Source: Thysanoteuthis rhombus
Taxonomy: Eukaryota; Mollusca; Cephalopoda; Oegopsida; Thysanoteuthidae
Direction: 5' to 3'
Length of the DNA: 64,000 nt
NCBI GenBank assembly: GCA_963457665.1
Contig: OY735237.1
Coordinates: forward strand, 3,066,322-3,130,321
Shown here: positions 1-64,000 of the stretch, one piece after another
Position numbering within the stretch: position 1 is the stretch's first letter
Layout: every line of letters starts with the position of its first letter
Notes under the pieces: generated by a model
What the model was told of the DNA's origin: nothing
Databases searched by the model: none
The model's input: only the letters and a program-made list of their open reading frames with translations
Made by a program: the position numbers and the translations under genes

Positions 1-610
1 GTTAATTCATTATAGGAACGTCAAGTCATATCTCAAATGTTTGAAAACAAATATGGCTTGATTCACTTTTCTTAGAATTGATGTTTTGTCATACAATAGA
101 ATTAAATCCTTTTTAAGTAATTTTTAACCTTTTTTTTTCTTTTTAATATAATACTTCTTTCACCTCAAATGAAATTTTCAAGGCTGTCTTAGTTCGATTA
201 GTACCGGTGAAATGATTAATTGCGGGGCAAACATTAAAATTCCAACCGTAAAATTTTGCTGACTTGAAAAGGACAATTTTGATGACTCACCGGTTACACT
301 TTGTTCCGGTGCTGAAGGAGCTATCGTATCCATTTTTTTAAAAATAAATTTAAAAAAAATATGTGAACCATAACAAGAAAATTGTAAAATTATGATACAA
401 TATATTTGATTAAACAATCGCTCTAATAAATTTATGTAATTATTAATTCTAGGTTATGTTTACTTAATTATTCATGTACAAGATAAAATGAACGATAACA
501 TTTTTTATTGTTAAAATGAATTTTGAAAGTACACTATCTTCTGGGTGTCTTTGAATTTCTTCATGCTATGAAAATTCCATAAGATATGACTTGAGCAAAT
601 TTGTATATAC

Positions 611-642
<32 letters not shown>

Positions 643-1290
643 TTTTTTTTTTTGACACAATGTAGTGTACCATAAAAATATGGGATTATTTTTTTTTTAT
701 AAATCAACCTCTCCTCTCCACTGTTTTTTTTTTTTTGAAAATACATATACTCTTCCGTACAATTCGACATCTTCGAAGTAAAATTTTACATTTTTCATTC
801 TATATTTCCTATTCTCAATTGGATTTTTTAAAAGTTGAATTTTCCAATTCAAATTGGATTTTTGTAAGTCAGATTCATCTTTAAAATCATACATTCAAAT
901 TTGACTTTTAAAAAAACATCCAACGTCTAAATTTTACATTTGAAATTGCATTTTTTTATTTTTAAAGTTTGAACAAAATTTTCTTTGAACATTAATCATG
1001 ACTCCTAAAGCTCCAAAAACAATTGTCAACCAGTTGAACATTTTGACTAATGCAGAGATCCAAGATGAAGTCTGGACTCTACACACTTTGTCAAGCTCAA
1101 TTGGTCATTGGAAAATTTAACTTGTTTGAACAATTCATAACAATAAAAATTCTCTCACTCTTCCTGTCCAATTCCCGAGTCTTCAGTGTGTTGTTGGTAT
1201 TTAGCATAATAATACTACTAATGCTAAGAGGGGAGTGCGGTCAATATACCCCCATTGGTTAAATAAAGGGTTCAGTTCGTTACTTCCCCA
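1..1290. other. AT-rich intergenic or intronic DNA
   Basis: No gene is supported here. The stretch has poly-T runs, a short TA microsatellite near 605-645 and scattered short frames. One minus-strand frame of about 50 codons (ATG near 331) has no recognisable motif. If the finger gene at 1.6-2.7 kb has upstream exons, this stretch may be part of its last intron. Confidence 0.5.
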
Positions 1291-1299
1291 CACCTACCA

Positions 1300-1380
1300 G
1301 ATGATACCTGATGAAGGCCGTAGAGTACAACAGCCGAAACGTCGTATGAAAAACAACCAAGATGAGGATGGTCCAAATAT
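1300..1380 (+). ncRNA. Hammerhead-ribozyme-like motif of a retroelement terminus (candidate)
   Basis: The core CTGATGA (1308-1314) is followed by a small hairpin and then GAAAC (1336-1340). The hairpin is GGC at 1316-1318 with GCC at 1333-1335, plus an inner GTA/TAC pair around a GAG loop. This order is that of the conserved hammerhead core. Penelope-like elements are known to carry hammerhead motifs, and a Penelope remnant lies 4 kb away. Against it, one extra A sits between CTGATGA and stem II, and stem III would be almost absent. It may therefore be a decayed copy, a form that works only as a dimer, or a coincidence. No protein-coding part of an element adjoins it. Confidence 0.3.
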
Positions 1381-1588
1381 TAATAGAAATAGAATTATAG
1401 GAAATTGAAAATGCAAGTCTCCCAGTAATATTTTGACTAATAATTGTTTCAAGAACCAGATATCAGTTTTATTCAGTGACTGGAAATGAAATGTGAGATA
1501 TGTTGAGTTCATAAAAACACAAAATGAGTTATGATTGTATTGCTGTGAATAATGTATGATTTTAGTATTTACTTTAACGATACCTCTT

Positions 1589-1679
1589 CTTTATCCACAG
1601 ATATTGCAATGAAAAATTGATGGCTATAAACTGTTATCATCAATTTGATGATGGAAATGAAGGGAGAAATCTGTTTTAA
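1589..1679 (+). other. Splice acceptor and start of the terminal zinc-finger exon (gene 1)
   Basis: A pyrimidine-rich tract ends in TTATCCACAG at 1600, and the exon starts at 1601. Reading from 1602 gives 25 codons beginning YCNEKLM, with an acidic DDGNEG patch, and ends at TAA 1677-1679. The equivalent exon at 22440 starts YYHENLM in the same phase, so this was probably coding sequence of an ancestral zinc-finger protein, joined in mid-codon to an upstream exon. The stop separates it from the fingers, which lie in another frame. A three-codon ATG frame (1609) is also shared with the second gene. Confidence 0.6.
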
Positions 1680-1689
1680 TACAAGGATT

Positions 1690-1831
1690 TACAAATATTT
1701 GTGGACATTGAGAGACTATGCATCTTCATATTTAAGAACATATTTGAAAACTCACAGTCTGGAGAAGACCCATTTTTGTGCAAAAAGTGTTGATCAGCCT
1801 ATTTAAAAAAAAATCACATTTGAGAAAGAAC
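1690..1831 (+). pseudogene. Broken finger upstream of the nine-finger array
   Basis: Finger-like remains precede the array. A THSLEKTHFC-type linker and cysteine near 1750-1780 is followed by a stop. A SHLRKNM segment then leads into the intact array after a frame change. The array was longer at its N-terminal side and has lost its original frame connection to the exon start at 1601. Confidence 0.5.
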
Positions 1832-2677
1832 ATGCAAAGACAGACGAAAGAAAGACGTTACCCTTGTGAGGTGTGTGGATCAGCATTTTCAAAAAGTTCA
1901 ACTTTGAAGAGACACTTGCAAACACACACTGGAGAGAAACCTTTCTCTTGTCAAGTGTGTGGATCAACATTTGCAAGAAGTTCTGATGTGGAGAGACACA
2001 TGCGAACACACACTGGAGAGAAACCCTATTCTTGTCAAGTGTGTGGATCTGCATTTTCACAGGGATCAGCTCTGAAGACACACTTGCAGATTCACACTGG
2101 AGAGAAACCCTACTCTTGTCAAGTGTGTGGATCTGCATTTTCACAGAGTTCAGCTTTGAAGACACATGTCCAGATTCACACTGGAGAGAAACCCTACTCT
2201 TGTCAATTATGTGGATCAGCATTTTCAAGAAATTTAGCCCTGAAGACACACATGCAGATTCACACTGGAGAGAAACCCTTTACTTGTCATGTGTGTGGAT
2301 CAGCATTTTCAAATAGTTCAAATTTGAAAAGCCACATGCGAACGCACACTGGAGAAAAGCCTTTCTTATGTCAAGTGTGTAGGAAAGCATTTTCACGAAG
2401 ATCAGATATGAAGAGACACCTGCGAATACACACAGGAGAGAAACCCTTTCCTTGTCAAGTGTGCGGATCTGCATTTTCACAAAGTTCAGCTTTGAAGTCA
2501 CACATGCAGATTCACATCGAAGGTAAACCATTCTCTTGTGAAGTGTGTGGATCATCATTTTCACGGTGCTCAACTTTGAAGAGACACATGCAAACACACA
2601 ATGAAGAAAAACAAATTTTTCAAAGTCAAGCCCAAGACACTGATGGTAAACCTTGTTCTCTTAAAGAGTTTTGTTGA
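1832..2677 (+). CDS. C2H2 zinc-finger protein, nine fingers
   Basis: This frame encodes 281 residues from the first ATG; the open frame extends upstream to 1778 only through a GTG. Nine consecutive fingers fit C-x2-C-x12-H-x3-H at a strict 28-residue period. They are joined by TGEKP linkers, except before finger 9 (IEGKP). Finger scaffolds read YSCQVCGSAFS, while helix positions -1,2,3,6 vary: KSTR, RSDR, QSAT, QSAT, RLAT, NSNS, RSDR, QSAS, RSTR. Proteins of this class are nuclear sequence-specific DNA-binding factors. No KRAB, ZAD, SCAN or BTB domain is visible. The start Met falls inside a broken finger whose two zinc His have become Asn and Gln, so the true N-terminus may come from an upstream exon or the locus may be decaying. 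AATAAA at 2709-2714 is a plausible polyadenylation signal. Confidence 0.8.
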   Translation: MQRQTKERRYPCEVCGSAFSKSSTLKRHLQTHTGEKPFSCQVCGSTFARSSDVERHMRTHTGEKPYSCQVCGSAFSQGSALKTHLQIHTGEKPYSCQVCGSAFSQSSALKTHVQIHTGEKPYSCQLCGSAFSRNLALKTHMQIHTGEKPFTCHVCGSAFSNSSNLKSHMRTHTGEKPFLCQVCRKAFSRRSDMKRHLRIHTGEKPFPCQVCGSAFSQSSALKSHMQIHIEGKPFSCEVCGSSFSRCSTLKRHMQTHNEEKQIFQSQAQDTDGKPCSLKEFC

Positions 2678-2714
2678 TTATTTTAACTCATTTCATGTTA
2701 TAGTACACAATAAA

Positions 2715-2910
2715 AAACAGCCTTAATCGTGTCAAGTATGTGAATTAGCATTTTCAGAGGACTCAAATCTAAATATTCACTTGCTAATTCACTGTAAAGT
2801 AAGATTTTGAAAACAAAACATGGAATCACACTCTGAAAAGAGGAACATTATTTCTGTGGATGTGTGGATCTACTTCACACACATGGAAAAAACATTTTAC
2901 AAGAAATTTA
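2715..2910 (+). pseudogene. Relic finger downstream of the nine-finger array
   Basis: In a different frame from the coding region, 2715-2810 still reads CQVCELAFSEDSNLNIH, with both Cys and the first His of a finger, after an in-frame TAA. A second, more degraded GST-like finger trace follows near 2860-2890. These show that the array once ran further 3' and was shortened by a frameshift or stop. Confidence 0.55.
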
Positions 2911-2919
2911 TCTTGGGAT

Positions 2920-4240
2920 ATTTATTTCTTTGTCTTTCTTCCAATAAAGACAAAATATGCCATGTAATGTGGGAAAAACTGTTTTTGATTATGTATATTT
3001 TCCTTCACTATTATCTTTATCGTTTATTATTCATGTTTTCTTGCACTAGTCTGTTCTTTTGCAATGAGGTAAAACTTGGTTAAATATCTTACCAAGAACT
3101 GTAAAATATTCTTATGTCTTCTGAAACTTCTTTAATCATCACTCAGAATTTCACTGATCATTTTGTGAATTTTGCTTAGGTTTCCATTGGATTTTGAAGA
3201 TGAAAGCCTGTCTTTTCTTTTGATATCTTCACCTGAAGTTCTGCCTTTTTGAAAGTGTTCAAACAACCCAAAACGTATAATATCATAAGTTGCTTTGCAT
3301 GCAGTCTGAGATTAAAACCAACACAACATGTCAAATTAATATTCACTTAGGTGAATAGAAGTGACACGAACAGCGAGTCACATGTATTGTTATATTTACT
3401 GATCCCTCATCATTGGATATGTTTTTAGGTAACCCATGTAAGTGACTCATATTTCAATAAATTAGATGTGTAGTATAAAACAACATTCATGTGCAATACA
3501 TTATGATAATACTGTATATAGAATAATAAACCAAATGTATGACATAAGGTATATATTTAAAACACACATAGCTGAAAGGGAGGTGGTGTTTGATCAACAC
3601 TGCTGGGGTGCCATGTTAATATAACAGTTTTATTTTTGCAATATCTGAAACAGTTATATGGTAAACAACTGTTGATCCCAACAAGAGACAATTTACACCA
3701 TGATTTACCATAATAAGTGTATATGAAGCAGGAAAGATACTGAAGAACATTACATCAGATATCGGGGAAATTAGTGACTGAAATGATACAAAAAAGATAA
3801 TTAGAAAAGATTTTTTAATGTATAAAACTATACTGCTTTCAAGACTATATTTATGTATATATAGCATAACCTGCGTCTGATGGACATTGTATGCTTCTGG
3901 TTTTATCATTAGTTTTGCCGTGTTGTATTGATATTATTTCTGCTCTGCATTTGGATTTGTTAAAAAAAAAACAGTGCCATTCTATTGTGTTAGCAATCAA
4001 TGCTGCTTTGAATCATTTGTGTTGTTTTGTTGGGCATGTGTTTTATCATCTTGGTTTGATTTAGATCAAAGGTGTAATCTATGATGTACTAAGGCATTTT
4101 TGTGGTCTTTCTTTGTAAGTGCACTCTGGTATTTGTATTTGCTTTCCTCTAGGTTTCCTAAGGTCTCTCTGTTATATATGAACTCAGTGGAAAAACTCTT
4201 GATTTGGACAATTTCCTCTGTGCACTCAGCAGCTAATTGA
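2920..4240. other. Intergenic DNA, no gene seen
   Basis: Both strands are stop-rich, and the longest frames have no motif. AATAAA near 2943 could be a distal polyadenylation signal of the finger gene. Confidence 0.5.
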
Positions 4241-4490
4241 ATACACTCTCAACTGTGTGATTATGATGGGGCTATCCCTTCAGTGGACTTGCATCCTGCT
4301 AAAAGGGGTGATCATAAAAACTTGTAGGTATAAAGTCCTGGTCTCAAACTGACTTGAGATGTGCATGGATCACTACGCTGATGTATGCAACAGGAAGTGG
4401 GACTTAGTCACCGGCCAACATACTCCATCTGTCTCATGAAAGATGTGTCACTTATGTTATACCTGGTCTCTGCTATATACCTACCTTAGG
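4240..4490. repeat. Possible dispersed non-coding repeat
   Basis: This block is less AT-rich than its surroundings and has a sharp compositional edge, as inserted repeats do. I saw no second copy in the window and no terminal repeats, so the call rests on composition only. Confidence 0.25.
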
Positions 4491-4549
4491 GATTGTGCTG
4501 TGTAGTGGTTTCCTATCTATGTTTCAGATAATTTTTGACGTTCTTTTTA

Positions 4550-4578
4550 CAATATATATATATATATATATATATAAA
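4550..4578. repeat. (TA)n microsatellite
   Basis: An uninterrupted TA dinucleotide run in otherwise unremarkable intergenic DNA (4500-5480). The short peptides predicted through it are artefacts of the repeat. Confidence 0.9.
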
Positions 4579-5196
4579 TAAGTATGAGATTCTTTTCTGA
4601 GCTCTGGTGTTGAGCTTGTTAGAGAGATGTGTCTACTTATGTAATTGTTACTTGTTTTAGTATTGTCCATTCTGGAAGAGGAGAAAGAAAAAAATGTATG
4701 GACTTCCAATACCCTTACTCATTCCAACACTATAGTAGCAGAGAGTCTTGAAAAATCCACCTTACCAAAGAAACACCACATTAGTGACACTCAATTTAAC
4801 TGATTTTATGAAACATTTCATAAATGATCAACTTTCTGTTTACGTAAACTTTGATAACAAGGGTAGGATTTACTAAATAAATCTGTACATTCATATTAAT
4901 GACAGCAAATTGTAGCAGTTGCGAGGGAAAATAGAACAATAGTAATCACAATTGTTAAAAAAAACGATAAACGAAACTTTTTGTGGTTTGGAAAAGAATA
5001 TATTTCCATTTCTTTTGTTCTACATAAATTGCATGAAAATCCAGATAATTTTAGATAAAATTGCATCCCCATGACTCCCCCCCTGACTGGTTATTTGCAG
5101 ACCAGTGGTGGTTTGTGACTTTAGGTTGGGGGGTGTTGCTTCAAGAATTCAAAAAATTGTTCTCATATTGTATTACACACAATAAGAAATACAGTC

Positions 5197-5199
<3 letters not shown>

Positions 5200-5253
<54 letters not shown>
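5200..5253. repeat. (TA)n microsatellite
   Basis: About 26 TA units. The poly-Ile/Tyr tail of the + strand frame that crosses it is a repeat translation, not a protein. Confidence 0.95.
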
Positions 5254-5256
<3 letters not shown>

Positions 5257-5482
5257 AAAATACTAAAAGTGTGGTAAAATTATTTTTTGATAGACATTAA
5301 TTCATCTGAAATTTAACTTTTAATGAAACAGAATGTACAATCCTTTATGAACCATTGATGAATAACTACTCTACTAGGGGTATCGAGCACTTTCCTGCAT
5401 TGAGATCTACTTAATACATATTCTCACACCTGTTGGATATTTTATCATTGTTGTCCTGTACCAACCCTTAGACATCGGCCAG

Positions 5483-5844
5483 ATGGAGCACTTTTCAGAT
5501 CTTCGTTGCTACCATGCTGATAATATGGATAATTTTACCATCGACCACAATTTAAAGAATATTCCAATCCCATTGAAATATAAATATATATTGAAGCCAA
5601 TGGAAAAAATTGAGGATATGATTGCTTGAATCAGATGGAAAACATGGATTTCAGAAATTATGATAGGGAAAATATTGGTTTCAAAGCGCAAAAGACCCTA
5701 CCAAATGGTAACCTACTCGAAAAATTCGGAAATGAACATCATGATATAATGAATAGAATAGAATAGAGAAATAACAAAAAGAAAACGTAAAGAAATTAAA
5801 GATCTAGAGAAATAGTGAAAGCAGATAAGACAACTAATATTTAT
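5483..5844 (+). mobile_element. Penelope-like element, N-terminal part of the RT gene (broken)
   Basis: Read with frame changes, this stretch keeps the order of motifs that I associate with Penelope-like reverse transcriptases. These are NLKNIPIP (5540s), an IRWKT block after an in-frame TGA at 5627-5629, a GFKAQKT-LLEKFGNE block one frame over (5668-5730), and finally KADKTTNIY ending at 5844. The reading frame then stops because an LTR-type sequence is inserted; the gene resumes at 6911. These elements copy themselves by reverse transcription. This copy is dead, with stops, frameshifts and the insertion. Confidence 0.7.
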
Positions 5845-6828
5845 ATATTGAGAGAGGGAGAGATTGTTGTTCTTATATAGTTATTGTTGAAAAATGGGTG
5901 CCCACTGAGTTTGTGGGACCACGTGGGCGTCAGTGGAAAGGCTGAAGAAGGAAGGGAGATGCATAGAGAAAGTGTGTACCTAGTATGACGTGAACGCAGA
6001 AATGAAACAAAGTAAAACGGACTTATGCGAGTATTCAGATGGGCAAATAAAATGTACATTCAATGGATGAACATTAATGACGATACAAGACTGAGATGAA
6101 AATACATGTGAAACAACAGATACAATTGTGTTAAGAGGAGAAAAGACGGGAGATAGTTTCTCAGTGAAAGGTGGGAGCTTTGTTGCCATGATAGTGCAGT
6201 CGTTGGAGTCGAAGCAGAGGTGCCTGAACGGCTTTGAATCCATAAGGCTTTGGGCATACCAAGGTGTGGATATAAAGACAGGGTTTAGTGTGTATGCCCA
6301 ATTGCCAAGTCGCGTGTGAGCAACTTTGGGGCCATTCTCTGACGCTGATAGACACACGACGGACAGACTTTGCAAGACAAGAACACATGGGGTTTAGTCT
6401 ATATGCACTTCCCGAAATAAGGCGGATTAGAAGACAGATCATTGTGACTATTGGGTAATGAATAGCTTTGCCATTTCATTCATGAGAGTTAGAGGTGTAT
6501 ACGTGTTTGGAGCTAGTGGTGAGTAGCTATGTGTATGAGATGCCTCGAAAACGGCGAAGTGAAATGGGCAAAGTTAGTACAGAGATGGATCACAGTAGAG
6601 AAATGGTGAAGTGTGGATCGACCAGGAGGCTAGTGAAATGATACCGATCTCAGAGAAGAGGAAAGAGAGGGTAACCGATTAGAATTTCCGAGGCAATTGA
6701 GCGGTTGAACACGCGTGTTCAGGGTTTTTACAGGGAGTCGTGGTAGGAAGTGACGTTTTTGATATGTAGCTAAAAAAAGTGGGGGTTTCATGTTCAATTC
6801 TCAACTAAAATTATTGTGGTGCTACTCA
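5845..6828 (-). mobile_element. LTR-like element, copy 1, inserted in the Penelope remnant
   Basis: About 1 kb with close relatives at 7585-7935, 8733-9612 and 37195-38035. Read on the minus strand it starts near GTAGCACCAC, as copy 4 starts TGTAGCGCCCC. It then has a conserved GTCACTTCC block, a degenerate TATA position (TGTAAAA), a palindromic GAACACGCGTGTTC, and a CT-rich tract at the far end. It has no coding capacity. The interrupted Penelope codons flank it directly, so it entered after that element. I interpret it as a solo LTR of a Gypsy-type element. It still holds many CpGs. Confidence 0.6.
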
Positions 6829-6846
6829 CACACACACGCACACACG

Positions 6847-6913
<67 letters not shown>
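6829..6913. repeat. (CA)n-(TA)n compound microsatellite at an insertion edge
   Basis: A CA run (about 6830-6865) passes straight into a TA run that ends where the Penelope reading frame resumes (TAT at 6911, then AAG). On the other side of the insert the host flank is also TATATA (5842-5847). The repeat therefore sits on the right junction and was probably seeded by the LTR terminus and its target-site duplication. Confidence 0.8.
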
Positions 6914-6916
<3 letters not shown>

Positions 6917-7340
6917 CTGAAACCAGAGGAGCATAACAGTATTCTAGCGAAAAGCATCACGTGTATTTACAAAACAGATTACACTGTAAACATTGAAATA
7001 ATCATTAATGCAGAAGTTAAGGAAATAACTGAAAAATTACAAATAAGCAACAGAGTTTCTCAATTGCAAAGAAAAAATACTTATGTGTCCTCGAGGGCCA
7101 TAAAGAAGATTTTCTCAATAAACTGATGGCTAGGCTGATCGATGTGACTAAATCTGAAATTGAAAAGATTAACAAAAAAATTTTGGAAAAAATTGATATA
7201 AAAATATGGATTCAATAATTGTATCAACACACCCGAAGTCATAAACTGGTTTTGGAAAATAGAAGGTAAGAACACGGCAGTGTTCATACAATTGCATAAT
7301 GCAGATTTTATTCTCTTACAACGTAAGGAACATGAGGTGC
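6911..7340 (+). mobile_element. Penelope-like element, RT gene continued (broken)
   Basis: The frame resumes with KLKPEEHNSILAKSI directly after the inserted LTR. It continues through EVKEITEKL, a frameshift near 7080, then GHKEDFLNKLMARLIDVTKS (typically DHKxNFxNxPxxRLINPxKS in the family). INTPEVINWF and FIQLHNADF follow near 7215-7310. The last corresponds to the palm motif FIQxDIxDFYPS, so catalytic positions are lost. Similarity fades beyond 7340. Family assignment rests on several motifs in the right order and spacing. Confidence 0.7.
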
Positions 7341-7584
7341 AGTGAAATTGCTACACAAGGATAAAGGTGGAGAGGACAGGCTCATAACTGCTAAACACAG
7401 TCGAGGATTTGGGCCAGGGTCTTGTCAAACTGCTTTCAGACTGTGTTGGATAGTCTTATTGGCCCTCAACGGATTTGTTCTGCGGATGAGAGGGCTGTCC
7501 AAGATGACCTGCATGAGGTATGCATGATCATTGAGTTAACGGAGCTGTGCTGATCAATTTAGATCTCTCTCTCTCTCTCTCCTT
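7341..7584. other. Unassigned segment ending in a CT tract
   Basis: More CpG-rich than the window average. It may be the eroded remainder of the Penelope gene or part of the adjacent LTR fragment. It ends in (CT)n at about 7566-7582. No gene seen. Confidence 0.35.
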
Positions 7585-7935
7585 CTCCCTAACATTAGTA
7601 TCATTTCGTCGGCTCCCCACTCCGAACTTCACCGTTTTTCTACCACGACCAGTCACTGTACTGAGTGTTTCCATTTTTGTTCATTGATGTTGAGGCATCT
7701 CGTATACGCAGAGCTAATTAACCATGTCCTTACCACAAACTCGAAATACGTATACACCTCGATCTCTCGTGAATGACATTGCCACGCCTTCACTACACAA
7801 GTCATGATAATCTGTCTTCTAATCCTCCTCGTTCTGGGAAGCGCGCATGAACAAAACCTTATCTGTTTTCCGTGTCTTACATAGTCTGCCCGTCGTGCGT
7901 CTTCCAGCGTTGTTCAACATCTTCAGTGACGTCGG
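7585..7935 (+). mobile_element. LTR-like element, partial copy 3
   Basis: It aligns with the reverse complement of copy 1 over the distal two thirds of its promoter side. Shared anchors in order are GTATCATTTC, ACTTCACCRTTTYTC, GAGGCATCTCRTA, CGTATACACCTC, ATCTGTCTTCTAATCC and GTCTGYCCGTCGTG. Both outer ends are missing. It lies in the same orientation as copy 4 and opposite to copy 1. Confidence 0.65.
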
Positions 7936-8732
7936 CTTGGGATGCTAACAACATGGAGGCAAAATCCAATGTCTACTACAACAACTTCCCGCCACACACA
8001 AGCAACAGCCATTTACTATTACCCGTACAGAATTTAGGAACGATCCTGATAACTATATAGGAACCATCAATCTAATACTTGCATAGTCAATTATTCAATT
8101 TCTAACCAGGTAGAATCAACCACCCGATAACAGCGGGCTCGTTTTGCAACTAACTTTGGTTTTACAGCAACATTCAAAAAGTCAGAAATAAGTATTGTAG
8201 TAATTTTGTGTAATTATCAAGAAGAATGATTATAGAAAGTTTTAGTGTGGATTTCATTTCCGTAAACAATATGAACTCGAATAGATTTGTCTATTAAAGG
8301 GTAACATTCTTTAAAAGTGCGTCGTGTGAGTGTGCATTCATTAAAATAGCCTAGTCAGAACGCACAGATTTTAAAATATTTATCACGAATTTTAGATTCA
8401 TAAGTCGGTATTTATTCATTATTTCTAAATGGGTATTTGTTTTTATTCAAATTTATGACCATTTTTTATTAACACATGTTAAAGAACACAGCAGACTTTA
8501 ATTTGCTATACAAGACAACCGTCTTGGTCAGTTTTTTTGTTGTTGTTATGATCCAGAAGAGTTCGTATCTTTACCTATCAATATTCCTTCATGGTTATAA
8601 GAATGTATAATTAATGCTTTTAAATTGTCTCTCGTCATCAGAAATTCACATGTAATTTGCAACAATTACGATCAGATCTCTGATTTGACTGCAATCGGCC
8701 AAAAAACATTATGTCAGCGTGTTTAATATTCT
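7936..8732. other. Intergenic DNA between LTR copies
   Basis: No coding region or repeat copy recognised. Short frames only. Confidence 0.45.
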
Positions 8733-9612
8733 GTAGCGCCCCAATTCTTTAGGCATTAAATACGAAACTCTTCTTTTAGCTAGATATAGAAAAAATGTCA
8801 CTTCTTCTAACGACCCCTATAAAACCCCTGGACGCACACGATCCGATGCTCATTGGCGCCACGACCCCGAGCCGGTCAAGCCTCTGGTCACCGATATCGA
8901 GCCTCACACATACGCACAATGACACATCTACGCCACCGTGTTTTCATCACGTGCTACAAACGCGTATCACCTCTCAATCTCGGGAATAAAATGGCAAAGC
9001 CTTTTTTACTATCCGATAGATACGATGATCTTTCCTAAACTTATTTCGGGAAACACGCATAGATAAGACTCTATGTTCTCTGTCTCCCATGGTCTGTCCG
9101 TCGAGAGTCTAACAGCGTCAGAGAATAGCCCTCAAGTTGACTCACTTATTTGGCTGTAAGGCTCGCACACTGAACCCCAAGTTAACTCACTTACTTGGCT
9201 TGCACACTGAACCCAGATTCCACGTATAATCTTGAAGCAGTCTAACCATACGGAATCCTAGCAGTTCAGACAAACTCCGCTCCCACACCAACGCTAGTAC
9301 TATCAAGACGAGAAAGCTCCCACCTTTCACCATCACTTCTTCTTCTCTTCTCATTACTTCTCTCGATCGATCGTATTTATGTTATCCTTACATTTACTTC
9401 ATCTTCATCCTTCATTCGTGTATGTGTTCTTTCCACTTTGTTCCAACGCGCATTCTATTCTCTTTGTACAACATCCTTTCTTCCAACACATCTACAGGGC
9501 CGCACGCGCGCTACAATCACCTACGAGGGAGACAAAAGTTCTCTCTCTCTCTCTCATCTACATTAATCACTCTATTCGTTACTTACGAAATAAAGAATAC
9601 AAATGATCATCA
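8733..9612 (+). mobile_element. LTR-like element, most complete copy (copy 4)
   Basis: It begins TGTAGCGCCCC, the kind of 5' end usual for Gypsy-type LTRs. ATGTCACTTC is at about 8796, a TATA box (TATAAAA) at 8818-8824, a CT tract at about 9540-9555, and AATAAA at 9589-9594. That is the expected U3-R order for an LTR promoter and polyadenylation site. It is rich in CpG, including a cluster at 8825-8900. It contains a tandem duplication of about 45 bp (9132-9222). No internal element or partner LTR in the same orientation is seen, so it is probably a solo LTR. Confidence 0.65.
8818..8824 (+). promoter_or_regulatory. TATA box of the LTR
   Basis: TATAAAA lies about 20 bases downstream of the conserved GTCACTTC block. 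The old copy at 37195-38035 keeps TATAAAA (minus strand, 37908-37914) at the equivalent place, while copy 1 has TGTAAAA. Conservation between diverged copies supports a real core promoter. Confidence 0.55.
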
Positions 9613-11320
9613 GAAGTCACAGATGTCTGCATAGAAATTCAGCTTCAGAAAATATGTAGAAGGCGAATTCCTTAATTTAGTAAAACCAGAATGGAAAATC
9701 AATTCCAGACTAACTCCTTGAGGGTGTATGAAATGTGTTCGTTTTACCAACCTGTCTTATTCTGTACGAATCGTTCGGCATGAAATTTAGACGATCAGTT
9801 CCATTCTTCTCAACTGCAGTTTTTCTCAATCGAATCAGTGTTGTCTTGGAAATCTGCTGAGATTTTCCATTCTCGATCTCTTCAAATGCATATAGTACGA
9901 TTAAGTTGGACCATCTAACCAAAGCGGTTCAACTTGCCTCACAGCAACATTCCAGGATCCAATGTAAAATATACATACAAAACAATAAAACAATGGTCAA
10001 CTGTACACACGTCATGACAAATTAAAACATTGTAAGTAGATCGTTTAGATCTCAGTACTTAAGAGGAATTAACACAAGTGAAAATTACTAAAGTTACTTC
10101 TGACACCTCATATCACAAACCCCCCATGGAGAACTTGTAGCTTCCTCAAGGCTGAAAAAGATTTGTCAAAGAGCTTGCCAAGAGAGGTTTCTTCAGAGAA
10201 CAGCTGGGAACTACTGCTGCTGAGGTACCAAAGGGATTATGAGTGGTCCAATATACCCAGAACCAGATTTATAGGGGGCCAAAAGAGCAATTACTCTATA
10301 CAAGAAATATCATATTTAAGAATTAGTTTCTTCATTAAGAAATGAATAAGTAATTACTGTTTGGAATTCTTTTCATGGTATTGCCTCATATTATTTTAAA
10401 TTGATAGAATAACTGTTTGTAATTCGGGTATACGATAATTGGAGTATGGTTTACAAAAATTAAGAAATCCTGCTTGCTCAGCAGGAACAGCCACTTTATT
10501 TAACATACACTATTATTTATCGCCCGTGTTTTAAATTCTATGCTATTTTTACATGTTTGAATTTTTTTTAGAAATATTGCTCGTTGCGTCAAGTATATAT
10601 TGTGTCAGTTCTGTATTAGCAGTGGATGTGGTAGTTTTATTGAAGTACAGTGCTAAACTTTATACTTTGATTCTTTACAAGACTCCTATATGGGACAAGC
10701 GTTCTTTATGATCAGCGTCTCCGACTTTTTGTGCCCGAAAGCACTTTCACAACTACCTGTAGTTCAGTGGGCACTATTTGCATTTTAATTCAAATTTGTA
10801 CTTTGACTTAATGAAAACATGCATGATATTTAATTTCTATTCGAGACAAAGCACAAAAGAAATTTCTGTCATACAGCAAGGTTTTAGAAATCGTTTTTAT
10901 ATCATCATGGAAGAAACCAAGGAACGTTTATAGTTTGACTTAATAATGAGTGTAAACAGGGCTGTAAGAAGTAGGGAAAATATTCCAGAGGTAACCAAAC
11001 CATATGCAGCTGAGGGGTTTGGTGGGTGCTGTACAGCCCTCCAATAGGGTCCACGGGCAAAGCTCTGGCAAATCACATATTTCCTAACATCTCAGGAACC
11101 AAATTCCTTGTTTAAGGTTGCTAAGAGTATTAGCCCCCTAAAATATTAATTACCAGGATTGATCTAAGGAGATAAATCCTGGTAAGTAACGCGTTCACTG
11201 CTTAAGCATAAAAACAAGGTTAGTACACAGTTGGATTGTTAACAAAACGTGGAAATAAGAACAAACGAATAGGTCAACAACAGTAATGAGTTTTAATACA
11301 TGAGTGAATAAAAATAAATG
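9613..11320. other. Intergenic DNA
   Basis: No gene recognised. A minus-strand frame at 9710-9922 and a plus frame at 10163-10345 have no identifiable domain. A small GC-richer patch at 10990-11100 may be an old repeat. Confidence 0.45.
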
Positions 11321-11329
11321 AGGACTGGA

Positions 11330-11955
11330 GTTTCTGCCGACACGAATATGTGGAGGGATCTACCAGGATAAAAGATGTAGAGATAGGAAGGATGAAGGGA
11401 AAGGAATGTCACCAAGTAAATGTGAGATAGAGTCTAAAGAATCTCCGTCAGTTTGGTCATCCTAGTTGTAGCCACTATGAAGTTATCTTAGGAAGTCCGA
11501 CCTAACTACGATGAGAGTGCTTAACTTAGATAGGATGTGTTCTTGAGATGAATGTGTGATGATGCGTGTGTAAAAAGAAAGTGTGTATAAAAACTATATT
11601 AACTATCCTAACTAAAGAGAGAGAGGGAGAGAGAGAGAGAAGAGACGAGCTTTCCTCAAGGTCGTCTGAACAGAGAGAGGGAGAGTTTACGGCCACAGTT
11701 TTAATACCGTAAAGATAACGATCAGTTATCTTATTGGTAGTTCTGTGTGACGTCAAAGAGGAAGCGACAAGGAATTTACCATTTCTACGGAGATGTAGGG
11801 TTTAGCAAGTAGATCCCTGGGGCAGATAGCTCCGTATATGTATGGTTTTCTTTTGCTGGAAAAGGTGGGCACTACACTTGCATTGTAGCTGTCTAAGATG
11901 ATGAAGTTTATTTTATGGCAAAAGGTTAGGGTGGGGGTGCACTCGTTACAGCCCT
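11330..11955 (-). mobile_element. Second LTR-like sequence (different family, candidate)
   Basis: Read on the minus strand, TGTAACGAGTGCACCCCC begins near 11955 and TGTAGTGCCCACC near 11877; both are typical LTR starts. A TGACGTCAC site follows near 11755, then TATTAAAAC near 11700 and long GA/CT tracts (11605-11640, 11670-11685). The order of CRE-like site, TATA-like box and CT tract resembles the first LTR family, but the sequences do not align well. Boundaries are uncertain and no coding region is attached. Confidence 0.4.
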
Positions 11956-11979
11956 GAGGAAAGAGTACCACCAATGATA

Positions 11980-14099
11980 GTATAAACTAAAGTTTGTTGA
12001 ATTCATCTTTATGAAATATTTCTCTTGATTTTCCATAGTGTCGTACTTTTGTAAGTACCGTTTTACGGTAACATGACTACCGTTATTCATATGCATCAGT
12101 TTACGTCAAGTCGAAGGTACGTAACTCAATACTGTAATAGATTTAAAAAATGTCAAGTTGTGGTTAATAAGACGAAGTGTGTAGATAATGTCTGCTTCTT
12201 GCGTCTTTCAACTTTATCTATCTTCATTCATTGTAATTCGGTATTTCATGATAATTTCAACGATGTCTGCAACCATCAATCATAACCATAACTTTACAGC
12301 CAAATAATTATACATTTTTTCCTTTCATGCACGTCTTAATCTCAATCTAAATTTATAGCTGGACTAGATAATGAATATAACATAAAAAAAATTGTTCCCA
12401 TATAAAATAATCATACCGTAAAAATGAAATATTCGATTTATAAGATTTAAAAATTTATACTCCTATGAAAAAAAACCTCGGGAAGATCTCACAGTCCTTT
12501 TTGGAACTGAACTTCATTGACCAATGTCTCGTGGCTAGGTGAGTGAGATGATATTGCTGTTCGTGAGCAATAATCAAAATATTTATTGTAAGAGATGTTC
12601 TGTATTTTTATTCTATGACATTCATTCGAAAACGGCGATGTGTGAAAAAGGGGGAAACCAGAAAATCAAGTTGATCTCGTATCCTGTACTTTTGAAAAAA
12701 TGGGTTTTCTCTTTTACGACCAAGTTCCAAAAGTTCTTGTCTGTTACAAATGATTTTAGTACAAGGTCATTTTGAAGTTAGAAAATCCCCACTTCTCGAT
12801 CGTCTGTAGCTAAAGCTGTTATATTTACGCGGTGAGGAGATTTGAGGTAAATGTGATTATTGGGTTAATTTTTCTCTCGAATTTCTTCTGAGGCTATTAA
12901 AGATAGATTAGAAATGGCGATGGATTAAAGTCACCAGCACCAATCACTCTCTTCGTACTTGGGAAACGCGTGATAGACTTCATCTTCTGGTGAGGAATCC
13001 ATGAAACAAGTTTAGCTTTAAATGAATTTATAGCGCCTATTATTCTAGCCAGTGCCAGGTTTAGAACAGGTAATTGCCCGGGGCCCTCTTTGAACAAAAA
13101 TATAATAATTATAAAATTGGATCCTTTGATAAGAAATAAAATTATTTATTACAGCTTGGAATTTATTTTAGAATTGAATTCATTAAAATGCCTTCAATTG
13201 TTTTAAATCATTCAATAAAATTACTGTTTGTAATTCGAGTCTTAAGTATTTGGATTACGGGTTACGAATATGGATTTTAGATATTTACATGTATACACGT
13301 TTTTACTTATTACAGATGTATAACTCGGACCTTCATGAGTAATTTTTTTTGATTCGCCGTTTATTTCAATTTCTGTGTATGAGGCGCCCATCTGTTTGCC
13401 GACCACACAGAACCACTTTTAGCAGCAGCTTTTTATGAATACAGCGGACTATTATCGATGTTTGGTGTCATCTGAGCCACGAGCTGAAACCTAGTGATTC
13501 TTTCATTAGCGAACGCGACATTGAGTTGACTGGGATCCGATGAAAAGAAACATAGAAAAGAATTCTATTTTCTTCATTGGGCTGTCGACGTATTAATGTA
13601 CCAACATATATTCACAGTAAATCACAGAAGTCACCCACATTACCATATGTATGGAATATATTACACATACGTATCTGAATAGACTGAATACTTCTGAATA
13701 TTCAACTTCGTCACTTTTTGTTATCAGCTCTAGGAGTATCAGAGCAGTACTTTTTATAATCCGACGTATGAGTTGAAGTACCAAGAGCACACAATCTCTT
13801 ATCTGAAATTCAGAAAAGCCAAGAGTTTTCCCGTGGATGTCGTCTGATCACCAAAGCTCACTTTCGGTTTGAATCATTAACCAACGCGACCAATGTATTA
13901 CAAGTTGTATATCAGTGATCTTACTAGTCAGACGGACATTTGCTGCTCATGGATATTCTGTTTATTTTTTGGTGAATCATTTATTTTAAAGACAATAAAT
14001 GATTTAGAGAGTCTTCTTTTCTCAGATTCTGATCGGTGATTCGTTCAGTCATCTTCGTGTGGTTATCCAATTCGAAAGTTTGGCTTGAAATCAGTTTAT
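11980..14099. other. Intergenic DNA upstream of a candidate promoter module
   Basis: No gene supported. A short TCAGACGGACATTTGC string near 13930 recurs near 49268, so the duplication of the module may begin somewhat upstream of 14100. Confidence 0.45.
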
Positions 14100-14640
14100 T
14101 ACATTTTTAGCCATAAAGTCAGCCAAAAGTAGAGAGTAATAGCCATTTTGAGAGATTCTTTTTAGCAAAATACGAAACGAAGAATATTCACTCTAACATA
14201 CAAGAGAGAGGAAGGGTCTCACTGTCGGGCTTTGCGGTAAATCAATATCCCACTTTTTTCATAATAGAGAAACAATCAAAGTTTACTCATTCGATTATTT
14301 TGTAAGTATTTGAAGCCTTATTTTATTAATTAACTTGAATAAATAGTTGTAAATTCAATATTTTCAATGACCGCTTCATATTCGAGTTTACTACTGCTTG
14401 TCCCATAATAATCGTTACATTTGCTCAGAGAAATGTATATAGAAGTGTAAATATTATGGGACAGCATTAGATACATCCATTCAGTCACTTCATTGTTTAT
14501 CGTTATAATTCATGTTGAATAATTTAATAAAATTTGTTGGCGATAGTTTAATAATTCGATTGGTAAGTTTCCTATTTATGTTCTCGTTGTGTTTAATTGA
14601 TTAGGTATTGACATGAAAAATCAGGTATTGTCTATTTTAG
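14100..14640 (+). promoter_or_regulatory. Candidate 5' exon/promoter module, copy A
   Basis: Conserved with 48885-49940 (+) and 48085-48400 (-). Shared anchors are TACGAAACGAAGAA (14170s), a CATTCGAT-ATTTT exon end followed by GTAAGTATTT (donor at 14302), TGACCGCTTCATATTCGA (14368-14385), AATAAAAT near 14527 and a second donor GGTAAGTTT (14562). Two conserved donors in paralogous copies, with finger exons downstream in the same orientation, suggest a non-coding first exon. The nearest + strand acceptor exon of the family is at 22440, giving an intron of about 8 kb. No ATG-led frame is obvious. An alternative is an old non-coding repeat. Confidence 0.5.
14399..14463. repeat. 65-bp inverted repeat within module A
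   Basis: TGTCCCATAATA at the left end is matched by TATTATGGGACA at the right, with a further pairing of CGTTACA against TGTAAAT. This makes a near-complete hairpin. A related foldback lies at the same place in module B (49724-49774). The minus-strand module C lacks it, so it looks like a small foldback insertion. Confidence 0.6.
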
Positions 14641-15650
14641 TTGGTATGCGGTAAAAAATTTCAAAGTAAATTATTTTAGTGAAAGCGTTTTTCCAGAGCT
14701 TTCCAATGGCACCAAAATCTTTGATGTACTGTGATTAATAAGGAAGTTATTGTGATCTTACATATCACTCATTAGTGTGATAAGGGCACGTATAAAACAA
14801 TAGTGTAGCAACTGATTTTATGTGAACCAAAATGATGTAGTAGTCTGAAATGTCATAACTTGAAACACACACGGCTAAGTTTTGATCGGTGATACTTGGA
14901 AATTCGATTAACAGGTGGCTATTTGTGATATTTCCTTGAAAATCCTTGTAGCAGATATAACATAAAAGACCTAGTGTGCAGTTGGGGGCACATTGCACAA
15001 GGAGAATTCAGCCATTGGTAATGTTATTTTTCCAAACTATTCAACTTTTTACATAAAATAACCTCTTTCAACAATAACGGCTGAAGAAAATCGGCTGCTA
15101 TCTCAAGTCTGCGGAAACGGTGTGAGAATAATAAAGGTAGGGGTCAGCCAACTTGATTGTTGATAAAAAAAAAAAATCAAAATGAGACTGGGCTTTGAAT
15201 AGGCCACAGCCCATTGCAGATGCTGAATCTTTGTGGCTCATGCCTAATTTTAGCGATTGAAACAGGATTTTTTTTTCAGATTCTACAAGGGGTGGGGTTC
15301 TATTTACTGTGTAACTATAATGCTATTGTTGGCACTTAATGTCCGCCATATTACTGGAAGTAGCGATAACTGTTTCCATATTATGATCATGGCTTCTACT
15401 CTGTTTGTCATCTGCTCTTGGGAATTTTTTTTGAACAATCCAACTTTTTTACCAAAAAGACCTACATGGTCTTGCTGTATTTTTAGGTTTAATGGATTTT
15501 TTAAACGTTCATACACAACCGTCCCCAAACGGCACCCAAGCAGTAAACAAACACTGTGTCAAGAACAAGTATTATTTATTTCCAAAGGTTACCCTAACAA
15601 TTCTAAATAATCAAACATTTCACAAACATTAATGTTCTCATCTGTTCGTA
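14641..15650 (+). repeat. Continuation of the module A/B duplication
   Basis: 15290-15430 matches 49988-50130. Both contain a GGGTTCTATTTAC start, TAACTATRATGCTAT, and a TTTCCWYMTWAT-ATCAT-GCTTCTAC block. At 49991-50404 this sequence forms one arm of a foldback element; here only the left arm is recognised. The 117-codon frame across 15257-15610 is probably not a gene, because its translation is not conserved in the paralogue. Confidence 0.5.
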
Positions 15651-17749
15651 CACAACTGATGACAAACGTTACCTAAACAGAAGCACAAAGCAGACAGTTG
15701 GTGAACAACAGTGAATCTTAATGCTTGTGTCCTAACGTTTATTAACAAGTGATTGATTTATTGAATTAAAAGTATAACTATCTAATTGAGCAGGTTTACT
15801 TTTTATCCCCATTATGAATTGAAAAATATCATTGACACCCAGTTATGTCGTTATCTTTTCCAACCAGCCTGAGAAGATATTTTTCAATTTTATTCGATGG
15901 AGTATTATAAATCATCTTTGTTAATTTGTACAACTAATTTGCACATTCAGCTTATTTTAGTTGCCTTTTTGAATTTTATGCGGTCTAAAGAAAAGTCATG
16001 ATAAAAATTCCCTTCCGCCAAGTTATTTGCGTGTTCTTCTCCTCCACCAGTATAAAGATTTAAAGATCTGCTCAAGGTAATGTTTTGATGCAGAGATGAC
16101 CAAAATGCAAATTTTATGTTTGGTTTAAAATGGAAAAAAAAAGTCTGCCTTGCGTAAATACATTACATCTCATTATGGAAGAATATAGTAAATAGATCTT
16201 TGTTTTATTATAATTTCTATTCTGCTGACTATTTAAAAGAAGAATAAGTCAAAAAGTTGTACTAAAGAGTCAAAAAAATCAATAATGATCTGGAATAATT
16301 CCCTCAAATAAAATTAATTGAAAGATCTTTGACAATTAATGACATTATGTTCTAAACCAAACATGCCCCCTCTCTCAAATTGAAATAATACAAAGAAATT
16401 TTTTTTCTTGAAATGTTTTATTTACAATAACCAAAACTGCTTCCAGTTTTTGTCGTAACACAGTCTGGGAGTGGAATAAGCCATGTTTTAATTTAAGGAA
16501 AGTGTAGATAAAGGGAATCCTTGGATAAATCTAGTGTAGGATTGAGAATTCTACTTGTAAAAAAAGAATTTATTGATAATTCTAACATATCTATCATGCT
16601 AGGATTTCTATAATTAGTCCAGTTTAAAAAAAACAAACTGTTTAACAAATTAATTAGAAATTTTGGGCTTTCTACCATTGCTTTGGGTTATTTGTTATAA
16701 AATTGAATTACATTATACATGTTCAACAGGCTTTCCTTGTTTTGATTCTTAAATGCTCACAACATTACTAAAATTATTATTTCTATACATTCGTATTAGT
16801 ACGCATTATGTATTGTGTACAGAAGTAATGGAAATCGCACTAAGTTAAGGCTTTTACACATATCTATGTTGTATACAAGACCCCATCTGAAACCTTGAAA
16901 AATACCATGAGAAGAGGGAGGTCTCATGGATCAAAAACACAAAAAATTAGCTGTAAATAAAATTTTTCTCAGTTGGGACCTCATGGCGTGTCAGAATTGA
17001 TGATAAAATTAATGTCTTGTTGACGTTTCTCTTTGTAAACTTGTCATTTTTTGATAAGTTTCATTCATTTTTATAACTTCAATTGATCTGTAAGCTTTTT
17101 ACTTATCTCATGGCAGTGTAGAGTTTGTATTTCGATGATTTTCAACTGAATTCAGTGATGAATTTCTCTGGCCGCTCAAGTGTGCTGGACCCTCTTTCCA
17201 GTTAGCTGTCTTTGTATTACGCATGTGTCAACCCTCAATACTCATTAAGTAAGCAATAGCATGTCTGCCCAACGCTCGTTTCCAATATGGGCGAGTGAAT
17301 AAATTGCATTGTTAAAAATTTAATTTACACTGAAATTCCAGCAAGGTTGAACTTAACAAAAAGTTGCTCTCTTGTTTTATTTGTATAAAAAGAATATTTG
17401 GAATAATAATCACAGTTAATTTAGCCACCGTTCATTGAATATTTGAGTGCAAACACAAAATAAATGATAGGTCTTATAAAGCCATTACCGTGGAAATCAT
17501 TTGTAAGGGATCTTTGCAGTATGTATATTAATCAGGATCATTTTGCATTGTTCAATACAAAATATTATTAAACAGATTATTTGTATGTTTGGAAACCATT
17601 TGAATGTCTAAAATAATACATTATTCACATGTTTTCAGATAACACAAACATGACACCAACATTGTTCACCCATTCATGCAAAGGTCAAACGTCAGTAGCT
17701 TCCGTGCGGGACCAGTGTTGGCATAAGCTGTTTCTGTCAGTTAGTGGGA
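15651..17749. other. Intronic or intergenic DNA
   Basis: No coding region recognised on either strand. AT-rich with several homopolymer runs. Confidence 0.45.
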
Positions 17750-17850
17750 CAATTATAGACCTGCTGGTTAGCCAGCATCTGCCTCTGTATTACTAATGCA
17801 TTCTTCTCCAACAAATCCAACCCAAGAAATTAAACACGTTTTTCATTCTA
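17750..17850 (+). mobile_element. Fragment of a non-LTR retrotransposon endonuclease
   Basis: One frame reads ICLCITNAFFSNKSNPRN. It parallels the LCITNTFFST stretch of the larger remnant at 51360-51400, which belongs to the apurinic-type endonuclease of non-LTR elements. The neighbouring GC-richer stretch to about 17990 may be more of the same element. It is far too decayed to function. Confidence 0.4.
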
Positions 17851-17989
17851 TATATTCTTATACAATACCATGAGTCAGATCAAATCTTGGCACGAGAGTT
17901 GCACATCCTGAGGCAGGTTCACGCTGACTCTTTGGCAGACCTGTGTACCCACGCACCCTCAGAAAGGTCAATGTAGCTTTTCCAGTGAC

Positions 17990-18715
17990 ACTAAAATGTT
18001 TTAAAGTCTAAGTTTGGGTTTTAGATCCTGGTGGTATAGAATTTATTTAAAGAATTCCTTTCAATCTTAAATGATATTTATCCATCTTTTGTTTTGAGAA
18101 GGTGAAAAATTCACCCATTGTTGAAATCGTCTATGGATGCAGAGAAGGGCAAAAATATAGTGACTTGACTGGAATTGTACAAATAAATAATTGTATTAAA
18201 TAACAATTGCAAATTGTCAAGTTCTACCCACTCACTCGATAGCAAAAAACAATGCACTGAAACTATGCACCACTTCTAATGTTGAATGAGCGTGGGGAAA
18301 ATTCTATAAAATTATGTTGTTATTATTTTGAATAACACCAGATGTATCAATAATTTTTGTCCTTTTCTGCATCTGTAGTCAAATAAGTAGCTGGGAAGGA
18401 AATAATGGAAGTAACCAAATACTTCAATGGTGTACTTCTGTATAGCTGATGAAAAACAATGTTCAAAAAGATTTTTTTAAAAATTTCCTCAAATACTGAA
18501 TCTGACCTCCATTGCTTTGGATTTTTTCAATTTTTGAGAAAAATTTATGTGCACAAATGTTTCCAGTGAGACTAATTGTGTGAGAATTTTTTCTTAAAAA
18601 TTTGCAAAAACACTTTCTCTAAATACTTCTACTTGGAAAGACCTGTTTACATACCACTGATGATGGTTATTTTTGACAAAACTCAAGAATTTGGCCAAAA
18701 TTTTCCATCATGCAT
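17990..18715. other. Non-coding DNA
   Basis: No gene, repeat copy or motif recognised. Confidence 0.4.
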
Positions 18716-18721
18716 ACTTAG

Positions 18722-18795
18722 GATGTCCCTGTGGTGCAGTCGGTCAGTGGTGATAGGCAGGTCACACATTCAAATCCGAGTACAGTCACAAAATC
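18722..18795 (+). repeat. tRNA-derived SINE head
   Basis: Box A matches TRGYNNARNNGG at 18732-18743 (TGGTGCAGTCGG). A box B-like ATTCAAATCC lies at 18768-18777, about 25 bases further on, as in a tRNA promoter. The ends do not form an acceptor stem, so this is a SINE and not a tRNA gene. The tail is not clearly bounded. Confidence 0.6.
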
Positions 18796-18839
18796 TTTTA
18801 AATATCTCTTTGTTTCAATCAATTTGCAGGCAAACATGA

Positions 18840-21800
18840 TTACTAACGAATAAATTTATATAGATTTGGATATAGATGAAAGGATTTTTTGTCTATGCTG
18901 TTTAATAGGTACTTCAAAAGACTTTTGTCAACCACATATTCATTTTTGCCTTTAAAAATGGTACATTTTTATCATTTGATAAGAATTAGGGCCAGTTTAG
19001 TTATTTTATATCTCAAGATCTACAAGGATTATGAAGATCCAGTTAGTGATATTTTGTAGTGCAATGACTTTCCTTTCTGTCTTGATAGACAGAGAACAAG
19101 AGGTGAGCAAGGTTCCAAGTTAGTATTACTTCAAAATTATATCTCAAAAATACTGATGGAATTGAGGGCCCTTTTTCATATATTTTTCCAGAAAATATAT
19201 TTTGTTTAGCTGCCGCTAAATTAAAAGCTGACATGGTAAACAGATCGTCAACCCACTGTAAGTTCCAGTTGTGGAATGGTGGCTAGTTGAGAATTGAAAG
19301 AATAATCTAGCTCTTGTCCCACCATGTACTCTGTTTGTATGAGTGAACTATGAGTATACATTTCCAAATTTTTAGGATTCAAATAAGATAAATAGAACTA
19401 TAATTCAGCAAATTTTGAACTTCTCTTTCAATTGTCTACATTACTTTTTATGCTTTCAAAAAACTTATAAACTTTCATGTTTTTATTGTAATATTTTGAT
19501 CAATGGGAAAATCTTTGACGCTTCTAAACTGCGTTTCAATGTTTTACACAAGGCAACTTCATCATTCTTTGGGCAAAAAACCATATGTGTATAAAATTTC
19601 AGCTGCATATCTTGTTGAATAGCATAATTATGAAATGCCAAATTTGGCAAGATCTCACAACTGAAATCTCAGGGTGTCACCTACTGGAATTTCATGAAAA
19701 TCCAAGATGGAAGATGCCACCATTAAGGGAGTTGATATGGAATAACCAAACATGATGTTAAATCCATGTTCCGTTGACGTGAGAACAGTGCACTTTTATC
19801 TGGCATTAGAGGCTGCTAAAGGTGCCCCATTTTTTTTCAATATTTGCCAGCTTTTTTTAATATTTTTCAGAATGTATCAATGAAATCACTTATTGGGTGT
19901 TGATCACTAAAATAATCCATGAACGAAGGGACTAATTTTGTATGAAATTACATTGTGAATAAAAACACTCGCTAAAAAACATTGTTCTGGAGAGAATTTT
20001 CCAAAAAAACAAGAAGGCTGTTTTTTTATAGACATGTTGACATTATCATTTGATGGTTTCTAATAAAGGCTACAATTTCAGTGAATGTATCACGCCAATC
20101 ATTTTCAGAATCATTCTTATCAATTTTTTTTCAATTGTTTTTCATTTTCATACCCTTTCTGGTGGTATAAAAAATCATGATATTGTAAAATTGTTCATTC
20201 TCTCAAATTTCAAAAAGACCTCTTGGTTTACTTTTTATTTGAAATTATCATGATTCTAAAACTAATGTTGCAAATTTTTTCCGAGATATTCCTTGAAATT
20301 GAAGGCTTGAGTTGACTTGACTTTAAAAATGATATTCCTATAAATTTTCCTTTTGATTCATCCATAAATAAATGAATACCAAAAATTTTATTGAACTATA
20401 AATGTCATTTTTGGTCATCCATATATCAGCCGGAACATGAAACCTGTCTCAATTGTATATGGGCTTAAAATAGTTTTGGTGAAAGGAAGCTGAAAGCAAT
20501 ATCACTTCAGTTTTGAATAGTATACTGTTGACATATGAATAGACACCTCCAGTAAACAAATATATTTTTCACTCTATTTTCAGTAAAAAAAAGAGCAGTA
20601 TTTATCCAAAATCCAGTTAATTATTCATCAACTTGACAGACTTTTTTTTCATTTGAATTTCTATGAAGTTAATTTTATTTTTGGAAATTTTTAAAAACAG
20701 AGTTTGATTTTTTTGATTACACAACCATCGATAATGATGGATTGGAAGTTTTTAGTTGACACAAATGTAAACAAGACGTTAAAAAAACGTCTACATCCTG
20801 CATCAATTATGCAAAAGTATTTTTCTTTCTTTACGACTAACTTTATGCTATTTTCTTGCAATTATGATCAAAATTAAACCGTCATACATGATATTTGATT
20901 ATTGTACATTATTGTATGTTTTAAAAAGTAAAGGATCCGTCTCTTAAGAGACATCTCCAATTGGAATATATGGCTTCCATTGCACGTTTCAGCTTAATGA
21001 TTCTTGCAAGGTCCAAATCTGTTTGAGACCAGAACTGTATTCTTGAAAGTTTTTATGACCACTTTCTTGGCACATTACGAGTCTATGGAAGGGATACTCT
21101 ACCCTAATTACACTCAATTAGCAGCTTTTTTTAAAAAAACAAAACAATGGACACTTTTCCGTTATTAATAATGAATAATTTATGATCTTGTCATTCAATA
21201 CAATAGAATTGAATACTTATCAAGTCCCTTTCATCCATTTTTTCACATTTTCATTAAATTTTTAAGACTCACTTATGTAATTAGCACACTGTAGACCTGT
21301 TCTAATGCAGATGTTGGGCTCCATAATTTTCCACCATGTTAGAAGTGAGTCTGTGTTGTAACGAATTTTCCATTTTTACAAACTTTCTTCTTCTTTGCTG
21401 TATGAAGACTAGGTAGTGGGTGTCATTTCCGGGCAGCAAGTGAAAATAGGTAGGGAATGGGTGAAGTTTGTCAGGCAGAAAAACAGAAATAAATATGAAA
21501 GTTTTAAAAAAATCTTGTCTCCATAGACAGTTACATTTTGGCAAAGCTTGAAAGCAATTGTCAGTCAAGACCCGATAAGTGAGAGAGGAGGAAGAGAGTG
21601 AGAAGAGTCAATAGTGAAATGTACTTTGGATTTTTAGCACCATTTCTTTTTTTTCACTAACTTTTAGCTATTTTAGCCATTTTTAGCCATTTTGAAGCAA
21701 ACCAATTTCTAGCCATTTAAAAGATCATGAAATAGTCAACATCGTTTTTGATGCATTTTGGCAGCCAACATTTTTTCAACCTTTTTTGTTTAAAATCTAT

Positions 21801-22425
21801 GCTCAAATTGCATTATAAACAGTTCCGCATAACATGGGTTTTCAGTGTATAGAAAATTATTTACTGTGGTGCTCAAACCAGTCTTGATTCAATTATAGTC
21901 CTTTTCCATGGAAAAAAGTTTTCTTTTAGCTGAATACAATTGATAGAGTTTGATTAATGATTAAACATTAATCCAGCCATGAAAAATATATTTTATTTTA
22001 GAAAAAATATGAATGAAAAATGGTCTGTATACAATTCATAGACATGGAAATAATATTTATGTCTATATTATTTCAACTTCTTAAAAAGGTGAATTCCTTT
22101 TTTCTTTTTTTACTCTTATTGTTTGAAAATCTGTGGAAATTGAATCAATTATCAGATTTCAATAAAACTTTTAGCACTTAGATCAGTACTGATTCATTTC
22201 TGTGTCGTCATTATTTTCTGATGGATAACAAAGCATTTTTTTCCTGATGAATAAAACTTACGGACAGTAAAACTGTGAATCTCTAAATTTGTTTTCTAAA
22301 CTGCAAGATATCAATTTTATCTATCAACTAAACATATGCTTAATTTATAGAAACACAAAAAGAGATTTTATAATTTTCTTTTTGCAAATAATGCATGAGT
22401 TGAGTTTTTCCTTTCATAATACCTC
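18840..22425. other. Long AT-rich non-coding stretch, probable intron
   Basis: No coding region is supported. The block 19500-20300 contains phrases typical of old dispersed repeats but no copy is recognised in the window. If module A is the first exon of the thirteen-finger gene, all of this is intron. Confidence 0.4.
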
Positions 22426-22581
22426 TTCTTTATTCACAGATACTACCATGAAAATTTGATGACCAAAAACTGTAATCATCTATTCGATGTTGAGGATGAA
22501 GGGAGGAACCATTTATTCTTGTGCAGTGAGCAGATCATGATTTTCATTGATTTGAACTTTGCAGACGTCAAAAGACTCTGA
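22426..22581 (+). other. Splice acceptor and start of the terminal zinc-finger exon (gene 2)
   Basis: CTCTTCTTTATTCACAG ends at 22439 and the exon begins at 22440. From 22441 a 46-codon frame runs YYHENLM, then FDVEDEGRN, to TGA at 22579-22581. It aligns with gene 1 (YCNEKLM, FDDGNEGRN) in the same splice phase. Unlike in gene 1, it is in the same frame as the downstream fingers. The ancestral protein therefore probably ran from here into the array, and is now cut by this stop and by TAA just before 22774. Confidence 0.65.
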
Positions 22582-22773
22582 TCAAGTGTGCAGATCTGTA
22601 TTTTACATAGTACAATTGAAAAAAAAAACCCTCTTCACACTTAGTCTATAAATCAGTTCTTTCATTGAATTGTCATTTGAAAGTACTTTTGCGAACACAA
22701 ACTGGGGAGAAACCTTTTTGAGATTAAATTGTGTGAATCAGCCTTTTCAAAAGATTAAATTTGGAGAAAAAAC
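22582..22773 (+). pseudogene. Decayed fingers upstream of the thirteen-finger array
   Basis: Finger fragments persist in shifting frames: QVCRSVF followed by VQLK near 22590-22620, a TGEKP-derived GGGAGAAACC near 22712, and a CESAFSKD-type piece near 22734. At least two fingers were lost by indels and stops. An in-frame TAA lies just upstream of the ATG at 22774. Confidence 0.6.
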
Positions 22774-23913
22774 ATGCAAACACATACTAGAGGGAAACTT
22801 TACTCTTGTGAAGTGTGTGGATCAGTATTTCCACAGAATTCTAGTTTGAAGGAACACATGCAAACACACTCTGAGGAAAAACCCTACTCTTGTGAAGTGT
22901 GTGGATCAGTATTTTCAGTTAGGTCAAAATTGAAATTGCACATGCGAAAACACAATGCAAAGAAACCCTATGCTTGTGAAGTGTGTGGATCAGCATTTTC
23001 ACATAATAGTTATTTGGAGAGACACATACGAACACACACAGGAGAGAAACCATTCACTTGTCAAGTGTGCGGATCGGTATTTTCACGGAATTCTCATATG
23101 AAGACACATATGAATATACACACTGGACAGAAACCCTACTTTTGTGAAGTGTGTGGATCAAGATTTTCAACTAGTTCACATTTGAAATCACACATGCGAA
23201 CACATACTGGACAGAAACCCTTCTCTTGTGAACTGTGTGGATCAGCATTTTCTCAGAATCATAGTTTGAAATCCCATATGCGAACGCATACTGGACAGAA
23301 ACCTTACTCTTGTGAGGTGTGCGGATCAGCATTTTCACAGAATCATAGTTTGAAAGAACATATGCGAACACACACTGGGGAGAAACCTTACTCTTGTGAA
23401 GTGTGTGGAGCAACATTTTCACTTGGATCTAATTTGGAGAGACACATGCGAACACACACTGGAGAGAAACCCTTTTCTTGTGAAGTATGTGGATCTTCAT
23501 TTTCACGGAATTCTGTTCTGAAGCAACATATGCGAACACACACTGGAGAGAAACCCTTCTCCTGCGAAGTATGTGGCTCAGCGTTTTCACAGAATGGTAA
23601 TTTGGAAAGACACATGCGGACACATACTGGAGAAAAACCATTCTCTTGTCAAATGTGTGGCTCAGCATTTTCTGATAGTTCAAATTTAAAGGATCACTTG
23701 CGAATACACACTGGAGAGAAACCCTTCTCTTGTCAAGTGTGCGGATCAGCATTTCAACGGAATTTGCCATTAAAGATACATATGCGAACACACACTGGAG
23801 AGAAACCCTTCTCTTGTCAAGTGTGCAGATCTGCATTTTCACAGAATGGTAGTTTGAAGGAACACATACGAACACATATTCGCGAGAACTTATATTCTTG
23901 TCAAGTGTTTTGA
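22774..23913 (+). CDS. C2H2 zinc-finger protein, thirteen fingers
   Basis: 379 residues from ATG. Thirteen intact C-x2-C-x12-H-x3-H fingers occupy residues 10-368 at a 28-residue period. Linkers are mostly TGEKP, with TGQKP between fingers 4-5, 5-6 and 6-7. Helix positions -1,2,3,6 read QSSE, VSKL, HSYR, RSHT, TSHS, QHSS, QHSE, LSNR, RSVQ, QGNR, DSND, RLPI, QGSE, so specificity residues differ while the CEVCGSAFS scaffold is almost constant. Fingers 6 and 7 look recently duplicated. A fourteenth finger is cut after CQV by Cys-to-Phe and Gly-to-stop changes. The start Met is the HM of a finger, so initiation is unusual. The protein would be a nuclear DNA-binding factor; no effector domain is seen. 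AATAAA lies at 24058-24063. Confidence 0.82.
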   Translation: MQTHTRGKLYSCEVCGSVFPQNSSLKEHMQTHSEEKPYSCEVCGSVFSVRSKLKLHMRKHNAKKPYACEVCGSAFSHNSYLERHIRTHTGEKPFTCQVCGSVFSRNSHMKTHMNIHTGQKPYFCEVCGSRFSTSSHLKSHMRTHTGQKPFSCELCGSAFSQNHSLKSHMRTHTGQKPYSCEVCGSAFSQNHSLKEHMRTHTGEKPYSCEVCGATFSLGSNLERHMRTHTGEKPFSCEVCGSSFSRNSVLKQHMRTHTGEKPFSCEVCGSAFSQNGNLERHMRTHTGEKPFSCQMCGSAFSDSSNLKDHLRIHTGEKPFSCQVCGSAFQRNLPLKIHMRTHTGEKPFSCQVCRSAFSQNGSLKEHIRTHIRENLYSCQVF

Positions 23914-24069
23914 TTTGCATGTTCCCCTGTAACTCATCTAAAACAAAGTTTTTAAAAAAAATAGAAACATCTAGTTTCTGAAGAATGTAGGTGTTATTAT
24001 TAAACTTTACCCATAGAAATAAGGTCCCTAAAAGGTTGAAGAGGCTTTTTCCCCATAAATAAAAAAAAC

Positions 24070-24935
24070 ACTTTTAGAAAAGATTCAGCGGTTTAATGAT
24101 GCCATTTTCATGTCTGTAGACAAAACAGTATGGCAATGAGTGCTGGAACGAACAAACATATAGAAAAGATTGAACTCTTTGTCATCCTTGCTGGCTTGTA
24201 GTTCAATTAGATTTTCAGTCTTATTTTTTTTTTGATATTGAAGGCATGGGAATAGTGAAAAAAATGAAATCCAAGAATTATTTATAATAAAAATTCATCT
24301 AGTTTGACAAATTCAAGAGTACATACATCACAATTTTTTCCTGATGCTACCATACAGTCAACATTTCAAGACTTGTATCAATATCTTCAGTGTCAACATT
24401 GATTGGTCCATCTTCAAACCCTTGATTGTTGTTGCTGGAGGTTGTGCTTGAACTTCTTGAATAATCTTCAAGTTGTGTTTTTTGAGGTATCCTCTACTTT
24501 TACTTTCGATTTTGTGTAGCAATTTGTGCCAATATATTTACTCTCAGTCAAAAGTCTGCTGAATATCAGCTTTAGCTTTTAGCTCCTCTAGAAGCCTGTC
24601 GTAAGAATCTTTTTATCTACTGGAAATAAATTACAGCACACTTTTTCTTATAATTGTTAAATAGCTTAAAATATGTAAACATTATTTTGTAAAAGGTAAA
24701 ATGAATACATAGTTGGCAATATAGATCTTTTGTGGGGAATTAGTAAAACTTGTGAAAATAGACAATGTTCAGTCTGCTTGCTCACCCATAAGGAGCAAAA
24801 AAATACAAAACTGTGATAGTTCTATATGATAGAGTTGTCCTAGGGGCAAGTAATGAGAAAAAGTATTCCCCAATACTACCTGTATAAAAACAAATATGTC
24901 ACAGATATTTGGTGTATAGATCTGACTTCACTTAA
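24070..24935. other. Non-coding DNA downstream of the thirteen-finger gene
   Basis: No gene recognised. Confidence 0.45.
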
Positions 24936-24939
24936 GCAG

Positions 24940-25040
24940 GACATTCCTGTTGCCAAGTGGTCTTAGCAGCTGGGTATGAATAGGGCTTCCCTCTGGTAAG
25001 AAGAATGTGAGTTGGAATCTCACCGGGAGCTTAATCTTTG
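24940..25040 (+). repeat. tRNA-derived SINE (Leu/Ser-like head)
   Basis: GCCAAGTGGTCTTAGCAGC resembles the D-arm region of a type II tRNA. AGTTGGAATCTC matches box B with one change, and CCGGGAG follows. The spacing with an extra arm fits tRNA-Leu or tRNA-Ser ancestry. The acceptor stem is not complementary, so it is a SINE remnant. Confidence 0.5.
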
Positions 25041-25229
25041 TTTCCATTCGGTGCTTTATTTGCTGCCATAGAGTGATGGCCTGTGATAACTCATAAAAAA
25101 ATGAAGATAAATAATGGTCAAAATAATTCAATACAATTTTTGTTTTTCTTTATTCTGTACACTTACTTCCCCATCCTTTGATAGTAAGTAGCAAATTAAA
25201 ATTGTTGAAGACATCTGATTGAAGATGGA

Positions 25230-26096
25230 TCTTTCATAATTGCATTTCTGGTGACTAAAAGTTCTTTATGTCTGATGAGCTTTTTTGTTCAATTAATGCT
25301 AACAAGTATGGCTCCTCATTCAATTCCACATCTAGAGAAAAAAAATAATTGTTTTTTTTTTTTCTCTTTAATAAACAAATGTTTGAAGTGTTTGTGCAAA
25401 GTCACAGTGAAAAGTACATTGATATGGCTTTAATTCAATCAATGCAAATATCTCAATCATTATTTGAATTGTAAATGTTAATAATTGTTTTTGGTTTAGT
25501 AACAAAGCCACTGATATAAAATGTTTATTTTGGTGATTTGTGATTTGATAAGAGAAACCAGTACTTGCACTTATTGGGATATTACCATATGGTCTTTTGC
25601 CATTTTTAGAATATTTCTGTTTCTGATTTTAATTTTTACATTTTGGTTTATATTTTATAGGTGTTTATGTTGATGTTCCAGCCTAGTAGATAATACTGTT
25701 GGACAGTTGTGTGTTTGGGGAAATGTTTAAAAGAGATAATTTTCTAGTTTACTTCATTCAATGAAAATATGAACGAAACAATTTTCTTATGAGTTGAAAC
25801 ATCAAAATACTTTTCAATTAGATTGCTGTATTGCCTTTAAAAGAGTCATCTGCTATCTGTTATATTAATGTAAATATAAAAGCAATATCTCTCTTTGACA
25901 GAAATGAGATCCAATCATTTATGTAGGACTTATACATTTTCCCCCTCATTAAAATTCAATTAAAGTTTGTAGGTATGTAAGAGGGATTATTTCGCAAAGA
26001 AAATTAGTGTCTATGTAAAAAGAAAACACGTATGGAAAATAAGATGAAATATTTGTTGAATCACTATATAGTTTTTAGTGATTTTTTTTCTCACAG
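25230..26096 (+). repeat. Duplicated segment leading to a finger exon (copy 1)
   Basis: Aligns with 52460-53439. Shared strings include AAAAGTTCTTTA, ATGTTTGAAGTGTT, CAAAGTC-GTGAA-AGTACAT-GATATGG, AATGCAAATATCT and the exon edge CACAGATGTTCCA. Both copies end at a zinc-finger-type splice acceptor, so an intron and the following exon were duplicated together. Identity is moderate, which indicates an old event. Confidence 0.6.
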
Positions 26097-26180
26097 ATGT
26101 TCCAAGCATGAAAGAATATCTATCATTTCAATTTAAAAAAAAACATGAAAATGTTCATTGGTAAGAAATCATCCTTTTCA
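26097..26180 (+). pseudogene. Relic terminal exon of a zinc-finger gene
   Basis: The acceptor TTTTTTTCTCACAG is intact. The exon starts ATGTTCCAAGCATG and all frames close within a few codons. It parallels 53440, where a finger follows. No finger is left here. Confidence 0.4.
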
Positions 26181-27090
26181 TTAAGCTAAAAATACAGAGA
26201 TGCAACTGGTTTCATATTTAAAAAATGAGACTGATTATGAAAATAATCCATGTTTTCATTTTGCTTTTCTTTTCCAGAGTGTGAATACTTTTTGTTTCAT
26301 TGATTTCAGTGGCAAAATACAGTTCAGTTCCTCATTCTGCATAAGTGGGGAAATTCAATTGGCAAAATCCAAAGCAACAGCTTCGCGTGCTACACTTGAA
26401 GGCAGAAAATGGTCTCTTGAGTAATTACTACAAACTGCTATCCATACTCACCTTCTTACCCTTTCAAATATGCCTGTTAATCTCTCTCTCTCTCTAGTGT
26501 GTACTCCATAACACACACATGCCTACACATAAGTTTACGCATGATGCGTATCATAATACACACTCCTAAGCGAGTGGATTGACTCCTAACATTGTGTGAA
26601 TAATGATGTCATCAAGATGGCTTCTAGATAATCGTGTGCTTGCTACATTCCATTAAGCATATATTCTTATGCATTTGTGCTAGATAGATTGAATGTTTCA
26701 AATGTAAAAAAAAACTTTCATCTATTTCCACTGAATTTTTAGTTGTTTTTAAATTTTTACACAAACACATAAAATAGGTGTTCTTGCTACATATCTAATT
26801 TTAAATTGATCTACTCAAAAAACAAAATATTTATCAAAAAATGACCAGCTTTAATAAAGTTTCCTTTTTTTGTGTAAGGATTGAGAAAATGTATAATGAT
26901 GTTTTTTTTTTTCATTATTCAGGAAATATATTTATATTTGACATGAACTATTAGCAAAACTGGAATGACCCGCTAATTAACAGTAATCAGAATGTATATA
27001 ATTGAGATAATTAAGATCTCTGAAAAAAAGAATATCTGCAAGGAAGGTTAAAAATTTGAGGGAAATAAAAACAAAATTAACTGTCTTCCT
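26180..27090. other. Non-coding DNA with short CT microsatellite
   Basis: (CT)n near 26481-26496. The 74-codon frame at 26200-26424 has no motif. Confidence 0.4.
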
Positions 27091-27091
27091 C

Positions 27092-27400
27092 TCAACTTTC
27101 ATCAGAACTATCATGAGAGAATAAATCACTTTCTTCATTTTCTCTGTCAGTGTCCTCTTCTAAGACAGTGTCTAGATTTTTGATTAGGGTTGGACCTATT
27201 GTGTTCCCTAACCTAATAGTACTATGTTCTGGCTCAGTTACAAAGAGGATGCCACTGGTTACAGTCTCCCATACTGATAAATGTAGTCGATTGCTACTTA
27301 TATGAGGTTCTGACTGGTTAACTAATTTGCATATGCCACATCTCTTTTTCTTCAAAGGAAAGAAAAGTGTCTTGTCACCTGCATAATCTGAAGAGTCCAT
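27092..27400 (-). CDS. Hypothetical acidic small protein
   Basis: 102 residues from a real ATG. The N-terminal half has a basic KKKRCGIC knuckle. The C-terminal quarter is strongly acidic (LEEDTDRENEES, then DSSDES). It could be a fragment of a transposon-encoded protein, since acidic DSSDE patches are common in piggyBac-type N-termini, but no diagnostic motif is present. There are no flanking splice sites or polyadenylation signal that I can tie to it. Confidence 0.25.
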   Translation of the reverse strand: MDSSDYAGDKTLFFPLKKKRCGICKLVNQSEPHISSNRLHLSVWETVTSGILFVTEPEHSTIRLGNTIGPTLIKNLDTVLEEDTDRENEESDLFSHDSSDES

Positions 27401-27419
27401 ATTTTTCTTCTGAAATGTC

Positions 27420-28770
27420 CTTCATTTTGATTGATTAGGAAAATCCCAAATATTCATTTTGAGAGTCTGACTGACTTAATTTCTCCAGTTTGCGAGACCC
27501 AATACACATGGGTTTTCAGTATCTTCCTTATGATGTACACATTTCCTTTTGTTTTCATTTATTTCTTTTTTTTCTCAAACAAGTTTCAAATTTTTTATTC
27601 TCCTAAATAAGCCTTGCTTTATCATTCTGTTAAGGTTTGACCTTATTTCTTTCTCGCTGTCTGAAAGTCACGCTCTTAAGTTTTTCTTTTTTTTAAAAAC
27701 TTTTTTCTCTGAGAAACCAGTCTGTTGCCATATTTGGCATTTTCTTTCTTTTCCATTTCTTGATTCCCTCCCATTGGACAGGTTTGAACCTCTGTGTTTT
27801 TGTTTTCTGTTCATTGTTCACTTTCTTTTTCAAGGTTATGTCCTCAAGTGAATTTTCCTCTTGTGAATAGGCTTAATCTTGCTTTTCATCTGCTGAAACA
27901 GATTTTCAGGTATTTTTCTCTGCTTTTTTTCAGCTTAATTCAGATATGTTTCTTTTGACTTGTGTTTAGCCTCTATTGCTTCAACATTTGAGGTGAGTTT
28001 TTTTAAACCTGTCTTTAGTATTTTTTTCATTCCTCTATCTCACTATGAAACTTGGATTAATATGGCATCAGGTATATTTTCTTTTCAGTTGTTGCTGCTG
28101 CTTTTTTATACATTGTACTTATCTTTCTCTATGAATCCATGCTTTCTGCCTCTGGGCTCAGGAATAAAGTATTAACATCTCCCTGGTCTCCTCTCCCACA
28201 TAGGAAGTACACATAGGAACAATTTTACAAATTCTCTGATTCTTTACTGTCTTAGGTTGAAACAAGCTCTGTCATATACAACATTTTTCTTCCCACCCCC
28301 AAAATCTGTGAACCCGCTCCAGACTGTTTCTTAAATTCTTTCTTAGCCTAATTCTTTCATTTGTTTCCTCTCAACAGATCCCTCTTCTGGGCACCATGTT
28401 ATGTCACTTTGTTCTGGTTTGGGCTAAAAAGACAGTATAACAGTAATTGTGTCCTATATTCATAGTTGTAGTTGCTTCTTACTTATATACCATTCTGACT
28501 GGTTAATTAATTTTTCCTATGTGACAACTAGGAGATTACTTTGGACTGAGAGCATTATGATTTCATGTATTCTGCTTGTAATACTGTTACCTTAAAAAGA
28601 ATGTCAAGGTTTATCAACATTTAATTGATCTGATTTAATTAAAATGTTTCTTGTGCTGGAATTCATGACTTTATTCATTTTTCAAATAAGATTTTTAGAT
28701 TCAAATTGTCAAACATCAGAACAAATCTGTAGTTGTCATTGTTTTTGTTGTGGTTATGACAGAAAAAAAT
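27420..28770. other. T-rich non-coding DNA
   Basis: The + strand frames at 27549-28175 are Phe/Leu/Ser-rich translations of a pyrimidine-rich tract and are not credible genes. Confidence 0.45.
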
Positions 28771-28771
28771 C

Positions 28772-28870
28772 TTGACCAAAATGATATGTAAAACCCACAT
28801 TCCCTTACTGTGATTTGAACTCATTACCTCTGATTGACTGCAGGCTGTCTTACCAAGCTCAATCGACAAT
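28772..28870 (-). repeat. tRNA-derived SINE head, minus strand
   Basis: On the minus strand, TTGAGCTTGGTAAGAC (box A region) is followed about 35 bases later by GAGTTCAAATCAC. GTTCAAATC (28812-28820) is a perfect box B. There is no acceptor-stem pairing, so it is a SINE and not a tRNA gene. Confidence 0.6.
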
Positions 28871-30640
28871 CCTTGGATATTAAAGAAAATCTATCATGCA
28901 GATATGCATGAGTTCATTTCATTGGAATAAATGTTTTTACAAAAAAATGTTTTATAATTTTATTTATATTTATGTATACAATACAAATGTTGCAGTAATT
29001 ATCCCAAGTCAGAATAGATGTCTGAGTGGACTTTGATCCTGCAGAAGCCAGTTTTATGTTAAATCATATAAAAGTTGTAGATGTCGTTTCCAACCCTGTT
29101 TTTGTGTATTTGTCATTATATATTGTACAAGAGAATTTATCACTTCGTATGGCAATTGATAGCAGCAAGAATGAAGATTTATTTGAACATTTTTCTGATT
29201 ATTTTGTAGCTTGAAAATAAAACATTTTGAAAATTTTCTTGTGCTCTTTACTGTCTTGGAAAAACATTTAAATTCATTCAAAATGTTAAACGATTTTTTA
29301 TAATCTTCAACATTACTTGATTTTTACTATTTATGCAATGATTTCAAGAATTTATGGAAATAAGTAATATGTTTCTGTTGTTTGTAAGAAAACCTTGACA
29401 AAACTGATTTTATATGTGCATTTTGATTTGTATAACTTACATCCAGGGTTAGTTTTTTACTTTTCAAATTTCAAGAAAATGTAAGACTTGAGATTGAAAT
29501 ATTTTTTAGTTTAATAATGCTTCTTACTATTACTACTACTCTAATTAACACATGTACTGCATCAGGTGACAAAGAGTGATAGTAATCCACTACAAGATAA
29601 AAGTCCTGACTCATGAATAGAACTGATCAACCATCAATCACTAAAAAGTAATTTTCATTGTGTTAGCCACAGAAATTCAATGACTGATCTTTGATTGTAT
29701 AAGAACTTATGATAGAAAGACTTCATTTCCATTGCATGAAAAAAGATTGACATATTTTAGCATTATTTAGAAAAAATACATTTTTCTAATTTCAACACAG
29801 GATTGTTGCAGCACTACTTGTGTAAGGGACCTGATTGATGTGGGTATAATTCACATTAATGTCACTACAATGTAGATTGAATACAACTTCAGGAGTTGTG
29901 TGGAAAACATGAATGAAATGGTAATAGAAGCTAAAATCTGAGAGGGGAAGAGATGATACAAAGATCAAAGATCAAGCAATGAACAAATCAAACAAATAAC
30001 ACTTGTAAATATTTCTGTATTAAACAAAAAAAAAGATTTATTCAAATAACTTGGAAAGTGGTGTTGGTATAGTTCTCATGTGAGTTGTGTGTAGGAAAAT
30101 ATTGTTTGGGTGAGTTCATAAATCAGTGTCTTTGAAAATGTATGTGCATAAAGATAAGTTCTCTCTAGAATCATGAGCAAGTACTCATCTTGGTTGAGAC
30201 AGCTTGCTTCATTGTTGATGTCTGTGTGGGAGAACTTATGTTAGGGTGAACTGTTGGTATGTGTTGATTATATCTATGTTTGTATCATGTGGTGCCCCCC
30301 TTGGGCTGGCAAAGATCAGAAACCTGTCTAGACAAAACTGTGAAGAATGACTTTGAAGATTGCTTATGTATCCATGGCATCAGGTTATTTTAGATATGAA
30401 ACCGAGAATTTAGGACAGACTTTAGATCAGGTTTTTGTGTAGAAAAATACATATTCAAGTTTTTTGATTGGTCCGAAAATTCATTCAATACTGGATGCTG
30501 TGTCGTCAAGTCAATGCATTCGGTCAACTATGGGTCAAATGCTCACTAGCTAGGCACAGACATTCCTATTCGTGGTAAGAATGGGGCCGAGAAGTCTGGT
30601 TTTTGATGACTTTTGGAAATCAAGCAGTAGTAATGTAATG
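28871..30640. other. Non-coding DNA
   Basis: No gene recognised. The frame at 29026-29214 (62 codons) has no motif. Confidence 0.4.
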
Positions 30641-30950
30641 GTGTTTTCTTGAAATATTATTTAAAAGATGAAGTTTTGTTTTGTGAATTGTATTTAAATA
30701 GAGGTATGACAAGATTCTCAAATTTTACCTTGTGTGAGCTTGAAATATTTGCTGCTGATATCTTAAAACCTTACTCACATATGTTGAGCAGAATATCAAT
30801 CCTGTTGAACACTGTGAAAAAAATGAAAACATCAAATTACACAGATTTTTGTAATGAGCTATTATTCTTGTTAATTCTTTTATCTAATTTGTGGTGAAAT
30901 ATTGAACAATTCTCTAGTATCATTCAATATCTAGATTCAATGTAGAAAAA
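30640..30950 (+). repeat. Old duplicated segment (copy 1)
   Basis: Aligns, with many differences, to 41130-41470. Common anchors are AATATTTGCTGC, a TTGAGYAGAAT string, AAAAATGAAAACA/AAAAGAAAACA, ATTATTCTTG and GGTGAAATATTGAA/GGTAAAACATTGAA. The 82-codon frame inside is not kept in the other copy, so it is probably non-coding. Confidence 0.45.
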
Positions 30951-31350
30951 ATTAAATCACCCCTCACCTGAATAGTTTCGTGTAGGTAAACACAACAGTG
31001 AAAGTAGGAGAAAAGAACAGAGTAATAAGTAGAATCAATAAAATAGATTCAAATTTGTTCGCTCAAATCAATGGTAAACTTTTTTTATTCTTGTAAAAAC
31101 TTTTATATTTTTAGTCTTAGGGTGAAGCTTCAGGTGGTCTTTTTTGATTGACTCCTTCAAATAAAAAACTTCAAGGATCTGAACTAATGTAATGTACACT
31201 GTAGACTGTTACTGCTCAAAAATGGTTGTTCTCATTCAATACTCAGTTACTTCCCTTGAAAAATAAGTTAACGAACAGTTGTTTTGCTGATATATCACAA
31301 TCTTCCTACTTGAGTAAACAAATGGTCTAAAGAACAGTCATAATTACTGG
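30951..31350. other. Non-coding DNA downstream of the Gypsy remnant
   Basis: The missing 3' LTR of the Gypsy remnant would be expected here. I recognise no LTR ends. Confidence 0.4.
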
Positions 31351-32590
31351 GACAGGATTCTGAACTGGTTGCTAGATGGTGTATCTGAAGGGGGAGTTGG
31401 AGTTGCTGAATTAGTCAGGGGCAGTGTCAGTGCCGGCCCTGACATTGAAGGGATGATGAGGAAAGGAGCTATCAGGAGGTGAATTGATCTGGTCAACTTC
31501 CTCAGTGGAAGGTATAGAGACCAAGCGTATCAGAGACTGGGATATAACATATTCACTGTCCTTTTGAATCGGGCAAATCCTAAAGATCCCTCATTTGATC
31601 CAAATACCATTTAACTAGGGTCTCATTGTCTAGATGAATAACTTAAGTCGAGTTTCCTGAAACTTTATCAGTTATACCTGGCATCTACTTTCCTGGCATC
31701 AAATCTAAATACATACACCAAATCTACGTTGAATTTCTCTGGTCTCTTCCCTTGTTCAATAACAAACTGCTGATTTTTATAGATTTGGCAGTTTATATTA
31801 AGCTTTAGAAGATCAAGTATGGTGAGTAGACAGCAACTCAACTGGAGAGACATCAGTGGTAGTTTGTGGGGTCGATCGATAGCTGGTATGAATGTCCTGA
31901 TGATTCATCTTTGCTAATGCGCTTTGAAAAGTTTACACATAACGTTCTACGTGATCGTTCAATGCAGTGCTCACTTGATGGATTCCATTTTTTGTATTGG
32001 AATTGATGGATAAAAAAATGTTACTACTAACGCAAACTTCTAGCAGACCATATGTGGTAAATACTTGAGTTTCTTTTAGCTGAAGGTTGCTATAGAACCT
32101 GTTGTTGGAAGTACCTCTTGCCATTCAGAGAAAGAATCAACCTCTATTAGAAATATATGGTTTTGGTAATGTTCAGAGTCATGGTGTGTTCTCTTCCAGG
32201 CAGTGGAGGCCATTCCCAAGGATGTATTGGTGCCCTTTAAGGGCTTCCTAATTTTCTTGGCATGAGAGGCAGTTGCAAACCTTCTTTGCAATTGCCATGT
32301 CCATATTAGGCCACCATACATAACTGTGAGGGAGAGTCTTCATATGGCTTATGCCAACATGACTTCAATAAAGCTCCTCCAAAACAGCTTACCTCCCTTG
32401 TGGGGGGGGTGTTTACCATTCTATTTCTCCACATTAAACAGCCATGTACAACAGTGAGTTCACAGCATTGCTGAATATATAGTGACCACTCTGGCTGATT
32501 TGGAGTGTGTGCCCCGCTCAAACAGCATCTGTGACTGATGACAATAGTGGGTCTCAACAATCTCAATGTTTCAACCCTCACAATAACCAG
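31350..32590 (-). mobile_element. Ty3/Gypsy-like pol remnant: integrase and C-terminal tail
   Basis: Read on the minus strand through several frames, the order matches Gypsy pol. First comes PEWSLYIQQ...ELTVVHGCLMWRN (zinc-binding lead-in, about 32400-32500). Then come a degraded HHCC region and NHIFLIEVDSFSEWQEVLPT (integrase core, about 32110-32170). TTYGLLEVCVSSN and KNGIHQVSTA follow, ending HVERYV (31933-32060). A C-terminal stretch with LDLLKLNI and VYVFRFDARK (31668-31850) and a proline-rich tail near 31350-31430 close it. The second catalytic Asp is now Ser while the Glu survives. No reverse transcriptase or RNase H is found upstream; the remnant breaks off near 32590. Confidence 0.7.
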
Positions 32591-32689
32591 AGAGAATGAT
32601 TTGATTCCATGACACCTTGTCTTTAAGATCTATTATTTAATCATTAGTATTCCAGGGGAGACAACTGGATCCTGTCTGCATTAAAATTT

Positions 32690-33050
32690 TCTTGTACTGT
32701 ATTGACAGGTAGTCATAGGCAGCTAATATCAATGCTAATCAATGTAAATAATGCAGTTTTAAAAAGACACGTGCTAACTCACTGAGGAGAGTGACCATAT
32801 CGTTGAAACCTTTTCCAATGATCTGTTGGGAGATGTCATCTTGAAGACAACATGAAATCATACACTTGGTAGATACTATCTTTTTGTGAGGCTGGTGATG
32901 AAGTTTATTCTGCCAATTCAGTTTTCTACAGGACTTTCCTTTCTTATGTTAATTAATACAAAATAAAATACCTTCTTGGGACATTTTCCTTTGTTATTGA
33001 ATGGTACAATGTGCTTTGTTGATAAACGAGAACCTGTTTGCAATCCAAGT
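32690..33050 (+). repeat. Inverted partner of 54530-54830, with a finger relic
   Basis: Reverse-complementary to 54530-54830 at high similarity. TAGATACTATCTTTTTGTGA, GGCTGGTGATGAAGTTT, CTGCCAATTCAG and TCTACAGGACTTTCC, among others, are shared. Within it, 32757-32900 still shows LKRHVLTH followed by stops where TGEKP should be, so this was part of a finger exon. The other copy keeps a whole finger. Confidence 0.65.
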
Positions 33051-33605
33051 TTCTTCTTCTTAACATAAAAATTTACATCACATTACATAAGGCTTTTGTA
33101 AATACATCTTTTGAGAAAGAGAGGGAGAAATATTCTCTGTGGGCTAATAATTGCTCAAGGTTCCACTACATGAGTTTACAACTTTGACATGAGTAATATG
33201 ATCACAATGTCAAGTAATTTTGTTAGCCAATTAGAAATTGCATCTTTTTTCAATCCTGTTATCAATCAACCTGTTTCTCTACTCTGAATCCTGGGTAGAA
33301 AATTAAGGCTTTCTCATGCATAATCAGCTCAATATATCTTTGATAGGGCTGGCATTCTTTTCTTAATGTCATAGAAAAGACTCATCCCTCTATGTTCCAT
33401 GTCTTCTATCAGTACCTTTGCTCTCTCTCTTCACCATTGACTCGAATACTGTCAATGTTCATACCATTGGAGACCCAGTAAATCAAATAGTCATTCATGT
33501 TCAAACCTTTTCTATGAAACATTATTTAAAAGCAAACGTCTTGTTATTAGGTTGGCACACTTGAAATGTCTTTTTTGTTCTACATCATGAAGATTAATTC
33601 TATAA
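33050..33605. other. Non-coding DNA
   Basis: No gene recognised. Confidence 0.4.
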
Positions 33606-34040
33606 GTGAAAATTTTATGATTTGCAATTGCATTTTCTGCAGATTCAATGTCAAAAGAGATATAATTCATCATCATTGAAGTTCTTGATTCCTTAACAAC
33701 AATAATGTCTACTCAAAAAGAGGGACTAATTTTCAAGTACGATTTCAAATCAAGATATAATACTGCTCAAGGATTGCAACATAATAGAAGTAAAATAAAA
33801 GTGAAAGAATCACGAAATCAATTGTATTTTCTGCAGATTCAATGCTAAAAGAGATAGGATTCATTATTGAAGTTTTTGATTCCTCAACATCAATGGTATC
33901 TACTCAAGAAGAGGGACTGATTTTCAACTCAGATTTCAAATTAGGACATAATGCTGCTCAAGCTGCTGATAATGTCAGCAAAGCCTTTGGAGTGACAAAT
34001 ACTACAGTACAAACAGTTCAGCATTGGTTCAATAGCTAGA
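33606..34040 (+). mobile_element. Tandemly duplicated mariner-type HTH segment
   Basis: Two direct copies about 194 bp apart each begin after TTTTCTGCAG (33642 and 33836), an acceptor-like edge, followed by ATTCAATG. The second copy has a 65-codon ATG frame (33842-34039). It contains FKLGHNAAQAADNVSKAFG and TVQHWF, the first helix-turn-helix of mariner-family transposases (FxLGxxAAExxRNINxAFG...TVRRWF). The first copy keeps only the KEGLIFKYDFK-type start. No catalytic DDD domain follows. It is either a truncated mariner or an exonised HTH. Confidence 0.6.
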
Positions 34041-35295
34041 AAGTTGAAAAAAAAGAAAAAAAACGGTTCCAATATGACTTGAATGGATTGTTCCATGATT
34101 GTGTGATACACCCACACTTTTCAACAGGTTGTCTTAACTTAAAGAATTGGGATATGAAGTCATGTTGCATCCTTCATGTTCACTTGACATGATATTATGT
34201 GTACATTTTAATTGATATAATTTGCATCCAAGATTATTTTCTTTCTTGAAAAGAACTTGAAGTTTTTCTAAATGGTTCTGTATGTCTGATTCTCTGTGTC
34301 GAGTGTCATCTTTGGAGATTTAGTGAATTCAAATTGATATAATTTGCATCCAAGATTATTTTCCTTTCTTACAAAAGTATGAAAAGTTATGTTTTCTCAC
34401 CTTCTCTCCCTAAAAATTTTGATGTGATTATTTTTATTGGACAAAACATTTTTCTTTCGTTATGTCAAATTTTGAGGACAAAAGAGTTGCTTTTTGGTGA
34501 TTAGATCGTTGTAACAGGTTCTTAGACCAATCAGAGGACTTTTTTCAAATAGACATTGAATTGAAAGCTAGTGGATAAGCTCTGCATAAAATGGAAAAGA
34601 TGAATCAATGTTGACACTAAAGGACATAGCTCAATGGCAGATGAAATAGAATACTCTAGATATCAGACTCAGGTAAAATCTAAAATATACAATTTTCATA
34701 CGGTAATTTTGATAATATACAAAAAATACTATGACCTTTAATTATTAATGTTGAATACAAAACATTTTTACGGCAAACGCCACTTATGTGACTATGACTA
34801 CTACTACTACCGTTTACAACAACACAACATTTGTGGAAATGGAATGAAAGGACAAAGTATTAAAGATAATCTAGATTTATCTCAAAACAAAAAAATCTTC
34901 CATTGAATACAGTTTTTTTCCACAATTTTTGGTCATATAATCTCCAGCCTTTTTTGATTGTTCCAAAACTGTACCAAATCTGGTTCCATCAAAGAAAGTA
35001 CGTCTCTTCTCATTCATCATATCTTGTTTTTGCATTTTTTTGTTCTTGGGAATGTCACTGCCTGATCTCTATTCTGACCTTGTGACCTGTGAGGAACGTG
35101 CTCCCATATCTTGGGCCATGCCAACAAAATCTGAATTTCATAGCCAACTCCTTCCCGAGGAAGGAGAAGGCACAATGACCTTTATGGAATAGAATTCAAA
35201 AAGACACTAGGAGAAGCCTTGGTGAATCAGAAAGTTGAAAGAAACTGCCCACGTATTATGTTTAGAAAACTCAATCAGTAGACTAAGTATTGACA
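34040..35295. other. Non-coding DNA with a short direct repeat
   Basis: TTGATATAATTTGCATCCA plus following bases occurs at 34212 and 34334. A possible very degraded SINE (TAGCTCAATGGCAGA near 34626) is too weak to call. An 8-bp-stem hairpin with CTCCTTCC/GGAAGGAG arms lies at 35148-35166. No gene seen. Confidence 0.4.
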
Positions 35296-35299
35296 TTAT

Positions 35300-35835
35300 T
35301 AGCACGTAGGAACCATGATAACGCAAACCTGTCTTCTGTGTGATGGAAACACCACAGACTTCACAAGAATATGGTTTCTCTTGTGTGTCTTTGCATATGA
35401 ACCATCAAACTTGACTTCTGTACAAAATAAGAATAACACATACCACAAGAATATGGCTTTTTCCCAGTGTGTTTGCATATGGACCATGAAATGTGACTTT
35501 TGCTTGAAAGCAGAGCCACACACTTCACAAGAGTATTGCATCACCCCAGTATGGACTTTCAAGTAAGTTTTTAAATTTTGAGCAATTAAACAATTTACAT
35601 CAACAAGTTTCTTTACACTTCTTTTCTAGGCAATTTCCAATGTTTTTGAGGAAAAAAGCAAAACTAAAAATGATGAAACGTTAAAATTAACCAAATTATC
35701 CAAGTCCATAAGATATTTTCTGAGGAGGTAGACGAAAATATGGTTTGTATTCACAGTGTTTTTACAAGTGTTGCCTTCAAGTTCTTGGAAATGATGATCT
35801 ACACAGTTCATAAGAATATGATTTCCCTCTCATGA
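35300..35835 (-). pseudogene. C2H2 zinc-finger pseudogene
   Basis: Reading from 35830 downward, a degraded finger (YELCRSSFPRT, first Cys replaced by Tyr, then stops) is separated by non-finger sequence. It is followed by one perfect finger, [15 protein letters not shown] with HMQTH (35475-35545). After a frameshift comes [15 protein letters not shown] with HMQRH, and after another, [15 protein letters not shown] with a lost His. Scaffolds match the intact genes. With at least two frameshifts and stops, it cannot make an array. Confidence 0.75.
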
Positions 35836-36239
35836 GAGTTTTTAATTTTTCTTTAGAAATTGTTGGAATTATAGATAATTTTTCTCATAGCTTAAACATC
35901 TGTTAGAAGGAATATTACTTCAAACATGATATATATACAATATAAATGTAGCAATTTCAAGAAATTATTGTATTTTTGGAAGATATATAATCAGAGTTTA
36001 AATTTTTCAGTCAGGATGAATCGATCATGTAATCAAAATCATTTTTGATGAGGGAATTATTGAATCAAAAACAGTCTCACACCTGTTTTAACTTAATAGG
36101 ACATTTTCCTATGACTTTCTTTCAAGCCAGAAACCCAACTTATGACTTTCCAAGCTTTCATAAAACTTTTTACCATTACTATTTTCTTACCGCCAATAGT
36201 AGCAACTCCTTTTTATTTAGCCAAAATTTATTCAAAATT
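35836..36239. other. Non-coding DNA
   Basis: No gene recognised. Confidence 0.4.
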
Positions 36240-36345
36240 ACTAAACCAAATATGAAAATACTAAAGTGGTCTTTTATCTTCTGACATCACCTCCTTTTCA
36301 CCCCTAGTTATGAAAAGGACAATTTCCGCTTCTCAGTGTTTACTA
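36240..36345 (+). repeat. Dispersed repeat, copy 1
   Basis: TATCTTCTGACATCACYTCCTTTT and TAGTTATGAAAAG-ACAA are shared with 60655-60740 in the same orientation over about 100 bp, flanked by AATA-TAAAGTGGTC. No coding content or terminal repeats. Confidence 0.55.
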
Positions 36346-37190
36346 CTGGTTTAGACATGGTAAAGAACGCATGCTTCTTCTCGGACTGTGTAATCTCTTT
36401 CTCCTTGACCAGTTTATTTTTCTATTGGTTTCGTCATGGCATTAGATCTTGTAACTCATGCTACATCCTTCTGCCATTTGTATTTATGGTTGTTCAGAGC
36501 CAGCTTGTATTCTTCAATGATAAAATCGTGTCTCTTGTCTCAGAATCTCTACAAGTGGCATTATCCTGGAAACCAGGTTTCCATCAATCATGCCTTGGTT
36601 TTCATAGTAATTAACCATTTTGGACTCAAAACATTCCAGTATCTCTGGTACTACATCGATTCCTGACAACAACTATGTCACAATCTTAATTACAGACTTA
36701 TTCTTTTTCATATAACTGATAAGTACTTCTTACACTTATTATAAATGTTACATGTTTTCTCAGCAACAACTTGCATCAGCATCTTCCATCTATAATGGAT
36801 TTTATTATTATCATATTACCCTGTTCTAATACTGAACATTTTGCCAGCATTATACTGGTATACATATGATGTTTTCAATATAGTGTGTGAGAGAGTAGTA
36901 ATTGTAGATTCTATGTAGCCACAAGATGGTGTAGTTGCTAAGGACAAAGGAATTTGTCTCCACGTGTTTTGTTTCTACCACCATGTGTTGAAAGAGAAAG
37001 GTACACGTCAAGTATAGATATAGACGCAGAGATCTAACAGAGTTCATAATCATAATAAAAACACATACGAATATTTTGACAAACTGATAGGATGATGAGA
37101 CAAAACGATACATACAAGGCTGAAAGGAAAATACATATAAACATTAGTAAGATCGATCATGATCAAAAAGGCATGTTTAGATTGGATTAC
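36346..37190. other. Non-coding DNA
   Basis: Overlapping + strand frames of 76-92 codons at 36336-36666 are hydrophobic and unrecognised. I do not call them genes. Confidence 0.4.
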
Positions 37191-37194
37191 TATG

Positions 37195-38035
37195 TAGCAT
37201 CTTTGTAGAGAGGGAGAGTGTTGGTTATTAGGTTATTAAAACAGAAGATTAGATCCATGATAGAATAAGTTTGTAGAGCAAAATTATATATAAGTAGAAG
37301 AGGAATATAGAAGATAGTGTCTAAGCAAGAGGTAGGAACTCTGTGCAAAGTAGTTGTAGTAGCTGTTCGAAGGTAACTGAAATGTGTTGAGTCCATGAGG
37401 GCTTGGTACTTTGAAGACCAAAAAATGATTTTTTTAGACCAAGTATCAGTGGTATGCCTAACTGCCAAGTTGTGGGTGATGTATCTAGGATCGCTTGGAG
37501 ACCTTTCTCAGATGGTGAAAAACACATGATGGAAAGGTTATTTAAATCACAGAAAATGAAAGGGGCCTAACCCATGTGCACTTGCTGAATTGAGGAGAAT
37601 TAGAAAACAGACAATCATGACAGCTGTGTAGTAAAAGCAATGTCATTACATTAACAGGAGTTTGAGATATGGATCTGCATTTTTGAGCTAGAGAAGTGGA
37701 AACAATTGAGTAGTTGGTGGGCATGAGAGGTAGACCTCAATATCTGTGAAATGAAAACGGCGATGTTTTGTACAGTGGTTGGTCACATTAGGAAAACAGT
37801 AAAATAATATCAATCCTGGAGAGGAGAAAATGAAGAGAGAGGAAGAGTGAGAAGTAACTAAGAAAATCAGGGCTTCAAATGAGCAAGTGAACATATGTGT
37901 TCAGAGCTTTTATAGACAGTAAATAAAGGAAGTGACATTTTGCACATGGGGCCAAATTTAAGGTTTATTATTTAGAGCTATTATTTATTTTTGCATTTAA
38001 TTTTAACTAAAAATAAAAGAGTTACTATACATTTA
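37195..38035 (-). mobile_element. LTR-like element, old CpG-depleted copy (copy 2)
   Basis: Same family and orientation as 5845-6828. It aligns through GAGAGGGAGAG at one end, ACTGCCAAGT, TTAGAAAACAGA, GAAAACGGCGA and GTTCAGRGYTTTTA-AG, to GGAAGTGACRTTTT. CpG sites present in copy 1 are mostly TG or CA here (for example ACACGCGTGT against ACATATGTGT). TATAAAA is kept on the minus strand at 37908-37914. No coding sequence. Confidence 0.65.
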
Positions 38036-38039
38036 GTCA

Positions 38040-40985
38040 TCACACACATATAAAAGCACCAAGTCACACGAAAGGATTGATTTTATTAGTCTGTGAGACT
38101 ATGTTGCCAACCATTATGCAGTGGTGAGACTTTTGAAATTGCCACTAGAGCATTTACAATTATCTTTGGCATTGAACTTTACAATTTATCCAAATTATCA
38201 AGATTTTACTATAATCATCTAAAGATATCCAAACTCCAATTAAAAACATCCAATCTGATATCTAAATGCAGCTGAGAAAATCTAGATCTAGATGAGATAT
38301 AGCCAACTTGGCATCACCAGTAATGGAATTATTCTAAGGGAGTGTAGTCAATTACGACATTTTTTATGTAGATCTATACCTTTTCCCGAGCAAGTCAGAA
38401 ATTACAGCAAGCTAATTACAAAATAGAGTCACTTAATGAAAAAAACAAAAACACTGTGAGCAAATTCATTCACTGTTTTTGAATTTGCTTGCTGTAATTT
38501 TTATTTTTCTTACGGAGAAGTTGAATATCTCGATGAAAAATGTCTAAATGCGGAACACTCATGTGAAATAATCCCTATTATTTCCATAGCTAGAAACCAA
38601 AGTTATGATTTTTTCCTTATGACTATTTTCTTACAGCCAATACCATTACTAAAGTAAGTAATGACATTGCAAAAACTAAAACCAGACAAAAACATTTCAT
38701 GCACAAAAACGTCTTAAAAAGAAAAACTGATTACATTACATGTTCAACTTATTTAGGCCCGTGTTTTTCAAGGTTTACAAAACAATAGGTGGATATAAGT
38801 TTTTTCATTTTCTAAGAAACTCCAGGAAGTAATATATCATTTGTAAGGTCATAAGATATGGTCATATGAGCTCATTATGTATTCAAAATGGTCACAAAAT
38901 TTGAAGCACACCTGTGTGATTCCTGCCTGAATGAGATGAATTTGGTTACTTGAAATTTGATAGAAAGGCATTCCTTGATAAGATGCTTTCTACCTAAAAT
39001 TATCTTCTACTCAGGGCCATACAATCTGGCAATAATGGCATTTTAACCTCATAATTGATGCCCCATTGAAATATCAGTTCTTTCAAAAAAGCATTTTGTA
39101 AATTTTTGTACTATAACTAAAAAACAAGCAAGATATTTTTTTGATTTGATAAAAATAAATTTAGAAACACATTGACTTTTATTCCATCCATCTCGATTGA
39201 AATATTTCTTTTAGGGGGTTAAAGGCCATTTGACATTTTGACCTCTGGCACTCTATTTAATGGTCATATTCACAAAATAACAAGCACAGATGTATGGAAC
39301 AAAAGAATTCTGATATTTTGAATAGTATTACTTACAAATTGAACCGGTATTTCAAGATTTATCACAATTTACATACCCCTAATCCATTTCCCAAAATCAC
39401 GCCATAATGTCCATCTTTGTGGGGGTCTATAGAAAAACGTAACCAGATTTCAACCTGTCACCCAAACACTTTCGAAAGGTCTTGATATATACTATAAAAT
39501 CAAGGGCGAGTTCATGCATTTGATGAAAATGACCCTCTCTCCACCCCCAATGCCAGAAGTCATTCCCTGAAAAATGCTTAATTTTATTTCTAAACTCAGT
39601 GAAGTAATTGTTGAATACCAATTTTCACTTTTCATAATCTCAATAATATGTATTCTATTTTTTTAAAGTTTATTTACATGTTAAATGTTTCTTTCAACAT
39701 CTTTCCTCCTCCTTTCTTTCAATTCATTCATTTGCATATTATCCCTTTTCTTTGCATCTTGGTCTTCATTACCATTTTGCTGAAGCATTAACCTAGTTTA
39801 TACTCAATTGTTCCTATTATCAAATCACATCTCATCAGAATAAATGATTCATATCAGTGGGATTGAAATGAAACCTACAGCAGTTATTGATATTTACAAG
39901 GATTTGTGTTTTGATTAGGATATTTGCATTGTACAAATTCAAACTATACGTACATGCTCTTAATTATGAATTTGACCACAGATATAAACACTTCAAGCGT
40001 CTAATAAGAGGAAGAATAATGTTTTTTTTCATGTTGTTGAATGAATGAGAAGCCATACTAGCCAGTATCAATATCGAGACCCATCAATAAGAAAATGAAA
40101 TGAGTCTGCACTTACTAGGTACATAGCTAGCATTTCCACCTCAGGAACAGTGAATTTTTTTTTCTAAGTATTGATTTTATATCAAAATTTATCTCCTGTG
40201 TTAATATAAAGTAAATGTATATCAAATGAATATTTGATTTGTGTCCGAATACTTGTAGCAACTCACAGTATGGAATCTTTACATATACTTAATTGTTTAT
40301 TGCACTTGCCTGAGGGTTGATGAGGGATCCCAGATCCCATGAAAGGGTCAATGGTGAAAAAGATTTAGGAACCCCTACTCTCACTCTATTTGCACATTAT
40401 GTACACCATCGAGATACCAAACTCTTTTAAACCATCATTTAATGTCTAAGGACTAAAATCAGTAATAAAATGACACCAACTCTCCATGGACATATAATAC
40501 ATTGAAATCATTATTTCTCATTCTGGTTGGTGTAGTAGTTTTGTGTCTGACTCCAATTAATAATCCTAACTTGAACCTGGTTCTCACTTCCATTGTTTGG
40601 ACACTGGAAGCCCACAGTTTAAAAACCATGGGCTTGTGGCATGTAAAGCCCATAGAAATGTGGGTGCTCCTATGGCCAAACTATGGTGCCTACGGACATG
40701 GTACTCCCCACAGACATGCTGCAGCATCACAGTTCTCCCAAGGTTGTGCCATGGTCACCCAGTGTTTCCACCAAAATACCTGTATATTTTGACCTCCAGC
40801 CATACTTATCCTTATTCTGCACCATGTTATTGATGAGGAAAGAGCCCTGAGTGAAGTCTCTGGAGGAGGGAGCCCTCCTTTTGGTTGCAGTTTCCCTCCA
40901 GCTATAGATGGTGATGACCATGTCAAAATCAGAGCTCCCCACCCCCGAGAAAAAACTCTTTCTTGGTGGAACCCTGGTTGCAAAG
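38040..40985. other. Non-coding DNA
   Basis: No gene is supported. The GC-richer piece 40580-40990 has overlapping frames on both strands but no recognisable protein. It may be the 5' part of the transposon scrap that follows. Confidence 0.4.
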
Positions 40986-41134
40986 GAGGGTCCTCCATCA
41001 ACAGTATGAGCAATTCTTAGCAGAGCTCCATGAAGAAGATAAAATGAGCTACAAGAAGTTATTAAGGCTCATCCCTGACTTGTTTCATGAGCTTGAATGG
41101 TATGTAGACAAAACAATAGGACGAAAGATTATAG
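40986..41134 (+). mobile_element. Harbinger/HARBI1-like transposase fragment (tentative)
   Basis: A frame ending TGA reads YEQFLAELHEEDKMSYKKL then LRLIPDLFHEL. It resembles the N-terminal block of PIF/Harbinger nucleases (YxxLxxELxxEDxxxFxNFxRMxPxxFxEL). No catalytic DDE region is found downstream. The assignment rests on one motif. Confidence 0.4.
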
Positions 41135-41470
41135 CATGAATTTATTTTCAAAAAAGACAATACAAAGTTTTCTCTAATTTCTCCACAGGATTTTTGAATT
41201 CTTCTGAATGTGAACATAAAATATTTTGTTAGTGTTTTCATGAATTTGAAAGAAAAAGAAAACATCAAAAATATTTGCTGCAGGCATTGTGTAACTCCAT
41301 TCAAATATTTTGAGTAGAATTTCAGTTCGATCAAATACAATGGAAAAAAAAAGAAAACACTGAATTATAGAGATTTTTTAATTAGGAATTATTCTTGACT
41401 ATTCTCATGGTTAATTGGTGGTAAAACATTGAAAAATTTCTTTAATATCATCTAATAAAAGTTTTCTCAT
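41135..41470 (+). repeat. Old duplicated segment (copy 2)
   Basis: Partner of 30640-30950 in the same orientation. Open frames are not shared between the copies. Confidence 0.45.
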
Positions 41471-41689
41471 TTTTGTTCCTTTGCGTTTTGGTTGTGTACT
41501 CTACGAACTTCTTTGTGTGTCCGTATCATTCAAAACCATTTTTTAGATCGGAGAAAGCTTACTCATCCGTCTAATATCCATCACATTATTTGTTGGTGAA
41601 CTGAATATTCTGAAAATATATATCCTCACTTCAAAATGATCCAATATTCTCTGCAGTGTTTATCAGCAGACGAAGAGCTAAATTTTATT

Positions 41690-42510
41690 TCACTGTAAAG
41701 GAAACATCACACAATCCAGAAAAAATTCCCTTAGCATGCTTCTGTATGCCACAGCAAATGTGATTTTTATGAAAACAGAGATCTATATGCATTGCAAGAA
41801 TATGATTTCGCTATAGTGTGTGTTTACATTTGCTGCATTAAAGTTGACTTAAAAAATTTTTTAAGAGAGTACGACTTACCTTAAGTGTATATTAGTATAT
41901 GCTGTGCTGCGATGTCAATAAACTGATCCGTAGACTCTCCAGTGTGTAATCGCATATGTTGGTTCAAACCAGACTTCTGTGAAAAGGAAGAACCACACAC
42001 TTCACAAGAATATGGTTTCTCTCCAGTGTGTATTTGCTTATGAGAGTTTAAATTTGTTCTCTGTGAAAAAAAAGATCCACACACTCCACAAGAATATGGC
42101 TTCTCACTAGTATGTGTTCGCATATGACACACCAAAATTGACTTCTGTGAAAAAGAAGAACCACACACTTTACAAAAATATGATTTCTCTCCAGTGTGTA
42201 ATCGCATATGTTGGTTCAAACCAGATTTCTGTGAAAGGAAGAACCACACACTTCACAAAAATATGGTTTCTCTCCAGTATGTGTTCGCATATGACCAATC
42301 AAATCTGCCTTGCGTAAGGAGGGAGAGCCACACACTTTACATGTATAGGACTTCTTTCTAGTGGGTGTTTACATATGTTCGATCAAACCTGAATTCACAG
42401 GGAAAGAAGAGCCACACACTTCACAAGAATAAGGTTTTTCTACAGTGTTTGTCTGCATATTGTTCTAAATCTGACTTTTATGAAACAGAAGACCAATATA
42501 CATCACAAAA
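41690..42510 (-). pseudogene. C2H2 zinc-finger pseudogene, about seven fingers
   Basis: From 42510 downward: a finger missing one Cys (CDVYWSSVS); [15 protein letters not shown] ending in a stop instead of Arg; YTCKVCGSPSLRKAD with HMRTH; then YFCEVCGSSFHR, where one missing T shifts the frame near 42236. The open frame 41881-42249 follows with the rest of that finger plus three complete ones (QKSILVCH, QRTNLNSH, QKSGLNQH helices) and ends HTGESTDQF...IYT. A last relic lies at 41700-41830. The scaffolds are well preserved, so inactivation is recent compared with the other relics. Confidence 0.75.
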
Positions 42511-43384
42511 AAATTTACAATTGATGCAATTGACCAAATTATGTAAGTTCATTGGATATTTCAGGGAAAAGAAGATCTACATATAGTGGGCCAAGAATTC
42601 AAAATATCTAAGAAAAAAAATCATTTCTTCTTATTATGGATTGGTCTATATTCAATCTGCATAGAATTTCTCAACACACACTTGAATGGTTCAGCTAGTT
42701 CAGGACTTGGGCTATATCATTTTTAAAATTGTGAGAATCTCAAATTTGAACAGGCACATTATCAGATCATAAAGATAATCTTGATTTTATCAATAAACGA
42801 TGCTGTGAATGTGTAATCAAACTTTACGAACTGAAATGAATCTAGATTTTATGAAAAATACTTCAATTCTGACAAATTTTGTTAATCTAGGTAAAATAAC
42901 ATTCTTCCAGAAAAATCATCAGGAAGTTTTGGAAGAAATTTTTTTTTAGAATTGCTGAAAATTTTGATAGAAAAGTTAAAGTATCTTGAAGAGTGACAAG
43001 CATATCATATCACATATATTTCGACAAATACAGAAAAAAATGGACCAGAAACTATATCGGAGTGAGACTCTCAGCGCTTTTCTCTAGATCAAATCACACA
43101 AACACGACCCTCAAATTTTGTAGAGAATGAAGAGCTAATGATCACAACTATTTGTTCAGACAGTCACTTATTTAATCATCCAAGGAAATACAATACATTT
43201 GTAGAAAAACTTCCAGTAGATTGAATCAGAGGTATTGTATTATACATTGTTAAAATTCTAAAAAACATGGCTTCCTTGTTTTCATCTAATAAATGCTTCC
43301 AACAAGGTATCAAACACTATTATATGACTTATCAATCTATCAGTATGAGCCTATTTCAACTGTGACATGCGGCAGATGAATATC
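42511..43384. other. Non-coding DNA
   Basis: No gene recognised. Confidence 0.4.
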
Positions 43385-43590
43385 ATTTCTTTCCAGTGAT
43401 TGCATATATTAACTCAGACTTTACTCTGGTGAAAAGGAAATGTCCTTCACTTCACAAGAATATGGTTCTTCTTCAGTTATTTTTTTTTCACAAATGTAGC
43501 CTTTGGCTTCATAAAAATGATATTCTGCTCAGTTTCCAGGAATATGATTTCAGTCCGGTGAAAGTTTTTCATTATTTTTTCTTTCTTTTT
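43385..43590 (-). pseudogene. Single-finger relic
   Basis: EEEPYSCEVKDISFSPE with stops and a YMQSLERN tail represents one finger with the second Cys replaced and the His pair lost. It lies on the same strand as the relics at 41.7-42.5 kb and could be an upstream part of that locus. Confidence 0.5.
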
Positions 43591-43599
43591 TTGATTTTT

Positions 43600-45535
43600 C
43601 TACGATGTTGGTCCAGTTGCATTCAATTGTGTTCTTTTAACAGATATTTTTGTGTCCTTTCCATTGGTCAGTATTATAGCACTTTGATTATTCCACAAAG
43701 CTTAATGTCTGATCCATCAAAAATGGACTGTATCATAAGGACTGTTTTTGACTATTCACAATTAGTCAATAACTATTCTAAATGAATATGAATTGCACAA
43801 TTACTCACTGGCTCTTATTAAGCAATCAGCTATTAAATTTAGTTTCAGGTTTCTTAGGCATATACTAACAATAAAAGATGAATATTTCATACAGAAATGT
43901 CTTTCATTAAAAAAGACTTCATAAACTTTGCTGCTGATTAAGTAATACAAGTACTTTTTAACTATAACAAGTACTTCTAAGATCTATCTGAACTTGAGAG
44001 TCAACTGAAACAAATTTTACTTAGTATTTTTACTTAACATTCTAATTCTTTGTTACCAAAAAAAACCCCCCAAAAACCAATTCATTTTGAACCCTTCAAT
44101 TATTTTATAGCTTATGATCTCAGCAGTATTGATCTGTAAGAATTAATAACTAATGATGCATTGTTCCCACGCATGACATTACAAGGTTCCTGAAGTTGAT
44201 TTTTTCTAGAAGCCAAAATCTACTTTTCATCCAAACTGACGAAATTTCTGAAAGGAACGTCCAACAGATCAAAAGCACAAAAATTAGTTGCAAAATTAGT
44301 ACCATTCAGAAAAAAAAAATGTCTGGAAACCAATCAAGAGATGTGTTATCTTACTAAAGATGAACAATTAGTTAAAAACAATATAGAATAATTCTTTACA
44401 AATTTTGATACAAAATCAATTTCTTTTCATACAAATACAAATACTTTTTGATAATCTATTCCTGTTGCAAACAGAAAGCGATAAGTGTAACTTATTCACA
44501 CTCCCAGGATCACCAGGAATACATATGAGGAATATTCAATAATTCCTTTAACAATAAATTGGCTATATGATGAAAAATGAACATATCTAGGATGATAAAT
44601 CAAAATTTATTTATACATTATTATAACTAAAATAATTAACAATAGAAACTCTTAGTAGTAGCACTACTAAGAGTTTGTATCATGTATACAAACTGATTTC
44701 CAATGTTTTGAAAAAAGTTTATGCATAAAAAAAAGTGTATTGCTAGCTTGATTTGTGGTCTACAAAAATAAAACTTGATGGAAAGAGGTTAGCTTATGTA
44801 TTAGTGAATTTCCAGCACATTGTAAAAATACTGTAATAGTACCATTAACTGTGATAATTTTGGTAACTATAAACTATTAAAAATTTCTTTGATTATGAAA
44901 ACTTAAGAGAAAAATGTACAGTATGCTTCATTTGTCAGTAAAGCGATTTCAAAAAGATAATTCTTTACAGTAAATAAGTACTTTATCCTACAAATAATGG
45001 TGATATAAAATATTCACACTGTTTCATCACAACTTTTTACATCAACATTAAATGCTTCAGTTCCATGGCATTGGAAACACGTGTGATGAGATCATCAATG
45101 AGTAATTGCCAATTAAATCTGTCGCTCAAAAAATTTTCAAATTGATTTTTGTCGATTAATCTTTGCAGCCCTGATCTCAAATATAATTTGACCCCACCAC
45201 TTTTGGTAGCTAAGAATCAATAATATATTAAGTCATCATTTCTTTTTTACAGTATGTTACCCATAAGTTTTCACTGATTTTTTCTATTTAAGTTCTCACA
45301 TTGAATACAAATACAGCCATATTTTGATTAAAAGAGGATTTTTAGAAATATAAAAAGTAAGAATAAAAGTTGAATACTAAATTATTTACTTATGAGACTA
45401 TAAAGAATGTGAACTATAACAATATGAAATTTAAGATTATATAGATGTACATTGATTAATTCAGTTGATTTGTTCTAAAACTTCCCAAACTGTTCAAAAC
45501 AACAATGTTCGAACCTCACTATAACTTAATGCATA
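43600..45535. other. AT-rich non-coding DNA
   Basis: No gene recognised. It contains a strong pair of overlapping hairpins at 44646-44693. Confidence 0.45.
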
Positions 45536-45554
45536 TTTTTTCCTCCAATACTTA

Positions 45555-45620
45555 CCATATATACTAGTGTAAAAGTCAATCCCGTGTAAAAGTCGACCCC
45601 CCAAATTTTCGTCCCCCCAC
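45555..45620. repeat. Possible DNA-transposon end
   Basis: GTGTAAAAGTC occurs twice about 20 bases apart, followed by a C-rich run (GACCCCCC, CGTCCCCCCACCC). Such strings look like a terminal repeat of a cut-and-paste element, but no opposite end is found. Confidence 0.25.
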
Positions 45621-48080
45621 CCATGCCACAAAGATTCATGAATGTATGACACATCTTTCGTTCAGTGCCCAACTTTGATTTAATTTTAGATTTTAGGCGA
45701 GAAACACATGCACTAAAAATATTGAGTGTATGTCTGACTATCGAGAAAAAAACTCCCAAAAAATTTTTAATGGTGATATCTTTGTGCATTTTATGGAAAA
45801 TATAAGTTGGCAAATAAAAACTTGCCAAAAAGAGCAAGATATTACTTGATTTTTTTATAGTCTTTCTAATTCTTTTGTGCTGATTCCCAGCACCAGATTT
45901 TTTAAAAATGTAAATAGACTTTATTTTTCCATGGACTTATTTGTAATTTGTGTGTTACCCTTTGCGACATGGTGACGAATCCATAAAAAGTAAACCCAGC
46001 AGTTGCAGTGGTACTATTCTTTGGACAGAAAGAAACTCATGTACCAGCACAGGTACTACTGTACCTTTGTACTCGGCCTCTATAGAAATAAGGGAAAAAT
46101 GTGTAAAATACCACACAAATTACGGCATTTCTATGCAATCATCACGGGAAGTCTTCATGCATAATGCTCATAGAGCCAGATACCTGTCATCGATCTGGTG
46201 TTGCATTCATATCGTTAAGCCTACATAAGATGACCTATTTAATTGCTGGACTTCAACCTACAATATTCACCCGGGAATCAGCACCCACCCAAATCGGAGA
46301 CATAACTCATTTGTACAGTAAAGATGGTGATTGTAGACAAGATTCCACTGGTGCATACATTTAGCAAACTCCAAATGCATTAACCTCTATCACTGTGAGG
46401 ACTAAGGTGAAATAATGATATTAGTATTGGCTGTATATCAAGCATTATTATTGTTTATTGAAAAATTAAAAAAAATTTTATCATTGTAAATTTGATTTAA
46501 AATATCTATTTAAAAAACTACACGAGGAGATTCCATTGATGTGTAATTCATAATTTCTTTGATAGAAAACGAAGTGGGAAAATAAATGATTGTCCTCAGT
46601 CGCCTCCAGCCAATGTTTTTATGATTATTTTTCCAAAGCCTTCCATAAAGATCCCTCCAATTGTTGGGCTTTGATTGCTTAATATTTATCAATGATTTTA
46701 TTGAAATTAGTATCTCACATTTCTGGGGAAAAAATGAAGAAAATTTTAAAAAAGTGTTCGGACATGAAGGCTTAAAATACTGTCCTTATATCATCAAGAT
46801 GGGGATTTGTAGGTACTATCACGGACTTTTTAATGCTCTTCCAAAAATGTACAGCAAAAGGTGATTATCTTCTTTGAAGTTGTAATTTTGGTTATAGTTG
46901 TGAAAATATAGAATAAAGTTAATCACAAAAAAGAAAATCAATTTTGCATATTCATAGGGGATTTTTGAGTTTATTCAGACTGTGGTTGCACAATTTGACT
47001 AGAATTCAGATATTTTCGAACTTTTGGTTGATTTGTCAACAGAGACAAGGAACTTAATGTTAAAAATCTTTCGAAAATTCAAAATTAGAATTTACCAGAG
47101 AGAAATTTAAATCAAAGAAAATTTGTTGATTTTAATGATTAATTAACAAGATTATGCAGCAATATTGCTTATTTCTGGAAATAGAGTGAAAAATACTTTT
47201 ACCAGATGGGGTTGTAACAGAAGCTCAAATATCATCTTTGATCTTACATGAATTGATATGATTTAAACCTCCCACTACCACAAGCTATGTCAGGTATTGG
47301 CTGGATGTTGATACATACAGATAACTTGAATGGGCTAATACAGCAAGTTGAACAAGGTAACAAGCAAAGAAAGATGCTTAGTTTACGGTTACCATATACA
47401 TACAAATAATGGTAACGTCTGTGATTAAAACAAAAATAATCAAAATTCAGTTGAAAAAAAAAAATATCTGGAACCTTAGAGTTTGTAAAACTTGAAGACC
47501 ATTCTTCATGATAATAGAATTTCATAACCTTTGAAATAGCCAGACTATTAATAATTTGATGGCGAAACTTTTAGAAGACCATAAAAAGATTTCCAGCAGA
47601 TATGCATAACACAAAAACTTTGCATTGTAGTTTAATAGGAAAAAAAACTTCTAAACATGATATTTCAGAGCCTATTTTAAAATGAATAGTCTACAGATTC
47701 AAATCAAATTCAAACAGATTTAGTTTCTTTACAATATCATAATACATCATCTTCATATAGATGGAATATGGTAGGGCTGATATAACAATTCAGTGAAATA
47801 TAGTAGAATAAAAATTGGGGTGGGTAAACTTGAAAATATTACAACTATTCTGGCCTCTTTTAATTATTTTTGTTCGTCAATTTGAGTCTCATTGGTCATA
47901 AATGTTGAAATATTTCATAACAACGAGTTAATCTCCGTTAAAAGCTCCGAAACAAAAAAAAAAATGAATAATCATTGCATCAGAAATAAAATGAAAAATG
48001 ATTTATGGGGGAAAATATATAAGGGAAGAAACTCAATACGATAGTATCAAAACCACCGATTTTTCATGTCCACAATAAGA
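45620..48080. other. Non-coding DNA
   Basis: No gene recognised. Frames at 45950-46364 and 46661-46864 lack any identifiable domain. Confidence 0.4.
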
Positions 48081-48084
48081 ATAA

Positions 48085-48400
48085 AATAGAAAACTTTCCA
48101 ACTGAATTATTAAAATATCATCAACAGATTTATTCAATTATTCAACATGGATTATAACGATAAACAATAAAGTGACTGAATGAATGTATAAAATATGAGT
48201 TAATTACAATCGAATATGAAGCGGTCATGGAAAAGACCGACTTTGTTACTATTTGTTGAGGTTAATTAATAAAATAAAGCTTTAAATACTTACAAGATGG
48301 TCGAATGCATAAACTTTAGTGGTTTGTGTCTTTGAAAAAGATGGGATGGATTAGGATTTACTGCGATAATCTGTTCGATGATTCAAGTCATTTTCGTTGC
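48085..48400 (-). promoter_or_regulatory. Candidate 5' exon/promoter module, copy C (minus strand)
   Basis: On the minus strand it carries TGCATTCGACCATCTT then GTAAGTATTTAAAGC (donor at 48288-48293). CCATGACCGCTTCATATTCG and CATTCAGTCACTTTATTG follow. The second donor of copies A and B reads GAAAGT here, so that splice site is lost. It points toward the minus-strand finger relics at 41.7-43.6 kb. It is head to head with copy B. Confidence 0.5.
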
Positions 48401-48884
48401 GCGGCGTCCATGTTGCATATGTCAACCTGAACAATGTTTCGGAATTGAAATTTTCGTACCCGGGTTGCCTGGTGGTTGGGGACATTTTTGGCCCAAAACA
48501 TGACCCATAACAGCTAAACGCAATATTTTTTATAAAAGCAATTATTTCTTCATTTATTTATCATGGATGGAATATTGAAAATCATGACTGTGCCGTTAAT
48601 TGTGAAGATATAAGACTTTCAAGTTGAAAACTTACATATCCATTAAGGGAGATAACTAACTTAAGTATGGAACAAATTTTCAAGCCAATGAAAACACGAA
48701 AAGAAAGAAAATGAATATTAATCTTCACTATCACAGTTATTTTATTTAAAAATCTGACTTAAACGAGTTTATAACACTTTTAGCGACAAAAGGGTTTCGA
48801 AAGTAGACAAGATTTAGCCAATTAAAACCATTTCAGATGCAGTTACAACCGAGAAATTTAATTATGAGTTGGTAATACTGAGTG
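48401..48884. promoter_or_regulatory. Spacer between divergent modules, possible bidirectional promoter
   Basis: About 0.5 kb between two head-to-head copies of the module. It includes a CpG-bearing patch (TTGCGCGGCGTCC near 48399) unlike the CpG-poor surroundings. No TATA box is obvious. Promoter function is inferred from position only. Confidence 0.35.
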
Positions 48885-49940
48885 AGATACGAAACGAAGA
48901 AAAATCATTCTAACGAGAAATGCGAGAGATACGAAAACCTCCGTTGTCATGTATCGCAGTAAATCTTTTTCAAATTCACAAACCACCAAATTTTATGCAT
49001 TCGATCATCTTGTAAGTATTTAAAGCTTTGTTTTATTAATCAACTTTAACAAATAGTAGCGAAGTCAGTCTTTTCCATGACCGCTTCATATTCGATTGGA
49101 CTACTCTAGGGACGATCACGGACCTCTGCCAAAGTGATTTGTGTCGATTAAAACGTATGTAACTCGGAATCTATTAATTGTACCATTGTAATCTTTGTGT
49201 TTATCAGTGGAGGAAAGATTGCAGAAAATTATCAGCTACGTTTTATGGTTGGCAAAATGTAGGCATTCAGACGGACATTTGCAAAAAAGCTACAGGTGTC
49301 GATTAAAACGTCTGTGACTTGAAATCTATCTATTGTACCATTGAAATCTTAGTGTCTCTCAGTTGAGGAAAGATTGCTGGAAATTATCAGCTGATTTTTT
49401 TTTTCTGTAGACAATATCAAACTGGAGATAACTGGGCTTGAAAACTTGTGTACATTTGTGACTTGACTGACTAATAGAAATAGCATGGTCACATTTCAGC
49501 CTGATTTTCATGCAAATTGCACCCCCAAAATTTGCTAGTAGGACAATTTCTATAAAAGTTTTTTTTAAGGATATGAACGTTTTTTAATGAATTTTCCAAT
49601 GAGAATGGTATTTTGTAAGAAAATACCATGGATCTTTTTTTCTAATTTACCCCACACGCTCATTTTCATGTTTTAATAACCCATTCTATATTAGTATCAG
49701 CCTTACCATATTACAACTTTAACTGTCCCATAATAATTGTTACATAATTATGGAGAAATGTAACAATTAATATGAGATTTATATTCATACATTCATGCGG
49801 TCAATTTATTGTCTATCATAATAATCCATGTTGAAAAATTGAATAAAATTTGTTTACAATAGTTAAATGATTTGGTCGGTAAGTTTTCTTTTCATTTTTG
49901 ATAGAGTTTAACCATTCAGGAGTTGAAATAAAAAATTGCA
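48885..49940 (+). promoter_or_regulatory. Candidate 5' exon/promoter module, copy B (plus strand)
   Basis: It has TACGAAACGAAGAA, TATGCATTCGATCATCTT then GTAAGTATTTAAAGC (donor 49012), CCATGACCGCTTCATATTCG (49075-49094), and GGTCGGTAAGTTTTC (second donor 49879). Relative to copies A and C it has about 600 bp inserted at 49105-49720, which includes a 155-bp tandem duplication. The nearest + strand exon of the family is the relic at 53440. Confidence 0.5.
49141..49395. repeat. 155-bp-period tandem duplication
   Basis: Units start at 49141 and 49296 with GTGTCGATTAAAACGT, then TTGTACCATTG-AATCTT, and GAGGAAAGATTGC-GAAA ATTATCAGCT. They lie inside the extra sequence carried by module B only. Confidence 0.75.
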
Positions 49941-49990
49941 CATAGTCTATTTTGACATTGGAAACAAATATTTTTTCATTTTTATGTGAG

Positions 49991-50404
49991 GGGTTCTATT
50001 TACAATATAACTATGATGCTATAGTGAGCATTTAATTTCTGCCATCTCTCCGGAAATAATGATAACCATTTCCTCCTAATAATCATTGCTTCTACAGTTT
50101 ATTGTCAGTTCCTTGAAATCCAAATCTTTTTATAAAAACTGAACTGCAAGGTTTTATTGCATTTTTCTACTTTGTTTTCATTTACTTTCTTAAAAACGAA
50201 AGAATTGCCCCTATAATCCCTACCTTAGAGCAAATGTAGCATGTTGTTTGGGTTTAGGGTTAGGGTTGGTATGTATGTTTGCGGTTAGTGTTTTTAATTT
50301 CCTAATTATTTATTGGTATTATTTCATCTTCACAAACCCATCTGGTAAGATGGTATAAACTAAGTGTTCACTATAGCATTATAGTTACATTGTAAATAGA
50401 ACCC
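49991..50404. mobile_element. Foldback MITE with 40-bp terminal inverted repeats
   Basis: The left end (49991-50030) and the reverse complement of the right end (50365-50404) both read GGGTTCTATTTACAA, then TAACTAT, then ATGCTATAGTGA, with three mismatches in 40. The element is about 414 bp with no coding capacity. A left-arm relative lies at 15293 in the paralogous segment. Superfamily is not clear because no convincing target duplication is visible. Confidence 0.75.
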
Positions 50405-50689
50405 TCTGTAAAAGCTGGAGAAATCTTTTTCTAAGAGGTGAGAAAATTCCGGATGGTTGTAGAGTCTACAAAAAGAAAGCGCCTAAAATTCAAAGATAAA
50501 AAACATTTTCTTGTGGGAGAATTTAGCAAAGTATACATATCTACCCATAAGACTTTTAATTTAAAACGAATATTAAGAAGATAGGTCTTGATTAGATATA
50601 AAACAAGAAATCTTTCAGATGGCCTTATTACTAGCAGAAATAAAACTTGAAATCAACACAGGAGGCAATAGTTATAAGTCCAGAGTGGA

Positions 50690-52135
50690 TGGCATGATCT
50701 TGGACATTGCAGGTTATCTCCCTCAGATGGAGGGACTATCATAGGTCTTCTGATCAGTTATCACCTGCCTCAAGTTGGGTAGCCCCCAGCCTGTAAGGTG
50801 CAATAGGTGCTTAGAGCTACGGGAAAGTCTGAAAGGAAACTATAATCCTTCCTCCAAACTAAAAAGAAAGAAGGATGCGACCACCAAGCTTACGACAATC
50901 AAGGTGGAACATCAGGGCATTGTCTTTGCCTCTCTAACAATCCTTAATTGACAAAGTGAGGAAACTAGCCTTCATCAATCAAGAGACTGTGTTGACATAG
51001 CTGTACCACAGGACGCTGGACTCTCATCAAGCGGCAGCCTCAGAGAATTGGAATACGCATTCTTAGGGTAGGAGCCAAAGAAACAATGACTTCACAGTGT
51101 TGGATTTGCAGTGAGAAAACTCTTTGCTGTCTTCAGTCGAACTACTATCTGAAGACACAGAGAGTCCTCTCTCTCCATCTCCTCACCTCCAGGCCAAGAG
51201 TACATCTTATCATCTATGCACTGACCCTTCTCTTGAGCTGAGGTGACAGCTGCATGAATGGGAGCCGATTACGACATCACCCCGAGCAGCTGTGGCCACT
51301 GTGGCATGGGCAAGCTAAGTTAGAATGGATGGCAGTTACTGGAGCTATGCCCTTACCATGATCTCTGTATAACCAATACATTCTTCTCTACTTAATTCAA
51401 CCCCTGTGTATCCTGATGGCGTCCCAGATCCAAAGAGTGACATCAACTGGATCTCATCATCACCAGCTGAAGTGCATTCTCACTACTCACAGCCTCCACA
51501 GTGCTGACTGCTACACTGACCACACCATAGTTGGCAAGAAGTTGTGACTTTAGCCCTAAACTAATCTACTGCTTGAAGCCAAAAGCATCGTCACAGCTTC
51601 GACTTCATCTTGCCAGAGTGTGTCTGTATCTTGATTCCATCATCTACAGCAGCATCTTGGCATCACTTAGAAGGATCATGTCCCAAACAAGAACTGATAC
51701 GAACAAGATTACTAGGCTTGTATACCTTGCTCGGCTGATGGCTGGTTCATGCCTGTCGCTCAGGTGAATACCCTAAGATATGTTGTACGCTAAGCTCGCA
51801 ACTGGTTCCAGACCTGCAAGAAGGCCTATCTTTCATTACATGACCTTAAAGCAGGCAATATTGTGGCCACACACTGCTGCAGATACAGATTTGCTATCAA
51901 GGCAGGTATCTTGATGAGTGAGAAGAGGAGAGGAAGCTGGTGGGAAGAGTGGAGAGGGGACACAGAGGGCAATAACAGCACCTACAGAACCAGGCGTGGA
52001 CTCCACCTGCAGAAATCACATCAGTGTTTGTTGCTCAGAAATATGGTTACACAGCTGCAGCAGGTCAACCATGGACAAATCCTTGGTGTGTGTTCTGTTG
52101 TCTTCCAACACTGGTAGGCCAACAATCTGAATGTA
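50690..52135 (+). mobile_element. Non-LTR retrotransposon remnant, endonuclease region
   Basis: Read through stops in several frames, it follows an apurinic-type endonuclease. VDIAVPQDAGLSSSGSLRE (family: DIAALSETRL...GSLxE) is at about 50990, HSVGFAVRKLF at about 51100, and a SLHLL..RPRVHLIIYA block at about 51170. GADYDITPSSCGHCGMGK is followed by LLELCPYHDLCITNTFFST at about 51270-51400, and RSKE-HQLDLIIT at about 51440. The reverse transcriptase is not seen; what lies from 51530 to 52135 is unassigned. The whole is dead. Confidence 0.7.
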
Positions 52136-52455
52136 TATATTCTTATTTATATATATGTATATTTTTTTGAATGAAAAATCTAATCAATTGCAACCATTTC
52201 TAAAGCTCTTGAATCCATCTGTACGAAGCATAAATCAATAGAATTTGGTCAAAATAACTAAATTCTCTTATTGATGGGTCTCACATAACTAGTTTTGAGA
52301 TCATTTTTTTTTTCATTTTTAAAGACGACCAATTGAAGTTGTATTTGTTATAATTGCTCATTCTTTTATTCATGGGTCTCATATGACTAGTCTGGAAAGC
52401 ATTGTCTTCATTCTTACATCTAGTATCTTTTTGTTAACAATGACTGAGGTTAGAT
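52136..52455. other. Non-coding DNA
   Basis: A TAT-rich stretch follows the retroelement remnant. CATGGGTCTCATATGACTAG and ATGGGTCTCACATAACTAG (52372 and 52275) form a short direct repeat. No gene seen. Confidence 0.4.
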
Positions 52456-52459
52456 CTTC

Positions 52460-53439
52460 AATAATTGCTTCTCTTGTGTCCAAAAGTTCTTTACTTCTGA
52501 TTAAAATTTTTTGTTTCATTATTGCTGACATAAATGAGAAGTTACACTGCTTCTCATTTGATTCCAAACAATTATTTGTTGGCTTTTCATACTGATTAAC
52601 TAATGTTTGAAGTGTTCATGTCTGTAGGCAAAGTCCTTGTGAAGAGTACATAGATATGGTTTATATTCATACAATGCAAATATCTTCATCACTACATGAA
52701 TCGTTTGCAAACCTCAATAAATATTGTTGGTTTTGTCACAGATACAAAACATGATGTGTGATTTAATAACAGAAAAAATATGTATTTGCAGTTATTGGGA
52801 AATATCCATTTCTTAAATTTTAAAATACAACTAATTCTCTTTGTAAGTTTCACTTCTTAGTGTATATGTTGTTGTTCAAGCCGAATTAATAAGACTTTTG
52901 GACTGTTATTTCTTTGGGAAAATGAATGATAATTCAGTTCTTCTCTTTAAAAATATGACTTTTTTTCAAGAGTTTTTATGAGTTAATTCTCCAGTTTATG
53001 AAAATGAAGATGATTTTAGGTCCAGTAAAAAGAAATTGAAATACATTTGAACTTCATTGCCTTCAAAGTGTCTTTTTCTATCTTTGATATTGATATAAAT
53101 ACAATAAATGCAATATCCATCTCTGAATTAGAGAAGGCATGAAACCAACTAGGTAGAGGTATGTATCCTTGCTGTATGGCCTTTAAAAGTGTAATGTAAA
53201 TACAATAAAAGCAATATCCACCTTCGAGAGAAGTGAGGCTGATAAATTTGTCACTCCATTGAATCATAATAAAGTCTGAAGGTAAATTAGAGAGATCATT
53301 TATTGAAGATGAAGGAATTTATGTATTAAGGAATTAGGTGTTACTGTGCCTATAGAAATATAATTTGAGTTGATATGATCTGAAACATTTCTTCTACTGG
53401 TACATCATATTTGAAGTTGAATTTTTTTTCTTCTTACAG
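52460..53439 (+). repeat. Duplicated segment leading to a finger exon (copy 2)
   Basis: Partner of 25230-26096. It ends at the acceptor TTTTTTCTTCTTACAG (53439). It is about 100 bp longer than its partner. The open frames within are not conserved. Confidence 0.6.
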
Positions 53440-53570
53440 ATGTTCCAGCAGATAAAACAACCTTATTATTTTAATTTAAAAAAAAGAAACCTTAGAATTC
53501 TCACTGGAGAGAAATTCTATGTTTGCCAACTGTGGGAACCATCCTTGCCATGAAGTCGAGGCAATATGTT
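53440..53570 (+). pseudogene. Relic terminal zinc-finger exon
   Basis: A 37-codon frame starts at the first base of the exon (ATGTTCCAG) and reads LTGEKFYVCQLWEPSLP before TGA at 53551. It is a finger start with an intact linker and first Cys, but the second Cys has become Trp. A KSRQYVQ trace follows in the same frame. It is the downstream partner of module B. Confidence 0.6.
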
Positions 53571-54529
53571 CAATAATAATTCAGCCCAAAACAAAAGTAC
53601 TGAAGAAGACAATTTACTGTATCTTTGTATATAATTAACATAGAATAATGAATCTGATTATGGAAGTTTCAACATATTCAGTGTTATGCAAAATCTATGA
53701 TTTTGGCATTGAATCATATTAGATAATTTTGTGAAATATAATTTGTCTGTTTATGTCATTGCAATTGATCCTCACTAATAAGTGATTCTGAGATCCTGAA
53801 TTATCTACTAGAGTCATAAAAAGTCTTTTCTGAATTCTAAAGATGTTTTATACATGGTTGAGTCACAGTATCTGAGGCATTGTATGCACTACTGAAAAAA
53901 TTAGCAAAGATTTTTTTCTCTTCTTCCTTGAAGATGAATCAATGCCAGAATAAGCCAAACATTTGCCTAATGTTTTTTCTTTCAAATTTTACAGAAATTA
54001 AAATTTTTCTTTCATTACTTATTATATCACAATCTTGGTCAAGTAGGTACAATCAAAGAAAGCTTATTTTTATGTATCTTGATAAAAAAAAACAATCTGA
54101 AAAAAATGTATGTTCAACCGAGGATTATTGTTATTCATCAAATATTCTGGATGCTTATATTCTAATTCTCTCCATTCAGATATAGTCAGCTGAACGATAT
54201 AGGTGGCTGACACTGTCATGGAGCATTGCATTCATTTCAGTTGGTACCCATTTTTCCAACATTTTCATTTTTCTTGTGGCCTTGAAATGATGTGATATAT
54301 TCACCATTGAAGTTTCAAACTCTCCTGAAAGTGCTCTAGACACTGTTCATGGGTTGTTGGCACTTGCTGTCAATATACCTTTATCATTAAGAACAGGCTT
54401 GTGTCTCTGTTTAATATTAATATCCAAATATCTAGATCTAAACCTAAAGAAATATTGTAATATTTATGTTTTACAAAAGCATTATGCAAATGTTCGCATA
54501 AAGAAAAAAAAACTTGGATTGTAAAGATA
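53571..54529. other. Non-coding DNA
   Basis: No gene recognised. The 101-codon frame at 53880-54185 is Lys/Ile/Ser-rich and has no motif. Confidence 0.4.
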
Positions 54530-55010
54530 GGTTCTCATCTATCCACAAAGCACATTGTAGCATCCAATGATGAAGGAAAATATCCCAAGAATGTGAAATA
54601 TTTTATTTTGTATTAATTAATATAAGAAAGGAAAGTCCTGTAGAAAACTGAATTGGCAGAACAAACTTCACCACCAGCCTCACAAAAAGATAGTATTTAC
54701 CAAGTGTATGATTTCATGTTGTCTTAAAGATGACATCTCCCGACAGGTCATTGGAAAAGGTTCCAACAATATGGTCACTCTCCTCAGTGAATTAGCATGT
54801 GTCTTTTTAAAGCTGTATTGTCTAGGAAGGTAGAACCGCAAACTTGACAAAAGAATGTTCTCTCTTCAATATGTCTTTTCACGTGTTGTTTCAAAGAACT
54901 TTACTAAAACCATAACAGTTATCACTGCCAAAGATGTTCTCTAAATGTTGTAGAACCACAAACTTCATAAAAACTTCTATAAATTTTGACTCATATTTAC
55001 CTTCAAATGG
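54530..55010 (-). pseudogene. Zinc-finger pseudogene with one intact finger
   Basis: On the minus strand a degraded finger (YEVCGSTTFREHLW, first Cys lost) near 54960 is followed by KRHIEERTFFCQVCGSTF, LDNTALKRHMLIH: a complete finger at about 54800-54870. A stop then replaces the TGEKP linker. The 3' part, 54530-54830, is the inverted partner of 32690-33050, where the same finger edge is seen with the same stop, so the stop predates the duplication. Confidence 0.7.
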
Positions 55011-56400
55011 ATTCTTTGATTATTTTCTATCACAACTCAACTTGGGCCATTTCTCTAAATTTCATGCTTTTCTATATAAAGAGAATAATTTGTTGTGATT
55101 TGAGAGCTTATCCACTGAACAAGTATGCTTATGCAAATACTATTTTTTTATGAATGATCTAAAATGAAATTTTCTTGAATAAAAAAGAAATCCTATTGAA
55201 GCAACGTCATCAATAGATTCAGGAATTGTACGGAGACAGAGATTCATTAATGTTATGAATTGAAGAGACAAATGAGAAATTGTGTTGCTTGATTGAGAAA
55301 TCCTAACAAACCAACCAAATATGAACAACACTTAAAAGATGTAGGAATTTGATGGAGACAGTTATGCCATTATTTCTAAATTTCTTGTCTGCTCAAATTG
55401 TCAAATTTTAGAAGTATTCAAATTGTGCAACACCTGAAATACTGAAATTGTTTAACATGAAGTGAGTGTGACTAATATTTTTGACACCTTTGTATTTCAG
55501 AGGAAAACACTTCTATAATTATTTCAAAGTATTTTTAAACTTTATTTCTTATTTTTATGAGAAATAAAATTATCAAAAGTTTGTTTTGTTCATTTTTTCA
55601 TATCAAACCAAAATTTGCTGATTTATTTATGGAGTTGAAATATTCTAGTTGAAAATCTTCAAAAATATGTCTGATAATTCTGTGAAAGTTTGAGTGAAAT
55701 TCTGAAGTCTTCCTTTTAATGATTAAATATTTTTTTGCATTGGGAGTATCTTGAACTTCAAAGGATGGTCGTCTTGAAACTAGAGTCATAAGATCATTTT
55801 ATAGCCATTACATGATTAATATAGGGGGAAAGAACGGTCTCTTAGCCACAGAAAACTTTGAGGGGAAATACTGTATTTGCTGGTTTTGAAATTACAATTC
55901 AAAGAAATTCCAATTTTTTTTCCACAGCAATCCTCAATTATCTATTGAACATATCAAATTAATTAAGAGTTGGGATGGGGGAGGTATTCCTGTCCAAAAA
56001 ATCTTTAATTATATAATGAAAAAAAGTAGAAAATTTCAATGTTTTCTTTCAAAAATTAAAAGTCAATGATTACTTTAGTTTTCACTCACTTCTAAAAGGT
56101 GGAGCTATATGAGGCCGGGTAAAGAATTTCTTCAAGTGAGAATAATGGAATATTAGAAAAAAAATTACAATCACAGATTACAATTTTTTGTAAAGTTTCA
56201 ATTTAACCAACGGGTCGTAATTAGTTCTATGCTCAACCAGTGCCCCAGAACCATAGGCTTGTGTCAAACTAAGCTAAATTAGATAAATATCAAGTAAATC
56301 CTGCTTCAGTATTTACAGGGCATGTTCAGGTTTGTTTGATTTTGAAAAATATTTTGTTGCCAATTTCAAATAGGTTATAAAAACCATTTCGGAGTCCAAA
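55011..56400. other. Non-coding DNA
   Basis: No gene recognised. Confidence 0.4.
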
Positions 56401-56439
56401 TTGAGAAGTAATTTTTTTCCTGTTTACTTTCATTTTATC

Positions 56440-56775
56440 GGATCAACCTCCTTTTTAGCATTATACCTCCTTTCAACATCAACTACCAATGCCCTTTTGT
56501 TGCAATTTGTCCAAATTTTGAATTTTTGCCCCACGTTCTTCTCAACAGTGTGCCCCCATTTTAATATTATACCTCCTTTTGAACTTTCTACCTTTTTATA
56601 ATCATCAGATCCCTCTTTTAGGGGATTAACCCCACTTTTTTTCTTGCATTAACACCCATTTTTAGCTTTGCCTCCATGACCCCTTTTTATATTGGCCTGA
56701 CCTTTTTTCACATTACCTGAAGATCTTTTTTTACATTAACACCCCTCTTCAACATTAGCACCACCTTTTTTTCCT
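56440..56775 (-). repeat. Decayed short-period tandem array
   Basis: On the minus strand a motif close to AAAAAGGGGTGTTAATGT recurs every 20-25 bases with many substitutions (examples at about 56740, 56640, 56615, 56540 and 56445). It looks like an old minisatellite. The 66-codon + strand frame over it is a repeat translation. Confidence 0.45.
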
Positions 56776-56899
56776 AACAGTGTGAAAAGTGACATTTGAT
56801 CAATTTTGAGAACAAATCAAATTAAATACTGTCTGGTTTCCGTTTATCTATCTTTCCATATCTAATTTGGACAGCAATTTATTACGTCCATTAGGGCGG

Positions 56900-57300
56900 G
56901 TATTTTGTCTAGTAATAATAATATACCAGGATAAGGCCTTAGTTATCTCCTCTTGTACCACGTTCTAGGTGTTGATCGCTTTGTATCTTGTCCAGCAATC
57001 AGATGATATTGCTCAGAGATCTACATCAGGGTCATGAATAATACCTTTTCTCTTGTTCAATCTGTCCAGGCTGTTTGTAAATGTGTTCAGGCGTGATGTC
57101 TCCTCTATTACCTTTGGAAGATTGTTCCACTGATCAGTAACTCAGCACTTGAAAGAGAATCTTCTGATATCTCTTTTAAAGCACTCTTTGTATACATTGA
57201 ATTTGTGGCCTCGAAATCTGTGATTTTGTAAGTGATTAGATCAAAAATGGAAGAAGTTTCGCATTGCACCTTTGTCATAAAAAATGTGCAATAACTGATA
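56900..57300 (-). mobile_element. 3' end of a non-LTR retrotransposon ORF2
   Basis: On the minus strand, RFRGHKFNVYKECFKRDIRR then FSFKC-stop-VTDQWNNLPKVI and TFTNSLDRLNK ends at TGA 57013-57015. This is the well-known C-terminal signature of Jockey/CR1-type ORF2 (RGHxxKLYK...RVxNxWNxLPxxV...NxFKxxLDxxW). The remaining stretch to about 56900 would be 3' UTR. The polymerase domain is absent (5' truncation), and one in-frame stop interrupts the tail. Confidence 0.7.
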
Positions 57301-57799
57301 CATCATGAATTTCATTTGAATTTTTCTAAAAAAAAGATTTTAAATCTTATTTTGCCTGCTTCATTTCTTGGTAAATTTTGTTTGATTCTATTTTTAGAAG
57401 AGGTTTTGTAAGAAAAATCTCAACTGATATCATGTGATACTGATATTCATTTTTATTGTCTTGGCCTGTAATATCTTATGATTTAACCTTTTTTCATAAT
57501 TACATTACCTGCTACATTGTCTTTTGGCTTGTTACAACCAATCCATGCATAAATAACACCGTCATTTCAACGTGCATATCCAAATGATAATAATATTAAT
57601 AGTTTTCATGAATGGATGTATGTATCCATGTAACTGTAACACAGCAAAAAAGACACAGGGAATCTTTTGGTCCTGTATTTTTCTAGAGCATGAAATAACT
57701 CTGAATGCTTTTTCCATACAAATACAATGTTGAATAGATCTCTGACTTTTGGTCCTCATGATATCACTAATATTTCTTATCGTCATCCCTTCCCTCATA
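57301..57799. other. Non-coding DNA
   Basis: No gene recognised. Confidence 0.4.
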
Positions 57800-58100
57800 C
57801 ATTGTAGCTATATGCACACCACTCAATGTCTCCAAAAGTTCTCAATGAATTTCAATGAAATTTCGTGCAATGGGCTGAAGTGAAAAATATTCAAATTATG
57901 ATGCAGATCCAGGAATTCCCATTCGTCCTCTACATCATGGCAATATGTACGCAGTACTATATCTCCAAAAGTTCTCAGTAATTTTCAGTGAAGTTGTGTG
58001 GCAATGATTGATTTTAATTGATCAACCATGATTCCATATAGCCCTAATTCCTGTATTGTCACAGTGGAGCCAGATATTTGCAATGAATATTCAACTTGTT
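57800..58100. repeat. Imperfect direct repeat with TCTCCAAAAGTTCTCA
   Basis: TCTCCAAAAGTTCTCA recurs at about 57828 and 57961, each followed by a TTTCARTGAARTT string. This suggests two diverged units of about 133 bp. Confidence 0.5.
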
Positions 58101-58240
58101 TTAGAAGTCATTCCAACAATGTAGTCTTTGCTTGTTTTATAAGTAAGTATATTACATTTTTTTCCATGCTCAACCTGGCTACTTTTACTCTGGTGGGAGA
58201 GTGAATAAATAGATGCTCAGCCTGGCTATTTACTTATTCC

Positions 58241-58625
58241 GAGGGTGGATCCAGGATTTAGAGATTTGAGAGGTCCAAATGGGGAATATTTTTATAATAT
58301 GTGAAAAAGAAAATAAATTTCAAAGAATGTGATGTATGATCTGGTATTTTCACTTACATCTGAGTCGTAGCTTTTAATAATATTAGAATTGACAAAAGTA
58401 AAAATTAATCTAAGAATCAATAAACAAATTATAAAAAATAAGATTGAAGACATCTTACTTATACTAAATGGAAAACAAAATAATATATTTTCTATTTTCA
58501 AGGTTAATTTGAGTCCTTTGGATTATTTGGGTTTTTATTTATACATTTACTTCATTAAAATATTTTCTCTATAAGTATTGTTTTTACACGGGGAGGAGGG
58601 TGTCCAGATCCCACGGAACCCTACC
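58241..58625. repeat. Dispersed repeat with GGATCCAGGATTT end, copy 1
   Basis: It starts with a GGATCCAGGATTT string and ends with GGAGGGTGTCCAGATCCC. The same pair of ends, in the same order, bounds 62187-62425. The middle is AT-rich and differs in length. It is probably a non-autonomous element. Confidence 0.5.
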
Positions 58626-58743
58626 ACCCTGTATTCACTTTTCTTATAGGATATTTAAGGAAAAAAAAAAATCAACAACCTTGCCATTAGGACTGACCAT
58701 CTTAGAAAGATTTGAACGTTGTAGTATCCCCTCTCTGTTCTAT

Positions 58744-58850
58744 CAGGGCTGGCCCTAGATACCAGCAATACAGGCAGTCACCCAGAGCACCAAGTGTGAA
58801 ACAGTTGGACTCTCAAAGGACTGGAAAGCACTCAGAGAAAGCATACCTCT
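58744..58850. repeat. Possible hAT-type transposon end
   Basis: CAGGGCTGGCCCTAGA resembles the self-complementary CAGGGCCGGCCCTAG ends seen in some hAT elements, followed by GCAGTCACCCAGAGCACC. No opposite end is found. Confidence 0.3.
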
Positions 58851-58867
58851 GCCAACACCATTGGCAC

Positions 58868-59270
58868 GGTAATTGGGCATCGATCAGCTCTAAAATCTAA
58901 TCAGTTCTTCCGTAGCCTTCATGATATCATGTGCACACAAAACTATCTATGAATCTGAAAATAATTCCTGGATGCCTCACTAAATGTTAGCACCCTTTTC
59001 TTATCTTACTGTTCACCTTTATTTGGTCTGGATACATAATTATGACATGAGGGGGGGTAATTGTGCACGGATCCGCTCCAAAATTGAAATCACTTCTCCT
59101 GAAATTCTTTCCACAAAGCTGAAAAGCGATTCATTGAGAACTTAGAGATATTTTGCGGACAGAAAAGAAATTGGCAACATCATGAGGTTTTGACATAACT
59201 GTGACAACAAAAAGGTAATTGGGCATGGATCCGCCCCTAAATTTGAATCAGTTCTTCCATAGCCAATTGT
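58868..59270. repeat. Three diverged units starting GGTAATTGGGCA
   Basis: Units begin at about 58868, 59056 and 59214 (spacing 188 and 158). They share GGTAATTGKGCAYSGATC and a TCAGTTCTTCC or TCACTTCTCC string about 40 bases on. Probably a tandemly repeated non-coding element. Confidence 0.55.
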
Positions 59271-60645
59271 CCATCATTCCCCTGAACATATAACTACGTC
59301 TCATGTAACAGTGATGGGTTTGATGATGATGATGTAAGATTGCTAATTTTGTGTTGTACTTACTTCATGTATTCGTTGGTGATGTCTTATTGGTTGACTC
59401 TTCCTGTTGATGGTCAGTGGGGTCATGGCCTTAAAGAACCTGTGAAAGAAAGTCTATTAGCAGCCTATCGCAATGAACAGGAACAACCTGAATCATTGTT
59501 GAGAAGTGCTTTGTTCATTTGCCATTTTACAGTGTACTGTGGGTAGATTGCTCACTCAAAATGAACACAAGATAGTTTTATAAACAACCTATTGAATTTT
59601 CTAAGTCAGCTATTGTTGCTATTTTTTGTCAAACAATTTCTAAATTGGTTGGTAACACAACAGGATCATGACAGAATTTATAGCTGGAAATTAATTAGTA
59701 TTTAAGCCATCTACTTATCATAAAAACCAAAAACAAAAAAAAAAACAACAGATTTCCTCAGGAGATCCCTAGCCAAGCCAAAGGAAATAGACCCTGGTTG
59801 ATCTTTGAAGGGGTTAGCATCTGTTATCATTTGAGGGCACAAGAGATCTTGTTCTGAATGTAATGTCTTGTCATTTCCAATTAGACATTGATTGAGAAAG
59901 AGAAACTTCGAGCCGGAAGAGTGCATTATATGACCTTGAATAGTCAGTAGAAATGTAACTTTTTCTCAGGTCTTGCTGTACAATTCAATGCAAATAAGTA
60001 TAAGCTGAAAAAACACATTAAATAATAACACCTTGAACAGTGCAGTTCTAAACAGTACAGAATATCTTATAACAAATTGACCACACTATTCAAAGTATAA
60101 CTGTATTACTCGGGGTGTAACTGTAAGAGATTATATTATATTTTAAGGGGGTGCCTAAATGTAGTGTGTTTGGGATGTTAGAAACACAACAGTTGATCCT
60201 ATGTTCAATTCTTCAGCATTTGCAACTTCCAGGACAATGAAGATGAATCTGAATAATGTGTGAAATGATAAAAACACCTGCAGGCATGGCTCCAGGAAAG
60301 ATATACATCCTCCTCCACACACACATATCTGCTCAGACAAAACTCTATTTTCCATTGATAATATCTAAGATGAATTGTATAAAATGTAAATAAGCCTGAA
60401 ATCCATTCATGAAGTAATTGTAAATTAACCTCAATAAAACAAACAATTATCAAATGCATTATTTAATGAGACAGAAGGAGTAAAAAGAAAAATTCGAATC
60501 CCCTGCTCAAAATCTGGAATCCGACCTTGATCTCAGATCAAAACTCAAGTTGAGGTTTTCCGAAAAGAAATGTTTTCAACTTATTTTTATCATTTACCAA
60601 AAATTACTATGAAATTGAATTCTAAAATAAATACATCCATGTATA
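59271..60645. other. Non-coding DNA
   Basis: Frames at 59340-59546 and 59711-59926 have no identifiable domain. Confidence 0.4.
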
Positions 60646-60649
60646 AAAA

Positions 60650-60760
60650 AAAATAGTAAAGTGGTCCCATATCTTCTGACATCACTTCCTTTTAGCTCCT
60701 AGTTATGAAAAGAACAACTTTTGCTTCACAATGCTCAGTTTCCAGCCCAACAGGCCCGTG
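60650..60760 (+). repeat. Dispersed repeat, copy 2
   Basis: Partner of 36240-36345 over roughly 100 bp; the flanks then diverge completely. Confidence 0.5.
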
Positions 60761-62186
60761 CAGTTTACATGCTTTTACCAAAATGCATTCTCTTTTTTCT
60801 AACAGTATTAGCTTCGTTTATTCTCAATCAATTTCTTCATGACTAGCTCAAGTTAGTCTGAATTGAGAAGACCGCTGATCTGTTTTTCATTACTTCTAGT
60901 AGCCAAGATGAGACATACATGATAAGGATTAGGCATGCCCCTTCCTCATTGTGACTCACATTTTGTTGTCTTTCACCATTTTCTGTCCTGGTGTGGAGAC
61001 CTTTTATTTCAGTACTTATTCTTACAAAACTGCATCTATATGAATATATTTGGGGGTATATTTCCTCCCTTTTTATACGTTCATTGAATCTGTTTTAGGT
61101 TGCAATTGGTATCTTGGCTGCCATACCAACCAATGCACATTCAATTTTATAAACCTATTCCTCACCACATGAAATGCAACTATCAACATTTTGCAAAGCT
61201 GTATCATGAGTTTTCCTTCCATCTGCTATACTTACTAATTAACGTTTGCTTATTGACAAATTCATAACTAACTCCAATTTTTGACTTACAAAAAAAAAAA
61301 GTACCTAAGAAAACAACAAACATCCTGATATCTTCATTTTTTGTGAGTAAAAAAAGTAAACTTGTTTGATGACTTGCGTTACAAAGATAGATGCTCTGTC
61401 ATAATATTTCATAAGTAAGATATCCTGGGTAAAATAGCAGGGAGGACTAGGATCTCTAGCCTTAGTAGGCGAATTCTGAATTAAAATCAACTCACTAAAA
61501 AACACTGGTAAAGGTTGAGTTCAATTAGATGCTACGATTCCCCACCCACAAAACTAGCATGACCATGAACTGACGTGCAACTCGACAGTTGATCAAAATG
61601 GCTGTTTTGTTGGGAAAAAAAAAAAATGGAGCTCCTTTTCCATGGGATTGAACTAAAAACTTCCATACATACGTCAATAGAGTATCTACAGCAAGACCCA
61701 AGTATCGATTCTAGTTCAACATTTTGATACTATACATGATTATCTCTTTGATATTAGGACCAAGACAATTTTAGAGAGGGTGGAAAATCATGGATTCTCG
61801 TAAAAGGCAAGATTTTCAATTTTCTTTCCCCAAATTTAAATCATGTAAAATGACTAGATAACTATGACCCATTGGATCACCCTTTGGGAGAAATTTGTGC
61901 AAATTGTTATGAACAGAATGAACCCAGATTTCTATCATCAGCCTTTTAATATTCATTGTTGGACATAGATTCACTAGACTTGTCTATCATTGGCATCTGA
62001 AATTCCACATCAGACTGATTGCAATAATAATGTCAACTCTGAGAGTTTGATAATACAAATGAAATAAAGGACACGATTAGATTTATAAAAGTAATCTCAG
62101 ATTTTATTAAGATATTGATGAACAATAATATATTACAAACGTGTATGGACATATATACATGCATACATGTAAACATATATTATCTG
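60761..62186. other. Non-coding DNA
   Basis: No gene recognised. Confidence 0.4.
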
Positions 62187-62425
62187 GGAGGGATCCAGGA
62201 TTTTTAAGAGGGTGGGGGTTGGGGTCCAATTTGTTTCCTTCAAAACCATCTGCCCAAAGCAGGGATAGAATTATTTTTGTTTTTAAGGTTGATTTATGAT
62301 TACATCGGCTTATTTAGATTTTCTATTAATAAAATTTCTATATCTGGATATTTAAGAAAAAAAAAAAAAAGAAGGATTTTAATTGCACTTTGCTCAAGAT
62401 GTTGGGGGTACCTGGACCCCCCAGA
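62187..62425. repeat. Dispersed repeat with GGATCCAGGATTT end, copy 2
   Basis: Starts GGAGGGATCCAGGATTTTTA and ends GGGGGTACCTGGACCCCC. Shorter than 58241-58625 because the middle is reduced. Confidence 0.5.
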
Positions 62426-63470
62426 GTAGCACCTGATTATTTTGATTTACAATCCCATTGGAATTATGTTTCACAATATGAACTTGAAACTACTTCATAC
62501 CAAAACATTTGACAAAAACTATGCATTACTTATATTTCTTGAATAAATCTTCCACGATAATTCAAACAAGTCTTATTTAAACCACAGGAATGATATGAAA
62601 AAGAATTATTGTTTGATTCAGAAATGAATCTGAAAACATAGTTTGATATTTTGTAATATTTCTTGTCTTTGAATCAGATGAAAATTAGGCAAATATTTAT
62701 ACAATACATAAACAGTTAATTCCCATGTAAATGCTATAGCGGTGGAATCAAGAAAATATTTTGAAGATATTCTATGAATGGATTTAAGCAATGAGTTGAG
62801 TGCAATCATTAAATCTAAGCAATATCAAAAGAAAAGAAGGCATTAGTTTCTGTCAAGATAAACTTTGTAAGAAAAAAAATCATATATTTCTCTTGAAAAC
62901 CTTAACTACCTTCTTAGTTAAGACATGGAATACAATTCTCTCTGGAAATCTAATTTTGCAAAAACATTTCCAGCCCCTTCAGCCAATTGAAAATTTTAGT
63001 TAGGGTCCAAATAAGGGGAATATTCAAGCATAATGTAAGAACAGAAGTAAAATAACACTAAATTGGGTATTTTGATTCTCTTCATTGACATTTTCATAAT
63101 GATTTCACAAATTAAATAGCTGCTACTTAGTGACAGGTTTAAGGAAACTTTCAACAAATGTTGACTATTTGAAAAATGCAAAATGGACAAATAATGCAGT
63201 TAGCTATGGAATAGCTACTTCCAGGTACGTTTAGCAAATAATTGGCTTTTTCAGTTTTAACCAAGGATATAATGTATTCTTCTAGGGGAGGGAGGTATGA
63301 TTGAGCTTATAATTGCTTGGCAACATACTGATTAGGGTTAGCGAGGAGGTAAGGTGATGAGCTGTTCATTGTTTTTTTCAATTACTCAAGATTTAATTTC
63401 AAGAAGCAACTTAACCCTGAAAAGGGTAGTTTAACTATTTGAAATTTCCTCAAGAAAAGAGAAAAAAAAA
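62426..63470. other. Non-coding DNA
   Basis: No gene recognised. Confidence 0.4.
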
Positions 63471-63577
63471 GAAAAAAAAGGTTTCTCTCTAGAATGTAAT
63501 TGTATGTCACGGCACATCAAATATGAATGTGTACATGAAGATCTACATACCTCACAAGAATATAGTTTTTCTGCAAC

Positions 63578-63580
<3 letters not shown>
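63470..63580 (-). pseudogene. Single zinc-finger relic
   Basis: On the minus strand AEKLYSCEVCRSSC is followed by THSYLMCRDIQLHSREKP. The two Cys, the final His and the linker are readable, while the first zinc His has become Asp. It may be the edge of a further finger locus beyond the window. Confidence 0.6.

Positions 63581-63614
<34 letters not shown>
63580..63614. repeat. (TA)n microsatellite
   Basis: A TA run directly abutting the finger relic. Confidence 0.9.
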
Positions 63615-63617
<3 letters not shown>

Positions 63618-64000
63618 CACCGTAATATAATTTAACAATGAGCATTCATACATGTTTTGCCATATATGACATGAAAAGGAAGAAAATTTTAGGTTGAATG
63701 TACAGTATGAAAATAGAGTTACAGATAGCTGGACAGCATTTGGATTTACCATAGAATGTTTGTTAAATAAGGCAAACTATTGAAGTTATAACTTATTCAT
63801 CAAACGGGTATAACAAACTTTCAGCTCTAACGGACGCCCCTCAGCCCAATTAGTTTGTTACAGCAAGGGTTTGCTATAACCACAAAATATTTTGAATAAA
63901 TTGAAATTAAAATCCATTAAAAATGGAAAATCAACAAATATGATACATTTCGGCTGCAAGAACTTCAAAATGATTTTTTTTTGGATCCATCAATAACATC
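63615..64000. other. Non-coding DNA to window end
   Basis: No gene recognised. Confidence 0.4.

Follow-up and report, generated by a model that had tools for sequence, protein, structure and literature searches.

A repeated donor-bearing module as the putative shared 5' end of C2H2 zinc-finger genes in the squid Thysanoteuthis rhombus

A donor-bearing module of about 330 bp, present in three copies at 14.2 kb (+), 48.95 kb (+) and 48.4 kb (-) of a 64,000-nucleotide stretch of the Thysanoteuthis rhombus genome (the window, C42:3066322-3130321), is probably the co-duplicated 5' end of a large coleoid family of C2H2 zinc-finger genes, comprising promoter, non-coding first exon and the start of intron 1. 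Most copies keep their splice donors and lie in the right orientation upstream of finger exons; the donor is surrounded by an island of conservation, and the two copies of the head-to-head pair have separate flanks. Each module would constitute the 5' end of one gene: a compact promoter, followed by a short non-coding first exon with a strong donor at its end and then by the conserved beginning of intron 1. From that donor, splicing would cross ~2-9 kb to reach a single downstream exon carrying the entire finger array. Transcription, start site, acceptor and splicing of these genes are inferred. The family would have expanded by duplication of whole units, each running from the promoter to the finger exon, to places on the same and on other chromosomes and on either strand, the finger exons and intron flanks diverging while the 5' module stayed similar.

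The module, its donor and its conservation

The initial annotation had described three copies of the module with donors at 14302, 49012 and 48293, and alignment and inspection of the donors located all of them. The segments 48207-48342 (-) and 48963-49098 (+) match at 91% over 136 bp, and the 14-kb copy matches both at 79% (14256-14395 with 48966-49105 over 140 bp; 14256-14390 with 48205-48339, inverted). Gapped matches lengthen the repeats (14170-14395/48887-49105; 14399-14638/49724-49953; 48077-48192/49899-49784). The donor reads CTT/GTAAGTATTT exactly at 49012 (+) and 48293 (-), and TTT/GTAAGTATTT at 14302. By itself the donor 13-mer is unremarkable in the window, with 6 matches at <=2 mismatches versus 5.9 expected; the long repeats are improbable.

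A profile of 329 positions was built from the copies and searched with nhmmer at a threshold of E<=1e-5. In 264 kb of C42, consisting of the 200 kb stretch C42:2840001-3040000 (positions in which are given below as offsets preceded by A) and the window, it recovered 20 module pieces; each of five short loci contributed a further one (short loci bearing modules or flank matches carry L numbers: L005, L018 and so on to L053). With the window stretch as query, 18 cluster copies (C42:2.83-3.25 Mb) matched the minus copy at 83-91% over 226-333 bp, and further cluster copies diverge more from that query than those 18. In the whole assembly (2.73 Gb, 514 contigs) the module was found at no fewer than 78 distinct places on 13 contigs; as 40 of 852, 40 of 239 and 40 of 195 first-look candidates were scored in these searches, this figure is a partial and biased sample.

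The nhmmer match of the minus copy runs from 48413 to 48087 over profile positions 2-329 (E 1.5e-101). Its putative non-coding exon 1, from the profile start to the donor, occupies 48294..48413 (-), with the donor GT at 48293; the donor and the conserved first ~205 bp of intron 1 cover 48087..48293, and the 5' flank, a putative promoter, lies at 48434..48613 (flank matches, E 7e-5 to 5e-16). In the plus copy of the pair (nhmmer 48952-49102, E 3.7e-44) the profile matches from position 47, so that the 3' part of the putative exon 1 is seen at 48952..49011 (+), preceded by a putative promoter flank at 48736..48951 (flank matches, E 1.5e-9 to 6e-4). It is followed by the donor GT at 49012 and a conserved intron start that repeats and profile place at 49012..49889, interrupted by extra sequence at ~49106-49723. 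The 14-kb copy (nhmmer 14198-14392, E 7.3e-39) comprises a 5' flank at 13981..14197 (+), which matches window positions 48736-48823 and L046, a putative exon 1 at 14198..14301 with the donor GT at 14302, and the donor with the conserved intron start at 14302..14574, inside which lies a hairpin at ~14399-14463.

Some further sequences were observed around the plus copy. The extra sequence interrupting it includes a 104-bp direct repeat with 155-bp spacing (49141-49399); the stretch 49260-49713 matches places on C12, C17, C22 and C25, and its sequence recurs in an intron of the next minus gene (L053:7507-7934). Within the intron of the plus gene unit, 50750-52070 is mostly 44-50% GC versus a background of ~30% GC and, judged from composition, looks like a decayed retroposon.

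All 29 aligned copies (an alignment that includes 6 of the 12 copies of the 200 kb stretch) have the donor GT, and it is also present in further copies checked, while 7 of the 29 lack GT at a second site resembling a donor, close to the end of the module. Over 47 groups of copies, the donor pattern was found in 37 under a strict and in 39 under a looser definition. The 8 misses of the looser pattern are two pieces without the donor (A:140505, A:159263), five that have a donor with different adjacent bases (among them L029, a locus identical to L034), and L053:8912, which reads CTC/GTAAGTACT. Among 13 copies of C42, mean identity is 0.87 over the last 60 bp on the exon side and 0.89 and 0.93 over the first and second 60 bp on the intron side. 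The peak thus falls at +60..+120 past the donor (0.935 versus a background of 0.69), within an island of ~0.76-0.93 that extends from -120 to +300 and reaches background by ~200 bp upstream and ~400 bp downstream.

Upstream of the exon, several copies have in common TGACGTCA, ACTTCC and AAAATGGACGC, motifs of the kind that we take to be known as CRE, ETS and YY1. TGACGTCA occurs 11 times in the 200 kb stretch versus 1.8 expected, and 7 of these occurrences are just upstream of modules, in 7 of the 12 copies found there. It is absent near the three copies of the window, whose sole occurrence is at 11748.

The hairpin of the 14-kb copy (14399-14463) is a MITE-like structure of ~70 bp with inverted arms of ~25 bp (GTCCCATAAT...ATTATGGGAC). 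It sits at an identical point of the module in 23 copies (the 14-kb copy and 22 among L018, L027 and L029-L052, L034 being omitted from this set), which points to common descent, and it is absent from 13 copies of a separate alignment. A selected RNA hairpin was rejected, with 7 double-change cells versus 8.6 in shuffles and no consensus fold; lacking covariation, the hairpin is read as an old MITE-like insertion inherited by descent, a fossil usable as a marker of that descent.

That the best-conserved stretch lies in the intron is more than a plain 5' exon requires and runs counter to the reading as a 5' end. The module could instead be conserved for another reason, as an intronic RNA or regulatory element or through homogenisation by gene conversion, without being a promoter or first exon. 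The identity peak beyond the donor would suit this explanation, and so would the near-star shape of the module tree (43 of the 47 groups, the 4 shorter than 200 nt being omitted and L029 and L034, one locus, both being kept). It does not account well for the invariance of the donor GT or the placement of TGACGTCA at the module start, and an RNA would fit poorly with a hairpin devoid of covariation and with the finding of no Rfam RNA in the window at the gathering threshold (no tRNA was found there either). We therefore regard it as unlikely, and a co-duplicated 5' end as the better account of the module.

Oriented linkage of modules to finger exons

In the window, an intact C2H2 array exon of 384 codons (22759..23913, +) lies 8.6 kb downstream of the 14-kb copy, and a disrupted C2H2 array (41743..42674, -; tblastn E 1.3e-50), with fingers in two frames, an in-frame stop and a frameshift, lies downstream of the minus copy. 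Behind the plus copy of the pair there is a relic finger exon at ~53440-53550 (+), which failed the tblastn search and was picked up by a motif scan; in it, an ATG and a single decayed finger follow an acceptor-like CTTCTTACAG. The proposal that every copy stands upstream of a finger exon or relic is consequently upheld at 14.2 kb and 48.4 kb and is weak at 48.95 kb, where it depends on this one-finger relic. Both genes behind the head-to-head pair look like pseudogenes. Another C2H2 array exon of the window (1748..2677, +) has a plus-strand module ~7 kb upstream, outside the window (C42:3060986-3061287). The Pfam families zf-H2C2_2 and zf-C2H2 were found in all three window ORFs scanned, and neither KRAB nor any other recognisable non-finger N-terminal domain was among the families listed for the window arrays (for the two long ones, the best 25 of 31 and the best 25 of 33 matches). 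A common or conserved splice acceptor was looked for at and upstream of the finger arrays and was not found.

The first exon downstream of the module is a same-strand finger exon, at <=9 kb, in 14 of the 15 copies in the 264 kb of C42, or in 13 of 15 if the weak 53.44-kb relic is excluded; random placement gave a mean of 4.5 linked copies and a maximum of 12 in 20,000 trials, and flipping the strands gave 4. The exception, A:140505, is a module truncated short of its donor, and it faces an exon on the wrong strand. Finger groups in the 200 kb stretch number 13 and are spread over both strands; 12 have at least 8 fingers, and 11 of these 12 arrays have a same-strand module <=9 kb upstream. An intact array on the minus strand there, at C42:2946924-2947994 (A:106924), has no recognisable module and a diverged N-terminus, and may use another 5' exon.

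Outside C42, five copies were sampled, and four of them (on C12, C30, C10 and C2) lead to 16, 12, 14 and 7 fingers, respectively, in the right orientation and 3-7 kb downstream; for the copy at C17:57330323, zero fingers were found in the 6 kb examined downstream (57332601-57338600). Place statistics were computed with the module places and 101 finger places taken from the matches listed, overlapping rows being merged by hand; the underlying finger-exon search had scored 107 of 8659 candidates and yielded 227 matches, part of them among those listed. On this basis, 23 of 42 non-C42 places are <=100 kb from a listed finger exon, versus a genome expectation of 0.5%, and 9 of the 42 have none of the listed finger exons within 300 kb. 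The C2 place, with an array 6 kb downstream, is one of those 9, and the list of finger exons is therefore incomplete. Against the reading as a 5' end stand the negative C17 sample, the intact array lacking a module, the wrong-strand exon at A:140505, the outcome of the acceptor search and these 9 places, apart from the one on C2. The check for genome copies dispersed without regard to finger genes nevertheless had the opposite outcome, locally and, with one negative sample, elsewhere. This oriented linkage of a repeated 5' module supports the earlier suggestion that the cluster grows by copying the 5' end together with the finger exon. Intron remnants common to gene units, at 62-73%, likewise point to duplication of whole gene units.

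An alternative sees in the module a mobile element of MITE, SINE or LTR type that came to rest near finger genes and whose donor is incidental. Its fairly sharp edges, its many copies on 13 contigs, the internal hairpin with inverted arms and the occurrence of part of the minus flank at two places without a recognised module could all be taken in that sense. A mobile element, however, would be expected to insert independently of the finger arrays, and the copies are instead paired one to one, and in orientation, with finger exons. The copies moreover have upstream flanks in common, intron remnants are shared between units, and the hairpin seems to be an insertion in its own right, within a module that 13 copies carry without it. 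An unsystematic look at the alignment edges of the module noticed neither terminal repeats nor target-site duplications. On the strength of the pairing, the shared flanks and intron remnants and the separate hairpin, a mobile origin appears highly improbable, and duplication of the 5' end with its gene remains the preferred reading.

Module places tend to approach contig ends. On the contigs whose lengths were used, 28 of 70 places lie within 1 Mb and 60 of 70 within 3.5 Mb of an end, the latter limit having been set after the places were seen; counted per 1-Mb bin, the figures are 9 of 19 and 13 of 19, versus 3% and 11% expected from the share of sequence. The contigs with end-enriched places are C42, C12, C47, C14, C10, C4 and C29.

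The head-to-head pair

The modules at 48.4 and 48.95 kb diverge and lie about 538-539 bp apart. The initial annotation took them to share one bidirectional promoter that fires into both halves of the cluster, a reading suggested by the divergent copies, the spacer of ~0.5 kb and its raised CpG. The CpG patch is real, with an observed/expected ratio of 1.66 at 48390-48470 (a stretch chosen by eye) versus 0.42 in the window, yet it is mild, since the 10 CGs of 48250-48499 are a count matched by 42 of 1275 sliding windows. In favor of the same reading, there is a second close divergent pair with a similar gap (629 bp) at C42:3138.5/3139.2 kb, with the donor in both copies. The minus copy of that second pair leads to 14 fingers.

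The make-up of the spacer argues otherwise. For the minus flank (48434-48613), matches lie directly upstream of modules in L049 (C30), L051 (C14), L044 (C12) and at A:156285-156396 (C42), as well as in a stretch of L005 ~370 bp upstream of the module there, and also at A:112404 and A:48239, neither of which is beside a recognised module. The plus flank (48736-48881) matches flanks directly upstream of the modules of L052 (C4), L046 (C40) and the 14-kb copy. In the ~120 bp between the two flanks, no match passed the flank search. Given that the two flanks recur separately beside other modules, the spacer is largely two 5' ends placed back to back, and for this reason a single bidirectional promoter was rejected. 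The spacers of the two close pairs are dissimilar (SW 27 versus a shuffle maximum of 34), the arrays downstream of both window copies are broken, and neither copy has TGACGTCA. In a list of 25 modules drawn from the genome searches, 5 of the 24 adjacent pairs are divergent and 2 of these are <1 kb apart (p ~0.07); the list omits the partial copies A:140505 and A:14704, the latter forming an extra divergent pair with a 1.9-kb gap. With this p value, close head-to-head pairs are not claimed as a feature of the family. Taken together, one promoter between 48.4 and 48.95 kb driving both cluster halves seems very unlikely.

A recent inverted duplication of one copy is also disfavoured, as the module tree does not pair the two copies, although the forks there are weak. 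According to the reading that we prefer, two units would have come to lie back to back, each with its 5' flank retained, and the genes downstream would now both be decaying.

Relation to other gene families and significance

Vertebrate KRAB zinc-finger clusters grow by in-situ duplication of whole gene units together with their 5' exons. The family described here would resemble them in the duplication of whole units and differs in that no KRAB was among the Pfam families listed for the window arrays. In clustered protocadherins, a short conserved promoter element is repeated at the 5' end of the members of a neural gene cluster; here, in contrast, each module pairs with its own finger exon and a constant exon was not seen.

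In agreement with the parts considered here of two accounts of coleoid C2H2 expansions (PMC12513265, PMC9068888), this genome has many finger-array genes, and a protocadherin supercluster and fingers are found on one chromosome, here C17. All the Cadherin_2 matches listed but three (C1, C10, C37) are on C17, at 17.7-45.9 Mb (150 of 293 candidates scored), the protocadherin-like ones on C17 being on the minus strand, and the C17 finger exons among the matches listed are mainly at 48.9-63.3 Mb. On chromosome 15 of Doryteuthis pealeii, protocadherins and C2H2 genes are reported at opposite ends (PMC9068888, in the part considered). Unlike the present analysis, the same parts of the coleoid accounts make no mention of a shared promoter or first exon, and words starting with promoter, intron or UTR have 0 occurrences in the main text of PMC12513265. 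According to a passage of that paper, duplicates in tandem may have regulatory elements in common and still belong to different co-expression modules (PMC12513265). The zebrafish FiNZ genes are described, in the sections considered, as a clustered finger family in which a subset has a common promoter architecture and one set is subtelomeric, the 'sharp peak' promoters having a TATA box (PMC10547256); several module starts in the squid, which belongs to a different phylum, carry instead TGACGTCA and other motifs. In the titles and abstract openings of the open-access papers that our searches listed, we found no description of cephalopod finger genes with a promoter or first exon in common, of bidirectional promoters in finger clusters, or of subtelomeric cephalopod finger genes.

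The C2H2 genes of cephalopods represent one of the large animal gene expansions. A shared 5' module would allow start sites to be annotated across the family and intact units to be sorted from broken ones, and it would also allow asking whether the promoter subtype, with TGACGTCA or lacking it, is predictive of expression. More tentatively, there is some chance, on the small side, that the module, and chiefly its conserved stretch inside intron 1, acts as a family-wide control element that sets or selects the expression of the dispersed cephalopod finger genes, by analogy with the shared promoter element of the clustered protocadherins. If so, regulation of the entire expansion could be approached through a single sequence.
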